Part shown: positions 1-64,000 of the stretch, in pieces | How positions within the stretch are numbered: the first letter of the stretch is position 1 | Layout: the number at the start of each line of letters is the position of its first letter | Assembly (NCBI RefSeq): GCF_018860385.1 | Contig: NZ_JAHKPH010000012.1 | Location: forward strand, 3,160 to 67,159 | Source of the DNA: Reinekea forsetii | GTDB taxonomy: Bacteria; Pseudomonadota; Gammaproteobacteria; Pseudomonadales; Natronospirillaceae | Length of the DNA: 64,000 nucleotides | Direction: 5' to 3' | Position numbers and translations under genes: made by a program | Notes under the pieces: model-generated | Databases searched by the model: none | What the model was told of the DNA's origin: nothing | Seen by the model: the letters and a program-made list of their open reading frames with translations, nothing else

Positions 1-549
1 TGCTCATACACTACTCATAACAGTTTATTCTACCGCTCATGCGGTTATTTCAGGAGCGGTTGGTATATTTTTAGATTTTCACCTGCTACTCCCACACCTC
101 AACCATAATGTCCCTTCACAACTTACCTGTCAATTTGAATATCCAGAATATTCCTGCACGTGCGGCAGTATTCCAGTATATACCGACTCTTAAACCCGTA
201 TAAAACCTAGGCACCTATTTTCTATGCCTTGTTACTGGGAAGAGCGCTTATCGTTAAAAAGCTGCTCTATCCACAAATACAGGATAAACACCTGAAATTG
301 CTGCGGGTGTAAATAAAATTGTGATGTAATTCTTGGTTTAGCTAGGCATTTTTTGTTGGCGGCCAATCTTTGGTTTTTCACTGTCAATTCATTTGTACGA
401 AGGTTTGCTATTTTATAAAGCTTACATAACGGTGCGTTTGGTTTACTTAGGTTAGTCGAAATCGCCGATGCGGTTTTTGGTTGTTTTAATTTATGTTGTT
501 TTATTTACGTAAACACAGGCTTTATGTGAAGCCTGTGAAATGGTGGTTT
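1..549. other. gene-free stretch at window start
   Basis: No open frame in this stretch looks like a gene on either strand. It is AT-rich with many short T tracts. The only clear structure is the inverted repeat at 514-537, annotated separately as the likely terminator of the homogentisate operon. The gene to the left lies outside the window, so a promoter or 3' end for it could also be here. Confidence 0.5.
514..537 (-). terminator. probable terminator of hmgA-fahA-maiA operon
   Basis: A perfect 9-bp inverted repeat (CACAGGCTT / AAGCCTGTG) with a 6-nt loop lies 13 nt beyond the maiA stop. Read on the minus strand it is followed by a T-rich stretch, as expected for intrinsic termination of the operon. 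Confidence 0.6.
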
Positions 550-1167
550 TTATTCAGGCTTTGCGTTTTTAAAACAGGTCAACCCTAGGCAATGTTTTTC
601 TATCGCGGTTATTTTAGGGTAAGGCGTTAAATCAAATTCAAAGCGGTGTGCGTTAAACAATTGCGGTATTAAACATAGGTCGGCCATGGTGAGTGTTTCG
701 CCTATGCAATAGTGGGCGTCGCTTAATGTGGATTCAATTTTGTTAAACCCTTGTGCCAACCAATGGTGATACCACTGTGTTTTTACTGGCTCTGGTTGGC
801 CTAGTTGCCCAGTTAAATAATTGAGCACGCGCAAGTTATTTAATGGGTGCATGTCGCAGGCTATGGCGTAACTTAGGCTTCTAATTTGAGCGCGCTGCCA
901 TGCATCTCCTGGTAATAATTTGGGCGATTCTGGGTAAGCTTCATCTAACCATTCGATTATCGCTAAGCTTTGCGCGAGCACCCCTTGCGGGGTTTCAAGC
1001 GCGGGTACTAAGCCTTGTGGGTTTTTCTTAGTGTATTGCGATTGGGTTTGCTCTCCTTTCAGCAAATCCACATCACTCACTACGGCATTTAAGTCTTTAT
1101 AGTTCAGCGCAATACGCACTCGATAAGCGGCGGTAGAGCGCACGTAGTTGTGCAAAACTAATTTCAT
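550..1167 (-). CDS. maiA: maleylacetoacetate isomerase (zeta-class GST)
   Basis: This 205-residue protein isomerises 4-maleylacetoacetate to fumarylacetoacetate using glutathione, the middle step of the lower homogentisate pathway, in the cytosol. The thioredoxin-like N-terminal domain holds the zeta-GST signature region as RSTAAYRVRIAL at residues 10-21, with Thr where many homologues have the second Ser. The conserved NPQGLVPAL and QSLAIIEWLDE segments follow, then an all-helical C-terminal half with ETLTMADL. The length is normal for the family (about 210). AGGAGG lies 5 nt before the ATG. It is the last gene of a three-gene operon, 9 nt after fahA, which agrees with the function. Confidence 0.93.
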   Translation of the reverse strand: MKLVLHNYVRSTAAYRVRIALNYKDLNAVVSDVDLLKGEQTQSQYTKKNPQGLVPALETPQGVLAQSLAIIEWLDEAYPESPKLLPGDAWQRAQIRSLSYAIACDMHPLNNLRVLNYLTGQLGQPEPVKTQWYHHWLAQGFNKIESTLSDAHYCIGETLTMADLCLIPQLFNAHRFEFDLTPYPKITAIEKHCLGLTCFKNAKPE

Positions 1168-1176
1168 TGTGGCCTC

Positions 1177-2475
1177 CTAGGGCTTAGCTGGCAGAATCGT
1201 TGAACGAACTTCGCCAAAGCCAATGCGAACATAGCCTTCGCGCTCACAAAAGCCTGTCATGATGATTGAATCGCCATCATTCAAAAAGGTTCGCTGCTGC
1301 CCGTTTTCAAAAACAACCGGTTTTTTGCCGCCTTGAGTTAACTCTAACAATGAGCCCGCTTGTTCGGGGGTAGGCCCTGATTGGGTACCCGAGCCCATTA
1401 AATCGCCAGCCATTAAATTACAGCCATTGCTGGCATGGTGCGTGATCATTTGCGCAACACTCCAGTATGCGTCTTTAAAATTCGATTGCGACAATTGCGT
1501 CAGCGGAATATCGGCCGCTTCAATTGAGCAGGTCAGCGCCATGTCTATCGCGCCATATTGTTGGTTATGCTCTGAATCTAAATGCGCCATCGGTGCTGGC
1601 TCGCCTTGCTCGCGCACAAAGGGCGCTCTAAACGGCGCTAGTGCTTCGGCCGTTATAATCCATGGCGAAATGGTGGAAGCAAAACTTTTTGCTAAGAAAG
1701 GTCCAAGTGGCTGATACTCCCATGCTTGAATATCACGTGCCGACCAATCGTTTAGCAAGCATAAACCAAAAAGCCGCTGCTCGGCTTCTTCCATAGTTAA
1801 AGGCTCACCGAGTGCATTGTTTTGCCCAATAAAGAACCCTACTTCCAGTTCGTAATCTAAGCGCTTACAAGGGCCGAAACTGGGCTCTGTTGCATCGGGT
1901 GCTTTGGTCTGCCCCTTAGGGCGATGAAACTGTTGCCCACTCACATCAATGCTAGAAGCTCGGCCATGGTACCCAATGGGCACCCATTTATAGTTGGGTA
2001 ACAGTGGGTTGTCGGGTCGAAACAAACTGCCTACTGCGGTTGCATGGTGGATTGACGCGTAAAAATCGGTGTAGTCCCCTATTTGGCAGGGCAATTTAAA
2101 CTGCGCCTCGTTTTGGCTATATAAAAGGGATTGCAAAGCGGGCTGTGCATCACTTCCCGTTTGTAACCAGCTCGATAAATCGGCTCTTAATGCAGACCAA
2201 TGTGCCGAGGTTAGTGCCATCAATGGGTTCATGTCGGGCTCACGGCAGCAAGCTAGAGCTTCTTGCGATAAAGGCGTTGTCGCTAAATTCAGCGCCGCTA
2301 TGGGTGCTAACGGTAATACTTGGTCGCCAATAGCGGTCACTATTGAAAACTCACCCTCATCCGAATTTTTTTTAGCGCTGGCAAATGGTAAGTTTTGTAT
2401 TGGGAAATCAGTCACACCATCGTTGGCGCTTTCTACCCAGCTTTTTAGGCTAGGATCGTGCGTTGCATTTAACAT
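1177..2475 (-). CDS. fahA: fumarylacetoacetase
   Basis: This protein of about 432 residues hydrolyses fumarylacetoacetate to fumarate and acetoacetate, the final step of tyrosine/homogentisate degradation. The FAH fold is visible from YELEVGFFIG, which carries the acidic metal ligands, through LNDWSARDIQAWEYQPLGPF, which contains another metal-binding Asp, and a C-terminal GSGTQSGPT segment lining the active site. The length matches full-length FAH enzymes of about 420-430 residues rather than the short FAH-fold hydrolases. I placed the start at the ATG at 2475; a GTG two codons earlier is possible. It lies 11 nt after hmgA and 9 nt before maiA, so co-transcription is likely. Confidence 0.95.
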   Translation of the reverse strand: MLNATHDPSLKSWVESANDGVTDFPIQNLPFASAKKNSDEGEFSIVTAIGDQVLPLAPIAALNLATTPLSQEALACCREPDMNPLMALTSAHWSALRADLSSWLQTGSDAQPALQSLLYSQNEAQFKLPCQIGDYTDFYASIHHATAVGSLFRPDNPLLPNYKWVPIGYHGRASSIDVSGQQFHRPKGQTKAPDATEPSFGPCKRLDYELEVGFFIGQNNALGEPLTMEEAEQRLFGLCLLNDWSARDIQAWEYQPLGPFLAKSFASTISPWIITAEALAPFRAPFVREQGEPAPMAHLDSEHNQQYGAIDMALTCSIEAADIPLTQLSQSNFKDAYWSVAQMITHHASNGCNLMAGDLMGSGTQSGPTPEQAGSLLELTQGGKKPVVFENGQQRTFLNDGDSIIMTGFCEREGYVRIGFGEVRSTILPAKP

Positions 2476-2486
2476 GTCCACTCTCT

Positions 2487-3788
2487 TTAAGATTCATTAT
2501 TGTCTGTAAAATTAGATTCTAAACCCGCCCAACACTGTGGGTAGTCTAACTGCCGTTCAGGTGCGTTTAACATATTCGCAGTAGGCGCTAGCACGTAACG
2601 TGATTCAAACATAAACGCTAGAGTGTTTTCATAGCGCTCCGGTTTTAATTCGGCGTTGCTGGCTTTTTCAAAGACGGCTTGCTCGGGGCCATGTGGTGTC
2701 ATGGCGTTGTGTAAACTGAACCCACCCGGCTCAAAGCCTTTTTCTTTGGCATCGTACACGCCTTCTATCAAACCCATAAATTCACTCATCACATTGCGAT
2801 GGAACCACGGCGGGCGAAAGGTATGCTCGGCCACCATCCAACGCGGTGGGAAAATCACAAAATCTAAATTTGCGGTGCCTTCGGCGTAAGAAGGTGAGGT
2901 TAATACGGTAAAGATTGAAGGATCGGGGTGATCAAAGCTGACTGTATTGATCACGTTAAAGCGAGATAAATCGTATTTGTAGGGCGCACTGTTGCCTGCC
3001 CACGCAACAACATCAAACGGGCTGTGTTCTAGTGAATTACGATAAAAATGACCGCTGAATTTGGTGATCAACTCATACGAATGGTCGCTTTCTTCAAACC
3101 AGGCCACTGGATACTGAAAGTCTCGGTCATTGGCAAAGCCATTGGCACCCACTGGGCCGCGCTCTGGCAACGTTAACGGGTGACCGTAGTTTTCACACAG
3201 GTAGCCTCGGGCATCATTTTCAGTAATATCGATGCTGAATTTCATGCCACGAGGTATGACCATTATTTCACCGGGCGCGACCGATAATCGGCCACATTCC
3301 GTTTTCACCTGCAACTCGCCTCGGTGCGGAACAAACAACATTTCAGCGTCGGCATTGATCATGGCGCGGCCATTCATCGATTGATTGAACCCATAGTGAG
3401 CGATGCCAATGCCTACCTGTTCTTTTACAGAGCCATTGCTGGCAATTGAAACAACGCCATCAACAAAGTCTTTTGGCGAATCATCTCGCGTTAATGGTCT
3501 CCAGCGCATGGCCGATGGTGGTGTCGGCGTGAGCTCAGGGGCACTGGTCCAGTTAGCCTGCACATAGGTTTGATAATCGCTTTGGCAAACCGATGGGCGT
3601 TTCCTATAAAACCAAGTGCGTCTATTTTGCGCACGAGGTGCCGTAAATGCTGTGCTGCTGAACTGCTCGGTATACAGCCCTAACGGTGCTTTTTGCGGGT
3701 TAAATTGCCCCACCGGCAAAGCGCCAGAAATGGCTTCGGTTTCAAATTGGTTGTTGAATCCAGATAAATAGTGAAGCGCGGTTGTCAT
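2487..3788 (-). CDS. hmgA: homogentisate 1,2-dioxygenase
   Basis: This 433-residue non-haem Fe(II) dioxygenase opens the ring of homogentisate to 4-maleylacetoacetate. The N-terminus (YLSGFNNQFETEA) and the NRRTWFYRKRPS block are typical. The iron site is recognisable as WFHRNVMSEFMGLI (His and Glu ligands) and SLHNAMTPHGPE (second His). The length is standard. AGAGG lies 6 nt before the ATG. It is the first gene of hmgA-fahA-maiA. The XRE-type gene upstream on the same strand, 121 nt away, may be a regulator, but that link rests only on position. Confidence 0.96.
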   Translation of the reverse strand: MTTALHYLSGFNNQFETEAISGALPVGQFNPQKAPLGLYTEQFSSTAFTAPRAQNRRTWFYRKRPSVCQSDYQTYVQANWTSAPELTPTPPSAMRWRPLTRDDSPKDFVDGVVSIASNGSVKEQVGIGIAHYGFNQSMNGRAMINADAEMLFVPHRGELQVKTECGRLSVAPGEIMVIPRGMKFSIDITENDARGYLCENYGHPLTLPERGPVGANGFANDRDFQYPVAWFEESDHSYELITKFSGHFYRNSLEHSPFDVVAWAGNSAPYKYDLSRFNVINTVSFDHPDPSIFTVLTSPSYAEGTANLDFVIFPPRWMVAEHTFRPPWFHRNVMSEFMGLIEGVYDAKEKGFEPGGFSLHNAMTPHGPEQAVFEKASNAELKPERYENTLAFMFESRYVLAPTANMLNAPERQLDYPQCWAGLESNFTDNNES

Positions 3789-3909
3789 TATTATGAGCCT
3801 CTAATTCTCTTAACTAGAATTTAGCGAGAAATTAGCTGTTTCACCAACCCTAGCGCACAATCTTATAGTGTTTATGCGTAAAGCAAACAGAACTCGGGTG
3901 TAAAGTCGG

Positions 3910-4350
3910 TTAACCCTTGGCAGGCAATAGATGCTCAACAAATTGGCGGGTTGTAAACTCATCTAAGTAGCCATCGGGCTTTTTATGGCTTCTTAAGTGT
4001 TGATAAGCGGAAATAATCAAAACCCAATGTTCATCAGGTTCAAGATAGGAGGCCACTTCAAACACTATTTTCTGCGCCATCGTCAATGCCTTACGGTCTA
4101 CAACTTCGGCTTGGCGGTATTGATAGCCACACCCTGTGGCTAACCACTCTAAACTGACGTTTGCCGATACGGCGATTTGGTTGGCTTTGGCTAAACTGGG
4201 TTCAGAGCCTCTTAAATATTTACGTATGAGGCTTTCGCTCAGCTTTACTTTGCGTGCAAATGCCGAAACAGACAGATCACCGATGAGAATCTGTAATCGC
4301 TCCGCAAAGCTTTGTGATGGCTGTGATGTTTGCTCAACGTCAGTATTCAT
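3910..4350 (-). CDS. XRE/CI-type helix-turn-helix regulator
   Basis: A 146-residue protein with a lambda-CI-like DNA-binding domain at about residues 14-70: SVSAFARKVKLSESLIRKYLRGSEPSLAKANQIA contains both helices of the HTH, and VSLEWLATG is the usual tail of phage-repressor-like HTH domains. The C-terminal half is helical with no ligand domain I can name. It lies upstream of hmgA on the same strand and is divergent from cobT, so it might control either one. The target is unknown. Confidence 0.75.
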   Translation of the reverse strand: MNTDVEQTSQPSQSFAERLQILIGDLSVSAFARKVKLSESLIRKYLRGSEPSLAKANQIAVSANVSLEWLATGCGYQYRQAEVVDRKALTMAQKIVFEVASYLEPDEHWVLIISAYQHLRSHKKPDGYLDEFTTRQFVEHLLPAKG

Positions 4351-4506
4351 GTCGGTAGCCTAAGGCAACTCTATTTAACAAGTGAGCAAGAATTATCGGT
4401 TGCTTGCCCACCAACGTCAATCGCGTACTTTGGTGAATAATCAATTATCGAACAGGTTTATAAAAAATCCTCTGCTACACTTTAAAAGTCACTTTAGAGG
4501 TATTTT

Positions 4507-5520
4507 ATGTATCCATCTTTCACCATTACACCCGTAGATACGCGCTTTGCGCTTGAAGTAGACCAATTAATAGAGCAGCTCGAGTTACCCAACCAAGCGT
4601 TGGGCAACTTAGTTACGGTTGTGGAAAAGTTAGCTTGCGTTCAACAAACGGTTCACATAGATGTAGGGGAGCTTTCTCACACTATTTTTTGCGCCGATCA
4701 CGGCATTTATCAACGCTCCCATGCATCGAGTACTCAACCCTTTACGACGGCAGACTATGTTACTCGAATCTTAAAATCTCGCTCACCTCTAGCCAAAGCC
4801 TGCGCGATGAATAAAATTGATTTTACCGTAGTCGATTGTGGCTTAAGCCATGAAGTTAAGTTGCCACATGAGCATTATTTAAACTATTCCGTAGCTCCTG
4901 GCACACGTGACTTTTCAACTCTGCCCGCCATGACTCACGAGCAATTTTTAGAAGCGTTTAACATTGGCCAAGAAATCGCCCAATTAAGGATGGCCGAAGG
5001 GGCCAGAATAATATCCTTTGGTGCATTGGCCTTAGGAAACACCACCAGCGCTGCGGCCATTACATCACAATTGCTCAATTTACCGATCGAAGATTGCATC
5101 AAAAACTTTTCTCATTATGACGCACAACTTACGCAAGATAAGCTGCACTCTGTTACTCAAGCGCTTATGTTGCACCGAGATTCGATCATTGATGGTTTTA
5201 GTGCAGTAGAATTGGTAGGCGGGTTTGAAATTGCCGCCTTAATGGGGGCTATGGCTATAACAGCTGAATTAGGTGGCCTAATATTAGTAGATGGGTACGC
5301 CTGCTCTGCGGCGTTGCTCGCCTTATCACAGCAATACCATGCAATTATAGACTACGCACTTTTTACGCATCAATCGGTGCATGCCGGTCAGTTAGCTATA
5401 TGCCAGCACTTTAAACAGAGACCCCTTTTAAATTTAGGGTTATCTGTGGGCGAAGGTACCGGTTCAGTTTTAGCTTGGCCATTGATTAAATCGGCCGTAA
5501 ACTGCTTACAAGATGATTAG
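4507..5520 (+). CDS. cobT: nicotinate-nucleotide:dimethylbenzimidazole phosphoribosyltransferase
   Basis: CobT transfers phosphoribose from nicotinate mononucleotide to 5,6-dimethylbenzimidazole, making the alpha-ribazole phosphate of the cobalamin lower ligand. The 337 residues carry the family hallmarks: the FCADHGI segment, GTRDF, GALALGNTTSAAA, the ELVGGFEIAALMGAM block, and the catalytic Glu in VGEGTGS at about residue 316. AGAGG precedes the ATG by about 6 nt. No other cobalamin gene is in the window, so it stands alone here and may serve salvage. It ends in a 4-nt convergent overlap with the GGDEF gene. Confidence 0.92.
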   Translation: MYPSFTITPVDTRFALEVDQLIEQLELPNQALGNLVTVVEKLACVQQTVHIDVGELSHTIFCADHGIYQRSHASSTQPFTTADYVTRILKSRSPLAKACAMNKIDFTVVDCGLSHEVKLPHEHYLNYSVAPGTRDFSTLPAMTHEQFLEAFNIGQEIAQLRMAEGARIISFGALALGNTTSAAAITSQLLNLPIEDCIKNFSHYDAQLTQDKLHSVTQALMLHRDSIIDGFSAVELVGGFEIAALMGAMAITAELGGLILVDGYACSAALLALSQQYHAIIDYALFTHQSVHAGQLAICQHFKQRPLLNLGLSVGEGTGSVLAWPLIKSAVNCLQDD

Positions 5521-6767
5521 CTCTCAGAAGCAATCATCACAATATTTCTCCCGGCTTCTTTAGCGCGGAACAGCGCTTGTCCGGCGCTTTTCATCAGCCC
5601 TTCCAACCCTAAAGTAGTCGATTGAGCAATGCCCGCGCTGACGGTATAACTCACGCTGCCTACGGTTGTTTCGGCATAACCTTCTTCAATTTTCGATCTG
5701 AAAAAATCGACCAACTGCTCCGTTTTATCGTCGGTTAAGCCTGGAAAAACAACACAAAATTCCTCGCCTCCCAAACGGCCTACAATAAAGCGATCAAAGG
5801 TTTCCTGCATCGCTTGCGCTAAATGAATAAGCACTTCATCACCCGCATCATCACCATAATCTTCATTCACGTGCCTAAAGTGATCGATGTTAAACAGAGC
5901 TAAAGAGATTGGCGTTTCTTGGTTTTGGCATTCCTCTAACGAGGCTCGCGCGTGCTCTACAAAATAACGGCGATTTCCAATACCCGTTAGCACATCGGAA
6001 TACGCCAGCTTTTTCATGGCATCTAAACGTTCCATTGACTCTACGCTTTGCATGACGCGGCAAAAAAACTCTTCGTGCGAGAAGGGTTTATAAAGGAAGT
6101 CATTAGCACCATTTTTAATAAACTTTGCGGATAAATATTTATCTTCAGCCGAAGATAAACCAATTACGGCTAAATCTTCCTTACCGTATTTATGACGCAA
6201 TTGATGCACCAGATCAAAACCATCTAGGTTAGGCATGTTGTTATCGGTGATCAGTAGCTTTATATCTTTATCGGATAGTATCGTTTGTAAGGCTTGCTCA
6301 CCGTCTTCGGCTTCGACCACCTGAAATAAGTGGCGCGTCAACAATTCGATCATATACCGCCGCGTTACTTTAGAGTCTTCTGCAACCAACACTTTCACAA
6401 ATCGATTTTGGGCTAAGCGATTGACTAATTTAACGGCGTATAAATAGCTGAACGGACCTTCTTTTAACACATAATCAACAATGCCTTTTTTGGTTAAAAG
6501 ATCACGTTTTTCTTTATCAACAGAGCCGGTTAAAACGATCGTTGGAATGCCTTGGCTTAAACAATCATCCACTAGCTCACCGTTGGCTGCGTCGGGCAAA
6601 TTTAAATCAACAATGGCGGCTAACCAATCGGAATTATCCACTAGATGCTTTACGGCTTCGTGGCGAGATTCGGCAAACACCAAATTATAATTTAATGTTT
6701 TCTGCGCGAGGTGCTTTAAGATTTTAAGCACCATGGGGGAGTCTTCTACAATTAAAACCGACTGCAC
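5517..6767 (-). CDS. double-receiver diguanylate cyclase (REC-REC-GGDEF)
   Basis: A 416-residue protein of PleD-like layout. The first receiver (residues 1-120) has its phospho-acceptor Asp at about 54 in VDLNLPD; the second (about 125-245) has it at about 175 in LITDNNMPNLDG. A GGDEF domain (about 255-416) carries an intact GGEEF at 333-337, so cyclic-di-GMP synthesis is likely. The RxxD inhibitory site normally found a few residues before the GGEEF motif is absent (the sequence is FDRFIVGRL), so product inhibition through that site is not expected. There is no membrane segment. It sits alone, convergent with cobT, and the cognate kinase is not identifiable. Confidence 0.9.
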   Translation of the reverse strand: MQSVLIVEDSPMVLKILKHLAQKTLNYNLVFAESRHEAVKHLVDNSDWLAAIVDLNLPDAANGELVDDCLSQGIPTIVLTGSVDKEKRDLLTKKGIVDYVLKEGPFSYLYAVKLVNRLAQNRFVKVLVAEDSKVTRRYMIELLTRHLFQVVEAEDGEQALQTILSDKDIKLLITDNNMPNLDGFDLVHQLRHKYGKEDLAVIGLSSAEDKYLSAKFIKNGANDFLYKPFSHEEFFCRVMQSVESMERLDAMKKLAYSDVLTGIGNRRYFVEHARASLEECQNQETPISLALFNIDHFRHVNEDYGDDAGDEVLIHLAQAMQETFDRFIVGRLGGEEFCVVFPGLTDDKTEQLVDFFRSKIEEGYAETTVGSVSYTVSAGIAQSTTLGLEGLMKSAGQALFRAKEAGRNIVMIASES

Positions 6768-6828
6768 TGTTGTGTCCTTAAATGAGACAGATATTTCCAG
6801 TGTAGTCGGTCAATGGTTTTTTTCTAGA

Positions 6829-8226
6829 TTAAAATAATAAGCTCAGTAAATTCTGAGTTAAGCGCACGCCGTAGCCGGTTACATCGGTCGGTACATGGGC
6901 TAAACCACCTTTATGGCGGGCTGAAGAAAGATCTATGTGCAACCAAGGTACCGAAGGCTCTACAAACCGACTCAAGAATCGTGCGGCATCGATATGATCG
7001 GATGATTTACCTGGGTTGCATTGCATAACATCGGCAACGTCACTTTTAATGTTGTCGTCGTAATCGGCGTCTAACGGAAATGGCCACACGCGCTCACCAC
7101 TGGCTTTTCCGGCTTCAATGAGTGGCAAAAACCAAGCATCGTGGTTGGTAAAGCAACCTGAGTAACGAGTCGATAATGCCCCAACACAGGCGCCCGTTAG
7201 CGTGGCGTAATCGAATACGGCCTTTGGGTGCTCACGTGAGGCTAATGTTAATGTATCGGCCAAAACCATTCGCCCTTCGGCATCGGTGTCTACAATTTCA
7301 ATGGTTGTGCCATTGAGTGCGCGAACCCATTCATTAGCATGAAAAGCCTTCGGACCCAAGTGGTTGTCGGTAATGGCCAACCACCCTGTTAAATTCACTT
7401 TTTGCTTTCGTCGAGAGGCGGTTAAGATATTGCCCAAAACCAGTGCACTGCCACCCATGTCTCCGTTCATGCCAAACATAGAGCCAGATATTTTTAGATT
7501 GTAGCCACCGGTATCCATTGTGATGCCTTTACCGACCAATGCGATACTTTCTACGGAATCGGCATCGCCTCGGTAATGCACGCGCACAATGCTGGCTTCG
7601 TTATGTTCAGAACCTCGCGCTACTGCCAAAAAGGCACCCGCGCCCATTTGTTCTAGCTCTTTGTAACGGAAAACTTTGCAATCCCAGCCTTCGGCTTCGG
7701 CTAGGTCTTCAACTAACTCGCGATAAGACCAAGGGTTAAGTTCATTGGCAGGCAATTCACTTAAATAGCGGGTAAATGCATTGCCTTCGGCTTCGGCCAA
7801 GCGCTTCTCAACTTCTTCGTTGGCTAAAGGGCCGGTAATCGAAAGCGTTAATGATGGCGTTTTTGCGCTGTCTTTTTTGAAACTGGGTAACTGATACCAT
7901 GCGGCAAGTATGGCACTTAATAACGCATCACCTAGCTCTGTGTTGTCGAAACTCAGGGCAATGTGCTGATCATCTTTACGCCAAGCACCTCTTACTAGAT
8001 CACGCGCGGCACTTAATAACTCAAAGGTGCTTCGGCTCTCTGGCTCGGTTTGATAAGTCCATTGCTGGCCCGTTTCAAGCAATGTTTTTAACGAAGTTTC
8101 GCCATTTAAATGCTGATTTATGACGTTATGAGTAGACTCTTTACGCCACTCTATACAACTCTGGGCATCGCCAGGCACTTGCTGAGAAAATCGAACTTCA
8201 ATTGCTGGGTAATCAAATAACTTCAT
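6829..8226 (-). CDS. M17 leucyl aminopeptidase (PepB-like)
   Basis: A 465-residue dinuclear-metal aminopeptidase of the M17 family, releasing N-terminal residues from peptides in the cytosol. The metal and catalytic segments are intact: VGKGITMDTGGYNLK (Lys and Asp), NGDMGGSA (Asp) and VDTDAEGRMVLAD (Asp, Glu and the bicarbonate-site Arg). The GYN motif and the spacing look closer to PepB than to PepA, but I cannot settle the subfamily by eye. The gene downstream of the LpxL-like one starts 10 nt after it, so they may be co-transcribed. Confidence 0.88.
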   Translation of the reverse strand: MKLFDYPAIEVRFSQQVPGDAQSCIEWRKESTHNVINQHLNGETSLKTLLETGQQWTYQTEPESRSTFELLSAARDLVRGAWRKDDQHIALSFDNTELGDALLSAILAAWYQLPSFKKDSAKTPSLTLSITGPLANEEVEKRLAEAEGNAFTRYLSELPANELNPWSYRELVEDLAEAEGWDCKVFRYKELEQMGAGAFLAVARGSEHNEASIVRVHYRGDADSVESIALVGKGITMDTGGYNLKISGSMFGMNGDMGGSALVLGNILTASRRKQKVNLTGWLAITDNHLGPKAFHANEWVRALNGTTIEIVDTDAEGRMVLADTLTLASREHPKAVFDYATLTGACVGALSTRYSGCFTNHDAWFLPLIEAGKASGERVWPFPLDADYDDNIKSDVADVMQCNPGKSSDHIDAARFLSRFVEPSVPWLHIDLSSARHKGGLAHVPTDVTGYGVRLTQNLLSLLF

Positions 8227-8235
8227 TTAATGTGC

Positions 8236-9192
8236 CTATTTATATACGGACGGCTCGCCTTCTGGGCGAGTTTTAAAGCGTTTATGCAACCATAAATACT
8301 GGTCAGGGTGGCGACGAATACACGATTCTAACCACTCATTCACACGGTGTGCATCACCTACGTTATCGCCACTTGGGATCTCCAATGGCGCTTCGAATTT
8401 TAATACAATGGTCTGATCATCGTCATCTCTATATGAGCTTAGCGGTAAAACAATTGCGTTACCAGAGCTTGCGAGCTTTCCGGTCATGGTGACGGTAGCG
8501 GTTGGTATCCCAAAAAACGGCGCAAACACACTCACCTTTCGGCCATAATCTTGATCTGGAGCGTACCAAATAATTTCGCCGCGCTTGAAGGCCCCTAATA
8601 AACCGCGCATATCTTTACGGGCAATGGTGCGATGAACAAATTTTTGTCGCCCTTTCACCATAAAGTAATTAAACAGGGGGTTATCATCGTTTCGGTAGGT
8701 CACTGAATATTGCGCGTATTTGGCTAAGGCAACCCCAGCAATATCGAGGGGCCCAAAGTGGCCGCTGAGTAATAACACTCCTCTTGGGTCGGCTTGGGCC
8801 GCCTGTAAGTGCTCTAAACCTTCTACGCGTTGCTTTAACTGGCTGTCTTGAATGCACCAAGCTCGTGCGGTTTCTATTAACCCTAAAGTGTAAGAGTAAA
8901 AGGTCTTTTTGGTTAACGCGACCTGTTCTGAGTGGGTTAACTCAGGAAAGCACAAACTGATGTTGGTTAATGCCACCTTGCGTCGGCCACTGGCCAATTG
9001 AAACAGCAGTTTCGCCAAGCCCTTGGCCAGCGCTTTTTGCACAAAAAAAGGTAACCGCGCAACTCCTTGTAAAAACCCAATACCCAGCCATGTCGGCCAA
9101 AACCTAGGATGTATAAAGTCTCGATACCGGTAAGTGCTGACGATGTTTGAGTTTTTCTGTTTACTTGGGCGAGGTACATTGCCTAGCGACAT
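8236..9192 (-). CDS. lipid A biosynthesis lauroyl-type acyltransferase (LpxL/HtrB family)
   Basis: An inner-membrane acyltransferase of about 318 residues of the LpxL/LpxM family, which adds a secondary acyl chain to Kdo2-lipid IVA (or a related lipid) from acyl-ACP. The HX4D catalytic motif is seen as SGHFGPLD, with further family blocks APDQDYG and PFFGIPTATVT and the C-terminal QYLWLHKRFKTRP. A hydrophobic N-terminal stretch (FWPTWLGIGFLQGVARLPFFV) fits membrane anchoring. I chose the ATG at 9192 because GGAG lies 9 nt upstream; a GTG at 9207 would overlap that site. Which chain position it modifies cannot be read from sequence. Confidence 0.85.
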   Translation of the reverse strand: MSLGNVPRPSKQKNSNIVSTYRYRDFIHPRFWPTWLGIGFLQGVARLPFFVQKALAKGLAKLLFQLASGRRKVALTNISLCFPELTHSEQVALTKKTFYSYTLGLIETARAWCIQDSQLKQRVEGLEHLQAAQADPRGVLLLSGHFGPLDIAGVALAKYAQYSVTYRNDDNPLFNYFMVKGRQKFVHRTIARKDMRGLLGAFKRGEIIWYAPDQDYGRKVSVFAPFFGIPTATVTMTGKLASSGNAIVLPLSSYRDDDDQTIVLKFEAPLEIPSGDNVGDAHRVNEWLESCIRRHPDQYLWLHKRFKTRPEGEPSVYK

Positions 9193-9301
9193 GCAAAGGG
9201 GCTCCACAATTTAATTGACTATTGTACCGCGCTAAACGGTTTTGTCAGCTGCAAAAGCAGCTTATACTAGGGCTATCATTTTATGAGCAAAGATAAAGAC
9301 T

Positions 9302-9442
9302 ATGGCTAAAGCATTACCGAAGATTTTAACCAATCGCCCTCAAGCGCACTTACTCATCAGTAAATTGCAGCAGTGGCAGATCAAATTCCAAGGCTGGCAA
9401 GATGCCCGCCGTGCTTTAAAAGCACACAAGCGTTACTCTTAA
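9302..9442 (+). CDS. small basic protein of unknown function
   Basis: A 46-codon reading frame runs from ATG at 9302 to TAA at 9442 and is followed 22 nt later by a strong terminator. The protein is very basic and helix-prone (LLISKLQQWQIKFQGWQ, ending in RRALKAHKRYS) and has no transmembrane segment. A compact gene between a divergent acyltransferase and its own terminator argues for a real transcript. The ribosome-binding site (AAAGATAAAG) is only moderate. I do not recognise the family; a nucleic-acid or ribosome-associated role would be a guess from the charge. Confidence 0.5.
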   Translation: MAKALPKILTNRPQAHLLISKLQQWQIKFQGWQDARRALKAHKRYS

Positions 9443-9464
9443 ACGAACGCATTTGCCGTAATAC

Positions 9465-9505
9465 AGCACTAAAAAAAAACCGCAAAATGCGGCTTTTTTA
9501 GTGCT
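9465..9505. terminator. bidirectional intrinsic terminator
   Basis: AGCACT, an A9 run and CCGCA pair with TGCGG, C, a T6 run and AGTGCT around an AAA loop. The A and T runs flank a GC core, so it can end both the small + strand gene and the minus-strand greA transcript. Confidence 0.85.
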
Positions 9506-9527
9506 AACAGAGTACCTTTTCTACAAA

Positions 9528-10004
9528 CTAAAGGTGCTCTACCATCTCAATTTCATACTCAACAACGCCGCCAGGGGTGGTAATGCCCACCGTATCGCCC
9601 TCTTCTTTACCGATAAGGCCTCGAGCAATTGGTGAATTCACCGAAATTTTATTGCTCTTCACATTGGCTTCATCGTCACCGACAATCTTATACACCACAC
9701 TTTGCTCGGTTTCGATATTCAGAAGCGTTACTGTGGTTCCGAAGATTACTTTTCCGGTTGCCGGAATATCGTGCACATTAATCACCTGAGCCATTGATAA
9801 TTTGGCTTCGATATCTTGAATGCGCCCTTCAATAAAGCCTTGTTGCTCGCGTGCTGAATGATATTCTGCGTTTTCTTTTAAATCACCATGCTCTCGTGCT
9901 TCTGCAATGGCCGCAATTACAGCAGGGCGCTTGACAGTCTTAAGCTCTTTTAACTCTTCTTGAAGTGCGAGCTCGCCTTCTACAGTCATTGGGTAACGTT
10001 GCAT
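9528..10004 (-). CDS. greA: transcription elongation factor GreA
   Basis: GreA binds the RNA polymerase secondary channel and stimulates cleavage of backtracked transcripts. From the ATG at 10004 the protein is 158 residues, the usual size. The N-terminal coiled-coil hairpin has the acidic tip region [27 protein letters not shown], and the C-terminal FKBP-like domain ends in [10 protein letters not shown] start 8 codons upstream is possible but lacks a ribosome-binding site, whereas AAGGA stands about 8 nt before the chosen ATG. It follows carB, as in Pseudomonas, but a terminator lies between them, so it probably also has its own promoter. Confidence 0.95.
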
Positions 10005-10026
10005 AAGTTTTCCTTCTAATAAAATC

Positions 10027-10053
10027 AAAAAGAGCCACTAACAGGCTCTTTTA
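10027..10053 (-). terminator. terminator after carB
   Basis: AAAAGAGCC and GGCTCTTTTT form a stem around a 7-nt loop, followed by T-rich sequence on the minus strand. It lies between carB and greA and should end at least part of the carAB transcripts. Confidence 0.75.
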
Positions 10054-10110
10054 TATAATTTGTCTCAACCGAGAAAGATCTAATTTCGACTATTATGACG
10101 CGCTTTTTAC

Positions 10111-10150
10111 TAGGTGCAAGCCCGCCGTCACATTAGCGAGTTTGCACCTA
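10111..10150. repeat. long hairpin just downstream of carB
   Basis: A perfect 9-bp inverted repeat, TAGGTGCAA / TTGCACCTA, encloses a 22-nt interior in which TCGC and GCGG can extend the stem. It begins 8 nt after the carB stop and lacks a T tract, so it looks more like an mRNA 3'-end stabiliser or a protein site than a simple terminator. Confidence 0.5.
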
Positions 10151-10157
10151 ACAAGAC

Positions 10158-13100
10158 TTAATCGGCAATTTGACCTAAATGCAGGTCTTGCAATCGATTT
10201 ACGCCACTGCTGCCTTTTAACATCATCGCCATTACCGAAGCTTCTGCGCCGGCTAACGTGGTGGTGTAATAGACTTTGTGTTGCAACGCGCCTCGACGAA
10301 TTTCAGCACTGTCTATCAATGATTGACGGCCAGCCGTCGTGTTCATCACATAGCTTACTTCGTCGTTTTTAATTAAATCAACTAGGTGAGGACGACCTTC
10401 TTTTACTTTATTAACGGCCTGGGTTGCTAAGCCGTTTTCGGTAAAGTAAGCCGCCGTACCTTTGGTTGCGACAACTTCAAAGCCAAGCTCGGTTAAATCT
10501 TTAGCCATAGCCAATGCCTCGGCTTTGTCTTGATCTTTAACCGAAATAATCACTTTGCCCGCTGTCGGTATAATTGAGCCTGCTCCAACTAGCGCTTTCG
10601 AGAAAGCTTCCGCAAACGTTTTACCGGTGCCCATTACTTCACCTGTCGATTTCATCTCTGGGCTTAAAACTGGGTCAACGCCGTGGAATTTATTGAATGG
10701 CATCACCGCTTCTTTCACTGAGTAATAACTTGGAACCACTTCGGCGGTATAGCCTAACTCGGAAAGTTTTTTACCGGTCATGACCTGAGCGCCTATTTTT
10801 GCAAGCGACTGCCCAATGGCTTTAGAAACAAACGGTACCGTTCGTGATGCTCTTGGGTTTACCTCAATGATGTACATTTTGCCGTTTTGCCACGCCATTT
10901 GTACGTTCATTAAACCAACAACGTCTAGCTCAAGCGCCATGGCTTTAACTTGCTCACGGACAATATTTTGAGCTTCGGTAGATAAGCTGTAAGGCGGTAA
11001 AGAACAGGCTGAATCGCCTGAGTGAATACCCGCCTGCTCAATATGCTGCATGATAGCCCCGATCACTACTTGCTCGCCATCGCTGACACAGTCGATATCT
11101 AATTCGATTGCGTTATCTAAGAAATGATCAAGCAATACTGGCGCGTCATTAGAAACCTGTACGGCTTCATTCATATAACGGCGCAGCTCGGTTTCGGCGT
11201 ATACAATTTCCATAGCACGGCCACCCAACACATAAGATGGTCGCACTACCAATGGGTAGCCAATACGGTTCGCAATGGTTACGGCTTCGTCCAAGCTTCG
11301 CGCTGTGCCGTTTTCAGGCTGACGCAAGTTGAGTTTTTCAACCATTACCTGGAAGCGTTCACGGTCTTCAGCTCGGTCAATGGCATCAGGGCTAGTACCA
11401 ATAATCGGTGCACCGGCCGCTTCTAGTTCACGCGCTAATTTAAGTGGAGTTTGGCCACCGTATTGAACGATCACACCCTTTGGTTGCTCCAGCTCAATAA
11501 TTTCCAACACGTCTTCTAAGGTTACAGGCTCAAAGTAAAGTCGATCAGAAGTGTCGTAATCTGTTGAAACGGTTTCTGGGTTGCAATTCACCATGATCGT
11601 TTCGAAGCCTTCATCGCGAGCCGCCAATACGGCGTGCACACAACAATAATCGAACTCAATACCTTGACCAATACGGTTAGGACCACCACCAAGCACAATA
11701 ATTTTATCACGCTCACTCGGTGCGGCCTCACATTCTTCATCGTAAGATGAATACATATAAGCCGTGTCGGAAGCAAATTCAGCAGCACAAGTATCAACGC
11801 GCTTATACACCGGACGAATGCCTAAATCCCAACGCTTTTTACGTAATTGCTTTTCACCCACACCGAGCAGTTTTGCTAAACGCTCATCTGAAAAACCTTT
11901 ACGTTTTAAACGACGCATTTCAGTGGCGTCGATGTCTTTCATGCCTTTGCTGGCTAATGTCGTTTCATCTTTGATGATGTCGGCAATTTGAACCAAGAAC
12001 CAAGGGTCAACACCCGTGTACTCATATATTTCATCGATACTCATGCCACTGCGCAATGCATCGCCAATGTACCAAATTCGATCAGGGCCGCATTCTTGTA
12101 ATTCACGCAAAATCTTCTCTCGGCTGCCCTCGGCTTTATAATCGATAAAGCTATCGAAGCCACATGCGCCCACTTCTAAGCCACGCAATGCTTTTTGCAT
12201 AGACTCTTGAAAGTTACGACCAATGGCCATCACTTCACCAACCGATTTCATTTGTGTGGTTAAACGATCATTGGCTTGTGGGAATTTCTCGAATGCGAAG
12301 CGAGGAATTTTTGTGACAACGTAATCGATGCTTGGCTCAAACGATGCTGGTGTAATGCCACCGGTAATATCGTTTTGCAATTCATCCAGCGTGTACCCAA
12401 CGGCTAACTTGGCGGCGATTTTGGCGATCGGGAAACCCGTCGCTTTCGAAGCAAGTGCCGAAGATCGACTCACACGCGGGTTCATTTCAATAATAACCAT
12501 GCGCCCGTCTTTCGGGTTAATCCCGAACTGAACGTTAGAACCACCCGTTTCAACACCAATTTCACGCAGAACCGCCAACGAGGCGTTACGCATAATTTGG
12601 TATTCTTTATCGGTTAAGGTTTGCGCTGGCGCAACGGTGATAGAGTCGCCGGTGTGCACGCCCATTGGATCGAAGTTTTCAATGGCGCAAACAATAATGC
12701 AGTTGTCGGCTTTATCGCGCACCACTTCCATTTCATATTCTTTCCAACCAATTAAGCTCTCGTCAATTAACAGCTCATTCGTCGGTGATAAATCTAAGCC
12801 GCGACGGCAAATTTCTTCAAACTCGGCTTTGTTGTAGGCAATACCACCACCGGTGCCACCCATGGTAAAACTTGGGCGAATAATGGTTGGAAAGCCGAGC
12901 TTTTCTACAATCGCCCAAGCTTCATCTAAGTTATGTGCAATACCTGAGCGAGGGGTTTCAAGGTTAATCGCTTTCATCGCTTTATCAAAACGATCACGAT
13001 CTTCGGCTTTATCGATGGTGTCGGCATTGGCACCAATCATTTCAACATTAAACTTTTCAAGCACGCCGTGTTTTTCAAGATCAAGCGCGCAGTTCAATGC

Positions 13101-13382
13101 GGTTTGGCCACCCATGGTTGGCAAAAGCGCATCGGGCTTTTCTTTTTCAATTATTTTCGCGACTTCTTGCCACACCACGGGCTCGATATAGGTTGCATCG
13201 GCCATGCTTGGGTCGGTCATAATGGTCGCTGGGTTCGAGTTCACTAAGATAACTCGGTAACCTTCTTCGCGCAGCGCTTTACAAGCTTGCGCTCCGGAAT
13301 AATCAAACTCACAGGCCTGACCAATAACAATGGGGCCGGCGCCTAATATTAATATACTTTTTATGTCTGTACGTTTTGGCAT
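10158..13382 (-). CDS. carB: carbamoyl-phosphate synthase large subunit
   Basis: CarB makes carbamoyl phosphate from bicarbonate, ammonia (channelled from CarA) and two ATP, for both arginine and pyrimidine synthesis. The 1074 residues show the duplicated ATP-grasp plan: the first carboxyphosphate half starts with [15 protein letters not shown] and the second half with [15 protein letters not shown], followed by a C-terminal MGS-like allosteric domain. Motifs such as [18 protein letters not shown] and [18 protein letters not shown] mark the two active sites. The length is that of the E. coli enzyme. It follows carA by about 60 nt on the same strand. Confidence 0.98.
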
Positions 13383-13443
13383 GATAACTCGCTAATTCTT
13401 TAAAAACTTGGGTCAGTTTAGTTTTACTTTTAACGTTTAACCT

Positions 13444-14574
13444 TTAAGCCTTACGTTTACTCATGTCGTCAATAAACTGGTCAAACAAAGGTGCGCAATC
13501 GTGTGGCCCTGGGCTGGCTTCTGGATGCCCCTGGAAACTGAATGCGGCTTTGTCTGTTCGCCGAATACCTTGCAACGATTTGTCAAAAAGAGACTGGTGT
13601 GTCATTTCAATGTGCGCCGGTAGCGATGTTTCATCGATCGCAAAACCATGGTTCTGACTAGTGATCATGACGGTTTTATCGGCCAGTGTTTGCACTGGGT
13701 GGTTAGCACCGTGATGACCAAATTTCATCTTCAAGGTTCTTGCACCACTGGCTAAGCCAAGTAACTGATGCCCTAAGCAAATACCAAAAACGGGAACGTC
13801 TGTTTCTAGAACTTGTTGTATGGCGGTAATGGCGTAATCGCACGGCTCTGGATCACCCGGACCATTAGATAAAAAGATGCCATCAGGATTCATCGCTAAT
13901 ACATCGGCGGCTGGAGTTTGGGCTGGCACCACGGTGATGCGGCAGCCGCGATCGGCTAACATGCGTAAAATGTTACGCTTAACGCCGTAATCGTATGCAA
14001 CGACATGGAACTTGCTGGTATCGGGGTTAGTGTGGCCTTGGCCAAGTACCCAGCTGCCTTCTGTCCACTCGTAAGGCTCTTTAACGGACACTTCTTTGGC
14101 TAAGTCCATACCCTTTAAACCGGCAAAGCCTTTCGCCAACTCAAGCGCTTTTGCTTCGTCAATACTGTCACCGACCATGATGCAGCCGTTTTGCGCACCT
14201 TTTTGGCTCAATAAGCGAGTCAGCCGCCGAGTATCGATATCGGCAATGGCAACGACATTTCGCTCGACTAAATAATCTTCTAGTGATTGCTCACTGCGAA
14301 AATTACTTTCAAGTAAAGGTAAGTCGCGAATAACCAGGCCGGATGCCCAAACTTGAGATGACTCTTCATCTTCTGAGTTTACGCCGGTGTTGCCAATATG
14401 GGGGTAGGTGAGGGTTACGATTTGTCGTGCATAGGAGGGGTCGGTGAGAATTTCTTGATAGCCTGTCATGGAAGTGTTGAAGACCACCTCACCAACAGAT
14501 TCACCAACGGCACCAATGCCGATTCCTGTAAAAATACTTCCGTCTTCGAGCGCGAGAATGGCAAGCTTAGCCAA
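13444..14574 (-). CDS. carA: carbamoyl-phosphate synthase small subunit
   Basis: CarA is the glutamine amidotransferase subunit that supplies ammonia to CarB. I placed the start at a TTG at 14574 because GGGGA stands 8 nt upstream and the resulting N-terminus ([17 protein letters not shown]) matches the pseudomonad form; the upstream ATG at 14592 has no ribosome-binding site. The protein is then 376 residues. The class I GATase domain is complete: the Cys in FGICLGHQ, and the His and Glu in [11 protein letters not shown]. Expression probably depends on the leader structure upstream, annotated separately. Confidence 0.96.
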
Positions 14575-14592
14575 GATCTGTTCCCCTATCAT

Positions 14593-14641
14593 TAATCAAA
14601 TGGATTGAGAAATCTGACCTTTCAGACCAAAAACTACGTTT
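14593..14641 (-). promoter_or_regulatory. carA leader, distal part
   Basis: This stretch separates the terminator-like hairpin and leader-frame stop from the carA start. I see no second hairpin here that would obviously form an antiterminator. The GGGGA ribosome-binding site of carA lies just inside the annotated gap at 14583-14587. Confidence 0.3.
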
Positions 14642-14755
14642 CTAATTCGCAAAAAAGCGAGATGAAGTTGCCCTCATCCCGCTTCTTATAATTCGTGCCA
14701 AGTACAGCTGCACTTGATGCGGTTTTGAAACTGTAGTGTAGTTATAATCTGTCAT
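14642..14755 (-). CDS. putative leader peptide upstream of carA
   Basis: A 37-codon frame starts at ATG 14755 and ends at TAG 14642, running straight through the terminator-like hairpin so that its last codons (SSRFFAN) cover the descending stem and T tract. It begins MTDYNYTT and contains three Tyr codons. A frame spanning a terminator ahead of a pyrimidine/arginine gene recalls the pyrBI leader of enteric bacteria, where coupled translation suppresses termination. There is no convincing Shine-Dalgarno before the ATG, so translation is unproven and the frame could be open by chance. Confidence 0.35.
   Translation of the reverse strand: MTDYNYTTVSKPHQVQLYLARIIRSGMRATSSRFFAN
14651..14685 (-). 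terminator. terminator-like hairpin in the carA leader (candidate attenuator)
   Basis: On the minus strand AAGCG-GGATGA pairs with TCATCTCGCTT through an 11-position stem with a single mismatch and a 6-9 nt loop, then runs straight into TTTTTT. No gene ends here on this strand: the next gene upstream is on the + strand. The terminator therefore sits between any carA promoter and carA itself, the arrangement of a transcription attenuator. Confidence 0.6.
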
Positions 14756-14988
14756 GTCAACGAGTTGCGTAAACAACTCAAAATTTGGCGGATTCTACAT
14801 GAAATCAGCCTGCTTTGTCCATAAATTTTGGCGTTGAAATGTTTTTTAAAGCTTACTTGGCAGGCTGACCTTAATTGGCCTAAATAAATGTCGCGCATTT
14901 GTAGTTTTAGGCGCACCTAAATCTGGTCAGTCAAATAAAAAAGTGTCATTATAAGTAGCAAATAACGCTACTTTTCCTTGAGGTCTTC
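14756..14988. promoter_or_regulatory. divergent regulatory region, carA / XRE-like gene
   Basis: No gene is apparent. The stretch contains a 6-bp inverted repeat GAGTTG-N6-CAACTC (14762-14779), a CAGCCTGC / GCAGGCTG pair spaced widely (14806-14867), and CTGACC / GGTCAG (14865-14929). TTGACA with TATAAC nearby on the minus strand may be part of a carA promoter, though the spacing is not ideal. For the + strand gene, TATAAG at about 14951 is a plausible -10. Confidence 0.35.
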
Positions 14989-15753
14989 ATGTCTCAAACG
15001 GTTCAACTCGTCGACACCTTAAAAAAAATTCTTCGAGAACGAAAAATCACCTATCAAGAAGTGGCTGAGAAGCTCGACTTGAGTGAAGCCAATGTTAAAC
15101 GCATGTTTTCGAAGCGCCATTTCACATTGGCTCGCTTAGAAGAAGTCTGTGCCATGGCCGATGCCGACTTAGGCTACTTGATGTCACGAATGCATGAAGG
15201 GTCGATGATCATCGACACGTTAAGCAAAGAAGCCGAGCAAGAGCTGTGTGGAAACATCAAGCTATTAATGATTGCTCAGCTTCTGATTAACCGCTGGGAG
15301 ATTGAAGACATTGTCGAGACTTATGAGTTTGAAGACCACGAAGTGACGCAATTGATGGCTAAGTTAGACCGCTTAGGCATTATTGAACTACTACCAGGTG
15401 ACCGCGTGAGAAACTTAATTTCCCGAGACTTTAAGTGGATTCCTAACGGACCTGTTTATAAGTACTTTGAAGAACATATTGCCAGAGAGTTCTTTAACTG
15501 TAAGTTCGAACAGAAAAACGGTGAGATTTTGATTTTCATGGCCGGCATGCTGTCTCGCCAAAGCAACAGTCAAATGCAGACCAGCATGCGCCGCTTAGCA
15601 CGCGAGTTTGATGAACTCAGTAAAGAAGATGGCAAACTGCCATTAAATGAAACTTACGGTACAGGTTTAGTGCTCGCCATGCGCCCTTGGGAGCTCAGCA
15701 CCTTTGCTCAATTCCGACGCAAAGAAAATACAAAGAAATTTAGGCTCACCTAA
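14989..15753 (+). CDS. XRE-family transcriptional regulator with C-terminal sensor-like domain
   Basis: A 254-residue protein whose first 65 residues are a Cro/C1 HTH: ITYQEVAEKLDLSEANVKRMFSKRHFTLARLEEVC. The remaining ~185 residues resemble a winged-helix segment (EFEDHEVTQLMAKLDRLGIIELLPGDRVRNLI) followed by a helical region, a two-part layout seen in conserved gammaproteobacterial XRE proteins of this size. I cannot name its regulon. TTGAGG lies about 6 nt before the ATG. It stands alone, with its own terminator downstream. Confidence 0.75.
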   Translation: MSQTVQLVDTLKKILRERKITYQEVAEKLDLSEANVKRMFSKRHFTLARLEEVCAMADADLGYLMSRMHEGSMIIDTLSKEAEQELCGNIKLLMIAQLLINRWEIEDIVETYEFEDHEVTQLMAKLDRLGIIELLPGDRVRNLISRDFKWIPNGPVYKYFEEHIAREFFNCKFEQKNGEILIFMAGMLSRQSNSQMQTSMRRLAREFDELSKEDGKLPLNETYGTGLVLAMRPWELSTFAQFRRKENTKKFRLT

Positions 15754-15758
15754 CACAA

Positions 15759-15802
15759 ACACCAAACAAGCCAACGCTTGTGTGGTGTTTAGTGGCTTTT
15801 TT
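15759..15802. terminator. intrinsic terminator between convergent genes
   Basis: AACACCA-A-ACAAG pairs with CTTGT-G-TGGTGTT; alternatively AAGCCA pairs with TGGCTTTTTT, which supplies the T tract. It lies between the XRE gene (+) and the SprA-like gene (-) and may serve both. Confidence 0.6.
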
Positions 15803-15807
15803 ATAAA

Positions 15808-16785
15808 TTAAACCGTGGTGTCTAGATTAAATCCGACTTCTTGCTGTCGATTCACTTGATAGGCGGCATCTAAGGCTGACTCTACGGTTTCAGAGGTTTG
15901 GTTCAATATGTCATTTAAGCGTTCTTTATTTGATTCTGAAACTTCTTCGCTGCGCTTATCTTCGCTTTCAGAATTCGCCTCTACTTTAGAACTGTCTTCG
16001 CCTTGAATATCACGCTGTTCACTACGCTCTTCTTCGGTTTTTTCAGCCATTTGACGCTCAAGTTGGCGCAGGTCATTTTGCGCTTCCATTGATAGCTGAG
16101 TGGCCAATGCCGCCACTTGGCGATCTTGGGCCGACGGTTCGGCCGGTGCTAAAGCGGCACGGCGTACTTGCTCGGCTTTGCGCAATGTAGCTTCTGGGTT
16201 ATTTGGAACTGGAGATACACTGATCCCTACCTCACCGGCGGTTGCATAGCGTTTACCATCGGGACCTTGGGTATAACTAAACTGCATGGCACCCGCATAT
16301 TGGCCTCCGACGGATTGGTGCGCCTGCTCATGCGCTTTAACTTCTCTGTCTCGGGCGGCTAATTCGCGAATGGTTTCAATATCGTCTTGAAGCTTTGCTT
16401 GCTCGGCTTCGGCATTTCGCTTGGCTTGCTCCGCTTGTTGTTCAACGCGTTGGTTTTGCTCGCTACCGCTTGGGGCTTCTTCTCGGCTTGCTTCATTTGA
16501 ACGCGCAGACTCTTCTTGCGAGCGCTCCTCTGAATTGGCGCGGCTTTCAATTTCGGCATTGGCACTTGGCGCAGGGCGCGTTTGCCTCGTATCTACTTCA
16601 GCTTCTAGCTTACCAGGCTGCTCTCTTGCGCTTCGGCGAGAGTCTGTCGATTTTTCGGGTTCTTCAACTGGTGCGAAGACGGCGGTTTCATTTTCTTTAC
16701 GCAACCGAGATTGCTCTGCTGGGTCACTAGACAAAGCAAAGGTCGGGGTTATAGCATTTGGAAACACACCGCTGACTGTCGACAT
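15808..16785 (-). CDS. SprA-related putative metalloprotease
   Basis: A 325-residue protein in three parts. A low-complexity, highly charged N-terminal region (about 20-145) is rich in Glu, Arg, Ser and Gln and helix/coiled-coil prone. The core at about 145-235 has REVKAHEQAHQSVGGQYAG, an HExxH-type motif at 152-156, then YTQGPDGKRYATAGEV and the PEATLRKAEQVRRAALAPAEPSAQDRQVAA block. This is the signature of the SprA-related family annotated as putative metalloproteases. An acidic C-terminal tail completes it. No signal peptide is seen. The small gene 9 nt upstream probably shares the transcript. Proteolytic activity is inferred from the motif only. Confidence 0.75.
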   Translation of the reverse strand: MSTVSGVFPNAITPTFALSSDPAEQSRLRKENETAVFAPVEEPEKSTDSRRSAREQPGKLEAEVDTRQTRPAPSANAEIESRANSEERSQEESARSNEASREEAPSGSEQNQRVEQQAEQAKRNAEAEQAKLQDDIETIRELAARDREVKAHEQAHQSVGGQYAGAMQFSYTQGPDGKRYATAGEVGISVSPVPNNPEATLRKAEQVRRAALAPAEPSAQDRQVAALATQLSMEAQNDLRQLERQMAEKTEEERSEQRDIQGEDSSKVEANSESEDKRSEEVSESNKERLNDILNQTSETVESALDAAYQVNRQQEVGFNLDTTV

Positions 16786-16794
16786 AATGTTCTT

Positions 16795-17031
16795 TTAAAC
16801 CTTTATATCAATTAAGGTGCCCAGCATATCACTGCCTGCTTGCACCACTTTTGCGCTGGCTTGCACTTGAATTTTACCCATCTGCTGCTCAACGATTGGG
16901 CTTACCAATTCTTCTGGGCCTCCTTCTTCGGGTGGTAAATTCGCTTTTGCGATTTGATCGGCACTGCGATTGAGCATGTCATTGCCACGCGCAATTCCGT
17001 ATACACCACTACTTAACACAGAATTTATCAT
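16795..17031 (-). CDS. small flagellar-rod-like protein
   Basis: A 78-residue protein whose N-terminus (SVLSSGVYGIARGNDMLNRSADQIAKANL) resembles the N-terminal helix of flagellar rod/hook proteins, and whose end (ASAKVVQAGSDMLGTLIDIKV) resembles the C-terminal helix of FlgB/FlgC-type proteins, with only a short linker between. It therefore looks like a minimal rod-protein hairpin with no central domain. It lies 9 nt upstream of the SprA-like gene, so the two may work together at the cell envelope. No other flagellar gene is in the window. Confidence 0.6.
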   Translation of the reverse strand: MINSVLSSGVYGIARGNDMLNRSADQIAKANLPPEEGGPEELVSPIVEQQMGKIQVQASAKVVQAGSDMLGTLIDIKV

Positions 17032-17251
17032 CCGAACTCCTAATCAAAAAACAACAGGCATAGCCAGCCTTGACTATATTTTAACCAATTCTATTCGAGG
17101 TACTGTAAAATTTTGTGAATTCACTCAAGATATCTATAGCCCTGCCGATACAGCGACTGTTGCGGGATAAACCCTGTTTTAGATGGCCACTGAAGAGAAA
17201 CTTACGCACGAAAATTTGGCATATATTCAGATGAATTATGCCAATTTATTG

Positions 17252-17686
17252 TTATTCACTTGTTAAAAGAAAGGTTTCAGACGGATCAACCGTGATTCGA
17301 TTCAACATGGCCTCGCGCCCTAAAAGCATTAGGTAGCTCATGTCGGAACGATCGGTTAAAGAAATATCAATCTGCCATTCTTGTTGATTCATCCGAATTG
17401 ATGTTCTAACAATGTATCGCTCTTCGGTCACTCCATTCGATGATTTAATTTTCCGTACATCTCTTAGCGGTGCTTGACAATTTATCACTTCATCTACGTT
17501 ATGTACCGTTGGGTGAATATCAAATGAGACCCACTTTTTTCCGCCTTTTTTAAATTTCTTAATATGATCAACATGCAACGAAGAGGTTTTCGCGCCGGTA
17601 TCTACCCTAACTTCTAAATCAATAATGCCTAAACCGGGCAAATCGCAATTCTCAATACTGCCCACCATAAACTTTTGCAAAGTCAT
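17252..17686 (-). CDS. rimB: RimB-type retropepsin-like protease (ATP-dependent zinc protease family)
   Basis: A 144-residue single-domain protein with the retropepsin Asp motif in EVRVDTGAKTSSLH near residues 26-40 and the flap-following segment MSYLMLLGREAM. This family is often labelled ATP-dependent zinc protease but has an aspartic-protease-like fold; in Pseudomonas the member encoded with rimK is called RimB and acts with it in modifying ribosomal protein S6. It is the last of a three-gene run behind rimK and the M14-like gene, 33 nt after the latter. The symbol is by homology and neighbourhood. Confidence 0.75.
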   Translation of the reverse strand: MTLQKFMVGSIENCDLPGLGIIDLEVRVDTGAKTSSLHVDHIKKFKKGGKKWVSFDIHPTVHNVDEVINCQAPLRDVRKIKSSNGVTEERYIVRTSIRMNQQEWQIDISLTDRSDMSYLMLLGREAMLNRITVDPSETFLLTSE

Positions 17687-17719
17687 TTGCTGCCCTCTTA
17701 CATAGCTCTATTTTTCAGA

Positions 17720-18733
17720 TCAATCAGGAATAAGGATGTCTTGCATTACTTCAATATTATCGGCAATGTCTTCATCGTTTTCAGTGAAGAAGGCTATGTG
17801 CACCAATGCTTCTCCTTCTTGAACCAATGGAATATTTTGCTTTCCAATAATAATGCCTGAACGCGGTGCTTTAATTTCTGTTAACACTTCACCAAAAGGG
17901 TTGCTGATTTTAGCTAGTACATCTCCTTTTTGAACTTGATCACCCAGTTTGTGCGCCGTATTTACGATGCCACTTAGACTTGCGCGCACCCAGCTGCTGT
18001 TATTCGCCACATAGGGCGTAAACTTTCTTTTTGGAAGCTTCCTATTAACCAACCCTAACGATATCAACACGTTTATGACGCCCTTCACGCCGGCTCGAAT
18101 CGACAATTCATCAAACCTTAATGCCTGACCCGCTTCATACAAGAGTATTTTAGTGCCATTTTCTACAGCGGCTTCTCGCAAAGAACCATCCCGTAAATCG
18201 GAGTTTAAAAGAACGGGTACACCAAATTGCATGGCCAGCTCACGGGTTTCAGAGTCTTTCAAGTTTGCGCGGATCTGCGGTAAATTAGATCGATGAATCG
18301 CCCCTGTGTGTAAATCGATTCCGTATTCACATTGCGACACAATTTCTTCCATGAATATATTCGCCACACGTCCGGCCAAAGAACCTTTTGCTGATCCAGG
18401 AAAACAGCGGTTAAGATCGCGCCTATCTGGCATATATCGACTTTGATTGAGAACGCCGTAAACATTTACCATCGGAACAAGAATTACTGTACCCGCACTC
18501 ACCTTAAGGGATTTTGACTGTATTAAGCGGCCGACTATTTCGACACCGTTTAATTCATCACCATGTATCGCTGCTGAGACAAACACAGTGGGGCCGGGTC
18601 GTTTACCGCGAATAACGTAAATTGGCATGTTTACGTCTGTGTTTGTGTAAAGCTTGGCAACAGGCAATTCTATGCTACACCGCTCTCCGGGTTTAATTTC
18701 TTTACCGCCAATTACGAGTATATTAGTTGCCAT
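17720..18733 (-). CDS. succinylglutamate desuccinylase/aspartoacylase-family (M14-like) protein
   Basis: A 337-residue zinc hydrolase-like protein. Zn-ligand motifs are HGDELNGVEIVGR (His and Glu, with ligand spacing typical of the family) and GIDLHTG (third ligand His), with DLNRCFPG between. The C-terminal part (GIVNTAHKLGDQVQKGDVLAKISNPFG) looks like a lipoyl/barrel-sandwich add-on found in the longer family members. It begins immediately at the rimK stop. In the RimK context it might trim glutamyl or acylated products, but the substrate is unknown. Confidence 0.82.
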   Translation of the reverse strand: MATNILVIGGKEIKPGERCSIELPVAKLYTNTDVNMPIYVIRGKRPGPTVFVSAAIHGDELNGVEIVGRLIQSKSLKVSAGTVILVPMVNVYGVLNQSRYMPDRRDLNRCFPGSAKGSLAGRVANIFMEEIVSQCEYGIDLHTGAIHRSNLPQIRANLKDSETRELAMQFGVPVLLNSDLRDGSLREAAVENGTKILLYEAGQALRFDELSIRAGVKGVINVLISLGLVNRKLPKRKFTPYVANNSSWVRASLSGIVNTAHKLGDQVQKGDVLAKISNPFGEVLTEIKAPRSGIIIGKQNIPLVQEGEALVHIAFFTENDEDIADNIEVMQDILIPD

Positions 18734-19639
18734 CTAGCCTTTACCTTTGGTTTTGGTTTTGTGTGGTTTCGCATCTGTTTCAATAAAATCAAAGATCAAA
18801 CCCGCTACGTCTTTTCCTGTAGCCTGCTCTATGCCCTCTAAACCTGGCGATGAATTTACTTCCATCACGACCGGTCCATTTTTAGATTGTAGCAAATCAA
18901 CGCCACACACATTTAAACCCATAACTTTAGCTGCTTTAGCCGCCGTAGCCCGCTCTTCTTTACTGAGCTTGATTAATTTGGCTGAGCCGCCGCGGTGTAG
19001 GTTAGAGCGGAACTCGCCTTCGGCACCTTGGCGTTTCATTGCAGCGACTACTTTCCCGCCAACAACGAAGCATCGAATGTCTGCACCACCGGCTTCCTTG
19101 ATGTACTCTTGAACTAGGATGTTTGCTTTTAAGCCCATAAAGGCCTCAATGATACTTTCTGCGGCTTTATTGGTATCGGCTAACACCACTCCAATACCTT
19201 GAGTGCCCTCTAATAGTTTGATCACTAAAGGCGCCCCACCCACATTTTTTATTAAATCTTTTACATTATCTGGCTTACTGGCAAAGCCTGTGCGCGGCAA
19301 ACCCACATCTTTTCTGGACATTAGCTGTAATGAACGCAACTTATCTCGCGAACGACTGATGGCGACCGATTCGTTCACACAAAATGTGCCCATCATCTCA
19401 AACTGACGAACAACCGCTGTACCATAAAAAGTAATAGACGCGCCGATGCGTGGAATAACAGCATCAAAGTAAGGAAGCTCCTCACCATGGTATCGAACAG
19501 CAGGCCGACTGCGGGTTATATCCATATAGCAATGCAGGGTATCGATCACTTCTACTTCATGACCACGCGCGCGGCCAGCTTCGACGAGTCGGCGTGTTGA
19601 GTAGAGGTTTTCGTTTCGAGAAAGTACAGCGATTTTCAT
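18734..19639 (-). CDS. rimK: ribosomal protein S6-L-glutamate ligase RimK
   Basis: RimK is an ATP-grasp ligase that adds glutamate residues to the C-terminus of ribosomal protein S6. The 301-residue protein opens with the classic [21 protein letters not shown] and has the ATP-grasp blocks [17 protein letters not shown], the catalytic/metal segment [15 protein letters not shown] and the family's [14 protein letters not shown]. The length fits E. coli RimK (300). It heads a tight operon with the M14-like gene and rimB. Proteins with this N-terminus are nearly always RimK proper, so the call is firm; the use of polyglutamate chains is not visible in sequence. Confidence 0.93.
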
Positions 19640-19779
19640 AGCAAGCCCTTGATTAAGAAAAGCGGCACTCGCAATGAATTTGCCAGTGGCCTAATCTTGA
19701 ATAATGTTAGAGAAACCTTAGTTTGTCGATCATTATTTACAAGGTCGGCTAACTATTTATAAACCACTCAGAGAATCGT

Positions 19780-20463
19780 TTACAGGTCTAAAAATTTAGG
19801 ATTGAGCCAATCGCTCGGGATATCGCTCAGTTTTTCTGAAAAAGGCATTACGCCTATCAACGGGGCTCTTAAATACTGTTGCAAGGTTTGAATGTTTTCT
19901 TCTAGGCCGTCCATTTCAGGGTCAATACAATTCGCGATCCACCCAGCGACCTTTAAGCCATCTCGTTCAATGGCTTCCATTGTAAGAATGGCATGATTCA
20001 AACACCCAAGTTTCATACCCACTACTAAAATAACGTCTAGATTAAGTGCCTTTACAACGTCCGCCAAGGTTTCGCGGTTGTTTAGCGGCACACGCCAACC
20101 ACCGGCCCCTTCAATAAGGGTTAACGCTGCATTAGCGCTCATTAAAGTGCCTCGCACAAACCCCACCAGCTGCTGAGAAGATAAACGTTTATTTTCACGT
20201 TGTGCTGCAATATGCGGTGCCATGGGTGCTTTTAGTAACACAGGATTCGTTTGTTGATAACTCAGTTTCACCGTGGAAGCATTCGCTAGGTTTACGGCAT
20301 CGTCATTTTTTTCTTCGCCATTCAATAACTCCGACCCGGCCGCCAATGGTTTTAACCCAAGCGTTGAATGGCCTTGTTGTGCAAAAGCGTTCAACAAGGC
20401 TACTGATACAAAAGTTTTGCCTGCGTCGGTATCGGTACCGGAAATAAAATATTTTCGTTTCAT
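19780..20463 (-). CDS. bioD: dethiobiotin synthetase
   Basis: BioD closes the ureido ring of dethiobiotin from 7,8-diaminopelargonate, CO2 and ATP. The 227-residue protein has the N-terminal P-loop in SGTDTDAGKTFVSVALL, the GLKPLAAG substrate segment and EGAGGWRVPLN, all standard. It follows bioC with no gap (the stop and start adjoin) and ends the biotin run. bioA, the transaminase before BioD, is absent from this window and must lie elsewhere. Confidence 0.95.
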   Translation of the reverse strand: MKRKYFISGTDTDAGKTFVSVALLNAFAQQGHSTLGLKPLAAGSELLNGEEKNDDAVNLANASTVKLSYQQTNPVLLKAPMAPHIAAQRENKRLSSQQLVGFVRGTLMSANAALTLIEGAGGWRVPLNNRETLADVVKALNLDVILVVGMKLGCLNHAILTMEAIERDGLKVAGWIANCIDPEMDGLEENIQTLQQYLRAPLIGVMPFSEKLSDIPSDWLNPKFLDL

Positions 20464-21237
20464 TTAATTCGGTTTCTTTAAAATTATGTAAAAAATTTCC
20501 CATGTGGCGGGGTATTGTGAATTTTGCCTTCTAAACGACTGATAAGCACGCAACATTTTTCGGACCGACGATACTTTAGGTTGCTCATTACGATCAACAT
20601 GGTTCGCCCCTAATATTTTAAGTTCATTGAGCAAGGTTAAAGGGTGATCGTATAAAATTTCGATGAATGATTCCTGCCAATGTTCTACCACAAAGCCTGT
20701 ATCACTGATGGCATCGCGCCACTGTTGATCGCTATTAAACTGATTTACGTGCGCAACTTCATCCACCGATTTCCATGCGGTTTTTAGTTCGCATAAAGTT
20801 TTTGGTCCGACTGTGGCTAAAGCAAGATAACCCCCTGGCGTTAACATAGAAAAAGCATGTTCAACAAACTTCACCGGGCACTCTAACCATTGCACAGCTA
20901 AGCTTGACACAGCTAAGTCGATACTCGAACTTTGAAAGGGCGGTTGCTCAAGATCGGCCTGCACCGTTATTACCTTTCGGTGACGATGCTTTGCTTGGTG
21001 TAACATCGCATTCGATAAATCTAACCCGAATAGCTCGCGCGGGTTAAACCGATGATCAAGCGCAGGCAGTAAATAGCCTGTCCCTGTGCCTAAATCGACC
21101 GCTTTTTGAGCGCTCACCATAGGAAGCCGAGTTACACGTTTCATGAGTTCGTCGGCCACTTGGCGTTGCAAGTGCGCCACTGAGTCGTAGTGCTCTGCCG
21201 CAGCACTAAACGATTGAGCTACTGCGGATTTATTCAT
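20464..21237 (-). CDS. bioC: malonyl-ACP O-methyltransferase
   Basis: BioC methylates malonyl-ACP to disguise it as a fatty-acid primer and start pimelate synthesis. I place the start at 21237 (MNKSAVAQSFSAAAEHYD), giving 257 residues like E. coli BioC; an earlier start would add 20 residues not found in the family. The SAM-binding motif is AVDLGTGTGYLLPAL, followed by GLDLSNAMLHQA and QADLEQPPFQ. It overlaps the end of bioH by 8 nt. Confidence 0.93.
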   Translation of the reverse strand: MNKSAVAQSFSAAAEHYDSVAHLQRQVADELMKRVTRLPMVSAQKAVDLGTGTGYLLPALDHRFNPRELFGLDLSNAMLHQAKHRHRKVITVQADLEQPPFQSSSIDLAVSSLAVQWLECPVKFVEHAFSMLTPGGYLALATVGPKTLCELKTAWKSVDEVAHVNQFNSDQQWRDAISDTGFVVEHWQESFIEILYDHPLTLLNELKILGANHVDRNEQPKVSSVRKMLRAYQSFRRQNSQYPATWEIFYIILKKPN

Positions 21238-21871
21238 GTGACTGAATCCAATGAATGGTGTCTGCTTCTGCAAATAACGGCGCACTGTGCTGTGCATTGA
21301 TTTTGGTTAAAGATGCCACTGGCAATGCTTCCCAAGCTTTAGAGGCTTTTTCGATCGGTACCAATTGATCTTGAGCACTGAGCAATACGTGACAGGGCAC
21401 ATCCACTTTAAAATTTTCGGCGTTAAAATCGTACAACCACTGCAAAGTATTCAGCTGCTTTCCTGAACATAAATATGAAGACACCTCTTTACCGCGTGCT
21501 TGATCTACCAGTAAAGCAAAGCGTTTTCGAGTAGCCTCGGGGTTAGCCTCATACCGAGCCATAAAACCTTCTGCTACAGCAGGCTCTAACCCATTCTCAC
21601 CGCTAAATTGCACGTTGGTATTTATCAGCAAACAATTCTGCACCCACTTGTTTCGACTGGCGAGCTGATAAGCTAATGCGCCCCCTAAAGACCATCCCAC
21701 CAGCTGAGTTGGCTCGGTAATTTGGCGGCTGCATTTTTGAAGCCAGGAATCGACGGTGCCTTGCTCATTTTGAAAACTCAATTGCTCTTCATTTTCGGCA
21801 CCAAGCTGTGCTTTTAAAGTGTCGAAGCTGGTTTCATTCATTTGCCAACCCGGTAACCAAACGCGCTTCAT
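21230..21871 (-). CDS. bioH: pimeloyl-ACP methyl ester esterase (BioH-type)
   Basis: An alpha/beta hydrolase of 213 residues that should remove the methyl ester from pimeloyl-ACP, ending the BioC disguise. The catalytic triad can be read as Ser in VGWSLGGALAYQ, Asp in SAQDQLVP and His in AQHSAPLF. It is shorter than E. coli BioH (about 256), mainly in the cap region, so it could instead be classed with the short BioH-like or BioG-like esterases. The position between bioF and bioC, overlapping bioF by 4 nt, strongly supports the role. Confidence 0.88.
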   Translation of the reverse strand: MKRVWLPGWQMNETSFDTLKAQLGAENEEQLSFQNEQGTVDSWLQKCSRQITEPTQLVGWSLGGALAYQLASRNKWVQNCLLINTNVQFSGENGLEPAVAEGFMARYEANPEATRKRFALLVDQARGKEVSSYLCSGKQLNTLQWLYDFNAENFKVDVPCHVLLSAQDQLVPIEKASKAWEALPVASLTKINAQHSAPLFAEADTIHWIQSHE

Positions 21872-23022
21872 ACGACCAACCTTAATGCATCATAAAGCTC
21901 ATCGATATCTGCTTGAGTGTGATCGGCACTGAGCGTAAATCTTAATCGTGCCGTTCCCTTAGGCACAGTTGGCGGCCGGATCGCTGAGACTAAAATTCCC
22001 TGCTCTTTTAATTGCTTGCTTACGTGCAACGCTCGTTCGTTTGCACCCACCAGCACCGGTTGTATGGCGGTAGAAGAAGACATTAATTCGAAACCTAACG
22101 AGGAGATTTTAGCTCTAAAATAAGCAATATTTTGATTCAATTGGGCTCGACGATCTTGGCCATTGATCACCAACCTTAAAGACTCTCGTGTAGCAGCGGC
22201 TACCGAAGGTGGAGACGCCGTGGTATAGGTATAAGGCCGCGAGTATTGCAAAATGTATTCAATGGTTGTCGCATCGCCAGCAACAAAAGCGCCAGAAGTG
22301 CCAAAGGCTTTACCTAATGTGCCTATCACCAAGGGAACCGCTTTCGAATCTAGTCCTAACTGAGATACCAAGCCGGCACCGTTGTCACCTAAAGTACCCA
22401 AACCATGTGCATCATCTACCATCAACCAAGCACCGTACTGCGAACAGAGTTGAGCAATGTCGGTTAATGGCGCGCAATCACCATCCATCGAAAATACGCC
22501 ATCAGTCACGACTAATTTTTTACCGGTCGCTGAAGCCAAACATTGCTCTAGGTGTTCTAAATCATTGTGCCGATACCGCAAAGAGCGCGCTTGCGACAAG
22601 ATACCGCCATCGATCAACGAGGCATGATTCAGCTTATCTTGAATGATCGTATCGTGACGTGTCATCAAGGCTGCTATAACACCCAGGTTGGCCATATAGC
22701 CTGTTGAGAACAGCAATGCTCTCTCTCGCCCCATAAAGGCGGCCAACTCTTGCTCTAATTGCTCATGCTCTCGATGATGGCCATCTATTAAATGCGATGC
22801 GCCCGCTCCTACGCCTACTTTTTTAATACTGGCAATCATGGCCTCGCAAACGAAAGGGTGGTTAGCTAAGCCTAAGTAATCGTTACTGCAAAACGAGAGC
22901 ATGGGTTGGCCATCAATGACAACTCTAATGCCTTGTGCAGAATGCAACTGCACGCGTGAACGAAGCAGCTGATCGTTTTTGCGCTTTTCTATTGCCGCGC
23001 TGATGTCGCTAAATTGTTTCAA
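21868..23022 (-). CDS. bioF: 8-amino-7-oxononanoate synthase
   Basis: BioF is a PLP enzyme that condenses pimeloyl-ACP (or CoA) with L-alanine. In the 384 residues are SFCSNDYLGL, the GAGASHLIDGHH block, DDAHGLGTLGDNG with the cofactor Asp and His, and the PLP lysine at about 238 in GTLGKAFGTSGAF. The length is standard. It abuts bioB exactly and overlaps bioH by 4 nt, so translation is probably coupled. Confidence 0.96.
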   Translation of the reverse strand: MKQFSDISAAIEKRKNDQLLRSRVQLHSAQGIRVVIDGQPMLSFCSNDYLGLANHPFVCEAMIASIKKVGVGAGASHLIDGHHREHEQLEQELAAFMGRERALLFSTGYMANLGVIAALMTRHDTIIQDKLNHASLIDGGILSQARSLRYRHNDLEHLEQCLASATGKKLVVTDGVFSMDGDCAPLTDIAQLCSQYGAWLMVDDAHGLGTLGDNGAGLVSQLGLDSKAVPLVIGTLGKAFGTSGAFVAGDATTIEYILQYSRPYTYTTASPPSVAAATRESLRLVINGQDRRAQLNQNIAYFRAKISSLGFELMSSSTAIQPVLVGANERALHVSKQLKEQGILVSAIRPPTVPKGTARLRFTLSADHTQADIDELYDALRLVV

Positions 23023-24075
23023 TTATAAGGTCGCGTCGTAAAATTTTTCGTTATTGCGCTTAGGGCAATTCATCGGATCAAAGGTTTGTACAGCGTCGTT
23101 GTCAAAGCTGCCTTCACGCTCAGGACGTATGCCCAACTTTTTAAACAAGGCTTTGTCTTTATTTGCCTCTGGATTTGCGGTGGTTAATAACTTTTCACCA
23201 TAGAAAATAGAGTTTGCGCCAGCGAAGAAGGTCATCGCCTGCATTTCTTCTGTCATCTCTTCTCGCCCTGCCGATAATCGCACGTGTGATGTCGGCATCA
23301 TGATTCGCGCCACGGCAATGGCACGGATAAAGTCGAGTGAATCTAATTCCTCTTCTTGTGCCATTGGCGTTCCTTCGACTTTCACCAGCATATTTACCGG
23401 TACGCTTTCTGGATGCGGATTCATGTTGGCGAGCTGAATAAACATACTGGCGCGGTCACCGACGCCTTCGCCCATTCCCAATATGCCGCCTGAGCAAATT
23501 TTCATACCTGCATTGCGTACGTTTTGTAGGGTTTCTAAGCGATCACCGTAAGTACGGGTCGTTATAATTTCTCCGTAATACTCAGGTGAGGTGTCTAAAT
23601 TGTGGTTGTAGTAATCTAACCCTGCATCGGCAAGTTCTGCGGCTTGCTCATCTTTAAGCATGCCCAGCGTCATGCAAGTTTCTAGCCCCAACTCTTTTAC
23701 GCTTTTAACCATTTCAATAATATGCGGGAAATCTTTAACCGCAGGAGAGCGATAGGCTGCTCCCATGCAAAATCGGCTTGCGCCAGCGGCTTTGGCGGCC
23801 TTAGCTTGCTCAATCACCTTTTGAACTTCCATCAACTTTTCTTTTGCTAAGCCGGTATTGTAATGCGCCGATTGAGGGCAGTATTTACAGTCTTCTGGGC
23901 AGGCTCCCGTTTTAATCGATAAAAGCGTACTGACCTGCACTTCATTAGGGTCGAAATTAGCGCGATGCACACTGGCGGCTTGAAACATTAAATCATTAAA
24001 TGGCAACTCAAACAGAGCCACGACTTCTTCTTTAGTCCAGTTGTGGCGGGGGGTTGTCGGGTTTAATGTGGTCAT
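23023..24075 (-). CDS. bioB: biotin synthase
   Basis: BioB is a radical-SAM enzyme that inserts sulfur into dethiobiotin. From the ATG at 24075 (350 residues) the radical-SAM cluster is at Cys59, Cys63 and Cys66 in [14 protein letters not shown], and the auxiliary 2Fe-2S site and C-terminal NAIFYG-type region (here [12 protein letters not shown]) are present. I prefer this start because AGGA stands 9 nt upstream, whereas a start 10 codons earlier lacks one. It is the first gene of the biotin run; no clear BirA operator was found upstream. Confidence 0.97.
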
Positions 24076-24317
24076 AATGCATCCTAGTTGTGTTACAGCC
24101 AGCATCGCGCTTGCTATTTAATCGAGTTTTAGTGGTTTAAATTTTATAGGTCGCTCCGAATAGGTCAACCTTGAGCAAGCCGCCGCTTTACTACTGGTTG
24201 ATTATTAATCATAGCAATGATAGTTCGGACTTCAATCGCAACTTTTGAATGGACTGTTTGTCGTCTTTGTCTTTGGCTTGTATGGTGAGTAAACCATTCG
24301 TTCAAGGAAGAACAACA

Positions 24318-25016
24318 ATGCTAACTAAGTGGCGTGCATGGCTTGCCCATGCTTTAAACCCGGTATGCCCTGGTTGCCAGCAAGCTCTAGCCGGTGACCA
24401 TTTGTGTTTAGTGTGCCAAAGCTTTTTAACCCCTTTGCCACTGCCCTGCCCTTGCTGTGGTGAACCTAATTCAAACGGCCACCGATGTGGACGATGCTTA
24501 AAATACCCAAGCCGATGGGACCGACTCTATGCCCCATGGCCGTTCGAATTTTTGGCACGCCATCTCATTCTTGAATTTAAATACCGCCGAAATTTTGCGG
24601 CTGGGCAAGCGCTGGTTAGGCTGTGGCACTCTAACGTGGGAGCGGTTGACTTACCGGACGCATTCGCCTTTGCGCCCATGACTCACACGAAACAAATGAA
24701 GCGTGGGTACAACCAAGCTCAATGGCTGTGCCGATCTTTTTCTAAATCCTTTAAAAGACCTGTGTTTTCAGGGCTTCAAAAAAAACACGAAACTCAACCT
24801 CTAGAAGGGCTGACTAAGAAAGAGCGAAAGCGGGTTCTAAAAAACTCATTTCAGGTTCTATCTACTCCGCCCAAGCATATTGCCATCATAGATGACGTCT
24901 TCACTTCAGGCGCAACGGCCAACGAGTTAGCCCGCATTTTAAAAAAAGCGGGCGCGGCCCGTGTCGATATTTGGGTGCTGGCAAGAACCCCGTTACAGGG
25001 TAAATCAATGCTTTAA
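24318..25016 (+). CDS. comF: ComF family protein (amidophosphoribosyltransferase-like)
   Basis: A protein of 232 residues from the ATG at 24318, chosen for the AAGGA 9 nt upstream. Its N-terminal zinc-ribbon-like region carries repeated Cys pairs (PVCPGCQQAL, LCLVC, CPCCGE, HRCGRCL), and its C-terminal PRTase domain has the PRPP-binding motif IAIIDDVFTSGATANEL. Members help DNA uptake during natural competence, though the catalytic activity is not established. It is divergent from bioB, a common arrangement in gammaproteobacteria. It ends in a 12-nt convergent overlap with the histidine kinase. Confidence 0.88.
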   Translation: MLTKWRAWLAHALNPVCPGCQQALAGDHLCLVCQSFLTPLPLPCPCCGEPNSNGHRCGRCLKYPSRWDRLYAPWPFEFLARHLILEFKYRRNFAAGQALVRLWHSNVGAVDLPDAFAFAPMTHTKQMKRGYNQAQWLCRSFSKSFKRPVFSGLQKKHETQPLEGLTKKERKRVLKNSFQVLSTPPKHIAIIDDVFTSGATANELARILKKAGAARVDIWVLARTPLQGKSML

Positions 25017-26234
25017 ATTTAGTCGATTACTCTTAGAGACGTCGCTGGCTGGCAGAGCAATCTCAAAGCTAGCGCCGCGTTTTAAGTAAGGCTCAACTAA
25101 GCGTATATTGCCATTGAGCCCTCTTTCTACTAGATTATAAACCAACGATAAGCCAATGCCGTGGTGCCCACCCATTTGGCTTGAATAAAACGCTTCGAAT
25201 ACACGGCTTTGGTCATTAGCGGCAATACCATGACCATCATCTGAAAACTGAATCACATATTGGCTACCCTCGCAGTAGCCTTTAATGTGAATACGCCCTT
25301 TATCTTGACCGCGAAAAGCATGTTGCAGTGCGTTTTCGCAAAACACCGAGATAATTTGCATCCAAATATTTGGGTTAGATTGAATGTATAGGTCGTCCTT
25401 CATATCCATACTAATGTGCACCGTCACGCCTTGTGCGTTTTGGCAAAATAAACGTGCGGCGTCTTCTAAGATCGGTTTTAAAGCAAAGGTTTGTTTGTCT
25501 GTCTGATCGTGCTCAGAGACCATCATTTGCACACTTTTGATCAGTTTAGTGGCCTTGGTTACGCTTTTATCAATGACCGACATCACGTCTAAGGAGCCGG
25601 CAATATGGTCAGTGAGATCCGTTTGTGTCAGCTGATCACGTTTTAAATCACTGAGGATGCCGTTTAAATGCGATTCGGCCGTTGAAGCCGACGTTCGAAT
25701 ATTGCCCAACGGCGTATTTAACTGATGTGACATGCCACGTAACAGCTGACTTAAGGCGGTTTGTTTTTCACGCTCAACCATGAGCGCTTGTAACGATTCT
25801 AACTCTTTACGTGTGATGGTTTCGCGTTCGGCCAGCTGCTCAAATTTTTCCATCAGCAACACCTCATCGGTGATGTCTATTAGCACCGTAAGTACACAGT
25901 AATCGCCATCGTCTAAAGTGATACGCTGATCTTGCAGCTTTACCCAAACTACCGTGCCATCAACGCGATGTGTTTTCAGCGTCATAGGCTCGCCAACACC
26001 GGTTTCTATGATTTGTGCATAGCGTTGTTTGGCGAGTTCATGTATTTCTTCTGGGATCAACGTCATGATTGAATCTAATGTTAAATAGTCTTCAACGCGA
26101 TCAAAGCCATACAAACGTGCGTAGTCTTCCGACACGTAAATAGGTTTAAAGTTTTTATGTATTTGCATGGTAACGCCCGACAGGCGACTCATGGCCGAGA
26201 TGAGTTCAGAGGCTGAGATATCTGAAAATTTCAT
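25005..26234 (-). CDS. soluble PAS-domain histidine kinase
   Basis: A 409-residue protein with no transmembrane segment. A PAS domain occupies about residues 10-125 (KPIYVSEDYARLYGF, DGTVVWVKLQDQRI, VLIDITDE) and a coiled coil about 125-160. The dimerisation/phosphoacceptor helix has His170 in GMSHQLNTPLGNIRT, and a HATPase domain follows (FCENALQHAF, FSDDGHGIA, HHGIGLSLVYNLVE). There is no receiver domain or adjacent response regulator, so it is an orphan. The HQLNTPLG form of the H-box is of the type seen in cytoplasmic PAS kinases. Confidence 0.85.
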   Translation of the reverse strand: MKFSDISASELISAMSRLSGVTMQIHKNFKPIYVSEDYARLYGFDRVEDYLTLDSIMTLIPEEIHELAKQRYAQIIETGVGEPMTLKTHRVDGTVVWVKLQDQRITLDDGDYCVLTVLIDITDEVLLMEKFEQLAERETITRKELESLQALMVEREKQTALSQLLRGMSHQLNTPLGNIRTSASTAESHLNGILSDLKRDQLTQTDLTDHIAGSLDVMSVIDKSVTKATKLIKSVQMMVSEHDQTDKQTFALKPILEDAARLFCQNAQGVTVHISMDMKDDLYIQSNPNIWMQIISVFCENALQHAFRGQDKGRIHIKGYCEGSQYVIQFSDDGHGIAANDQSRVFEAFYSSQMGGHHGIGLSLVYNLVERGLNGNIRLVEPYLKRGASFEIALPASDVSKSNRLNLKH

Positions 26235-26301
26235 TCACTTTCTAACGGCTGTGACTATTCCTCACAGACTAGTTGAGAGTTGTAATTCCGCCAGTGTGAA
26301 T

Positions 26302-27408
26302 TCATACCTCCTGTTTTAGGGCAATGGCGGTTCTTAAGCGAGTTGCGCCAAAGGCGGACATTTTTTCAAAGTCTGCACGAGCAATGGGCACATGCTGACA
26401 ATCGATAGGCAACTGCCTATCGTCATCAAGGTCAGGGTCATGGACGTAAATACAGGTGTCGTCGGTGTGCGTCACGGTCACCCAGTGCGGGGCTTTTTTG
26501 CCATCCAATCGGTAGGTACTGATCAAGACTAAAACGGCGTAACCACTGGCTAATAATGTATCGACCTCCGCTTGAACAATGTCACCATAAACAATCTCAA
26601 TATTATTTTTTTTGGCTTGCGCAACAAAGTGATGATGAACCGTACTCATGATGGCTTTCTTTTCGGCTGAGCGAACGCCGTCCAAAAATAAAGGCTCATG
26701 AGTATTGATAAAAACTTTAGCGCTAAACCCTCTTTTTACAGCCGAAAGGCCCAAGCCCAGAGGGTGACACCCGCCATGACCAGAGGTCATAAAAATGGTC
26801 GTTGCTTCGCGCCAAAGATCGAGCTCTAGCTCTTGCGATAAAGTGACAGACGGATCAAGACTCGACATCGCCATCATTACCGCCGCTGGACCACAACTGA
26901 AATCGGTTGTTTGCGGGTACCAGGTGGTTTTTCTCTGCAACACGGTTTCATCGACTCGGCGAATGGTTTTCTGCATTCGCAAGGCATCACTCTTATCATC
27001 ATAATAATGAGAGTATTCACCAAACACTCGATATCCCCGACGCTCATAAAGTTGTCGAGCCGGTAGGTTATTTTCAGCGACTTCTAAGCGCATATACAAA
27101 CGCCCAACATTCGCCGCCAAGAGCTCTAACTCAGCTAAAAGGCGGCCTGCCAACCCTTGCCCGCGCGCCTCTGGCGAAATGGCTAATGAATATAACCGAG
27201 CCAGGCGCGTGCCTCTGTTACACATCACTAGGCCATAGCCCAGCAACACACCCTGTTCGGCTTCGGCGACGAGCAATATATCCTCTTGCGATGCGATCCA
27301 ACGCTGTAAGCTACGTTTACTTAAGCGATCATGATCGAAGCTGCTTTGCTCTAATGTATGTAAAGCAGCAAGGTCCTTTTTTTGCGCGCGACGAAAATTA
27401 ACGGCCAC
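26302..27408 (-). CDS. GNAT acetyltransferase - peptidase C39 fusion
   Basis: A two-domain protein of about 368 residues. The N-terminal half is a GNAT N-acetyltransferase: LYSLAISPEARGQGLAGRLL is the acetyl-CoA pyrophosphate-binding motif, and ENNLPARQLYERRGY follows. The C-terminal half is a C39-like papain-fold peptidase with Cys172 in DFSCGPAA, His308 in APHWVTVTH and Asp324 in VHDPDLDD. I place the start at GTG 27408 by comparison with the family's usual N-terminus; an ATG at 27459 has a mis-spaced GGAG. It overlaps the ligase gene by 11 nt, so the two are probably translated together. No ABC exporter or leader-peptide gene is adjacent, unlike bacteriocin C39 systems. Confidence 0.85.
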   Translation of the reverse strand: MAVNFRRAQKKDLAALHTLEQSSFDHDRLSKRSLQRWIASQEDILLVAEAEQGVLLGYGLVMCNRGTRLARLYSLAISPEARGQGLAGRLLAELELLAANVGRLYMRLEVAENNLPARQLYERRGYRVFGEYSHYYDDKSDALRMQKTIRRVDETVLQRKTTWYPQTTDFSCGPAAVMMAMSSLDPSVTLSQELELDLWREATTIFMTSGHGGCHPLGLGLSAVKRGFSAKVFINTHEPLFLDGVRSAEKKAIMSTVHHHFVAQAKKNNIEIVYGDIVQAEVDTLLASGYAVLVLISTYRLDGKKAPHWVTVTHTDDTCIYVHDPDLDDDRQLPIDCQHVPIARADFEKMSAFGATRLRTAIALKQEV

Positions 27409-28846
27409 GGTTTTCGAGCCGACGTTGAAACTCACCCATAATTTGCATATACAACTCATCTCCTAAATAAAGGTCTTCAACGCCGCGATCTAAGCTTGGG
27501 TTATCGTTTACTTCAATAACATAGGCTTTCCCTTTGTGTTCTTTAATATCGACGCCGTATAGGCCATTACCAATAATTGAACATGACTTTAACGCGGCAT
27601 CCAAGACGATTTTAGGGACCTCAAAAGTTGGCAGGGTTTCGAAATCACCTGATACATTACGTTTAGCGCCATGGTTATAAATCTGCCAATGGTTTCGCGC
27701 CATTTTATAACGGCAGGCAAAAATGGCACGCCCACCTAACACACCAATACGCCAATCAAAATCGGTATATAAGTATTCCTGCGCCAACACCAGCGCACTG
27801 TCCGCTAATAACAGCTGTAGCTTTTCTCGAAGGGCGTTGCGATCGGCCACTTTGAAGACACCACGCGAGAACGAGCCCTCTGGCATTTTTAACACCACGG
27901 GGTAACTGAAATTATCCTCGATAACGTCTAACGTTGTTGCTTCTGCGTCGGTCACAACCTCTGTCTTTAAACTGGGTACCTGGTGATAGCTAAAGGCATC
28001 GTGTAAAAACACCTTGTTGCAGCAGCGCAAAATAGACTGGGAATCGTCTATAACCACTAAGCCCTGATTTTCAGCCTGTACCGCGAGCCGATAGGTATGG
28101 TGATCGATAGCGGTGGTCTCACGAATGAACAGTGCATCAAAGTGCCCAATATTTGAAATTTGCTCAATACTTAATGCTTCGGCATGAATGCCATGCTTTG
28201 CCGCGGCTCGAATCATGTGCGTAATGGCCGCTTTATCACTCGGAGGAACCGACTCTTCTGGATTCACCAAAATTGCCATGTCCCAACGCGCCTGTTTTTT
28301 CTTGGCTTGCACTTTCCAAATCGACTCTGAAAATTCTTTAAGGTGTTCAGAAAAAACCGCCAGTTGATCGTGGGGCAAATCTGACAAGCAGAGCTGCGCC
28401 ACATAAATACTTAACCTTCCAGCATTAGGCTGGAGTGTTAATTTTAGCAATGGCGTTTGCAGCTGCGCGTAAACTCGACTGACCAGTTTTTGCAATTCAG
28501 GCGAGGAAACCTTGCCGAAAAACGCATAAATAGTTTCTTGATTCGCCAATTCTGCCATCAGCTTGCTTTCTTGAGCCATGGTTAAGAACGGTTGACCCGC
28601 GGGTTGATTGCGCAAGGCGTTTAAAGTTTTGACACTCGGCACCACTTTATGACTTCGCGCTTCGGCCAGCAACGAGCAATAGTAGCCTTTACTCAAGTAG
28701 GCTTGGCTATCGCATAGATTGATAATGCGTGTTTTTGGCTCATTGCGTTTTGGGTAGTCTTTTAAGTAGGTGTTAAAGTTAATAACCCCAGGCAACTCAT
28801 CACCAACAGGGCTATTTTCATCAATAACGATAAGCGTTTTATACAC
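27398..28846 (-). CDS. RimK-like ATP-grasp amidoligase with N-terminal RLAN domain
   Basis: A protein of about 482 residues. The first ~170 residues (from YKTLIVIDENSPVGDELPGVINFNTYL to the LSIYVAQLCLSDLP region) match the RLAN domain that precedes some RimK-type ATP-grasp ligases. The ATP-grasp part follows: a QNQGLVVIDDSQSILRCCNK entry segment, VVLKMPEGSFSRGVFKV, ALVLAQEYL and the metal-binding VIEVNDNPSLDRGVED. The start is a GTG with AGGAAATTCA upstream. Ligases of this group join an amino acid or peptide to a carboxylate; the acceptor here is unknown. The GNAT-C39 partner overlaps its 3' end. Confidence 0.87.
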   Translation of the reverse strand: MYKTLIVIDENSPVGDELPGVINFNTYLKDYPKRNEPKTRIINLCDSQAYLSKGYYCSLLAEARSHKVVPSVKTLNALRNQPAGQPFLTMAQESKLMAELANQETIYAFFGKVSSPELQKLVSRVYAQLQTPLLKLTLQPNAGRLSIYVAQLCLSDLPHDQLAVFSEHLKEFSESIWKVQAKKKQARWDMAILVNPEESVPPSDKAAITHMIRAAAKHGIHAEALSIEQISNIGHFDALFIRETTAIDHHTYRLAVQAENQGLVVIDDSQSILRCCNKVFLHDAFSYHQVPSLKTEVVTDAEATTLDVIEDNFSYPVVLKMPEGSFSRGVFKVADRNALREKLQLLLADSALVLAQEYLYTDFDWRIGVLGGRAIFACRYKMARNHWQIYNHGAKRNVSGDFETLPTFEVPKIVLDAALKSCSIIGNGLYGVDIKEHKGKAYVIEVNDNPSLDRGVEDLYLGDELYMQIMGEFQRRLENRGR

Positions 28847-29252
28847 TGAATTTCCTAGTAAAAAAGGCGGCCCAAAGGTCACCTGAATTGTTTTATTTGA
28901 GTCATCTCAAATAGCGCAGAATGCCTATGCTATATAGCGCTGTTTTAGTGTTTGAGCAACCTTTAAAGCGGTGGATTTCCAAGCTATTTTTCGGTGGCAC
29001 TGAGTTTATGACGGCCGTCGCATTTTTACGACCCAATTATTGAGTCTTTTCGAGGCGCGCTAAAAGGCGCATTTTAGGGAACAGGCAGACCGCCTTTAGC
29101 CACGGCTATCCTTGATCCACCCAGCCCCTAGAACGGCTATACGGTTAACTTGCATTGCTCTGACTTCAAGTAAATAGCTCTGCAAATGGCGTGTCTTGCT
29201 TACATGCTTTCCGTTATACTCCGCCCAATTCTACTTTTAGCGATTCAGTTCT
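28847..29252. other. intergenic region between RLAN ligase and srkA
   Basis: No gene is visible in these 406 nt. The stretch holds the divergent promoters of the RLAN operon (-) and srkA (+). Short GC-rich hairpins occur (GGCGCGC...GGCGC near 29053) but none is a convincing terminator or riboswitch. A TTATACTCC element at about 29213 may be the srkA -10. Confidence 0.4.
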
Positions 29253-30233
29253 ATGGAAACTCAACACCCGTACGATCGCCTGACACAAGATCGGCTCATC
29301 GATTGGCTTGAAACGATAGGCTTGTATACAGACTATCGAATTTACCCACTGAACAGCTATGAAAACCGTGTTTACCGTGTTGGTGTTGAAGACGACACAC
29401 CGGTGGTCGTAAAAGTATACCGCCCAAATCGTTGGACACAGGCTCAAATTCAGGAGGAGCTCGATTTTACCGACCAATTGGCTGAAGCCGAGATTCCCGT
29501 GGTGCCGGCGCAAAAAATTAATGGGGCAAACCTTCATGAACAAGATGACTTTTTCTTTGCTAGCTTCCCAATGCGAGCAGGCCACGCTTTTGATCTAGAC
29601 AATGCCGATCAACTCTATCGTGTTGGCCAACTGCTCGGACGGCTGCACAGTGTTGGTAAGCAAGCGTCCTTTAAGACCCGACCCGCAATGTCATTGGTCG
29701 AGCCGATCAAAGAAGCGCGCGCGTTTTTCCAAGGCAGTGACATGATGAGTGCAGACATTAAACACAATTATTTGGACTGTTTAACCGGCATCGAAGCTCA
29801 GCTACCTTTTTACCAAAACATATTTGAGCAATCTGAACAATTTCGTATTCATGGTGACTTTCATCCGGGTAATATCCTGACTCGCGATGATCAACTTCTG
29901 GTTGTCGACTTTGATGACACTGTGACCGGCCCGGCCATGCAAGACATTTGGAAATTATTGTCTGGCTCGGCACATGAACAAGCTCAACAACTGAATGAAC
30001 TCGAAGAAGGCTACGAGCAGTTTTGTGATTTTCCTCGATCCGAGATTCCACTGGTTGAAGCCTTACGGACTGTTCATATGGTGAAACACGCTTTATGGAT
30101 TGCCAAACGATGGCAAGACCCTGCCTTCCCGGTAGCGTTTTCCTGGTTTGGCACCGATCGTTATTGGAGTGAGCACCTTTTAGCCTTGCGCGAACAATGG
30201 GCCGAGCTCCAAGAACGCCGTGATGATTTTTAA
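29253..30233 (+). CDS. srkA: stress response kinase A (YihE family)
   Basis: A 326-residue Ser/Thr kinase of the APH/CotH-like fold, which in E. coli counters MazEF-linked stress death and is linked to the Cpx response. Seen here are the nucleotide region ENRVYRVGVEDDTPVVVKVYRP, the catalytic HGDFHPGNIL and the metal-binding VVDFDDTVTGPAMQD. The size fits (328 in E. coli). The + strand gene follows a 400-nt intergenic region and is followed 37 nt later by the FKBP gene. Confidence 0.93.
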   Translation: METQHPYDRLTQDRLIDWLETIGLYTDYRIYPLNSYENRVYRVGVEDDTPVVVKVYRPNRWTQAQIQEELDFTDQLAEAEIPVVPAQKINGANLHEQDDFFFASFPMRAGHAFDLDNADQLYRVGQLLGRLHSVGKQASFKTRPAMSLVEPIKEARAFFQGSDMMSADIKHNYLDCLTGIEAQLPFYQNIFEQSEQFRIHGDFHPGNILTRDDQLLVVDFDDTVTGPAMQDIWKLLSGSAHEQAQQLNELEEGYEQFCDFPRSEIPLVEALRTVHMVKHALWIAKRWQDPAFPVAFSWFGTDRYWSEHLLALREQWAELQERRDDF

Positions 30234-30270
30234 TAACCCCACCGCTTGGTGATTTAACTTGAGGTAACAC

Positions 30271-30747
30271 ATGTCAAAAATAATATTAGTGGTCATTATC
30301 ATTGTTGCGTTGTTAGTTTTAATTAAACGCAACGCAAACAATAGCCAATTAGCCGAAGCAAACAAGCAAGCGGGTTTAGAGCACTTGTCCGAAAATGCTA
30401 AAAACGTAAATGTTGTCACCACCGAATCAGGGCTGCAAATAGAGGTTCTTGAAAAAGGCAACGGTACTGAACATCCGAAAGCGTCGGATCGAGTAAAGGT
30501 TCACTACCACGGCACTTTAACCGATGGCACTGTTTTTGACAGTTCTGTTGAGCGTGGCCAACCGATTAGCTTTGGTTTAAATCAGGTTATCAAAGGTTGG
30601 ACTGAGGGCTTACAAACAATGGTTGTTGGAGACAAAGTTAAGCTAACCATCCCGAGTGAGCTAGGTTATGGCAACCAAGCAGCAGGGAAAATACCACCCG
30701 GTGCCGTACTCATTTTTGAAGTAGAACTGCTCGGCATTAACGAATAA
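30271..30747 (+). CDS. membrane-anchored FKBP-type peptidyl-prolyl isomerase
   Basis: A 158-residue protein with an N-terminal hydrophobic helix (residues 3-18, IILVVIIIVALLVLIK), a short linker rich in Asn, Gln and Ala, and one FKBP domain (about 50-157). The domain has the expected DRVKVHYHGTLTDGTVFDSS, FGLNQVIKGWTEGL and the C-terminal GAVLIFEVELLGI. It probably acts as a folding catalyst at the periplasmic face of the inner membrane. It may share the srkA transcript. Confidence 0.92.
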   Translation: MSKIILVVIIIVALLVLIKRNANNSQLAEANKQAGLEHLSENAKNVNVVTTESGLQIEVLEKGNGTEHPKASDRVKVHYHGTLTDGTVFDSSVERGQPISFGLNQVIKGWTEGLQTMVVGDKVKLTIPSELGYGNQAAGKIPPGAVLIFEVELLGINE

Positions 30748-30755
30748 GCACCCTT

Positions 30756-30797
30756 AAATTAGGCTGAAAAATATTAAAGAATTTCAGCCTAATTTTC
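30756..30797 (+). terminator. terminator after the FKBP gene
   Basis: AAATTAGGCTGAAA and its complement TTTCAGCCTAATTT form a perfect 14-bp stem around a 12-nt loop, 9 nt past the stop. The trailing T run is short (TTTT), and the A-rich 5' arm makes it plausible in either direction. Confidence 0.75.
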
Positions 30798-30911
30798 GCC
30801 AGTTGCTTGACGGTCTGTAGTTTTTAGAAACCTTAAGCATTTAGTAGTGGCAAAAATAAATTCTTGGCCGATACTCAATAGTAACCTTAGTCGTATTACA
30901 AGAAGGTTATT

Positions 30912-31553
30912 ATGAATACGTCATTACCTACCTACAGTCGCTTAGAAGATCAACTCAACTCAGCTTCTCACGCACTCGGCAGCCTACTGGCTGTTATAGG
31001 CACCGCGGTGCTTCTCGTCGTTGCTGTTAGCACATCAAATCCATGGGCTGTTGTAAGCACGATTATTTATGGCGCATCCGTCATTACCCTGTTCTCTGCA
31101 TCGGCGGTTTACCACTGGATAACAGAACCCACTATTCGGCGATTAATGCAACGCTTTGATCATATTGCTATTTTATATTTTATTGCAGGCACTTTTACGC
31201 CTTTTGCATTAGTCAGCTTACAGAGTGTTTGGGGCTGGAGCGTTTTTGGATTTGTTTGGTTTTGTGCGATTACCGGAACCATTGTTCATCTTACGCCGTT
31301 GCGAAAATACCACCTCTTCATGGTTTTTTTAAATTTACTGATGGGCTGGTCGGCTTTATTAATTGTAGTGCCTCTATCACAAGCCATAGAACCTATGGGC
31401 GTCGGCATGTTAGTGGCTGGCGGAATAACTTATACGCTTGGCTTGGTCTTTTATTTAAACCAGCGCCTATGGTTAAACCATTTTATATGGCATCTATTTG
31501 TTTTGCTTGGCGCTATTTTGCATTATTTCACCATCTTGTTTTACGTATTCTAA
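30912..31553 (+). CDS. hemolysin III / PAQR-family membrane protein
   Basis: A 213-residue protein with seven predicted membrane helices. Family motifs are SASAVYHW (His and adjacent residues of the putative zinc site), QRFDHIAILYFIAGTFTP and the C-terminal HFIWHLFVLLGAILHYF, with two further His. Members are PAQR-like enzymes or channels; the name hemolysin III comes from one characterised Bacillus protein and says little about this one. AAGG lies 5 nt before the ATG. It is convergent with the OhrR-like gene. Confidence 0.9.
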   Translation: MNTSLPTYSRLEDQLNSASHALGSLLAVIGTAVLLVVAVSTSNPWAVVSTIIYGASVITLFSASAVYHWITEPTIRRLMQRFDHIAILYFIAGTFTPFALVSLQSVWGWSVFGFVWFCAITGTIVHLTPLRKYHLFMVFLNLLMGWSALLIVVPLSQAIEPMGVGMLVAGGITYTLGLVFYLNQRLWLNHFIWHLFVLLGAILHYFTILFYVF

Positions 31554-31561
31554 CGAAAAGG

Positions 31562-31990
31562 TTATATGGCGCTGTATAGTTTTTCTGTGAGCTGTTTTAA
31601 CAAAACAGCTTCATCGTGACTAAACTTTATCTTACAACTTAATGCTTCAGGAACACTGGCCGCTTTAGATTGTAATAACCGCCCCGCTTCAGTCACTAAT
31701 ATAACTTTTTGACGAGAATCCACTTCGCTGGTTTGCCGCTCTATAATCTCTTTTTGCTCTAATCTTTTTAAAATAGGCGTAAGTGTGCCTGCATCTAACC
31801 GTGTTCGTTCAACCAAACGTTTTATCATAACGCCATCGTCTTCCCACAGTGCTAACATGACTAAATACTGTGGGTACGTTAAATCGAGCACCTCCAGTAA
31901 AGGACGGTACGCGCGAATGAGTGCATTCGTGGCTGAATACAAAGAGTGGCAGATTTGGTTTTCGAGTTTAAGCTGATTGTACTCAGACAT
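31562..31990 (-). CDS. MarR/OhrR-type organic-peroxide-sensing regulator
   Basis: A protein of 142 residues from the ATG at 31990, which has AGAGG upstream. OhrR hallmarks: the N-terminal redox-sensing Cys in LENQICHSLYSATNALIRAY (about residue 13), LTYPQYLVMLALWEDDG, the recognition helix in LDAGTLTPILKRLEQK and the wing DSRQKVILV. It is divergent from the DUF1499/oxidoreductase pair and probably represses that promoter through the two repeats at 32014-32075. No ohr peroxidase gene is adjacent, which is unusual for OhrR. Confidence 0.88.
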   Translation of the reverse strand: MSEYNQLKLENQICHSLYSATNALIRAYRPLLEVLDLTYPQYLVMLALWEDDGVMIKRLVERTRLDAGTLTPILKRLEQKEIIERQTSEVDSRQKVILVTEAGRLLQSKAASVPEALSCKIKFSHDEAVLLKQLTEKLYSAI

Positions 31991-32013
31991 AAGGCACCTC
32001 TTAAAAAAACAAC

Positions 32014-32075
32014 TATTTTGCGCACAAACTATTGACGAGTCAATCTTTTCCATGCATTATTTTGCGCACAAACTA
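32014..32075. promoter_or_regulatory. twin OhrR-type operators around a sigma70-like promoter
   Basis: The 18-bp sequence TATTTTGCGCACAAACTA occurs twice in identical form, at 32014-32031 and 32058-32075 (44 bp start to start). Its core TTGCGCACAA is a near-palindrome of the kind reported for OhrR sites. Between and over them lie TTGACG (32032-32037) and CATTAT (32055-32060), 17 bp apart, a good promoter for the + strand genes. The first repeat abuts the -35 and the second overlaps the -10 and start region, so a bound regulator would block initiation. Confidence 0.7.
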
Positions 32076-32096
32076 AATAACACTTGGAGATACAAG

Positions 32097-32546
32097 ATGA
32101 ACGCTATTCTAACCATTATCGCAATTTTTATCATTTTCAATATTGGCCGCATTGTTTACCAAAACAACCAAACACCTGAATTAGGCGTTAATAATGGCCA
32201 ACTAAGCCCAATCAGCAAAAAGCCGAACAACGTTTCAAGCCAAACTGACATTCCAGAGAAGTATGTCGCGCCGTTGGCTATGAAAGGAACGCTGGAAGAA
32301 ACCATGCAATCACTTAAAACAGCTTGTGCGGAATATGGCAACGCTTCCATCATTGAACAAACTGACCACTACTTGTATGTCATCTTTACGACCGCGCTCA
32401 TGAAATACAAAGACGATGTCGAGTTTTACATTGATCAAGAAAACAAAGAAGTGCACTTCCGCTCTGCTAGCCGCGCCGGTTATTCCGATATGGGCTTAAA
32501 CCGAGAACGCTACAATAAAATTGCCGAACTTTATCAAGCAAACTGA
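32097..32546 (+). CDS. DUF1499-domain protein with N-terminal membrane helix
   Basis: A protein of 149 residues from the ATG at 32097 (GGAG about 8 nt upstream). Residues 1-18 form a hydrophobic anchor (MNAILTIIAIFIIFNIG). The rest is a DUF1499 domain ending in the diagnostic VHFRSASRAGYSDMGLNRERY. The function is unknown. It is the first gene behind the twin-operator promoter and is followed 45 nt later by the flavin oxidoreductase, so its role is probably linked to peroxide or redox stress. Confidence 0.85.
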   Translation: MNAILTIIAIFIIFNIGRIVYQNNQTPELGVNNGQLSPISKKPNNVSSQTDIPEKYVAPLAMKGTLEETMQSLKTACAEYGNASIIEQTDHYLYVIFTTALMKYKDDVEFYIDQENKEVHFRSASRAGYSDMGLNRERYNKIAELYQAN

Positions 32547-32591
32547 GTCTAATGGTCACCACCACTGGTCACCGATTAAAAAGGAAACACT

Positions 32592-33980
32592 GTGAAAAAA
32601 TTTGATCTTATCGTTATAGGTTCTGGCGCGGCAGGCCTAACCAGCGCATTTACAGCGCTTGGCTTTGGTAAAAAAGTACTTATTATTGAAAAAGACAAGC
32701 CCGGTGGTGAGTGTACTTGGTCGGGTTGTGTACCGAGCAAAGGTTTAATCAACCAAGCTAAAGATATTCATATCGCTAAAAAATACGCTGATATCAACAT
32801 CAACAGCGCCGAGATTTTAGAAAAAGTCCGCGCCACGAGCGAAAAAATCTATACCCACGAAACGCCTGAGGTGCTTGAAAAAGCAGGCGCCGTATTTGTG
32901 CAGGGTTCGGCTAAATTTGTATCGCCGAAGGTTATTGATGTGAACGGTGAGCAATATCAGGCTAAAAAAGTCATGATCGCCACCGGCTCTAGCCCAATGG
33001 TTCCGCCTATTCCTGGTTTGGCCGATGTGCCTTACTTAACCAATGAGAATTTCTTCCAACAAACCAGTTTGCCTAAGTCGGTGATTGTTTTAGGTGCCGG
33101 TGCAATTGGTATGGAACTCTCTCAGTCGATGAATCGCTTAGGGGTTGCTATTCAGGTAGTGGAGATGATGCCTGAGGTGATGTTCCGTGAAGAACCTGAG
33201 TTTTCAGAAATTATTCGCAAAAAGCTCGAGCAAGAAGGCGTTGAATTTGCACTTGGCCATAAAGCAGTAAAAGTTGAAAAAACCGCGCAAGGCATTCGTT
33301 TAACTACCGACAACAACGGTGAATCTTCGCAATTTGAAGCAGAAACCATTTTAGTTGCACTGGGTCGTTCACCTAACGTAAAAGGCATGGATCTAGATAA
33401 AGCCGGTATTGAAGTAGAGCGTGGCGTGGTAGTTGATGAGCATTTACAAACCACGGCCAAAGGTGTGTATGCCTGCGGAGATGTAGCAGGGCCATACTTG
33501 CTGTCTCACATGGCCAACTACCAAGGCAAGCTTGCGACCATGAACGCCATTTTGCCAGTGATTAACCGCAAGGTGAATTACCAGCATGTAGCCTGGACCA
33601 CCTTTACTGACCCAGAGTTTGCTCGCGCTGGCTTAACCGAAGCCGAAGCCCGTGAACAACACGGCGACAGCATTCGCGTGTACCACTACGATTTTGAAAA
33701 ACTCGATCGAGCGATCACCAAGGCCGGAGACTTCGGTAAGATTAAGCTAATTGTTAATCGTAAAGGCAAAGTACTGGGCGCGCACATTATTGCAGACCGT
33801 GCAGGTGAGTTAATTGCCGAAGTGCAGGTGATGAAAACGCTGGGGCTAAACTTTGGTAAATTACAAAGTGTGATTCACCCCTACCCAACTTACTCTGATT
33901 CTTTAAGGCAAATTGCACAGCAAGTATACTTAGATAACATTTTGCACCACCCTGTGGTTAAGTTGTTTCGTAAGTCTTAA
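32592..33980 (+). CDS. FAD-dependent pyridine-nucleotide disulfide oxidoreductase
   Basis: A 462-residue class I disulfide oxidoreductase of the mercuric reductase/lipoamide dehydrogenase type. The order is FAD dinucleotide site (DLIVIGSGAAGLTSA), redox-active disulfide GGECTWSGCVPSK, NAD(P) site (VIVLGAGAIGMELSQ), second FAD segment (VYACGDVAGPYLL) and dimer interface with the catalytic His in SVIHPYPTYSDSL. It has neither the heavy-metal-binding N-terminus of MerA nor the C-terminal Cys pair, so mercury reduction is unlikely. It probably belongs to the OhrR-like regulon. Confidence 0.88.
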   Translation: MKKFDLIVIGSGAAGLTSAFTALGFGKKVLIIEKDKPGGECTWSGCVPSKGLINQAKDIHIAKKYADININSAEILEKVRATSEKIYTHETPEVLEKAGAVFVQGSAKFVSPKVIDVNGEQYQAKKVMIATGSSPMVPPIPGLADVPYLTNENFFQQTSLPKSVIVLGAGAIGMELSQSMNRLGVAIQVVEMMPEVMFREEPEFSEIIRKKLEQEGVEFALGHKAVKVEKTAQGIRLTTDNNGESSQFEAETILVALGRSPNVKGMDLDKAGIEVERGVVVDEHLQTTAKGVYACGDVAGPYLLSHMANYQGKLATMNAILPVINRKVNYQHVAWTTFTDPEFARAGLTEAEAREQHGDSIRVYHYDFEKLDRAITKAGDFGKIKLIVNRKGKVLGAHIIADRAGELIAEVQVMKTLGLNFGKLQSVIHPYPTYSDSLRQIAQQVYLDNILHHPVVKLFRKS

Positions 33981-34023
33981 CAGTACCTTTCGTTATTCTT
34001 TTTTATAAGAACGAACACTCAAT

Positions 34024-34053
34024 AAAAAAGCGCATCTAAGATGCGCTTTTTTT
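34024..34053. terminator. bidirectional intrinsic terminator
   Basis: GCGCATC-TAA-GATGCGC flanked by A6 on one side and T7 on the other. It lies between the oxidoreductase (+) and the DUF4382-type lipoprotein (-) and serves both. Confidence 0.9.
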
Positions 34054-34069
34054 GAATTCTAGCTAAGCG

Positions 34070-34948
34070 TTACTCTTGCTCATCATCTAAATCATCATCT
34101 TCGTCTTCATCTAGCTCGCCGTCGTCGTCTAAATCTTCACCATATTCAGCTGACTCTTCCATGTTGTCTAACACAACATTGGCTATCTCACTGCCGGCTT
34201 CGATGGTAACGCTGTTGCCATCGAACACGCTTAAATCGATGTTGGCATTGCTGTTAGTTTCTGTATTTGAAAAATCAAACCAAGCATCCGTTCTAAATGC
34301 CACAATGACATCATTTAAACCGGCACCGTCGACCATAAACCCTTTTGAAGCTTCGCCTTCACCGCTGAATTCAAATTCAATATCTTCATCGGTTGAAAAG
34401 GTAAAGGCAACACCTTCTGTGGCGTTTACTTTTAAATAGGTGCCTGAAAAGTGAATGGTTTTTCCGGTTAAAATTGCTTTTGTAGTGTCGTCTAACCCCA
34501 CCAGAGAATCAACATCGGCTTCTTTTAGCGGCTCAAGCTCAAACTCGATGTCAGTGTAATTGCCGGCTTTAATGTCAACTTGTGGCAACTCTGGGTAAGT
34601 GGTGTTGGTAGCGAGGTCGACCACAAAAGGACCTACAAATTCAACTTCTTCAGATTCAACCTCGTCTTCATTATCAGCGTAGTCGTCTTCGTGCTCTAAC
34701 TCAATTTCATCCACGACAACCCAAGCGCTGTCTAGGGTTAAGGTTCCCAACGTAGCGCCCGACGCATCAATTACGCTAATGTCTACGCTCGCGCTGGTGT
34801 TTCGAGCAACCGTGCGGATGGCCTGTTTTGATGCGGTACTCGCCTTTGCTTGAATATCGAGTGTAACAGCGCCCTTGCTGCCATCGCTTGGGTTACAGCC
34901 TACGAGTGCTATCGAAGTGAATAAGATGCTTGGAAGTAACTTTTTCAT
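34070..34948 (-). CDS. acidic DUF4382-type lipoprotein with EF-hand-like loop
   Basis: A 292-residue lipoprotein: the signal peptide ends in a lipobox LVGC with Cys18. The body is beta-rich and resembles DUF4382 proteins (VDISVIDASGATLGTLTLDSAWVVVDEIEL, IKAGNYTDIEFEL, GKTIHFSGTYL). Two acidic patches stand out: EHEDDYADNEDEVESEEVE in the middle and the last ~22 residues. In the latter, D272-E283 reads DLDDDGELDEDE, matching the calcium-binding EF-hand loop at positions 1, 3, 5, 6, 8 and 12. It is divergent from the two-component operon and shares its promoter region. Calcium binding is inferred. Confidence 0.75.
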   Translation of the reverse strand: MKKLLPSILFTSIALVGCNPSDGSKGAVTLDIQAKASTASKQAIRTVARNTSASVDISVIDASGATLGTLTLDSAWVVVDEIELEHEDDYADNEDEVESEEVEFVGPFVVDLATNTTYPELPQVDIKAGNYTDIEFELEPLKEADVDSLVGLDDTTKAILTGKTIHFSGTYLKVNATEGVAFTFSTDEDIEFEFSGEGEASKGFMVDGAGLNDVIVAFRTDAWFDFSNTETNSNANIDLSVFDGNSVTIEAGSEIANVVLDNMEESAEYGEDLDDDGELDEDEDDDLDDEQE

Positions 34949-35094
34949 AATGTTGATCTCTTGGGTGAATGTGTAAACACAGATTAACCCGCTCGCGCAC
35001 CCTACAATGTTCTTGAAACGTTCTAAGTTTGTAGTCTTGCTGTAATTAAAGGCCGTAGTCGATTAAAGTAGGCGAATGAGAATCATAGAGACAA

Positions 35095-36681
35095 ATGATG
35101 AACAACCTGTTTACGCAAATTTACATACGCATGGCGATTGGCTTTATTGCGACAACGCTCCTAATTCTAGCGCTTCTAACGGTATTAGTAGATCGGCGCT
35201 ACGAATCGTTTGTTGAAAAGAGCGCAATCCCGGCCGGTAATTTAGTGTCATCAGGTTGGCTCGCCGCCTCAGGTGATGAGCAAACGGCTTGGCTAGATTT
35301 AGTATCGAGTTTGACAAATACTACTTGGCAGCTCAATGAAATGAGTTTAAATAGCCCGATAGAGATCATCCATTCTTCTTGGATTCAACAAAGTGCTGAA
35401 GTTAATATCCGATTAACCAATCAATTGGCCGTTTGCGTCAAGGTGTCTAATTGGCGCGACTGGTACATTGGAATTGGTTGGCTAATTTTAAACGACATTT
35501 CGCTGCAGCCAAGCGATAAGCGCCAAGCCTACTTTGAACAATTACAGCTAGAGATGCCTTGGCAACTCGAAAGAGTCGACCGAGAAGAAGAATCGTTGTC
35601 TAAACTTTCACTACGTCAGCTGAAATCTGGCCAAGCGGTTTTTTTACCGGCTCAAGACCAGCAATCAGATTGGCTTTACTTACCCGGCGGTGCAGAACAA
35701 GTCATTAAAATTGGTCCGATAGCTCGATTCGAAACTTTCAGCATTTTACAGTGGTTTGGCGTATTAACTTTGGCGCTGTCTATTTTAGCTATAGCTTTAA
35801 CCCTAATTACTCGCCCCATTTATAATCGAATAGAAGATATTCGTCGTGGTTTGGCTGACTTTACTGAAAACAAAGGTTACTTAAGCCTACCCACTGATTA
35901 TTCAGACAACTTAGGTTTAATGGCAAAACACATTGAAGATTTATCCAACGATCTCATTAAACAAGCCGAACAGAATAAGCAATTGAATATGGCTGTTTCA
36001 CACGATTTGAAAACGCCGATCGCGAGACTTAAATTTGCACTAGAAATGGCAAAAGAAAACCAAAGTTTCGACCAACTTGAAACAATGGATCGAGATATCC
36101 AATTGCTCACCAATCTTATAAACGAGTTATTGCTCTACCACCAACTAAATTCAACGAAACACTCAGAATTAGAGCCGTTTGACATCGCACATTCACTTTA
36201 TAAACAGGTTCGTGAAACTGTTCCGTCAAATTTTGAGCTTAAGTTGCAAGTGAGCCACACAAAAATGATGGTGCCGATAGACCCCAGCCATTGGAGACGC
36301 TTGTCACAAAACTTAATTGATAATGCGATGCAATATGGACAAAAAAGACTGTCCATTCACTTGAAAGCGCACAAACACTGCATTGAATTTAAAGTTAATG
36401 ACGATGGGCCCGGATTAACACCACGCGATTTTGAAAGCTTTTTAATGCCGTTCCAACGTAAAGATCAAAGCCGAGGCACACTAAACTTGAATCATGGATT
36501 AGGGTTAAGTTTAGTACAAGCAGTTACAGCACACTATGATGGTCAATTATCTCTAGAACCATCTGCACTCGGTGGCTGTTGTATTTCTGTCACTTTACCG
36601 CTTTGGCCTAAAACTCAAACTGGGTTAACGATCGAGAATTCTTCTTCGCCTTTATTCAACGAAAAGAGGGTATTGCTATGA
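35095..36681 (+). CDS. sensor histidine kinase of acidic-protein operon
   Basis: A 528-residue membrane kinase. TM1 is at about residues 12-31 and TM2 at about 217-239, with a ~185-residue periplasmic sensor between them that I cannot assign to a known family. HAMP (RPIYNRIEDIRRGLADF) and the phosphoacceptor His303 in MAVSHDLKTPIARLKFALEMA follow, then a HATPase domain (LSQNLIDNAMQYG, VNDDGPGLT, NHGLGLSLVQ). The domain order resembles RstB-type kinases. Its stop overlaps the start of the acidic gene by 4 nt, and the partner regulator closes the operon. Confidence 0.9.
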   Translation: MMNNLFTQIYIRMAIGFIATTLLILALLTVLVDRRYESFVEKSAIPAGNLVSSGWLAASGDEQTAWLDLVSSLTNTTWQLNEMSLNSPIEIIHSSWIQQSAEVNIRLTNQLAVCVKVSNWRDWYIGIGWLILNDISLQPSDKRQAYFEQLQLEMPWQLERVDREEESLSKLSLRQLKSGQAVFLPAQDQQSDWLYLPGGAEQVIKIGPIARFETFSILQWFGVLTLALSILAIALTLITRPIYNRIEDIRRGLADFTENKGYLSLPTDYSDNLGLMAKHIEDLSNDLIKQAEQNKQLNMAVSHDLKTPIARLKFALEMAKENQSFDQLETMDRDIQLLTNLINELLLYHQLNSTKHSELEPFDIAHSLYKQVRETVPSNFELKLQVSHTKMMVPIDPSHWRRLSQNLIDNAMQYGQKRLSIHLKAHKHCIEFKVNDDGPGLTPRDFESFLMPFQRKDQSRGTLNLNHGLGLSLVQAVTAHYDGQLSLEPSALGGCCISVTLPLWPKTQTGLTIENSSSPLFNEKRVLL

Positions 36682-37139
36682 AACGATTGTGCGTAACAAT
36701 TCTATTGTTACTCCCTAACATAGCCCTAACCGATGACTGGGGTAGTTGGGATGATTTACCCGACAACTTGCTTCAAGAAACCGATACATTAAAGCTCATG
36801 AATGAATTGGATCGTTTATTCTCAAGTGACTCTGCAGCGGTAGATGAAGAGCTAGATACTTGGTTGAATCAGCTCAACTTACGCCTTAATATTTCCGAAG
36901 AAGATTTAGAAGCATTATTGGAAGAGTTAGACGAAAGTGAAGCCGAGCGCCTAGAGGATTGGTTAGAAGACCAGCTCGAGCTACAAGAAGATGCCTTGGA
37001 GTTGAAAGAGGAAGATGAGGAGGATTTTGACGACGAAGATGATGTAGAAATAGATGAAGAAGAAGAAGAGGAGGAGGAGTTCGAAGACGAAGATGATGAG
37101 GAAGATGACGACGATGAAGACGACGAGGACGATGAGTGA
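36678..37139 (+). CDS. exported, extremely acidic protein
   Basis: A 153-residue protein with a signal peptide (residues 1-18, KRLCVTILLLLPNIALT), a helical middle with repeated short acidic/leucine units (LEALLEELDE, LEDWLEDQLELQ), and a C-terminal tail of 43 residues (111-153) of which 39 are Asp or Glu. The composition suggests binding of divalent cations or of basic surfaces, but no known domain is visible. It overlaps both neighbours by ATGA, so it is translationally coupled to the kinase and the TPR-type protein. Low-complexity regions like this defeat homology calls, so the function is open. Confidence 0.75.
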   Translation: MKRLCVTILLLLPNIALTDDWGSWDDLPDNLLQETDTLKLMNELDRLFSSDSAAVDEELDTWLNQLNLRLNISEEDLEALLEELDESEAERLEDWLEDQLELQEDALELKEEDEEDFDDEDDVEIDEEEEEEEEFEDEDDEEDDDDEDDEDDE

Positions 37140-38155
37140 TTCTTTTTAGAGCTCTAACCATAGGAAGTTTAATGGCTGCCATGGCAACAACAACGTTGGC
37201 TTCCGATTGTGAATGGGAGGAGACATTAACCGAAATCATTGAGCATCAAGATCAGAATAGCCCGTACAATACACTATCTGAACTCGATGCATTAATGTCA
37301 AAATGCCCGAGCACCCCAAGGCTGTATCTTGAAAAAGGTACAATGCTCTACAAATTACAACGATATAATGACGCGGTTGATCAATGGCAATACGCGCTCG
37401 ATACATATGAATTACCCGAAAATGTAGCCTTAAAAGTAAAGTTAAAAATACTCGACGCACAAAAAAAACAAAAGAACCAACTACGTCATTTATTATTAGC
37501 GCGAGTATCGTTTCAATCACAATCTAATGAAGAGCAGCAGTACGGAATTCTATCCTTGCAAGGTAAATCTACATTTAGCTTCCCGGCTTTAGAATTACTT
37601 AAACAACCGGCTTATTTCGAAACCTATGCTGGCTACGGTGGGTTAGTAAAACAGCCCATAGTACAATCACCTGACTCTAGTTCAAATACATTGTTAATGT
37701 TCCAAGCGGGCAGTGCTATCAATTGGCAAAACCTTAGGCTTCCCGTTTCACTTGGGTTAAATTATATAAATAAGGAACCCAGCTTTAACCTGTCTACTTC
37801 ACCTCGGCTCAAATGGAAAAGCATGGAAGCCTCTACAGGTTTCGATTACGACCTAAGCGATGGCACTCTAGAAGTGGAGCCTAAAATTCGCTGGAAAGGG
37901 TCTGAACTGTTAATAGAAGTCAGCGCAACGCATCAAAAACAGTGGCAAACATTGAATGCTGAAGCCAGCATGGGTAAAAAGTGGAATGTTGAAGCTGCTG
38001 GAGAATACGACCTTATCGACGCCGAGCATGAGCTGGGTATCGCACTGGCTAATCGTATCACCTCAAATTTAAAGCTTTCTGTAAGCGCAAATGCTGTGAT
38101 GTCTGAATCCAGCTACTGGGAAACCAAAGCCGGACTACTTTGGAAAATTTATTGA
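37136..38155 (+). CDS. exported TPR / beta-strand-rich protein, likely outer membrane
   Basis: A 339-residue protein with a signal peptide (about 1-22, ending TTTLA), a TPR-like helical pair (about 40-115, including LYLEKGTMLYKLQRYNDAVDQWQYAL) and a C-terminal ~200 residues of alternating short strands (SLGLNYINKEPSFNLSTSPRLKWKS, LEVEPKIRWKGSELLIEVSAT) ending in an aromatic residue (LLWKIY). This suggests a beta-barrel behind a TPR domain, a layout used by Slam-type export proteins, although this protein is smaller. I do not recognise its family. It lies between the acidic protein and the response regulator in a tight operon. Confidence 0.65.
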   Translation: MILFRALTIGSLMAAMATTTLASDCEWEETLTEIIEHQDQNSPYNTLSELDALMSKCPSTPRLYLEKGTMLYKLQRYNDAVDQWQYALDTYELPENVALKVKLKILDAQKKQKNQLRHLLLARVSFQSQSNEEQQYGILSLQGKSTFSFPALELLKQPAYFETYAGYGGLVKQPIVQSPDSSSNTLLMFQAGSAINWQNLRLPVSLGLNYINKEPSFNLSTSPRLKWKSMEASTGFDYDLSDGTLEVEPKIRWKGSELLIEVSATHQKQWQTLNAEASMGKKWNVEAAGEYDLIDAEHELGIALANRITSNLKLSVSANAVMSESSYWETKAGLLWKIY

Positions 38156-38157
38156 TC

Positions 38158-38844
38158 ATGCAAACCGATTTTGAATACGCAAATATCTGTTTAGTTGAAG
38201 ACGATGCTGGGTTAGCTGATTTAACGGCCACCTATTTAGAAAGCCACGGCTATTCAGTTGACGTAATTGCCAATGGCCTAGAGGCGGTAAAACGCATTCC
38301 TGAAACAAACCCTGATTTAGTCATCTTAGATATAATGCTGCCGGGCTTAGATGGCATGGCTGTTTGTCAAAAACTTAGGCAATCTTTCTATGGACCTATA
38401 CTTTTTTTAACAGCACGGGGTGATTCTATCGATGAGATACTGGGGTTAGAAATTGGAGGCGATGACTATTTAGCGAAGCCTGTTGAACCCCGCCGGTTAT
38501 TGGCACGAGTAAGAGCGATGTTACGTCGCCAAACAGCTGAAACATCCAAAACATTTGGCGTTCAAGGTCAAAGTGATTTTAAGTTTGATAAAGTAAAACA
38601 AGAAGTTTACTTTCAAGACTCACGGGTAGAGTTAACACAGCCCGAATTCCGGTTACTGCTTTGCTTAAAAGAAGCACAGGGTAAAATAGTGTCTCGTGAT
38701 GACATTATGAAAACGATCCGAGGCATCGAATACGATGGGGTATCGCGCACCGCCGATATTCTGGTTTCAGAGGTACGAAAAAAGCTGCCACAAGGCGAAT
38801 GGATAAAAACCATTCGTGGTCAGGGCTATACCTGGACAGAATAA
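38158..38844 (+). CDS. OmpR-family response regulator
   Basis: A protein of about 228 residues with a receiver domain (acceptor Asp58 in LVILDIMLPGLDG, Lys in LAKPVEP) and a C-terminal OmpR winged helix (ELTQPEFRLLLCL, VSRTADILVSEVRKKL, IRGQGYTW). I chose the ATG at 38158; a TTG at 38140 is an alternative. It is the natural partner of the kinase at 35095-36681 even though two exported-protein genes stand between them, an unusual order. It is convergent with metR, with a gap of 5 nt. Confidence 0.9.
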   Translation: MQTDFEYANICLVEDDAGLADLTATYLESHGYSVDVIANGLEAVKRIPETNPDLVILDIMLPGLDGMAVCQKLRQSFYGPILFLTARGDSIDEILGLEIGGDDYLAKPVEPRRLLARVRAMLRRQTAETSKTFGVQGQSDFKFDKVKQEVYFQDSRVELTQPEFRLLLCLKEAQGKIVSRDDIMKTIRGIEYDGVSRTADILVSEVRKKLPQGEWIKTIRGQGYTWTE

Positions 38845-38849
38845 TGTAC

Positions 38850-39740
38850 TTATGGGTGCTGTGTATTTCGTGCTATTTGAATCAATGCTTTGAGATAATC
38901 AGTGTCTTTGTCGACATCTCGAACCCCTAAGTAGATTTTTTTAGGTACGCCTTTCTTCCCTAACCTAACGGTCTTAATCGGCAGCTTAGATTGGTATTCT
39001 TGCGCAAGCCACTTAGGCAACGCAGCCACCCCTCGTTTGCTAGCCACCATCTGCAACATAATGTCTGTGGTTTCAATGGTTTTATGTTGCTTTGGCGTGA
39101 TGCCGGCAGGCGATAAAAAATGCGTAAAAATATCAAGCCGATTTTGCGCAACAGGATACGTAATCAGCACTTCTTCCATTAAATCTCTAGGCTCTGCAGA
39201 AGCTTGTTTCGCCAACTTATGTGCATTATTCACAACGAGCACTTGCTCATATTCAAAAACTGGCTCGAAACTAGAACCAGGTTTAATGATAGGGTCTGGC
39301 GTAACCAAAAGGTCTATTTCATGGCCATACAAAGCGCCCATTCCACCAAATTGAAACTTTTGCTTCACATCGATATCGACATTGGGCCATTGTTCTAGAA
39401 ATGGCGACACCACCTTGAGCAGCCATTGGTAGCAGGGGTGGCATTCCATACCTATGCGTAATTCGCCTCGATGACCTTGTGCGAACTGCTTTAGCTGCGC
39501 CTCAGCATGTTCTAATTGTGGCAAAATTCGGTTGGCGACGTTTAATAGATAATGTCCAGATTGAGTGAGTTGCAGTGTGCGCCCTTCTCTCAGCCAAATG
39601 GCCGTGCCTAACTTTTGCTCTAGTTTTCTCATGGTATGGCTTAGTGCAGACTGAGTTAAACATAAGCTCTGTGCGGCGGCGGTTAAGGTACCTAAGCGCT
39701 CGGTTTCTCTTATTATCGAAAAGTGAATTCTTTCCAGCAC
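38850..39740 (-). CDS. metR: LysR-type activator of methionine genes
   Basis: A LysR-type regulator of about 297 residues. The HTH is at about residues 4-62 (GTLTAAAQSLCLTQSALSHTMRKLEQKLGT), followed by the effector domain. Aligned with MetR the natural start is a GTG at 39740 (LERIHFSIIRETERLGTL), 15 codons inside the longest frame; there is no strong ribosome-binding site for either. The divergent neighbour metE, 109 nt away, fixes the identity: MetR activates metE with homocysteine. I found no perfect TGAA-N5-TTCA site between them. Confidence 0.88.
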   Translation of the reverse strand: MLERIHFSIIRETERLGTLTAAAQSLCLTQSALSHTMRKLEQKLGTAIWLREGRTLQLTQSGHYLLNVANRILPQLEHAEAQLKQFAQGHRGELRIGMECHPCYQWLLKVVSPFLEQWPNVDIDVKQKFQFGGMGALYGHEIDLLVTPDPIIKPGSSFEPVFEYEQVLVVNNAHKLAKQASAEPRDLMEEVLITYPVAQNRLDIFTHFLSPAGITPKQHKTIETTDIMLQMVASKRGVAALPKWLAQEYQSKLPIKTVRLGKKGVPKKIYLGVRDVDKDTDYLKALIQIARNTQHP

Positions 39741-39849
39741 ATAACAACCATGAATATAATTAATGAGTTGGTGAATATATACCATTATACGTCATGAATA
39801 AATATCCTTAACCTAGCGCCACTGACTCATTGTTACAAAGGATTATCTC

Positions 39850-42177
39850 ATGGCGTTAACACATAACTTAGGGTTCCCAAGAATTGGAGCGAACCGAGAA
39901 TTAAAATTTGCACTCGAATCTTTCTGGCAGGGCAAAAGTACCGAGGCCGATTTACATGCCACCGCACAAGCCATTCGATCAAAAAACTGGCAAGTACAAG
40001 CTTCGCTCGATTTTACACCTGTGGGTGATTTTTCATTATACGATCACGTACTCGATACCAGTTTTATGTTGGGTCACTTACCTGAGCGCGCTAAAAACAT
40101 AGATGGCAATCGATTAGATCAATATTTTAGCGTGGCCCGAGGGCGTTCTGCTCGTAACCAAAACACAAATGCCTGCCCTCACATACATGCCGGTGAAATG
40201 ACAAAATGGTTTGATACAAATTACCATTACATTGTGCCAGAGCTCACTCAAGGCTCTGAGTTTAAGCTCAATGCAACGGCATTGTTGAGGCAAATAAAAG
40301 AAGCTCAACAACTTGGCCGTGCCATAAAACCCGTGATCATTGGTCCGGCAACTTATTTATGGTTAAGCAAACCAAAAGACAAAAGCCATCCTCTGGAATT
40401 TGCTCAGCAATTAGTAGAGCAATACATTGATTTACTCACATTACTGAGCGAGCACCAAGTGGAATGGGTGCAAATAGATGAACCCATTTTAGTAACTGAG
40501 CTCGAAAAACCTTGGTTAGATACCATTGATGCATTGTACAAGGCGCTTTCTGACACCCCAATAAAACTATTACTGACTACCTATTTTGGCAGCTTAGGTG
40601 AAAACCTACACTTCACCAGCCAACTCCCTGTTGCGGGCTTTCACTTAGACGCTATCAATGCTCGGCACGAAGTAGAGTTTTTAACGAACCAATTAACAGA
40701 CAACCAAATACTTTCTTTAGGCGTCATAAACGGTCGTAACGTATGGGTTAGCGACTTAAACGCCATACTAAACTGGCTAGAACCTATTTCAAACAAGCTC
40801 AAACATCGACTTTGGTTAGCGCCATCCTGTTCATTGATTCATGTACCGGTGGATTTAAATAGCGAAGATAAACTGGATGATGAAATTAAGTCTTGGCTTT
40901 CATTTGCGCATCAAAAGCTGCAAGAGTTGGCGATTTTAAAACAGGCACTTAACCACGGTCGTCACACGGTAGAATCGGAACTGGATCAAAATAGCAAAGC
41001 TCTAGAAAGCCGTGCAAGTTCAGCGCGAATACATAATCCAATTGTGCAAAATGCATTGAGCGCAATAACCAAAACCGACGAAGCTCGTGATAGCGGCTAC
41101 GAAACGCGTGCAGCAATTCAATCAAAGCAGTTTCAGTTACCGCTGTACCCAACTACGACAATTGGTTCGTTCCCGCAAACTGCGGACATTCGTAAAATAC
41201 GCCAACAATTCAAACGAGGCGATATACGATTCAGTGACTATCAACATAAAATCCGTGAAGCCATCAATGAATGTGTTTCCATTCAAGAAGCCATTGGCTT
41301 AGATGTTTTGGTTCATGGTGAAGCAGAGCGCAATGATATGGTGGAATACTTTGGTGAGCAGCTTCAAGGATACACGTTTAGCCAATTTGGCTGGGTACAA
41401 TCTTATGGATCTCGTTGTGTAAAACCCCCTATTTTATTCGGAGACATAAGCCGCCCGTTCCCGATGACGGTCAGTTGGACAAAGTATGCGCAGGCACAAA
41501 CAAGCAAACCCATGAAAGGAATGCTTACTGGCCCTGTCACTCTCCTTAACTGGTCATTTGTGCGCGATGACCAACCAAGATCTGTTACGGCACTGCAGCT
41601 TGCACTAGCCATAAAATCTGAAGTACTGGATCTTGAGAATGCAGGCATCAACATAATTCAAATAGATGAAGCCGCATTGCGTGAAGGGCTACCGTTGAAA
41701 AAATCAGAATGGCAGGCTTACTTAGATTGGGCGATTAAAGCATTCAAGGTCACCGCCAATGGCGTAAAAGATAGCACCCAGATTCATACGCACATGTGCT
41801 ATTCGGAGTTTAACGATATTATTGAAGCCATTGCCGAAATGGACGCCGATGTAATCACCATAGAAACCTCCCGTTCTGACATGGAATTATTGGATGTTTT
41901 CCAACACTTTAATTACCCGAACCAAATAGGCCCCGGTGTTTACGACATCCACTCGCCTAATTTACCCACCAAAGAGAGCATTGTTGCTTTAATGCGTAAT
42001 GCCGCGGAGCGCATACCCAAAGAAAGATTGTGGGTAAACCCAGACTGTGGTTTAAAAACTCGACAATGGTCTGAGGTAAAACCAGCGCTACTAAACATGG
42101 TTGCGGCGGCACAGCAGCTTCGAAAACAAGAGCAACCTAAACTCGCACAAGTTCAACCTTTAGAAGCCCTATCTTAA
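39850..42177 (+). CDS. metE: cobalamin-independent methionine synthase
   Basis: MetE transfers the methyl group from 5-methyltetrahydropteroyltri-glutamate to homocysteine. The 775-residue protein has two related barrels. The catalytic C-terminal one contains [12 protein letters not shown]-type sequence (here [17 protein letters not shown]), [18 protein letters not shown], and the zinc site with His and Cys of THMCYSEF and the last Cys in [10 protein letters not shown]. It is slightly longer than the E. coli enzyme (753), mostly in the inter-domain linker. The presence of MetE together with CobT suggests both B12-independent and B12-dependent routes. Confidence 0.97.
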
Positions 42178-42526
42178 TGCAAGGGAGGTATTAAACACTT
42201 TGGGAAAGCAATTAAACCAATGAGTGAAGGTGAAATTGTTACCGTAAAACAACCTACGTTAACCATACAGAACGAGCACAGAAGCTTGCTTAGGCCGTAT
42301 GGCTTGCGCAGAAAAATACGACTCAACAAATGAACCCTACGCAACCAAGAATGGCTCGTAGGGTTCTTTTGCATGCCCATTAAAAACCCATTACCCTAAT
42401 AGAACAAATACAGCCCTCTATAAAATTAAAAAACGGGCTGCCTAATTTTCAGGTAAATTGCCTTAACGCACCCACAGGGGCTATGCTGGTTACTATGAAT
42501 TAAAAACACTAATAACTTGAGGCTCT
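42178..42526. other. metE 3' region without genes
   Basis: 349 nt with no gene. It contains the metE terminator at 42332-42370, then AT-rich sequence that probably includes the promoter of the following lipoprotein gene; TTGAGG at about 42518 is that gene's ribosome-binding site region. Confidence 0.4.
42332..42370 (+). terminator. metE terminator
   Basis: GAACCCTACG and CGTAGGGTTC make a perfect 10-bp stem around a 15-nt loop, followed by TTTT, about 155 nt downstream of the metE stop. Confidence 0.75.
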
Positions 42527-43036
42527 ATGAAAAAGCTTATTCTTTTATTCACCATCTTCCTTGTGAGCTGCGCTAGCTTAGAGCCCAAATCGGCTGAATC
42601 TAGTGCCTTAACCGGCACCATATCGGTTGAGCTAAATAAACCTTGGCGCTTGTTTTATAAAGGCGCTCAGAAACCCCCCATTCAAATTAAATTTGAAAAC
42701 CTAGATACAGGGAAAACCCATTTAGTAAAATCTAACTCGCAGGGGTTTTATTTTCTAGCAAACGTACCTCCCGGCCACTACGCAATGTCCCAATGGAAAA
42801 TAGAGCGATCGACTTCTTCTGAAAACTGGTTCATGACCGGGGCTATAACCAATAATTATGCTGAAGCGCTGCCTGGAGCTATAGGCGTATTTAAACCCGT
42901 TACAGCAAACGTTTCTGTTATATCGGCTAATAAAAACCAACTTGATTTCCGCACTAACTTAGGTGTAGCCAACAAAGAAGCCCTTCAAGAAATAATCGCC
43001 CGTGATTTTCCGAGCTGGCTAAGTTATTTAAAGTAG
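42527..43036 (+). CDS. small lipoprotein with carboxypeptidase-regulatory-like domain
   Basis: A 169-residue protein with a clear type II signal peptide (KKLILLFTIFLVSC, lipobox LVSC, Cys15). The rest is beta-rich; ENLDTGKTHLVKSNSQGFYFLANVPPGHYAMSQW fits a carboxypeptidase-regulatory-like or SpaA-like beta-sandwich. The function is unknown. It stands at the start of the AT-rich accessory stretch after metE. Confidence 0.65.
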   Translation: MKKLILLFTIFLVSCASLEPKSAESSALTGTISVELNKPWRLFYKGAQKPPIQIKFENLDTGKTHLVKSNSQGFYFLANVPPGHYAMSQWKIERSTSSENWFMTGAITNNYAEALPGAIGVFKPVTANVSVISANKNQLDFRTNLGVANKEALQEIIARDFPSWLSYLK

Positions 43037-43072
43037 GCACCCTAATTTGCCGCTTAACTAAAGGATGAACAC

Positions 43073-43264
43073 ATGAACAACAAATACAAAACCATAAACT
43101 ACAAGTTCAAAAGACGCTGGTTTAGCTCGGAAGTAAACACCGAAGAGCTAAATAACGAGATAAACGCCCAAGCCACAAACGGGTGGCAGTTTGTAAGCAT
43201 GAGTGTGGTAACGCTGTATGGCTACCCACAATCGGCGGTTTGTGTTTATAAGAAAGACGATTGA
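43073..43264 (+). CDS. DUF4177-domain protein
   Basis: A 63-residue cytosolic protein with the short DUF4177 fold: YKTINYKFKRR..., ELNNEINAQATNGWQFVSM and a C-terminal strand. These proteins are widespread, small and uncharacterised. It is 36 nt downstream of the lipoprotein gene, with AAGGATG-type sequence before the ATG. Confidence 0.7.
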   Translation: MNNKYKTINYKFKRRWFSSEVNTEELNNEINAQATNGWQFVSMSVVTLYGYPQSAVCVYKKDD

Positions 43265-43409
43265 AGTTGCTTGGCTGGTTGTTGAGCGAATTTTGACTTT
43301 GGTGGGCTAGGTGCTCAATATAGTTATGACTTTTAGGCTGCTTATCTTGGATAAGGCCTGAAATGGGTGCTTGAGCGGTAGAGTAATATGTTATTAGCAA
43401 AAGGGATCT

Positions 43410-43987
43410 ATGGAAACGCAAACAGTGAAATTAAATGACGGAAGAAGTATATCTTACTGCCGAACTGGGAATAGTGGACCGACAGTAGTCTTCGAATCTG
43501 GCATGCATCTAATTGCGAACGATGGGATACTTCCTTAATAGCGTCAGCCCTCACTCGCATCAAGAACGAACACTCTGGAAAGATTATTCACCTTTTCGGT
43601 TATAGCCGTGGTGGAGAAGGCGTTTATAAGTATTTGAACTCTGAAAGTGATGTAGGTATAGCGTCCGTCATAAATTCAAGGGTCCCAGCTGAGTTTTGTT
43701 CAAATGCAATGCTTCAAATAGTTCATTCTAACACCGACCACACGGAACCTTTAACCAAAGTTGAAGATTTTTATAGATCTTTAGCCAAAACAAATCAATT
43801 TGTGACCTTCGATATTTTTAAAGGCGACCACTTTTCTATTAGGGAAATTGCTTTGACGGGTATAGTGAATGAAGCAGTTAACAGTCATAGGCAATGGAAG
43901 CGAGAATATCGTAGCAAAGATATTCTCAGCAATCATTCTCTAGAATTGGGTAACTTTGATATTCTAGATCCAATGAAACAGGAGTAA
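43410..43987 (+). pseudogene. frameshifted alpha/beta hydrolase
   Basis: An ATG at 43410 with GGGA upstream opens a hydrolase-like start (DGRSISYCRTGNSGPTVVFESG), but this frame stops at 43537-43539. The next frame takes over inside the same region (HASNCERWDTSLIASAL), carries the nucleophile elbow GYSRGGEG and runs to 43987 through KGDHFSIRE, a plausible catalytic-His region. The join falls near 43500, where homologues read on in one frame, so a small deletion is likely. At about 190 residues in total it is also shorter than typical (about 270). It is either a real pseudogene or an assembly error. The stop lies 3 nt before the GNAT start. Confidence 0.65.
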
Positions 43988-43990
43988 CTA

Positions 43991-44521
43991 TTGATTATTG
44001 AGACCAAACGTTTATTGCTAAGAAACTTCGAAAAAAGCGATACAAACAACTATTGCAACCTCACCAGCGATTCAAAATATCAGCGTTTCTATAGTGAAGA
44101 AGATTGCAGCGTTGAAAAATCTCGTTTTTTGGTAGAGCAGTTTATTTTGCAAACTCTCGAAGAAAAACGAAGCAAGTATCAGATGGCTATCGTACTTAAA
44201 GATACGGGTGACTTTATTGGCACGGCTGGTTTACGCATTGAGCAAGATAAGCAGGCTTCAATAGGATGCGGTATTGGTCGCAATTACCAGTCTGCTGGCT
44301 ATGCAATAGAAGCAATGTATGCGCTCTTAAAGTATGGGTTTGAGGAGCACGATATTCATAGGGTTTATGCTGAAACAATTTCTGAAAATACACCCGCTAT
44401 TTGGTTATGCGAAATGCTGGGTTTGCGTGAAGAAGCTCGCCTTATCGAAAATAGGTACTTTAAAGGACAGTGGTGGAGCACCGTAGTAATGGCTATGCTT
44501 AAAGAAGAGTGGTCCAATTGA
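43991..44521 (+). CDS. RimJ/RimL-type GNAT acetyltransferase
   Basis: A 176-residue N-acetyltransferase with the typical start ETKRLLLRNFEKSD, the acetyl-CoA motif IGCGIGRNYQSAGYAIEAMYALLKYGFEE and NTPAIWLCEMLGLREEARLIENRYFKGQWWSTVVMAML. The start is a TTG with GGAG 6 nt upstream. The substrate cannot be told from sequence. Its stop overlaps the NUDIX start by 1 nt. Confidence 0.88.
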   Translation: MIIETKRLLLRNFEKSDTNNYCNLTSDSKYQRFYSEEDCSVEKSRFLVEQFILQTLEEKRSKYQMAIVLKDTGDFIGTAGLRIEQDKQASIGCGIGRNYQSAGYAIEAMYALLKYGFEEHDIHRVYAETISENTPAIWLCEMLGLREEARLIENRYFKGQWWSTVVMAMLKEEWSN

Positions 44522-45024
44522 TGCAAATAGTTACTTGGGGTGATAAAAAATATAAGTTGGCTTGGGTACTACCAGACGATCTCCCAGCTGAGGCTTTTAT
44601 AACTACGGCGCATGGCTATTGCTTTAAAGGTTGTGATTTATTGGTGGTGGAGAAACATCGTGGATTCGAGCTACCCGGAGGGCATTTAAACCCTGGTGAA
44701 GACTACAAAGCAGCCTTTAAACGTGAAGCCTTTGAAGAAGCCTGCGTCCAAATAGGCGAAGTAGTATTACATGGGTTTATTCGCGTTGAGCCGCTAATTG
44801 AAAACAGTTTATCAGACTATCCTTCTGTTTCATTTATGGCATTTTGCTCAACGATTGTTAAGGAAGAAGAAGTATACTCTCCACAATTTGAGTGTATTTC
44901 TCGAAAGTACATTCCCCTTTTAGATATCCGGCAAGTGCACCACAGTTGGAATGATATCTATGAGCCGTCGCTACAATCCGCGGTTATCTATAGAAGTACA
45001 CATTTAGTTCGCATGGTAAGGTAA
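44521..45024 (+). CDS. NUDIX hydrolase
   Basis: A 167-residue protein from the ATG overlapping the previous stop. The NUDIX box is complete: GGHLNPGEDYKAAFKREAFEEACVQI (G-x5-E-x7-RE-x2-EE). The N-terminal part is short and the C-terminal region has an aromatic-rich strand pattern. It may hydrolyse a nucleoside diphosphate derivative; the specificity is unknown. Paired with GNAT in a 1-nt overlap. Confidence 0.85.
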   Translation: MQIVTWGDKKYKLAWVLPDDLPAEAFITTAHGYCFKGCDLLVVEKHRGFELPGGHLNPGEDYKAAFKREAFEEACVQIGEVVLHGFIRVEPLIENSLSDYPSVSFMAFCSTIVKEEEVYSPQFECISRKYIPLLDIRQVHHSWNDIYEPSLQSAVIYRSTHLVRMVR

Positions 45025-45074
45025 TTGGAGAATAAATAGAAAATATTTAAAGATACCACCCAATAAATAAAGCA

Positions 45075-45869
45075 CTATAATGTGTGTGAACAGATAACTA
45101 AAACTTTTAAATTTTCTTGGGTTAACGCTGAATTAGTCTCCAACGGTGAGCACTTCTCTGGAAAAACATCAAGCATTTCATGATGAAACCAAACTATTTC
45201 CTTACCTGTTTCTGGATCAAATTCACCTGTTGATTCAACAGAAACTTCATAACCGCTTGATATTTCAAAAATACATGTATCCGAAGTGCAGGCCATCTCC
45301 TCCCTACCCACCTCTTCAACTGCGCCAATGGCCAAAGAAAACTCCTTAGAAACCTCTACCGCAATTCCAGAACTTACTCCTTGATTCAATAAACTTTCAA
45401 ATGATTTCGAAAAAAATTCTGACTCCAAAATTAAAATTTGCCAATCTAGCTCAAGCCAGTTAGCTGAAAACTCATACCCTTTAAGACTATTTTCAAACCT
45501 TAGTACGCTATTCTTAAAGCCATCGCTCATAGGAAGCACTCCTATTGGATCGGCTAAAGATGATAACCTAAATATAGATTCATCTAAGGCATCTAAATCA
45601 ATTCGAGAACTCGCTTCATCAATACTAACCTCGGTAAGTTCTTGCTGTTCATTGTCAGCGAATTTATCAACAAAGGCTTTTTCGTTTTTATCTAATTCAG
45701 AATTTAATTCAACTCTGGCATCGTACGATTCTTTATCAAGGTAATCTTGTTTTTCACGATTAGCGAAAGGGCTAGAAGCTTCAAACTGAAAGATATTTTC
45801 CAGCATTAAAAAAACAGTAAAGAACGAAGCTAAAAATAAGCCTACATATTTTAAATTAATAAAGCGCAT
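45075..45869 (-). CDS. membrane-anchored protein with C-x4-C motif (second of a pair)
   Basis: A 264-residue protein with one N-terminal membrane helix (residues 5-24) and a long, acidic, helix-prone extracytoplasmic region. Near residue 195 there is ACTSDTCIFEIS, a C-x4-C pair embedded in strands, the same arrangement as in the upstream neighbour. A last Cys is at CSHTL. It overlaps that neighbour by 14 nt. I do not recognise the family. A disulfide between the pair is likely if it faces the periplasm. Confidence 0.55.
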   Translation of the reverse strand: MRFINLKYVGLFLASFFTVFLMLENIFQFEASSPFANREKQDYLDKESYDARVELNSELDKNEKAFVDKFADNEQQELTEVSIDEASSRIDLDALDESIFRLSSLADPIGVLPMSDGFKNSVLRFENSLKGYEFSANWLELDWQILILESEFFSKSFESLLNQGVSSGIAVEVSKEFSLAIGAVEEVGREEMACTSDTCIFEISSGYEVSVESTGEFDPETGKEIVWFHHEMLDVFPEKCSPLETNSALTQENLKVLVICSHTL

Positions 45870-46530
45870 TTATTTGGCCCTCAATCGAGTTATAAATTAC
45901 TCCGATAGATATATACTTAATACTTTGGTCTGAACTATGAGAGGCATGTTTTTCATCACAATTTGAATAACCCATAAATATGCTGTCTTTTGAATATTTG
46001 CAGATGTTACTTTTAGTGCTTGAATTCATTAAAATGACGCATGCATCATCAATGCACCAGGCTTTAACCCTAGTAGAATCAGGAAAGTAAGAGACCATAC
46101 TATTTTTAATAATTTGCTCCTCATCACTCCTCTTATCTTTATCAACTGCCCATTTTTGAAGTAATGATCTGATTCGCAAATCTTCTAAAACTAAAGATTT
46201 TTCAAACTCACTGCCTATTTCATGGTCCTTATAGCCTCCTACAAATGGTCTTATTTTAAGGTTTTCGTAGGCCGCAATTCGGTCTGAATAATGTTCTCTT
46301 AAGATTTTTTCGACAATTAAGCCCTGCTGAGCATAGTTAATTACTTGATTCTCATGACCATCTCGCCCTTCGCTTTCATGCTCGGCTCTTAAAGCTAAGC
46401 TCTCAACGGCTTTCTCTTCTGAAACGCCTTCATGACTATTGAATGCTTGATTAATAGAGTTTTTGTTGATAACTAGAGTAACGAGTATGGAGCTCACTAT
46501 ACCCAAAACAATCGCAAGAGCACTCTTCAA
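45856..46530 (-). CDS. membrane-anchored protein with C-x4-C motif (first of a pair)
   Basis: A 224-residue protein with an N-terminal helix (about 4-22, ALAIVLGIVSSILVTLVI), an acidic coil, then a globular part with AWCIDDACVILMNS, where C-x4-C again sits in a strand. Two more Cys (SNICKYS, YSNCDEK) follow. The start is a TTG with GGGA only 2-3 nt upstream, so the N-terminus is uncertain. The similar plan to the downstream gene suggests ancient duplication, although overall identity is low. Function unknown. Confidence 0.5.
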   Translation of the reverse strand: MKSALAIVLGIVSSILVTLVINKNSINQAFNSHEGVSEEKAVESLALRAEHESEGRDGHENQVINYAQQGLIVEKILREHYSDRIAAYENLKIRPFVGGYKDHEIGSEFEKSLVLEDLRIRSLLQKWAVDKDKRSDEEQIIKNSMVSYFPDSTRVKAWCIDDACVILMNSSTKSNICKYSKDSIFMGYSNCDEKHASHSSDQSIKYISIGVIYNSIEGQINALY

Positions 46531-47001
46531 TTTCCCTGTCCCATTAAAATAATAAGCAGCGGCAAAGCCGCTGCTGTGTTTAAGAGTTAAAGTTATTTAA
46601 CAGTCTCTCGACTTCGTTCCGTTTGATGTATAAGCATTACCACTACATTTAAAGAGCCAAATTGATAACAACAAACTACTGTAGTTAGTATTTTTATCAA
46701 GATATGAATTTATGCTCTTTTTTGTTTTTAGAGGTTAGTCACAAATTTCTTATAATTTTATTCATTACCTAGAGCTGGAGCGATGTACACTTTATTCACT
46801 GAAGCCACAATAATAATCCGCCCATTCGAAAACACAGTCTCCCCAGTAATTCTCGACATCTATGCAAACTCAACGTTAGATGAACCGATTAATTTACAAA
46901 GGCTATATTGCTGTTAGATGTTTATTGGCTAGACACCATCGCATGTACAACTCATTATGGCGCACCAACAATAAAAACTAAAACATAAAAAAGGAATTAA
47001 A
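46531..47001. other. AT-rich gene-poor stretch with hairpin and small-frame remnants
   Basis: 470 nt with no convincing gene. A perfect 9-bp inverted repeat AGCAGCGGC-AAA-GCCGCTGCT is at 46555-46575. A short + strand frame (46783-46917, 44 codons, TEATIIIRPFEN) resembles the start of a GNAT protein, so it may be a remnant. On the minus strand the last ~45 codons before 46596 end in KCSGNAYTSNGTKSRDC, a Cys-loop like a pilin C-terminus, without a start codon. Both are weak. Confidence 0.35.
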
Positions 47002-47841
47002 ATGTACCGCCTACTAGTCTCTAGCCTAGCGATTATTTCCATTACCACCCACGCAGCTGATGTTAAGGAGCGCACAGACGCACATGGCATTGAGCAAGTT
47101 TGGGTACCGCCGGGTAGTTTTATGATGGGTACCGATAACCCAGAGTACACCGAGCCGGCCTGGGCTACTAAAGTGTTTCCTACTGAGGCTCCCCGCTTTA
47201 AAGCCGCTATTACAGAAGGGTATTGGTTAGATAAATACGAAGTCACCAATGAGGCTTTTCAAAAATTTGCCGAAGCAGAGGGCTATACAACTGAAGCCTA
47301 TTGGTCTAAAGAAGGCTGGGCGTGGATAAGTGGACGGTATATTCCTATGTACCCAATACCCTGCCATGAAGGTGCCAGCAATTTACCACGTGCTTGCATA
47401 ACATGGTACGAAGCCGAGGCTTACGCTAATTGGCGCGGGGGGCGCTTACCTACGGAAGCCGAATGGGAATATGCTGCAGCAAGCCCTAATGGTTGGGTGT
47501 ATCCATGGGGAAATGAATGGCAAGATGGCCACGCAAATATTGGCGATAAAACCCTACCTGTCGGAAGCTTACCAGCGGGTGTAAGTTGGGTAGGCGCACA
47601 TGATATGTCGGGCAATGTTATGGAGTGGGTCAGCGATTGGCTAGACTACGATTTTGATCGCTCAAAACAAGGTAGCAACCCAACTGGCGCACCCACTGGA
47701 TTCAAAAAAATGGAAAAAGGTGGATGGTATGGAAGCCACCCAAATGTAAGCCGTAACGCTTACCACCATTTTGAAGACGCGCCCATTTACCAAGATTCGC
47801 ACATTGGTGTGCGTGTGGTTACACCTTCGAGTAAGCCATAA
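47002..47841 (+). CDS. exported SUMF1/formylglycine-generating-enzyme-like protein
   Basis: A 279-residue protein with a signal peptide (about 1-19, ending THA) followed by an FGE-sulfatase (SUMF1) domain: VWVPPGSFMMGTDNPEY, GYWLDKYEVTNEAFQKFAEAEGY, ITWYEAEAYANWRGGRLPTEAEWEYAA, GNVMEWVSDWLDYDF and a C-terminal GGWYGSHPNVSRNAYHHFE. Two Cys (IPCHEGA, RACITW) are present, but I cannot match them with confidence to the FGE copper-binding pair. No sulfatase is nearby; an exported SUMF1 protein may be a binding or scaffold protein instead. Confidence 0.85.
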   Translation: MYRLLVSSLAIISITTHAADVKERTDAHGIEQVWVPPGSFMMGTDNPEYTEPAWATKVFPTEAPRFKAAITEGYWLDKYEVTNEAFQKFAEAEGYTTEAYWSKEGWAWISGRYIPMYPIPCHEGASNLPRACITWYEAEAYANWRGGRLPTEAEWEYAAASPNGWVYPWGNEWQDGHANIGDKTLPVGSLPAGVSWVGAHDMSGNVMEWVSDWLDYDFDRSKQGSNPTGAPTGFKKMEKGGWYGSHPNVSRNAYHHFEDAPIYQDSHIGVRVVTPSSKP

Positions 47842-47925
47842 AACATAAGGCTGTACTTTAAAGCGTGCGGTGGTTTCAATTTATTTTGTTAACATTGCAC
47901 TAAGTTACCTAAATAATTAAAAACT

Positions 47926-48531
47926 ATGACAGATATTACAGGCTTTATAAAAACCATTCTGCCTATTGCCCTCTCCCCTGGCACCAGCTTTACATTGGCT
48001 ATTTCGAACATAGCTAATGCGGGGCTACGTGGTATGGTGCCTGTTATTTTTGGCTCTGGCGTTGGAATCATTCTACATGCCGCATTGGTCGGCTTAGGTG
48101 TTTCGACGATCATAGCCAACAACTCTCAAGCGATGTATGCACTTCACCTATTTGGTATTGCCTTTTTGGGCTGGCTTGGATTTAAATTATTGTTCACTGG
48201 CATTCAAGCATTCCACAAAAATTTAGCGTTGAATAATAGAGTAGTAGGTTTTAAACAAGCATTACTATTCAACTTAATCAATGCGCGAGCCATTGTTTTG
48301 TACCTAACTGTAACGCCAATGTTTGCAGGCAACTCCCTTACCGGTTACATTACGTTAGCGCTAGTTCATGTGGCCATGTTGGCTTTCTGGATATTACTGG
48401 CTGGCTCTATCATTGTTATTGCGCGACGAAAAATAAAGCTAAACCTCGTTACTGGAGTAATTAACACTTTAGGCGGTGTTTCGTTGTTGGCGGTTACCTT
48501 TAATATGATCTATGTCACCTACTTTATTTAA
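47926..48531 (+). CDS. LysE-family transporter
   Basis: A 201-residue integral membrane protein with about six helices. It has the N-terminal family pattern (ALSPGTSFTLAISN), the loop NNSQAMYALHLFGIAFLGWLGFKLL and the helix QALLFNLINARAIVLYLTVTPMFAG, seen in RhtB/LysE exporters of amino acids. The substrate is unknown. No regulator is adjacent. Confidence 0.85.
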   Translation: MTDITGFIKTILPIALSPGTSFTLAISNIANAGLRGMVPVIFGSGVGIILHAALVGLGVSTIIANNSQAMYALHLFGIAFLGWLGFKLLFTGIQAFHKNLALNNRVVGFKQALLFNLINARAIVLYLTVTPMFAGNSLTGYITLALVHVAMLAFWILLAGSIIVIARRKIKLNLVTGVINTLGGVSLLAVTFNMIYVTYFI

Positions 48532-48589
48532 CTTAAGGCTTTGGTTTAACTAAGGATTCTAAAACTGATTTAAAATAAGGAATAATTTA

Positions 48590-48976
48590 ATGAATGCAAA
48601 AATAAAACACTTTGGACTAGGTCTTGCGATTTTTCCGCTCTTCTTTTTTTATACCACTGTATTTTTAGCTGATATTGAAAACTCACTAACTGGTTTTATA
48701 AGTGTATTTTTATCTAGCCTAGTTGGCTTTGTCTTGGCGGGTTTTTATGCTGAGATTTTTGCGCCTAAAATCAAGCGATTTTATTGGTTAATAACTTTAT
48801 TTATAGGCGTGCTGATCACTATTGCGTTACTTTTAATTGGTTTGGATGAGGCTACCTTTGTGGATGCTAGCTGTGTAGCAGTTGCTTTTGTTGTCATGGC
48901 AACAAACTATTATGAAGGTGTTTTTGGAACTTCAAATTCGAATGAAGATAAACAAAAGTACACTTCCAATGGTTAG
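48590..48976 (+). CDS. small integral membrane protein, unknown
   Basis: A 128-residue protein with four hydrophobic segments (about 8-28, 33-52, 62-84, 90-108) and a hydrophilic, Asn-rich tail. AAGGAAT lies about 6 nt before the ATG. I do not recognise a family. It sits in the AT-rich accessory stretch between the LysE gene and another small membrane protein. Confidence 0.5.
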   Translation: MNAKIKHFGLGLAIFPLFFFYTTVFLADIENSLTGFISVFLSSLVGFVLAGFYAEIFAPKIKRFYWLITLFIGVLITIALLLIGLDEATFVDASCVAVAFVVMATNYYEGVFGTSNSNEDKQKYTSNG

Positions 48977-49038
48977 CTCTCTACCGTAAAAAATCACAAA
49001 ACAGTAATAACTTTAAATGAAATAAGGATAATTTCGTT

Positions 49039-49269
49039 ATGACTACTTTTCAAATTACATTACTTAAAGCGTCAGGGACGCTTGCTGCTATTATTTTGGC
49101 TTTATATGGAGGTATTGCACTCTACCTACTCTCAAGATCTTACCTCATGATAGACGAATCTTTTATATCAACATTTTCTAGAATGATCTTTAGCTTTTTA
49201 GGTGCAGCATGGGTATATAGTTTTACCAGCTTGAGCTGCAAGTTCTTTAAAGTGCAGCAAACGTCTTAA
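49039..49269 (+). CDS. small integral membrane protein, unknown
   Basis: A 76-residue protein with two hydrophobic helices (about 7-29 and 46-64) and a short polar tail. AAGGAT precedes the ATG at a good distance. No domain is recognised. It is followed by the hairpin at 49344. Confidence 0.5.
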   Translation: MTTFQITLLKASGTLAAIILALYGGIALYLLSRSYLMIDESFISTFSRMIFSFLGAAWVYSFTSLSCKFFKVQQTS

Positions 49270-49343
49270 CGAGGCGGCTTGGATATTTATGGTAGGCGTT
49301 ACTTGCTATATTAATATTCTAGGCAAAAGCCAATAGCCTTAAG

Positions 49344-49372
49344 TGGCGCTGCAGTATCTAGGCAGCGCCATT
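49344..49372. terminator. bidirectional terminator-like hairpin
   Basis: TGGCGCTGC and GCAGCGCCA form a perfect 9-bp GC-rich stem around a 9-nt loop. It lies between the small membrane gene (+) and the nucleotide-kinase gene (-). The T tract is weak. Confidence 0.6.
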
Positions 49373-49386
49373 CATTTCTCATAAGG

Positions 49387-50280
49387 TTAATCTTTATCAT
49401 CATTTAATAAATCAGCCAATACCACGCGCGGTACGCCCAGTGCTCTAAGAACACCTGCAACTACATTGTTGATAGATTTAGTCAGGTTAAACTTCTTGTT
49501 TTCTGGGAAATCATCAAACACTGGCTGGTGTGCATCAATTAAGGCGATGCGGTCTGAACCGAGTTGGGTTTTCATGTAATCGACACTCGGCTGTACGTTT
49601 TCGATATAAAACTGAAAGCGTTTAACCAGCGATTGATCATCATCATCGGCACGACCACGAGATTGCGCGCGCGCCATCATTTCTTGGCGGCTAATGCTTA
49701 GGTGAATCACTTTAAGTACCGGGATATCCATGCTTTCTAAAAAGGCTAACAAGTGCTCAGCAGCGCGTACGGTTCTTGGGTAACCGTCTAAAATGAAGGT
49801 TTCTTCTCGGGTGCTTCGGGCTTGTTCAATATGGGCGGCGACGAAATTTTCTGTCCATCGATTCGGCACTAATAAACCGTTCATGGTACAAAACTCCAGC
49901 CAGTCTAGCTGAGAGGTAAATAAGTCCATATTTGGTTTTTTGAAATAAGCTTCAAGTTCGGCTTGGTAAGAACGTACCTTTGCCGATAAGCTTTCGCTCG
50001 AATCAATACAATCAAAGATGTTAGTAGTAGCACTGAGGTCGTACTTGGTGGCCAATAGCTCGGCAAATTCGGGGTCTTCTTTGGCGCCGCGGAAGGTACT
50101 GCGGAGAATTTCACCCATAGATAGGTGTGCTTCGGGGCGTATGCTTAGGGTTCGGCAGAGGGCACTGGCCACTTCACCTTTACCGCAACTCGATGGTCCG
50201 GTGAGAATAATCACCCCCGGCTCTCTAACGGTGACTTTTTCTACCTGCACTAACGATTTAAGGCGGCTTTGAGATTGCAT
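49387..50280 (-). CDS. adenylate-kinase-like nucleotide kinase with large insert
   Basis: A protein of 297 residues from the ATG at 50280 (GGGGA 5 nt upstream). The core matches adenylate kinases: P-loop ILTGPSSCGKGEVASAL, HLSMGEILRS, LLVPNRWTENFVAAHI, TFILDGYPRTVRAAE and the ARAQSRGRADDDDQSLVKRF substrate/LID region. Compared with Adk (about 214) it has an extra ~50 residues between SMGEILRS and LLVPNRW and a long C-terminus, and its LID is very short. It is probably a second, specialised nucleotide kinase rather than the housekeeping enzyme. The downstream end of the SCP2/SDR cluster is 88 nt upstream of it. Confidence 0.8.
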   Translation of the reverse strand: MQSQSRLKSLVQVEKVTVREPGVIILTGPSSCGKGEVASALCRTLSIRPEAHLSMGEILRSTFRGAKEDPEFAELLATKYDLSATTNIFDCIDSSESLSAKVRSYQAELEAYFKKPNMDLFTSQLDWLEFCTMNGLLVPNRWTENFVAAHIEQARSTREETFILDGYPRTVRAAEHLLAFLESMDIPVLKVIHLSISRQEMMARAQSRGRADDDDQSLVKRFQFYIENVQPSVDYMKTQLGSDRIALIDAHQPVFDDFPENKKFNLTKSINNVVAGVLRALGVPRVVLADLLNDDKD

Positions 50281-50367
50281 TGTGTTCCCCAATTGTCGAT
50301 TTAGGGAATCTTCGCTATCTTTGCCATTTAATTCAAGTGAATTATCTGAAAACCGCCCAGTTTGCGC

Positions 50368-50736
50368 TTATCGGATGTATTTAACGCTCTTTTGGAACCA
50401 CATCAACATCATCATATCGCCTTCGATCACCACATCTTTCTCTTGAATGGCTTTCATGAAGGCATTTTTGTCTTTACCGGTCGCCATAGACCAAAGCGTA
50501 TTAAACCCAACGGTAGGGCTGCTAAAACGAATCGTCATTCCAGCGTCACCTTGATGACCTGATTGCGTGTTTATTTGCTGGTCTTTAAAGGTAAATAACC
50601 GCCCAGGTTTTTCTTGAGCGGTAGTAATGAGAATAGATTTGTCGACGTCGATCAAAAATGACTTCATTTTAATGTTATTGCGGGCCGCACGGCGGTACAT
50701 AATGGCCATTAACCATAAAAGTGCTCGGAACTTCAT
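50368..50736 (-). CDS. SCP2 sterol-transfer-family protein
   Basis: A 122-residue protein of the SCP-2 fold: LIDVDKSILITT, GRLFTFKDQQINTQSG, the AGMTIRFSS strand, and WSMATGKDKNAFMKAIQEKDVVIEGDMMMLMWF. Such proteins bind acyl-CoA or hydrophobic substrates. A hydrophobic N-terminus (FRALLWLMAIMYRR) is present. It follows the acyl-CoA cluster on the same strand by 82 nt and may belong to the same regulon. Confidence 0.8.
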   Translation of the reverse strand: MKFRALLWLMAIMYRRAARNNIKMKSFLIDVDKSILITTAQEKPGRLFTFKDQQINTQSGHQGDAGMTIRFSSPTVGFNTLWSMATGKDKNAFMKAIQEKDVVIEGDMMMLMWFQKSVKYIR

Positions 50737-50818
50737 AATATCTCAGCTTATTCAAACGATCGTTTGAATTTACCCTATTGCTAGACAGTTGTATAGTTAT
50801 AAAAATGCTCGGTTAGCC

Positions 50819-51565
50819 TTAGCTAAACTTCTTCAACATGCTATCGGGCAACCAACGCATCAGCTGCTGCACAAACAACCACGGCCATGTTGGGGTGTAA
50901 CTGGTGGGTTTTTCTTTGTCGATGGCCTTCACTAAGGCGGCGCACCCAGTGTCTAAATCTACAATAAACGGTACTTTTTTCACTTTTTCATTGAGCTCTG
51001 TGCGAATAAAGCCAGGGTGAATACACGAAACCTTGATCGGTGTATTTTGCACATCGATACGAATACCTTCGGTCATGGTGGTTAAACCGGCTTTAGTTGC
51101 TGAGTAAACATTCAACGCTCGGCGAAAACCGCGCACCGCACTGACGGAAGAAATAGTCACAAGGTGACCGTGGTTTTGCTCTCTGAAAATTTCCATCGCC
51201 GCTTCGGCTTGCGCTAATGCAGCCACAAAATTGGTCATCGCCGTTTCTCGGTTGGCTTCAAAATAGCCCGTGCCAATCGATGCACCTTTACCCATACCCG
51301 CATTGATGATTATTCGGTCAATCGTCGTAAAGCTTTGCTGAAACGCTTTAAATACAGTGAACACGGCATCGTGATCATTTACATCTAGGCTTTGAAGCTC
51401 AATGCGAATGTTTGGGTGCTTTTCAAGCAAGCTGGATTTAAAGGATTCTAAACGGTCGAGTCGGCGCGCACAGAGCGCTAAGTTATGCCCTTTGGCGGCA
51501 AATTTTTCAGCCATACCCTGACCAAGCCCTGAGCTTGCACCGGTAATTAAAATTGTTTTTCGCAT
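50819..51565 (-). CDS. short-chain dehydrogenase/reductase
   Basis: A 248-residue SDR with the NAD(P) motif TGASSGLGQGMA, the NAG-type segment IINAGMG, catalytic Ser in ISSVSAVRG and YSATKAG (Tyr and Lys), all in order. The N-terminal Arg after the glycine loop hints at NADP use but is not decisive. It is the last gene of the acyl-CoA operon, 8 nt after the histidine phosphatase gene. Confidence 0.87.
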   Translation of the reverse strand: MRKTILITGASSGLGQGMAEKFAAKGHNLALCARRLDRLESFKSSLLEKHPNIRIELQSLDVNDHDAVFTVFKAFQQSFTTIDRIIINAGMGKGASIGTGYFEANRETAMTNFVAALAQAEAAMEIFREQNHGHLVTISSVSAVRGFRRALNVYSATKAGLTTMTEGIRIDVQNTPIKVSCIHPGFIRTELNEKVKKVPFIVDLDTGCAALVKAIDKEKPTSYTPTWPWLFVQQLMRWLPDSMLKKFS

Positions 51566-51573
51566 TAAGTTAC

Positions 51574-52242
51574 CTATCTGTACGTTATGAGTTTTTTATT
51601 GTTTTGTTGTTCTAAATGCACATATTCATTCAAGGTTGAAACTTGCAACCCGTTACGAGTAATCAGCAGTTTGGTGATGCCGGTATTGACTAATTGCCTA
51701 TTCAGCATGAGTGTTTGCAAAGAACTTAATTGCATAATGTGTGCAACAATATTTGAGATAACCCCGCCAGAGGTAAACACAATAGCAGCTTGTTGCGTTT
51801 GTTGAATAAGTTGTTGCAATGCTTGGTTGGCGCGGCTTTTAAATTGCGGCCAGGTTTCACGGTAATTTGTGCCATTTGCATCGGCCTCTACCCACTGCAC
51901 CATGGCTTTTGAAAACATCGCCATTTTATCGATGTCACTAAGATCTAAGAATTCATCTTTGTGCAGTTGATGAGTTTTTAAATATTGAGCGGTGATATCT
52001 TTATGGTCAAACTCATTCCACTGCTGGTTTTCATGCGTGGGCCGTTTATTTTCATACGCGTTCTCACAGGTTTGTTTATGGCGCTGTAATGAGCCGAGTT
52101 CTAACCGATCAACGTTTACGTTTTTAGCGCGCAGGGCATGACCAACCAACTGGCTTTGTTCACAACCAGTTGGCGATAATTGATCGTAATCTTTTTCACC
52201 AAAACTGGCTTGGCCATGGCGCACCAAATACACTATTTTCAT
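51574..52242 (-). CDS. histidine phosphatase family protein
   Basis: A 222-residue member of the phosphoglycerate-mutase-like superfamily. The phospho-His motif is at the start (YLVRHGQASFG), an Arg/Glu segment appears in the middle (NQWNEFDHKDIT), and a His-containing catalytic patch near FTSGGVISNIVAHIM completes the site. Its ATG overlaps the stop of the APH-like kinase (ATGA). A phosphatase beside a kinase is notable. The substrate is unknown. Confidence 0.82.
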   Translation of the reverse strand: MKIVYLVRHGQASFGEKDYDQLSPTGCEQSQLVGHALRAKNVNVDRLELGSLQRHKQTCENAYENKRPTHENQQWNEFDHKDITAQYLKTHQLHKDEFLDLSDIDKMAMFSKAMVQWVEADANGTNYRETWPQFKSRANQALQQLIQQTQQAAIVFTSGGVISNIVAHIMQLSSLQTLMLNRQLVNTGITKLLITRNGLQVSTLNEYVHLEQQNNKKLITYR

Positions 52243-53306
52243 TTGGCTTTTATCGCTTGGTTACAGCGCCACAGTAAATAATGAATAAACACCCAGAAGT
52301 TTTTAAACGCTGGGTTGCGTGATTGCTTGTGGTGATAGCGATAATAAATTTGCTGCGCAATGCCCGCTAATCGGAACAAACCAAACACTTCGTAAAATCT
52401 GAAATCGCTATAGCTGCCACCGGTTTTTTCTAGATATGCGCGGATCACTTCTTTTCGGCTAAACATACCTTCTAGATGCGTTGGCTGGCGACGCATGGCT
52501 TTGGCCATAAAGTCATCATCGGCTTCTACCCAATAGGCTAAGGCGTTACCTAAATCCATAAGCGGGTCACCCAAGGTGGCCAGCTCCCAATCTAGCACAC
52601 CAACAATATCGCTCGGATTTTCAGAGTTAAGCACTAAGTTATCAAAGCGAAAATCGTTGTGGGTTAAGCAGATGGTTTCTTTGCTGGGTTTGTTATTCTC
52701 TAACCAGTTAATTACTTTTTTACCGGAAGGCACGTTCCAAGTTTTGGCGTCACGGTATCGTTTAGACCAACCTTCTACTTGGCGAGTAACATACCCTTCC
52801 CCTTTGGCTAACCCAATTAAACCCGATGCTTCAACATCAACACTGTGCAGTTCTACCAGTGCGTCTATCATGTTATTGCATAGGTTTTTTACTTCCTCGG
52901 ACGAAAGGGAAGCATTTTTTGGCATATTTTTTCTAGGAATAATGCCATTGAGTTTTTCCATCACGTAAAAGTCGGTACCTATCACCGATTCATCTTGGCA
53001 CAGCGCATACATGGCAGGCACATAGTGATAAACCGGCTTGAGCGCCTGCTGTATTTCAAACTCGCGCGCCATATTATGTGCGCCCTTAGCTTTTTTACCG
53101 GCCGGGGCACGTCGTAATATGAGTTCCCTATTGGAGTAAGTTAAGCAATAGGTCCAATTCGAAGCACCGCCAGCAAACTGCTTTACGCTTGGCAGTTCGT
53201 TGAGCCCTTCTATGTGGTTACTGAGCCAAGCATGCACGGCATTCACATCTAGCTCTTCGCCCGGCTGTGTTTTTTGCTGGTTATGCGTCGCCGAATTATG
53301 CGCCAT
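52239..53306 (-). CDS. APH-like phosphotransferase (ACAD10/11 kinase type)
   Basis: A 355-residue aminoglycoside-phosphotransferase-fold protein. Motifs: SNWTYCLTYSNRELILRRAP (nucleotide loop), LTHNDFRFDNLVLN (catalytic Asp) and GVLDWELATLGDPLMDLG (metal Asp). This is the type fused to acyl-CoA dehydrogenases in vertebrate ACAD10/11, and LvaA of the Pseudomonas levulinate pathway belongs to the same kinase group, phosphorylating 4-hydroxyacyl-CoA. It lies in an operon with an acyl-CoA dehydrogenase, which supports that activity. It overlaps its upstream gene by 11 nt. Confidence 0.86.
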   Translation of the reverse strand: MAHNSATHNQQKTQPGEELDVNAVHAWLSNHIEGLNELPSVKQFAGGASNWTYCLTYSNRELILRRAPAGKKAKGAHNMAREFEIQQALKPVYHYVPAMYALCQDESVIGTDFYVMEKLNGIIPRKNMPKNASLSSEEVKNLCNNMIDALVELHSVDVEASGLIGLAKGEGYVTRQVEGWSKRYRDAKTWNVPSGKKVINWLENNKPSKETICLTHNDFRFDNLVLNSENPSDIVGVLDWELATLGDPLMDLGNALAYWVEADDDFMAKAMRRQPTHLEGMFSRKEVIRAYLEKTGGSYSDFRFYEVFGLFRLAGIAQQIYYRYHHKQSRNPAFKNFWVFIHYLLWRCNQAIKAK

Positions 53307-54111
53307 TTTCGTAACCCTTTACCGTGAATTGCTTAGATTTTTTTGCCATGAGCCAAAAATAAAACTTCGGCAACCAACGCTTAAGCGAATAAATGCGCCC
53401 GCCATCGGCATGGGTAATCACCATGAACTTCTTATTGTGAACCGCCTTAAATGCAGCCTCGGCAACTTCCTCTGCAGTCACGGTTCCTCGTTCAACTAAC
53501 TTAGTGACCACCGATTGCATGTCGGATTGTTCTTCGGGCAATGATTTATCTAAATTCGTTTTTACAAAGGCTGGGCACAATACAGACACACCAATATTAA
53601 ATGGGCTTAGCTCTAGCTTCATGGTTTCACTGAAAGCAACCAATGCGGCCTTCGATGCATTGTAAGACCCCATAAATGGCATAGACGTGATGCCGGCCTG
53701 AGACGCAACGTTTACAATATGGCCTGTTTTATTTTTTCTCATATCCGGCACATATAATTTTGCTAACCGTACACAGCCAAGTAAATTAATGTCGAGCACC
53801 CATTGCCAAGCTTTTAACGACTCGCCTTCTATCGACCCAGCCGTCGGCACACCGGCGCTGTTAATGAGCACATCTAGCGCACCGATATGTTCATCTGTGT
53901 AGCGTTTAACTGCCGCTAAACTTTCATCGTCGGTCACATCGCAAGCAACAAAATGCCCTTGCCCACCGGCTTCGTTTATTGCGTTTATTGTGGCTTGGGC
54001 TAATGCTTCCGTTCTGTCGGCGACACAAACCGTTGCACCTGTGCTCGCCCACCGCTTAGCCATCGCCAAACCCAAACCTGAAGCGCCGCCAGTAATCAGT
54101 ACTTTTTTCAT
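53296..54111 (-). CDS. short-chain dehydrogenase/reductase
   Basis: A 271-residue SDR. The NAD motif is ITGGASGLGLAMAKRW; Asp in VADRTEA suggests NAD preference; NSAG, Ser in NVASQAGITS and YNASKAA complete the active site. The C-terminal region is rich in basic and hydrophobic residues (YSLKRWLPKFYFWLMAKK), which may associate with membrane. It overlaps the ACAD gene by 4 nt and the kinase by 11 nt, so it is co-translated with both. Confidence 0.88.
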   Translation of the reverse strand: MKKVLITGGASGLGLAMAKRWASTGATVCVADRTEALAQATINAINEAGGQGHFVACDVTDDESLAAVKRYTDEHIGALDVLINSAGVPTAGSIEGESLKAWQWVLDINLLGCVRLAKLYVPDMRKNKTGHIVNVASQAGITSMPFMGSYNASKAALVAFSETMKLELSPFNIGVSVLCPAFVKTNLDKSLPEEQSDMQSVVTKLVERGTVTAEEVAEAAFKAVHNKKFMVITHADGGRIYSLKRWLPKFYFWLMAKKSKQFTVKGYENGA

Positions 54112-55343
54112 GATGCTTTTCCTTTGAGGTGTTTGGCAATTTCTAAACGTGAGACCATGTGACGATGCACTTCATCGGGGCCATCGGCAATGCGTAAAAT
54201 ACGCGCCATGGCCGCAAAAGACGCGAGCGGCGTATCATCGGAGACACCTGCGCCGCCATGCATTTGAATGGCCATATCGACCACATCTTGCAGCATGTTT
54301 GGTACCGCAACTTTAATAGCCGAAATTTCAGTCATGGCGTTTTTAACGCCAAAGTTATCTATTTTCCAAGCCGCGTTTAACGTGAGCAACCTGGCTTGAT
54401 CAATTTGAATGCGCGCTTGAGCAATGCGCTCGGTATTTCCGCCTAATTGAATGATGGGCTTGCCAAAGGCTTGGCGTGAAAGCCCTCGTTGAATTGCCAT
54501 CGCTAACGCTCTTTCGGCTGCGCCTATAGCACGCATACAGTGATGAATTCGCCCTGGGCCTAAGCGACCTTGCGCAATCGCAAAGCCTTTTCCAAGGTCC
54601 CATATGAGGTTTTCTTTTGGAACACGAACGTTTGTGAATGTTACTTCACCATGTCCATAGGGTGCATCGTACTCACCATAGGCCGTCAACATGCGCTTAA
54701 TGCTTACTCCAGGTGCATCTAAAGGTACTAGCGCCATAGAATGTCGTTCGTGTTTTGCCGCGTCAGGCTTTGATAGGCCCATAACAATAGCCACTTTTGC
54801 ATTGGGGTGGCCCAACCCAGTGCTCCACCACTTGCGGCCATTAATCACTAACTCATCGCCTTCGGCTGCTATGGTGGCCTTCATGTTCGTTGCATCACTT
54901 GAGGCCACCTCTGGCTCTGTCATACAAAAAACCGATCGAATGTCTCCGGCGAGCAAAGGCTTAAGCCATTGCTGTTTTTGGGCGTCAGATCCAAAGTGAT
55001 ACAGCACTTCCATATTACCGGTATCGGGCGCATTGCAGTTAAAAATTTCCGGAGCAAATATCACTTTACCGGTGGCTTCTGCGAGTGGCGCATATTCGCT
55101 ACAGGTTAGCCCTTGGCCCAATTGAGCATCGGGTAGAAAGAGATTCCACAGCCCTTGCGCTTTCGCGTCTTTTTTTAGCTGCTCTACTTCATCTAAGGTA
55201 CGCCATTCTTGCCAATTTCCCGTTGGATTTAGAGCTCGGTTTGCGGCCAAAACAGACTGCTCCACCGGCAGAACCTTTTCATTCATAAATTGATTGAGTT
55301 GCGCGAGATAATCATTACTTCGTTCTGAATTGGAAAAATCCAT
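54108..55343 (-). CDS. acyl-CoA dehydrogenase (ACAD11-like)
   Basis: A protein of about 411 residues from the ATG at 55343 (AAGGTG upstream), with the ACAD flavoprotein blocks: FCMTEPEVASSDATNMKATI (FAD/acyl segment), RKWWSTGLGHPNAKVAIVMG, GRIHHCMRAIGAAERALAMAI and the C-terminal IADGPDEVHRHMVSRLEIAKHL. The WWSTG and RIHHCMR signatures are those of the ACAD10/11 subgroup, which acts on phosphorylated hydroxyacyl-CoA substrates. It is the first gene of the operon, and the LysR gene lies divergently 122 nt away. Confidence 0.9.
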   Translation of the reverse strand: MDFSNSERSNDYLAQLNQFMNEKVLPVEQSVLAANRALNPTGNWQEWRTLDEVEQLKKDAKAQGLWNLFLPDAQLGQGLTCSEYAPLAEATGKVIFAPEIFNCNAPDTGNMEVLYHFGSDAQKQQWLKPLLAGDIRSVFCMTEPEVASSDATNMKATIAAEGDELVINGRKWWSTGLGHPNAKVAIVMGLSKPDAAKHERHSMALVPLDAPGVSIKRMLTAYGEYDAPYGHGEVTFTNVRVPKENLIWDLGKGFAIAQGRLGPGRIHHCMRAIGAAERALAMAIQRGLSRQAFGKPIIQLGGNTERIAQARIQIDQARLLTLNAAWKIDNFGVKNAMTEISAIKVAVPNMLQDVVDMAIQMHGGAGVSDDTPLASFAAMARILRIADGPDEVHRHMVSRLEIAKHLKGKAS

Positions 55344-55465
55344 AACACACCTTTTTTTATTGGGCATCCATGCTTTAAGAATTGGATAGATTGACTCAGT
55401 GTACGCAAGCCCTTACTGTGAACAAAATGAAATATATTTGACCCATACTATGAATTTTATTCAAT

Positions 55466-56398
55466 ATGATTAGCCTAAAATCGATCGCTCAACTGGATCT
55501 CAACTTGCTCAAGGTGCTGGAAGCCCTATACCAGCATGAAAATATGACGCGTACTGCTGAAGCGTTAAATATCACGCCTTCAGCGGTGAGCCATTCTGTA
55601 AAACGACTGCGTGAAGCCTTAGGTGACCCACTGTTTACTCGCCAAGGTTCAACCATGAAGCCCACACCTGTTTGCAGACGGGTTATGCCAGAAATAATCT
55701 CCACCCTGAGCCAGTTAAGACGATCACTGCAAACCTTAGGTGCCTTTGACCCACTTTCGGCATCGCAAACTGTTGTGCTCGCCATTCACGATGCCTTAGA
55801 GCCGCTATTCTTCCCGTCTGTCCTAGCTTATTTTGGCAAGGTCGCTCCAAATTTGGAGTTTCATAGCGTTAAAATAGAACGAGATTCCTTGCCTATGCAA
55901 TTAGAGTCTGGCGCGATAGATTTTGCGATCGATGTCGCTCGCCCACTGTCCAACCCTATAGGGCATGATTTAATCGCCTCTTCCGGATTTTGCTGTTTGG
56001 GTGGCAAAAAGTACTTTCCAAAAAGAGAACTCACCGTAGAGCATTACCGGCAACTTAACCACATAACGGTGTCTAACCGCCCGACTGGTCGAGTGTTAGA
56101 AGATATTGCTTTCGCAACCTTAGGCATTAACCGAACGGTGAAAGCGCGTTGCCAAAGTTACGCAACGGCAACGTCTTTATTGACTCAGCAGCAGTCTATT
56201 TTAACACTGCCAAGATCGTTGGCTGACGCCTTTACCGATTTAGAGCTTTGTATTATGCCGTTGCCTTTTGATGTGCCGAGTGTGGATACGCATTTATATT
56301 GGCACGAACACACCCAAGCCGATGGCTTTTTGGCATGGCTTCGAGAGCATTTGCTGAACAGTTTGCAAAGCCAAACAGGCATAAAAAAAGAGCCCTGA
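55466..56398 (+). CDS. LysR-type regulator
   Basis: A 310-residue LysR protein. The HTH is at about residues 8-66 (LDLNLLKVLEALYQHENMTRTAEALNITPSAVSHSVKRLREALGD). The effector domain follows (VVLAIHDALEPLFFPSVLAYF, FCCLGGKKYFP, NHITVSNRPTGRVLEDIAF). It is divergent from the acyl-CoA dehydrogenase operon and is its likely regulator. The stop codon lies inside the bidirectional terminator. Confidence 0.88.
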   Translation: MISLKSIAQLDLNLLKVLEALYQHENMTRTAEALNITPSAVSHSVKRLREALGDPLFTRQGSTMKPTPVCRRVMPEIISTLSQLRRSLQTLGAFDPLSASQTVVLAIHDALEPLFFPSVLAYFGKVAPNLEFHSVKIERDSLPMQLESGAIDFAIDVARPLSNPIGHDLIASSGFCCLGGKKYFPKRELTVEHYRQLNHITVSNRPTGRVLEDIAFATLGINRTVKARCQSYATATSLLTQQQSILTLPRSLADAFTDLELCIMPLPFDVPSVDTHLYWHEHTQADGFLAWLREHLLNSLQSQTGIKKEP

Positions 56399-56410
56399 GG
56401 CTCTTTTTTT
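56383..56410. terminator. bidirectional terminator, LysR gene / HU gene
   Basis: A7-GAGCC and GGCTC-T7 around a 4-nt loop (CTGA) give a strong intrinsic terminator in both directions. It overlaps the last two codons of the LysR gene. Confidence 0.9.
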
Positions 56411-56427
56411 AAATTACTAAACAACGC

Positions 56428-56703
56428 TTATTTGTTGACGCTGTCTTTTAAAGCCTTACCCGCCTTAAAGGCAACGGTGTTACTTGCAGGGATTTCTATC
56501 TCTGCACCCGTTTGTGGATTCTTACCTTTACGCTTAGCACGTGAGCGCGCTTCAAAGGTGCCAAAGCCCACTAAAGTTACCGATTCTTTCTTGGCAACTG
56601 TCTGGGTAATTTGGTCTAGCATTACGTTTAGTACTTCTGCAGCTTTATCTTTAGTTAAATCTGCATGCTCTGCAATAGCAGCAGATAGATCGGGCTTACG
56701 CAT
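56428..56703 (-). CDS. DNA-binding protein HU
   Basis: A 91-residue nucleoid protein. HU features: N-terminal helices (LSAAIAEHADLTKDKAAEVLNVMLDQIT), the VTLVGFGTFEARSRAKRKGKNPQTGAEIEIPASNTVAFKAGKAL arm region with NPQTG (the DNA-kinking Pro). It looks closest to the HU-beta/HupB group of pseudomonads. It ends at the terminator shared with the LysR gene. Confidence 0.93.
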   Translation of the reverse strand: MRKPDLSAAIAEHADLTKDKAAEVLNVMLDQITQTVAKKESVTLVGFGTFEARSRAKRKGKNPQTGAEIEIPASNTVAFKAGKALKDSVNK

Positions 56704-56974
56704 GGTAACTTCCTTTTATGTCTCTTATTGTTATAACTAGCAATCTCACTCTAAAAACAGCCAGCAAAGCGCTGTAAAAGGTGTGACTATGCCCCTAGAC
56801 TACCTAGTTCTCACCTGCCTTGCCAAGCCTTAAATTCCAAATACTCCGCCTTCGAACGTTAAATTCGTAAAAAATTGCTATTTTTCAAGCAGTTATCGAG
56901 CATATATTGACCAAAAATAACATTTGGCATTCAACATAGTAGAGCACCTCAGGTACACTGGCGCTTTTTAATAA

Positions 56975-57499
56975 ATGACTAATGCAGTGGAAACCTTAAC
57001 TTTCGATTTAGACACACGTAGCCACTCTTGGTTTACGCCCAGCGCTTTTCCTGAACCGATTCCAGACGAAATGGGATATTGGCTGTTTTTGCCTGGCAGT
57101 TTGACCGAAGCGCTGCGCCAACGTACGGATAGTTTTTCGGTGGCTGTGATTGAAGAAACGCTCATCAACAGTACTGATCCGAGCCTCAATGCCGCCCATA
57201 CGAAGGAAAAAGCCGAGTATTTTTCACGTAAAGTAGCGCTGAAAAACCACCAAGAAATTTGGGTTATGGCGCACACACTAATACCCACTACAAGTTTAAA
57301 ACAAGGCTTAGCGGAATTATCAACACTGCAAGAAAGACCCTTGGGTGAGTTGTTATTCGCCGACGATACGGTGCGAAAAAGCCCAACAGAAATCACGCAT
57401 TTTGATACACTCTGGGGACGTCGTTCTCGCTATTGGTTACGTGAACAACCTTTACTGGTGACCGAATATTTTTTACCTGAATTAATTAGGCAATCATGA
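56975..57499 (+). CDS. ubiC: chorismate-pyruvate lyase
   Basis: UbiC makes 4-hydroxybenzoate, the ubiquinone ring precursor, from chorismate. The 174-residue protein shows PDEMGYWLFLPGSLTEALRQ, the IEETLINSTDP segment, WVMAHTLIP, RPLGELLF and WGRRSRYWL, all UbiC features. The length fits (about 165-185). It overlaps ubiA by 4 nt. No strong ribosome-binding site stands before the ATG, and a GTG 5 codons later is possible. Confidence 0.92.
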   Translation: MTNAVETLTFDLDTRSHSWFTPSAFPEPIPDEMGYWLFLPGSLTEALRQRTDSFSVAVIEETLINSTDPSLNAAHTKEKAEYFSRKVALKNHQEIWVMAHTLIPTTSLKQGLAELSTLQERPLGELLFADDTVRKSPTEITHFDTLWGRRSRYWLREQPLLVTEYFLPELIRQS

Positions 57500-58350
57500 A
57501 TAAACTCGCGCTTTCACAATACATTAAGCTCACTCGACTCGACCGTCCTATTGGCACTTACCTTCTACTTTGGCCGACATTAACGGCACTATGGATTGCA
57601 TCGGATGGGTTTCCTTCTATTAAGAATCTCATTATTTTTACGTTGGGTGTATTATTCATGCGCTCCGCAGGTTGCGTAATCAACGATTACGCCGATCGGA
57701 AAATAGACGGCCACGTAAAACGAACGAATACCCGCCCCCTAGCCCAAGGTTTAGTCACTGAAAAAGAAGCGTTAATACTTTTTTCTGCGTTAGTGGGTGT
57801 CTCTTTTATTTTAGTTTTACTGACAAACGCATTAACGGTTTATATGTCTTTTGTTGGTTTAGCCCTAGCGTCGCTTTATCCATTTATGAAGCGCCATACT
57901 TATTTACCACAGGTGGTGCTTGGAGCCGCCTTTGCATGGGCCATACCGATGGCTTATACCGCCGCACAAGCCCCATTGGTTGATACCGTATGGTTACTAT
58001 TTACCGCCAAAGTGTTATGGACAGTAGCCTATGATACCCAGTATGCGATGGTCGATAGAGACGACGATATAAAAATTGGTGTGCGCTCAACTGCAATTTT
58101 ATTTGGCGATGCCGACAAGCTAATGATCGGCGTTCTGCAACTGCTGGCGCTGCTGAGCTGGATTGCGGTAGGCGTAAAAGCCGAATTCGGTTTGGTATGG
58201 TGGTTCGCCATTGCCATTTCAGCAGGGCTAATGAGTTATCAACAGTGGTTAATCCGACATCGAGACCGCGATGCATGTTTTCAAGCATTCTTAAATAATC
58301 ATTGGCTGGGGATGGCGCTATTTATAGCCGCGGTCGTGGAACTGCTCTAA
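57496..58350 (+). CDS. ubiA: 4-hydroxybenzoate octaprenyltransferase
   Basis: UbiA attaches the polyprenyl tail to 4-hydroxybenzoate. The 284-residue protein has about eight membrane helices and the two Asp-rich motifs: NDYADRKIDGHVKRT (first) and DTQYAMVDRDDD (second), plus RLDRPIGTYLLLWPTLTALW at the start. Translationally coupled to ubiC. The phoB gene follows after about 100 nt. Confidence 0.95.
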   Translation: MNKLALSQYIKLTRLDRPIGTYLLLWPTLTALWIASDGFPSIKNLIIFTLGVLFMRSAGCVINDYADRKIDGHVKRTNTRPLAQGLVTEKEALILFSALVGVSFILVLLTNALTVYMSFVGLALASLYPFMKRHTYLPQVVLGAAFAWAIPMAYTAAQAPLVDTVWLLFTAKVLWTVAYDTQYAMVDRDDDIKIGVRSTAILFGDADKLMIGVLQLLALLSWIAVGVKAEFGLVWWFAIAISAGLMSYQQWLIRHRDRDACFQAFLNNHWLGMALFIAAVVELL

Positions 58351-58386
58351 CCTTTTAATTGGGAAAGATGGCAGAATTATGAATTT

Positions 58387-58403
58387 TGTCATCTTAATGT
58401 CAC
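58387..58403 (+). promoter_or_regulatory. Pho box upstream of phoB
   Basis: TGTCA at 58387 and TGTCA at 58398 are spaced exactly 11 bp in TTGTCATCTTAATGTCAC, the direct-repeat layout of a PhoB site. It lies 50-70 bp before the phoB start and suggests autoregulation. Confidence 0.75.
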
Positions 58404-58454
58404 AAAACTTCTTTTTAATCGTGAGCTATTATGAACCCTATTCAGGAAACTGAC

Positions 58455-59156
58455 ATGGCAACACGAAGTATCTTAATCGTTGATGATGAATCGGCCATTC
58501 GCGATGTTATCGCCGCTGCGCTCGAAATGGCGGGTTATCGCGCTTTAGAAGCAAGTAACGCGCAAGACGCTCATTCAATTATCGTCGACCAAAAGCCCGA
58601 TTTAATATTACTAGATTGGATGATGCCCGGCACCAGTGGGGTTGAATTGGCGCGTCGTTTAAAACGCGATGCTTTAACTCAAGAGATTCCCATTATTATG
58701 CTCACCGCCAAAGGCGAGGAAGAACATAAAATATCAGGCTTAGATGCCGGTGCCGACGATTACATCACTAAGCCTTTTTCACCGCGTGAATTAGTGGCTC
58801 GATTAAAAGCCGTATTACGTCGCTCTACACCGGCCGGCGTCGATACTGTAGTTGAAGTAAAAGGTTTAACGTTAGACCCGACCAGCCACCGAGTATTTGC
58901 CGATGGCTCAGAGCTCAAGCTAGGACCCACCGAATTTAAGTTGCTGCAATTCTTTATGACTCACCCTGAACGCGCTTATAGTCGAAGCCAGTTGCTTGAT
59001 CACGTTTGGGGCGGTAATGTGTATGTAGATGAACGCACAGTGGATGTACATATTCGACGCTTACGAAAGCTATTAGGTGAGCAATACAAAACACTCGTAC
59101 AAACAGTGAGAGGAACGGGGTATCGATTCTCTACTCAGTCGCCAGAGAGCCTCTAA
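58455..59156 (+). CDS. phoB: phosphate regulon response regulator PhoB
   Basis: A 233-residue regulator from the ATG at 58455 (AGGA 7 nt upstream; an ATG 8 codons earlier lacks one). The receiver has the acceptor Asp in [16 protein letters not shown] and [11 protein letters not shown]. The OmpR-type winged helix has [31 protein letters not shown] and VRGTGYRF. PhoB activates the Pho regulon in phosphate starvation. phoR starts 3 nt after. Confidence 0.95.
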
Positions 59157-59159
59157 TTT

Positions 59160-60479
59160 ATGATTCGGGATTTACGCAAATCTCATTACAAAAACCTAGC
59201 TATTTCAGCTTCTGTGGCCGTATCAGTGGGTTTTGTATTTGGCTATCCTTGGTTATTTTTGGCCGCTGCCAGTGCCAGCTATCTAATTTGGATTTTATAC
59301 CAACAGCACCGTCTTATTTCGTGGTTAATAAAAGGGGCGAAGAACGCACCGCCCAATGCTATGGGGTTATGGGGTGTCGTGTTCGATCACCTTTACATGG
59401 TACGCAAGAAACACCGCAAGCAAGTTAGACGGTATCGTGAAACCATTCAAAAAATCCGTACATCTAATCAGGCGTTGGCCGATGGTGTTATCACTTTAGA
59501 TTCCAATGGCAACATAGAATCGTGGAACAAAGCCGCCGTTAAGTTATTGAATTTGAAAAAAGTCGACGAAGGTCATTTACTCACGAACTTGATTCGAGAC
59601 CCTGAGTTCACAGACTATTACAACAAAGCACAAAACAAAGAACCGATCACTATAGAAAATCCGGCACACGCAAATCGTTCTCTGCAAATATCGATGACTG
59701 TCTACGGCGAAGGTGAGCGCTTACTATTACTACGCGATACCACTCGTTTAGAGAAGCTTGAAAAAATGCGACAAGACTTTGTTGCCAATGCCTCGCATGA
59801 ACTCAAAACACCCATTACCGTTGTTCAAGGTCATCTCGAAAATATTTTAAATTTCAATGATGATATCCCTCCTGCTATGCACAAAGCTTTGCTCAGCATG
59901 TCGACGCAAGCAAAACGTATGAACAACCTTGTCAATGATTTACTTATTCTTAGTAAACTCGATATTGACACCACTGATGCGCCAATGAAGGAGATAAACA
60001 TTCCGGATTTAATGTCGCAATTAATCGAAGATGCATTGCAGTACGCGCACAGCACAGATAAGCAGTTAGACATTTCATTTCAATGCCAAACCGATGCTAT
60101 GTTGCTAGGGGATATTGGACAAATAAGAACGGCGCTGAGCAACTTAATATACAACGCAGTACGTTATAGCCCGTCTCAAAAGACCATTGTCATCAGCTGG
60201 AAAAAATCGGCTCTGGGAGGCTTACTGACGGTTCAAGACCAAGGTTACGGCATTGAGCAACATCATATTCCTCGGCTTACCGAGCGTTTTTATCGAGCCG
60301 ACAAAGGCCGCTCTAGTGAAGACGGTGGCACTGGTTTAGGGTTAGCCATTGTGAAGCATATATTGAACCACCATAACGCCTACTTAGATATACAAAGCCA
60401 GCCTCATATTGGTTCAGCCTTCACCTGTATCTTTCCCAAAAAGCGACTGAGCGAATTATCTCAGCTTTCTCAAAGCTAG
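59160..60479 (+). CDS. phoR: phosphate regulon sensor kinase PhoR
   Basis: A 439-residue kinase with two N-terminal membrane helices and a short loop, an Arg/Lys-rich cytoplasmic segment (KKHRKQVRRYRETIQKIR), a PAS domain (ALADGVITLDSNGNIESWNKAAVKLL), His in FVANASHELKTPITVVQGHL and a HATPase domain (LSNLIYNAVRYS, VQDQGYGIE, GGTGLGLAIVKHIL). The lack of a large periplasmic domain is typical of PhoR, which senses through PstSCAB/PhoU. It follows phoB with 3 nt between and overlaps the next gene convergently by 4 nt. Confidence 0.94.
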   Translation: MIRDLRKSHYKNLAISASVAVSVGFVFGYPWLFLAAASASYLIWILYQQHRLISWLIKGAKNAPPNAMGLWGVVFDHLYMVRKKHRKQVRRYRETIQKIRTSNQALADGVITLDSNGNIESWNKAAVKLLNLKKVDEGHLLTNLIRDPEFTDYYNKAQNKEPITIENPAHANRSLQISMTVYGEGERLLLLRDTTRLEKLEKMRQDFVANASHELKTPITVVQGHLENILNFNDDIPPAMHKALLSMSTQAKRMNNLVNDLLILSKLDIDTTDAPMKEINIPDLMSQLIEDALQYAHSTDKQLDISFQCQTDAMLLGDIGQIRTALSNLIYNAVRYSPSQKTIVISWKKSALGGLLTVQDQGYGIEQHHIPRLTERFYRADKGRSSEDGGTGLGLAIVKHILNHHNAYLDIQSQPHIGSAFTCIFPKKRLSELSQLSQS

Positions 60480-61411
60480 CGACGAACTTGAGCAATAAAC
60501 TTACTCAGCGTTTCAAGTTTTTCTTGATCATCATCGACGATGCGAACATTAAGATTTATCTTTGAGCAACTGAGTGATTTTTCAGTTAACGCAACCGATG
60601 TCACCATGGTATTTATGCGTGCCACGGCATCGGGATCGTTTTTCGGAACAATATCCACCACGACTTGATCAAGCACGGTAGGAGGAACGGTATCATCAAG
60701 CTCTACCGTCATGCTTAAGTCGGTTAAATTAATGTCTCGTAAGTCCCCTTGCCAAGCGGCCTTGGGAGAGCGCACCGCGACTTTCGCTAATATGCTCGCT
60801 TTGGGTTTGGTTTTACCCGCTCTTACCGGCTCTTTATCGACCAATTTTGAACTGGGTGCACCCGTGGTTAGCAATGAAGCGCTGCCGGCTGAATTTGATG
60901 GCGCAGTTTTTTTAGCCACTTGCGGCGCAGCCCCTAGTAAGACTCCCGCCGACTCATTAGCCGAGCTAAATGCGGGCTTCATAGCTGTAGCGCCTTTTAA
61001 AATAGATTTTACCAAGGCACCATGATTCACAGAGAGTAACTTAAGCACTTTTTTAAGAATTTGATCGTTACTAAATGGCTTTCCAATGTAATCGGATACG
61101 CCTGCTTGAACCGCTTCGACAACATTGGTTTTATCGCCTCGGCTGGTTACCATCATGAAGGGGGTTTTGGGTAGGCCGTTATCATTTTCATAGGCTCGCA
61201 ACCACTGCAACACCTCGATGCCGGATTTCTCGGGCATTTCCCAATCACACAACACTAAATCGTATTGCTTTTTAGACAATAGGCTTTGAGCTTTTTTGCC
61301 ATTCACGGCTTCATCTATTTGGCACTGGGCAAACTGCTGCCGTAACGTTCTTTTGACTAGGTCACGAATGAAGGAAGCATCGTCGACTACAAGGAAACTT
61401 AAGCTAGACAT
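60476..61411 (-). CDS. receiver-domain protein with C-terminal PilZ-like domain
   Basis: A 311-residue protein. A CheY-like receiver (1-130) has the acceptor Asp56 in LVLCDWEMPEKSG and KPFSND. A flexible, Ala/Ser/Pro/Lys-rich linker (about 140-210) follows. The last ~100 residues are beta-rich (GDLRDINLTDLSMTVELDD, QVVVDIVPKNDPDAVARI) and may be PilZ-like, but the RxxxR and (D/N)xSxxG signatures are not intact. The kinase partner is unknown. It is convergent with phoR; it has a shadow of proximity but no proven link to it. Confidence 0.75.
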   Translation of the reverse strand: MSSLSFLVVDDASFIRDLVKRTLRQQFAQCQIDEAVNGKKAQSLLSKKQYDLVLCDWEMPEKSGIEVLQWLRAYENDNGLPKTPFMMVTSRGDKTNVVEAVQAGVSDYIGKPFSNDQILKKVLKLLSVNHGALVKSILKGATAMKPAFSSANESAGVLLGAAPQVAKKTAPSNSAGSASLLTTGAPSSKLVDKEPVRAGKTKPKASILAKVAVRSPKAAWQGDLRDINLTDLSMTVELDDTVPPTVLDQVVVDIVPKNDPDAVARINTMVTSVALTEKSLSCSKINLNVRIVDDDQEKLETLSKFIAQVRR

Positions 61412-61472
61412 GTATGAAGGATCTCTATTTTTGTATCGTTAAGCATAGCCGAACATCAAAACATTGCCGACA

Positions 61473-62279
61473 TTATTGGTCGATGTTAACGCGCAATCGC
61501 CATTGCTGTTCGTCTGGAACCACAAATGAAAGTTCAGCATGGCGATATCTCAAATCCTGGCTCACGAGTCGCTGACAATCCTCTACCAAGGTCTCATCTG
61601 CGTTAACTGACAAATAGATTCGCCTCACTATTCGAGCCTGTATTTTTATCACTGGCTGCGGCTCGGCGAATAAAAATGCCGCTCGCCACTCCTCGCGCAG
61701 TGCATTTTCTGGGTTATCCAAAAAAAAGCCTGGAATAGGATTGTGGCCACTGACGTTAAAATCATGGGTTGCGCCATATTGTACTGCTTTCAATAACGCT
61801 AAGCGCTCATCATTCGACTGAAACACATCGTGGTTGGCTTCTAACTCAACGCATATACCACTGAATTGATCAGCCAAACACTGCCAACCATAGTGACTCA
61901 AAGCACTGTTGAATAACCGTAGATAGCTTACTTTATGAAATCGCTCGGTAGAGTACTGATTTGAGCCAGGCTTACTTTGTTGACGACGAGCCTTGATCGC
62001 CGCCTCTATAGAAGGCATGAGCTTTTCAGATTGTTTCGTAAAATCTTCAAAACTGAGCAGCGCACTGATGTGCCCAGGTAAAGCTTCAAATTGACGCCGC
62101 AGCTCTTGGTTTATTTCATGCTCGGTAATGGGCGCTTGGGATAAAACTCGTTTTTGACCAGTTTCTAAATAAGGACTGAGCTGATTCGATCCATGAAGTA
62201 AGGGTAAACGGGCATTCTTCAAATGACCCAGCAATGCCGAAGACCCATATAAATGAAGAGAGGCAGTCGCCATTGTCAT
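61473..62279 (-). CDS. DUF2971-like protein
   Basis: A 268-residue cytosolic protein. The central segment ALSHYGWQCLADQFSGICVELEANHDVF and LLKAVQYGATHDFN fits DUF2971 (a W-x2-hydrophobic-D-x2-G-hydrophobic pattern near a conserved Tyr). Downstream, NALREEWRAAFLF matches the family's acidic E-x2-W/R helix. The function is unknown; DUF2971 proteins are sometimes found in defence or mobile settings, but none is apparent here. It is divergent from the RNA region, and its start is 17 nt from the GacA box. Confidence 0.6.
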   Translation of the reverse strand: MTMATASLHLYGSSALLGHLKNARLPLLHGSNQLSPYLETGQKRVLSQAPITEHEINQELRRQFEALPGHISALLSFEDFTKQSEKLMPSIEAAIKARRQQSKPGSNQYSTERFHKVSYLRLFNSALSHYGWQCLADQFSGICVELEANHDVFQSNDERLALLKAVQYGATHDFNVSGHNPIPGFFLDNPENALREEWRAAFLFAEPQPVIKIQARIVRRIYLSVNADETLVEDCQRLVSQDLRYRHAELSFVVPDEQQWRLRVNIDQ

Positions 62280-62295
62280 TTTTTACTACTCCGTT

Positions 62296-62313
62296 TGTAA
62301 GACATTTCCTACA
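62296..62313 (+). promoter_or_regulatory. GacA/UvrY-type upstream activating site
   Basis: TGTAAG-ACATTT-CCTACA matches the GacA consensus TGTAAG-N6-CTTACA at 11 of 12 fixed positions. Its centre is about 168 bp upstream of the probable RNA start at 62472, close to the distance known for rsmY/rsmZ of Pseudomonas. It could also influence the DUF2971-like gene starting 17 nt away. Confidence 0.7.
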
Positions 62314-62471
62314 ACATTCGTACGTTAATTGGAAAACCCTTGTGATAGAGTCGACACTTTAAGAGGCACTTCTACGAGCTACGTAGCCTGTAGAGAAGCT
62401 TGTTATTTAGGCAAGCTTTTTGGCTCTAAAATTTGTCATATCCTCATCACAAAAAGCCATATACTAGATCT

Positions 62472-62715
62472 TGTTCAGGAAGAACTCCAAGGAAGTATAG
62501 CTAGGATTGGCGACCAACGGATGGAATGTGCTGCTCGGATGCAGCCTTTGGAGAAAACTCTACGGATAGAGCGCATTGGATGCACACGGAAGACCTCAGG
62601 ACACGCCCTGGAACGGGTAAGCGAGTTACACGGATGTAATCGACTCAGGATGAGACTGTTCACGGAAGACAATTGCTTACGACTCCAGGGGAAAGCTCAC
62701 TTTCCCCTTCCCTTT
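62472..62715 (+). ncRNA. CsrB/RsmZ-like regulatory RNA
   Basis: This stretch has no gene but holds 16 GGA triplets in about 220 nt. Many lie in the contexts CAGGA, ACGGA or TTGGA, the binding signature of CsrA/RsmA: for example TTCAGGAAG, CTCGGATGC, CACACGGAAG, CTCAGGACAC, TACACGGATG, CTCAGGATGAG, TTCACGGAAG. A -10 (TATACT, 62460-62465) precedes it by about 7 nt and a hairpin terminator (AGGGGAAAG-CTCA-CTTTCCCCT) closes it. The GacA box 168 bp upstream completes the Gac-Rsm picture. The RNA would sequester CsrA to release target mRNAs. The 5' end is estimated. Confidence 0.82.
62687..62712 (+). terminator. terminator of the CsrB-like RNA
   Basis: A perfect 9-bp stem AGGGGAAAG / CTTTCCCCT around CTCA, followed by a pyrimidine-rich tail (TCCCTTTC) with few consecutive T, so it may be leaky. 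It is convergent with the S1/P1-like gene. Confidence 0.7.
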
Positions 62716-62727
62716 CTCCCTAAATAT

Positions 62728-63582
62728 CTATGAACCAAGCGCTTCATTTATAATCAAAGCCGAGCGGTAAGCCGCCTTTTGTAGCTGAGTTCTTAGCAAC
62801 GCTTGCCCTTCTTTAATTAACGCTGCACTGTAACGCCCCTCTGTTGCAATGGGATACACATGTTCACGTGCCAGTAAATGCGATTCAAATGCCCAATCTT
62901 GTGGCTTTTTCGATTCGCTCCAAGCACTGAGATCCATATCTTTCATTTCGCGGAAATACTCTTGAGCCAAACTAAACCAACGCGTTTCAAACCTTCGGTA
63001 CAGATCGTAATTCCAGATCCAGGCAAGATTGACGTCTTTGAGATCGCCATCTTTTAAATAAATCTTTTGGCCGCCCATATCACGCTTAAGCCCAGTATTT
63101 ACAGGCACGTGGAGCTGTACCATATAATGCATTAAATAGCCCAACGCCTTCTTTTTTTGCGCATTCGAAAACTGGTTTTCTTGCAGCACTTTTTTACTTT
63201 CTAACACAGCCCCTACGGAACAGGCGTTTTTTGGGCAGTGCTGTTGTGGATTAAACTCAGTATCTTCGACAGAAAACAGAGTAAGCTGCAGCGGCTGCAT
63301 AGATCGATTCTTTGCGCGCGAAACCTCTTGCTCTACTCTTGGCGCCATGGCAATGAGCTCACGCTGCCAGTTTGCCCCCAGTAGTGATTCCAAGCGGCCT
63401 TTAGCATTGTCATCTAAATACATCACCATCAACTGAGCCACCATAGAGTGGCCCTGCTCTTCGAACGCGCTAACCAAGGGCGATGCCGCTATCAAAAGTG
63501 AAGCGACTAGCCTCTTCGACTGTTCTGCTCGGCTAACCAACCAATGAATAAAAAGCTGATAACGACTAGCGGACCTAACCAT
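62728..63582 (-). CDS. S1/P1-nuclease-like protein with degenerate zinc site
   Basis: A protein of up to 284 residues with a probable signal peptide (about 24-39, LVASLLIAASPLVSA). It follows the S1/P1 plan, but of the nine zinc ligands only His45 (GH, equivalent to H6 of P1) and His152 (H116) persist. Trp1 is Phe40; the Asp of WAD is lost; the His of the LHY strand is lost; D120 is Gln156; H126 is Asn162; and NLHxxWD reads NLAWIWN, losing H149 and D153. It is probably not a phosphodiesterase. The start is unsure because it overlaps the DUF3392 gene by up to 76 nt; a TTG at 63540 is an alternative. Confidence 0.75.
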   Translation of the reverse strand: MVRSASRYQLFIHWLVSRAEQSKRLVASLLIAASPLVSAFEEQGHSMVAQLMVMYLDDNAKGRLESLLGANWQRELIAMAPRVEQEVSRAKNRSMQPLQLTLFSVEDTEFNPQQHCPKNACSVGAVLESKKVLQENQFSNAQKKKALGYLMHYMVQLHVPVNTGLKRDMGGQKIYLKDGDLKDVNLAWIWNYDLYRRFETRWFSLAQEYFREMKDMDLSAWSESKKPQDWAFESHLLAREHVYPIATEGRYSAALIKEGQALLRTQLQKAAYRSALIINEALGS

Positions 63583-63833
63583 AATGCTCCTGCTAACAAT
63601 AACAATTCACGAACCACCGGCACCAAATAAACAGAAATGGCACCATAACCAACGGCACATAAGGCCACAAAAACCAAAGTTCTAATTATAAAGTGCGCAC
63701 CCTTCACCAATGCCCAAACAGCCTTGTTGATCCGAGCGCCATAAATCACCAGTATAGTGGCAATATAAGCTGATGCGATAAAAGTTAAATGAGGCCGAAA
63801 CCAGCCCGAAAATACGGTCAATAAATCAGACAT
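63507..63833 (-). CDS. DUF3392 membrane protein
   Basis: A 108-residue protein with about three to four membrane helices (about 15-30, 45-68, 72-100) matching DUF3392: SDLLTVFSGWFRPHLTFIASAYIATILVIYG, then KGAHFIIRTLVFVALCAVGYG and a C-terminal helix with a polar tail. The function is unknown. Its 3' end overlaps the S1/P1-like frame, so the two are probably transcribed together. Confidence 0.78.
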   Translation of the reverse strand: MSDLLTVFSGWFRPHLTFIASAYIATILVIYGARINKAVWALVKGAHFIIRTLVFVALCAVGYGAISVYLVPVVRELLLLAGALWLGPLVVISFLFIGWLAEQNSRRG

Positions 63834-63902
63834 GAACTCTGTTTCACCTAGTAATTGAATGGCCCAATATTGTGCCAGAGATTAATGCCATCAGGCACTT
63901 AG

Positions 63903-64000
63903 TTACGATTTTTTTGCACGAATCCGACGATCACGCCAGCCGCGGTAGACCAACCAGCCAACGGCTGCGGCCAATGCAGATGAGGTAAGCACTAACCAAC
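63903..64000 (-). CDS. C-terminal end of a membrane protein (cut by window)
   Basis: The last 31 codons of a minus-strand gene are present, with its stop at 63903-63905. They encode a hydrophobic helix (LVLTSSALAAAVGWLVY) followed by a very basic tail (RGWRDRRIRAKKS), a typical positive-inside cytoplasmic end of a membrane protein. The product cannot be named from this piece. Confidence 0.5.
   Translation of the reverse strand, partial: WLVLTSSALAAAVGWLVYRGWRDRRIRAKKS

Follow-up and report, generated by a model that had tools for sequence, protein, structure and literature searches.

A conserved two-component cassette with a predicted Slam-like outer-membrane barrel and a small exported W-x-x-W protein in Reinekea and its relatives

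Introduction

Few systems are known in which outer-membrane events reach inner-membrane kinases. In some strains of P. aeruginosa the outer-membrane barrel MipA and the lipoprotein MipB serve as co-sensors of ParS, a kinase that responds to cationic peptides, and mipA genes adjoin a two-component system in most genomes examined (PMC10936184). The same paper cites NlpE/OmpA and CpxA for signalling from an outer-membrane component to an inner-membrane kinase. The Slam/DUF560 proteins, in turn, translocate lipoproteins and soluble proteins encoded alongside them, and known Slam cargo bear an eight-stranded barrel domain (PMC8406197, PMC7857515).

Here we analyse a locus within a stretch of 64,000 nucleotides from Reinekea forsetii (the window). 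The original prediction, made from the sequence, described a two-component operon that senses and manages a cation or a cationic agent at the envelope, with very acidic exported proteins as its binding or buffering parts. Like the MipA/MipB-ParRS polymyxin co-sensor, this cassette places a predicted outer-membrane barrel and an exported partner alongside an OmpR-family two-component system, and ParS is the nearest solved fold to the sensor of its kinase. In MipA/MipB-ParRS the regulator controls the envelope partners; the counterpart here is a conserved operator-like block upstream of the operon, a predicted site. The parts themselves differ considerably. The cassette barrel carries a TPR domain and has no PF06629 match, unlike MipA, and its partner is a short protein with a W-x-x-W motif rather than a beta-lactamase-fold lipoprotein such as MipB; the accessory genes lie between kinase and regulator, and the sensor has two modules. 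Signalling from an outer-membrane component to an inner-membrane kinase, as in NlpE/OmpA-CpxA and RstB/EnvZ-type sensing, is what we propose for the cassette, which differs from Cpx in having no NlpE or OmpA homologue.

With the Slam/DUF560 proteins (SlipAM, PF04575; type XI secretion) the cassette barrel shares a signal, N-terminal TPRs and a 14-strand barrel, the last by prediction, and as at Slam loci cargo-like exported or lipidated proteins are encoded alongside it. It differs in being shorter (339 aa), in scoring below the Pfam cut-off and in lying inside a two-component operon, and no TbpB-like cargo barrel was found at the window locus. Our literature search, which covered few subscription papers, returned no description of the cassette and nothing relevant on Slam with two-component systems, or on Reinekea with two-component systems and the outer membrane. 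The cassette is conserved and undescribed, and resembles a known kind of arrangement, an outer-membrane partner with a two-component system, but with non-homologous outer-membrane parts.

Results

Re-reading the sequence and its open reading frames placed the five genes (Table 1) exactly where they had been predicted, and the separation of kinase and regulator genes by two exported-protein genes was borne out, the same order being found in relatives. The description of the four co-directional genes as a chain of ATGA overlaps holds only in part. Kinase and W-x-x-W genes do overlap in this way (36678-36681), whereas the overlap between W-x-x-W and barrel genes is GTGA, with a GTG start (37136-37139), and barrel and regulator genes do not overlap: the TGA of the former occupies 38153-38155 and the regulator ATG, at 38158, begins two bases past the stop. 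An alternative regulator start, TTG at 38140, would overlap the barrel gene. The hairpin behind the lipoprotein gene comes from direct reading and was not among the results of the pattern-based terminator scan; scanning for consensus promoters and terminators gave no more than shuffled sequence did.

Table 1. Features of the cassette locus, in window positions
Feature	Position	Strand	Description
Hairpin GCGCATC-TAA-GATGCGC between A6 and T7	34030..34053	.	Probable terminator behind the lipoprotein gene
DUF4382 lipoprotein gene, divergent	34070..34948	-	292 aa; outer-membrane type; orthologues in the same place
Operator CTACAATGTTCTTGAAACGTTCTAAGTTTGTAG	35002..35034	.	Predicted response-regulator site common to both divergent promoters
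-10-like element TAAAGT of the kinase operon	35064..35069	+	40 nt past the direct repeat
Sensor histidine kinase gene	35095..36681	+	528 aa; HisKA and HATPase_c Pfam matches
Small exported W-x-x-W protein gene	36678..37139	+	153 aa
Layout of the small W-x-x-W protein			Signal peptide, DDWGSWDDLPDNLL at the mature N-terminus, middle region, acidic tail
Slam-like TPR/barrel protein gene	37136..38155	+	339 aa; GTG start; predicted outer-membrane
OmpR-family response regulator gene	38158..38844	+	228 aa from ATG; Response_reg and Trans_reg_C

The window genome is of Reinekea type and was placed in the Saccharospirillaceae. Within this family, the order kinase, W-x-x-W protein, TPR-barrel, regulator is kept in 11 loci (the window, L062 of the same species, L010, L012, L013, L014, L063, L015, L017, L064 and L066; kinase and regulator of L017 were located by tblastn, as longer antisense reading frames overlie both). 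Most of them also have the divergent DUF4382 lipoprotein gene; none was seen at L064, and at L066 it lies 2.5 kb downstream. Response-regulator orthologues in the cassette are 44-57% identical. The gene set is therefore kept in relatives, which removes one ground on which the original prediction was to be abandoned.

Three exceptions in the family concern the small protein. In Gynuella (L011) there are two, one adjoining the barrel and one between kinase and regulator; L065 has the small W-x-x-W protein with kinase and regulator and no barrel at the locus, the barrel lying elsewhere in the same genome; and L016 has small protein and barrel without kinase or regulator, its one-contig genome giving no match to the kinase-sensor profile and no close regulator. 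(The sensor alignment does not include a reading frame of L016 that was initially aligned as the kinase but encodes an unrelated protein.) Because of these exceptions, the small W-x-x-W protein appears to be the common partner of the barrel and of the kinase/regulator pair. The barrel-less copy at L065 faces three tandem canonical DUF4382 lipoprotein genes (L065:8512-11744), which are divergent from it.

From the small-protein profile the cassette had seemed confined to the Saccharospirillaceae, an idea rejected when the kinase-sensor profile led to related kinases, and to the arrangement itself, in further families of the order. The cassette occurs in divergent form at L129 and L130 and, in another family, at L155, where the series is W-x-x-W protein, kinase, second W-x-x-W protein, TPR-barrel and regulator. 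L156 has kinase, a barrel that passes the SlipAM model and regulator, with no small protein; at L159 the kinase is followed by an acidic exported protein, with a TPR-barrel match at the contig end. Elsewhere in the order, eight loci (L161-L164, L166-L169) have regulator-kinase pairs of the related kinase without accessory genes. Cassette-bearing kinases do not form one clade on the kinase tree, a pattern that fits either an ancient cassette with scattered losses or several separate gains. The cassette is kept as one unit in the Saccharospirillaceae and in a looser version in other families of the order. A Slam-like barrel gene followed by two reading frames with W-x-x-W (EEWADW; ENWGDW) was also seen at L160:5482-8318, with no kinase of the cassette family adjoining.

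The periplasmic sensor of the kinase (about residues 31-216) was predicted by AlphaFold2 as two alpha/beta modules (pLDDT 92). In a Foldseek search its best match was ParS (8ju7; probability 1.00, TM 0.62-0.65 on the target, E 7.5e-3), with RisS lower; this is a likeness of fold only, no sensor match having an E-value below 0.001. The nearest NCBIfam kinase models were RstB and EnvZ, both with scores well below the equivalog cut-offs (for RstB, NF007898, 176 bits against a cut-off of 478). The proposal of an envelope-sensing two-component system is supported. As to what is sensed, the likeness to ParS keeps a cationic agent plausible; cation buffering is unlikely as a shared function, as discussed below.

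For the barrel protein, an AlphaFold2 model built from 13 family sequences (pLDDT 86, pTM 0.72) gave a signal, TPR helices at residues 27-113 and 14 beta strands at 116-338, so that the N-terminal TPR domain and C-terminal 14-strand barrel of Slam proteins are both present in the model. Foldseek returned outer-membrane barrels such as OmpG as the nearest PDB folds; a PDB sequence search with the protein returned generic TPRs only. In an order-wide profile search the best matches outside the family were largely Slam-like TPR-barrels, and hhalign gave E-values of 1e-9 to 1e-15 against Slam-like groups, compared with 1e-5 to 1e-8 against other TPR proteins, the likeness covering the TPR part and first strand and not the whole barrel. 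The window protein had no match above cut-off to PF04575, a model that the positional equivalent at L156, between related kinase and regulator, passes (26.9 bits against 22). No Pfam match to a TbpB-type eight-strand cargo barrel was obtained in the small proteins or lipoproteins scanned. By its predicted layout and nearest relatives, the protein is Slam-like; by the Pfam test it is not a Slam. What had been called a TPR/beta-rich protein thus keeps its TPR part and is better described, on structure prediction, as a Slam-like TPR domain with a 14-strand outer-membrane barrel.

The small exported protein has 39 Asp/Glu among its last 43 residues, as first noticed. When the window's 83 reading frames of 100 aa or more were ranked by their most acidic 43-mer, the divergent lipoprotein came next with 23, and the third had 16. 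That lipoprotein is acidic as predicted, with a lipobox (LVGC), Asn at +2 and a D/E-rich end (20 in the last 30 residues); it passes PF14321 (DUF4382) with 28.9 bits against a cut-off of 25, and some orthologues score below this cut-off. All four D/E codons are evenly used in the tail of the small protein (GAA 11, GAG 10, GAT 10, GAC 8), so the tail is not a simple slippage repeat, and it looks held at the protein level rather than as a DNA repeat.

The constant part of the small protein is the start of its mature form, [DEN]-W-x-x-W and mostly W-x-x-W-D-x-L-P-D, with signal cleavage, placed by reading the sequences, predicted directly before this motif. Among signal-bearing reading frames at the fetched loci, 12 of 94 have W..W within residues 15-45 and all 12 are cassette proteins, a count that filters loci chosen for analysis and is not a genome-wide rate. 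The tails, by comparison, vary widely: at one extreme D/E makes up 89% (net -38), and at the other the tail is Pro/Gly-rich (net +3 to -4). They are acidic, with net charges of -17 to -38, in all Reinekea loci and in type-A Saccharospirillum and Gynuella loci; orthologous operons of the same family carry roughly neutral Pro/Gly-rich tails at the same position, together with non-acidic DUF4382 partners, while the W-x-x-W N-terminus stays constant. Genome G018 has one locus of each tail type. The acidic tail was accordingly rejected as the defining feature, and is only one lineage's version of a replaceable tail. Independent co-variation of tail type with lipoprotein type was also considered and was weakened: the two tail types require one change on the kinase tree, so that the association of acidic tail with acidic lipoprotein is real but rests on about one event. 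A third tail type, a long repeat of DIKPGTVTKP type, occurs in the W-x-x-W protein at L129:7764-8894.

The predicted operator is a 33-bp block with a GTTC direct repeat at 11-bp spacing inside CTACAA/TTGTAG flanks, conserved while the remaining intergenic region has diverged. A matrix (PWM) built from four Reinekea sites had its top match at the equivalent position in three held-out loci (L013, L063, L015) and not in six others (L014, L017, L064, L065, L011, L066). A TANAGT -10-like element lies 40-41 nt past the repeat in five loci and 20 nt past it in a sixth. Each of four genomes contains a single match without mismatches to the degenerate operator pattern. A wider regulon was sought by operator search and none was found, two-mismatch matches being equal to the control. 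On these two results the regulator probably controls mainly this divergent promoter pair, as an activator.

Discussion

Together, these observations suggest an outer-membrane co-sensor two-component system made up of barrel, W-x-x-W partner, ParS-like kinase and operator output, a reading to which we give a probability of roughly one half. The gene set, its conserved order, the W-x-x-W motif and the operator-like block can be read in the sequences themselves; the folds and locations of barrel and sensor are predicted. The Slam-like barrel would span the outer membrane, its TPR part facing the periplasm. Its partner would be the W-x-x-W protein, whose mature N-terminus is probably bound by the TPR domain and which would also touch the kinase at its tandem ParS-like sensor domain. 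An event at the outer membrane, be it an agent that binds or does damage or a block of the barrel, would alter the holding of the W-x-x-W protein and so switch the kinase. The response regulator would then bind the single operator and activate both its own operon and, as the chief output, the DUF4382 lipoprotein. Being acidic here and Pro/Gly-rich elsewhere, the small protein's tail would be an adjustable element that may act as an electrostatic antenna or as a spacer. We infer the contacts between barrel, small protein and kinase and the direction of signalling, and we favour a cationic agent or the loss of divalent cations as the signal.

That the W-x-x-W protein links barrel and kinase is likely, and its pairing with the barrel alone (L016, L160) or with kinase and regulator alone (L065) is consistent with the co-sensor reading; the absence of a small protein from L156, and of both barrel and small protein from the pair-only relatives, argues against it. 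More tentatively, we suggest that sensing is done by the Slam-type barrel itself: its TPR domain would capture the W-x-x-W protein, whose release or occupancy would be read by the tandem ParS-like kinase, and the only strong target of that kinase would be the divergent promoter for the barrel operon and the outer-membrane lipoprotein. If true, the barrel-as-sensor version would be a previously undescribed class of trans-envelope signalling. The cassette would be a compact, conserved and rearrangeable example of an outer membrane reporting to a kinase, complete with candidate operator, and through it Slam-like barrels, which are known for secretion, would be linked to signalling. The W-x-x-W at the mature N-terminus is a motif that lends itself to simple tests, and the cassette displays an extreme acidic tail that is swappable for a Pro/Gly tail inside one family.

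The strongest rival to the co-sensor is a secretion unit with feedback, which we consider possible but on balance unlikely. Here the Slam-like barrel would export the W-x-x-W protein, with a cargo signal at the mature N-terminus and a disordered tail, and might also deliver the DUF4382 lipoprotein to the cell surface, with the role of the two-component system limited to adjusting export capacity. Slam/DUF560 proteins do move the products of neighbouring genes (PMC8406197, PMC7857515), the W-x-x-W protein adjoins the barrel at every Saccharospirillaceae barrel locus seen, and pairs of barrel and W-x-x-W protein exist without a kinase (L016, L160). It is harder to reconcile with L065, which keeps the W-x-x-W protein with kinase and regulator and has its barrel only elsewhere in the genome, or with the lack of any Pfam match here to the eight-stranded barrel of known Slam cargo.

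We find it improbable that the acidic tails of exported protein and lipoprotein bind or buffer calcium, magnesium or another metal while the kinase reads the cation level. Charge is retained in the tails of all Reinekea and type-A loci, both acidic proteins co-occur and the codon mix is not a slippage product, yet orthologues of the same operon have near-neutral Pro/Gly tails with non-acidic lipoprotein partners, which argues that cation binding cannot be what the family shares, and the tail-lipoprotein link again counts as about one event. Buffering by acidic tails is thus unlikely as the shared function, and the original view of the acidic proteins as an essential binding part is not supported, given these same orthologues. 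Least probable of all, in our estimation, is an ordinary two-component system accompanied by unrelated envelope passengers, the neighbourhood being kept by shared ancestry and operon inertia. Such passengers would fit the related regulator-kinase pairs that lack accessory genes, but divergent families have proteins of the same types between kinase and regulator, also with rearranged partners, and the accessory genes have been duplicated and reshuffled in linked pairs.

Sister two-component operons, in which DUF3019 and outer-membrane-type proteins adjoin regulator and kinase, were seen in relatives of Reinekea and Gynuella (L131:4261-7834, L132:4395-7940, L134:4337-7540), MipA (PF06629) and DUF3019 being assigned by Pfam at L131, and by arrangement and similarity at L132 and L134. 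These MipA-DUF3019-regulator-kinase operons share with the cassette a related kinase and regulator, an outer-membrane barrel and a small exported protein; they differ in their barrel and small-protein families and gene order, and their kinases fall in a separate clade. The window also has a MetR-like LysR regulator gene divergent from a MetE-like methionine synthase gene (38850-42177), which adjoins the cassette and is apparently unrelated to it.

Follow-up and report, generated by a model that had tools for sequence, protein, structure and literature searches.

A predicted CsrB/RsmZ-like RNA with a GacA box in Reinekea forsetii and its family

The stretch of DNA analysed here, referred to as the window, comprises 64,000 nucleotides of the Reinekea forsetii genome and contains, near its end, a gap between two protein genes. 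On one side lies a gene for a 268-aa protein (61473-62279), which has no Pfam or NCBIfam match and is conserved beside the locus in several genera, and on the other an S1/P1 nuclease gene (PF02265; 62728-63582, minus strand). The gap stands out by its GGA triplets: positions 62478-62697 of the plus strand carry 16 GGA in 220 nt, the top count of the window on either strand and the same number that the first-pass annotation had reported for about 220 nt. The runner-up over both strands of the window reaches 11, and dinucleotide-shuffling the whole window 100 times gives a maximum of 12. We place here, on the plus strand and convergent with the nuclease gene, a CsrB/RsmZ-like RNA of about 236 nt (62472-62707, predicted start), on the basis of its GGA density, its loop GGA relative to shuffles, covariation and the presence of orthologues. 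It contains 16 GGA, one of which (62690) falls inside the terminator stem. A DNA search of the R. forsetii genome for a second copy returned no place except the 62.47-62.71 kb locus, and a phage collection gave zero matches. The runner-up GGA cluster, at 37010, was set aside as ordinary, as it lies within the gene of a protein with an acidic tail.

Upstream of the RNA, a predicted GacA (UvrY) box, TGTAAGACATTTCCTACA, occupies positions 62296-62313 of the plus strand. It differs by one mismatch from TGTAAG-N6-CTTACA and is the best of 23 matches found in the window at up to three mismatches; in the 3.42-Mb genome, the exact pattern TGTAAGN6CYTACA occurs at this place only. At the 15 one-mismatch places of the genome, the downstream GGA count never exceeds 7 per 220 nt; with no GGA-rich stretch behind any of them, the genome is unlikely to encode another RNA of this kind under a near-consensus box. 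The centre of the box lies about 155 bp before a -10 hexamer (TATACT, 62460-62465, plus strand) and about 167 bp before the predicted RNA start; both a -10 just before the RNA and a box some 168 bp upstream of its start had been proposed in the first-pass annotation, and both hold. There is no -35 element and a sigma-70 scan found zero promoters, as would be expected of an activator-dependent promoter. Within the genus, the box is present in all eight aligned loci, which were selected by the box itself, at a centre-to--10 distance of 143.5-155.5, and is the best conserved upstream element of this box-selected set. In 7 of the 8, a script located TATAAT, TATACT or TACAAT 6-7 nt upstream of the motif at the RNA start. 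Directly 3′ of the box, the eight-region alignment, read by eye, contains a GTACG-centred element (62319-62326, plus strand) that is kept in some relatives and, judging from its sequence, is possibly the contact of a second regulator. The stretch from the box to the -10 also contains, on the RNA strand, a hairpin that resembles a terminator and has a T-run (AAGCTTG...CAAGCTTTTT, 62394-62424). No same-strand gene ends at it, and its role may be to insulate the promoter of the RNA or to stop a short transcript coming from upstream.

The RNA itself opens with the hairpin GUUC-AGGAA-GAAC (62473-62485, plus strand), helix 1 of a consensus structure, with one compensatory pair and 96.4% of cells paired. 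Loop positions of GGA were compared with a control in which every GGA was fixed and the rest shuffled, terminators being omitted. In the window RNA, 7 of 15 GGA lie in loops closed by stems of 4 bp or more (control 3.2, sd 1.5), a value reached by 15 of 1000 shuffles. Seven RNAs pooled, with that of G003 left out as near-identical, place 54 of 103 GGA in loops, against 20.9 in the control (sd 3.9, maximum 33; 0 of 1000 shuffles); taken by itself, copy b of Reinekea sp. G2M2-21 (G005) is not clearly above its control (153/1000). The alignment of seven genus RNAs yields a 29-pair consensus with 87.6% of cells paired. Eight of the 29 pairs are changed on both sides, compared with 4.6 in shuffles and 1-3 in slid versions, and the covariation score is 0.297 versus 0.206 shuffled and 0.057-0.136 slid, in a test that favours the consensus structure because it was derived from the same alignment. 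The folding energy of the whole RNA is no better than that of shuffles (z -0.14), and the span-limited minimum-energy fold pairs 10 of the 16 GGA and leaves only 4 in hairpin loops. The check for GGA in hairpin loops, which had been suggested at the outset, is thus positive against shuffled controls and in the covarying stems, and less clear in global folds.

At the 3′ end, the RNA would terminate at the stem-loop GGGGAAAG-CTCA-CTTTCCCC (as RNA, GGGGAAAG-CUCA-CUUUCCCC; 62688-62707, plus strand), helix 7 of the consensus, which overlaps the end of a genus-specific motif, GCTTACGACTCCAGG. The hairpin terminator earlier read after the RNA is therefore present and is conserved in relatives, with a broken T-run 3′ of it (TTCCCTTTCTCC). 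Taken alone it is weak, because the terminator search returned one such site, which is what shuffles give (1.5 expected). Together, the box and the GCTTACGACTCCAGG terminator motif provide a genus-level anchor for locating the RNA.

Related RNAs were sought in seven genomes of the genus, R. forsetii (G000) included, and in 22 genomes of the family. Three CsrB-like genes stand in tandem in G2M2-21 (L010) and two in G001 (L011), every copy having a box, a -10, a GGA-rich body and a terminator motif of its own. G002 has a single RNA of 425 nt with the motif variant GCTTACGACGCCAGG, G004 has two RNAs at separate places, and none was found in G006 by genus DNA, box or model searches. In the family, 16 of 22 genomes carry the exact box pattern, and 12 of the 22 have at least 10 GGA per 220 nt behind a box (G000, G001, G002, G003, G004, G005, G008, G011, G015, G016, G017 and G019). 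The pattern is present without 10 GGA per 220 nt downstream in G009, G010, G020 and G021, G009 having a shorter stretch with 6 GGA after the box. Six genomes lack the exact box (G006, G007, G012, G013, G014 and G018); since G007, G012, G014 and G018 do encode GacA, either the pattern is too strict or variants are used. In G016, a second RNA lies behind a one-mismatch box. Exact boxes also occur without a GGA-rich stretch at G015:C1:3164598, G017:C26:804652, G019:C13:94566 and G021:C1:604552, and a further exact pattern lies at G005:C54:162, for which no locus was obtained; from their sequence, boxes away from GGA-rich stretches are possibly other GacA targets or chance occurrences.

As determined by tblastn of the neighbours, the order 268-aa gene, RNA, S1/P1 nuclease and DUF3392 is conserved across genera. 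The full neighbourhood surrounds the RNA or RNAs of G005, G001, G015, G017 and G019 and the second RNA of G016. It is partial in G004, which keeps the nuclease and DUF3392 side, and in G002, which keeps the 268-aa gene and DUF3392 and in which the nuclease was not found. In G008, which belongs to a sister genus, the order is split, one RNA being beside the 268-aa homologue (a single comparison gave 26% identity and E 6e-24) and the other beside the nuclease and DUF3392. No neighbour gene was detected by tblastn next to the RNAs at L053 (G004 C2), L056 (G016 C1), L048 (G011), L079 (G014) and L080 (G020), nor next to the distant matches L101, L102 and L104.

The G008 RNA is greatly enlarged: it measures about 873 nt, carries 86 GGA and is built of a 62-nt unit repeated 10.2 times (L076:1172-2045, that is G008:C1, ~899671-900544; box at L076:985-1002). 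This genome has another GGA-rich RNA, in L077, which carries a box of its own. The array is not a repeat protein, since the unit length of 62 is not divisible by three and each of the six frames contains 8-12 stops. Its fold is only slightly better than that of shuffles (z -1.61), and in a span-limited fold hairpin loops take up 17 of the 86 GGA. Searching 390 genomes of the order with a single piece of the array turned up nothing comparable, the matches in 3 other genomes being about 30 nt long, and a search of the open-licence PubMed Central literature found no long repeat-built RNA of the CsrB family.

Model-based searches overlook the RNA. The covariance-model check proposed in the first-pass annotation came back empty: Rfam, run on the window and the region, left the RNA unmatched at the gathering score or at E up to 10, and the two weak matches obtained at E up to 10 are unrelated and outside the RNA. 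The CsrB model RF00018 reaches its cut-off of 71 bits in 0 of the 22 family genomes, its best score being 49.8 bits (E 3.6e-12) for copy b of the three in G2M2-21. Its matches to short pieces on contigs C16 and C17 of the R. forsetii genome (15.9 and 10.3 bits) were put down to chance. Run over 194 genomes of the order, a model built from the genus RNAs gave matches at E up to 0.1 in 12, including the family members G000, G019 and G017; the filters of this search were stricter and G015 escaped it, so a genome without a match says little. The matches in G076, G142 and G122 (E 2.5e-4 to 0.009) fall within stretches of 14-16 GGA per 220 nt and may, from their sequence, be distant relatives.

The protein partners expected of such an RNA are encoded. 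CsrA is present in a single copy in R. forsetii (91.4 bits) and in 7 of 7 genus genomes, and GacA/UvrY (NF007018) scores 294.5 bits, above the cut-off of 280, which 19 of the 22 family genomes exceed, R. forsetii among them. A BarA/GacS-type hybrid kinase scores 829 bits, below the curated cut-off of 890, a cut-off that the kinase misses in all 22 family genomes. UvrY-type GacA was absent at E below 1e-60 from G006 and G013 among the 22, and both also lack the box. These are small genomes, and CsrA is still encoded in G006; their gene content points to a possible joint loss of the Gac branch.

Phosphorylated GacA is known to bind such boxes and to drive RsmY, RsmZ and CsrB, whose GGA loops take up CsrA. 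By analogy, the BarA/GacS-type kinase would phosphorylate GacA (UvrY), which would bind the box at 62296-62313 and activate the promoter that has a -10 and no -35. The resulting RNA of roughly 236 nt, with its ends at about 62472 and at the terminator (62707), would offer its loop GGA as landing sites and titrate CsrA off its mRNAs. We therefore read the RNA in the gap as a GacA-activated CsrA decoy, the Csr/Rsm output RNA of Reinekea, with a probability of about 0.94; its transcription, activation by GacA, binding of CsrA and downstream effect are what we infer from the sequence. The first-pass annotation had arrived at a Gac-Rsm output RNA, and this reading gains support from the recurrence of the box, the -10, the GGA hairpins, the terminator motif and the neighbourhood, and from the presence of CsrA, GacA/UvrY and a BarA-like kinase. 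The RNA very probably adds a new and unannotated member to the known CsrB/RsmZ class, and Reinekea and its family thereby gain a Csr/Rsm output RNA that model-based annotation has overlooked.

Three other readings of the gap have to be weighed. A TTG-started frame of 134 aa (62329-62733) is open across the whole gap and stays so through the RNA, which could make the GGA triplets codons of a short protein. Between R. forsetii and G003, of the same species, the gap differs at 3 of 448 nt (flanks, 35/1280 and 21/855), a low divergence that counts for the decoy RNA; of these three differences, two are at third codon positions, as a coding frame would have it. Yet the openness is lost in relatives, 4 of the 8 RNAs examined, the window RNA among the eight, having stops in all three forward frames (G005b, G005c, G001b and G002); the frame also starts upstream of the conserved promoter, and the hairpins covary. 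The coding reading was rejected on the loss of the frame, leaving it a negligible probability, and the earlier remark that the gap holds no convincing gene stands. Scarcely more probable is an antisense or cis element acting on the convergent nuclease gene rather than on CsrA. The RNA does point at the 3′ end of that gene, but its terminator stops short of it, the enlarged G008 copy is flanked on one side by the 268-aa gene and shows no nuclease match, the nuclease was not found adjoining the RNA of G002, and GGA loops with a box also occur at other places (G004 C2 and G016 C1).

The remaining alternative keeps the CsrA decoy and gives its main control to a factor other than GacA, for instance a CRP-like or another LuxR-type regulator acting at the TGTGA or CGTACG elements. 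Such elements, TGTGA...TCGACA and CGTACG, are partly conserved by eye between the box and the -10, and G014 and G020 have GGA-rich CsrB-model matches without an exact box. Against this stand the conservation of the box, unequalled upstream in the genus loci chosen by it, and its absence from both genomes without a UvrY-type GacA. We regard control by another regulator as unlikely, though less so than either of the two preceding readings, and retain the GacA-activated decoy.

The RNA shares with the Pseudomonas RsmX/RsmY/RsmZ RNAs, GacA-activated decoys of RsmA/E, the upstream palindromic box and the GGA in loops, and differs from them in its greater length, its right half-site (CCTACA), its neighbours and the lack of an Rfam model match. 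The UAS of rsmY and rsmZ is described as an 18-bp palindrome, TGTAAG-N6-CTTACA (PMC4353343), and the distance of ~167 bp in Reinekea falls between the activating sites given for these genes, at -75 and -196 bp (PMC4950607). Its 16 GGA compare with 6-10 in the Rsm RNAs of P. brassicacearum (PMC7911923), in which rsmX-1 and rsmX-2 lie in tandem, so that tandem copies as such are not new (PMC7911923). In GGA number it resembles CsrB (RF00018) of Enterobacteria and Vibrio, to which G2M2-21 copy b comes closest by model score, whereas the window RNA itself is unmatched by that model. E. coli CsrB and CsrC are listed with 22 and 14 GGA (PMC11882849). Pseudoalteromonas fuliginea has three Csr RNAs, Pf1, Pf2 and Pf3, with 25, 21 and 9 GGA, and Pf2 and Pf3 were discovered through GGA, promoter and terminator (PMC11882849). 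Like these, the Reinekea RNA is a Csr RNA of a marine gammaproteobacterium; Pf1, Pf2 and Pf3 lie at separate intergenic places and are laboratory-tested (PMC11882849), whereas the Reinekea RNA is known from its sequence alone. The open-licence PubMed Central literature returned no paper on Reinekea with CsrA or with small RNAs.

The tandem pairs and triplets, together with the G008 array, suggest that decoy capacity changes at this locus by duplication and repeat expansion. More tentatively, and at somewhat less than even odds, the csrB locus of the family could be an adjustable CsrA sponge, in which the GGA number at a single conserved site of the chromosome tunes the strength of titration and capacity evolves through copy number (one, two or three tandem genes with their own boxes) and repeat expansion (about 236, 425 and 873 nt, with 16, 20 and 86 GGA). 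The one-to-three-copy series and the 86-GGA RNA form a natural set for testing decoy capacity against CsrA level.
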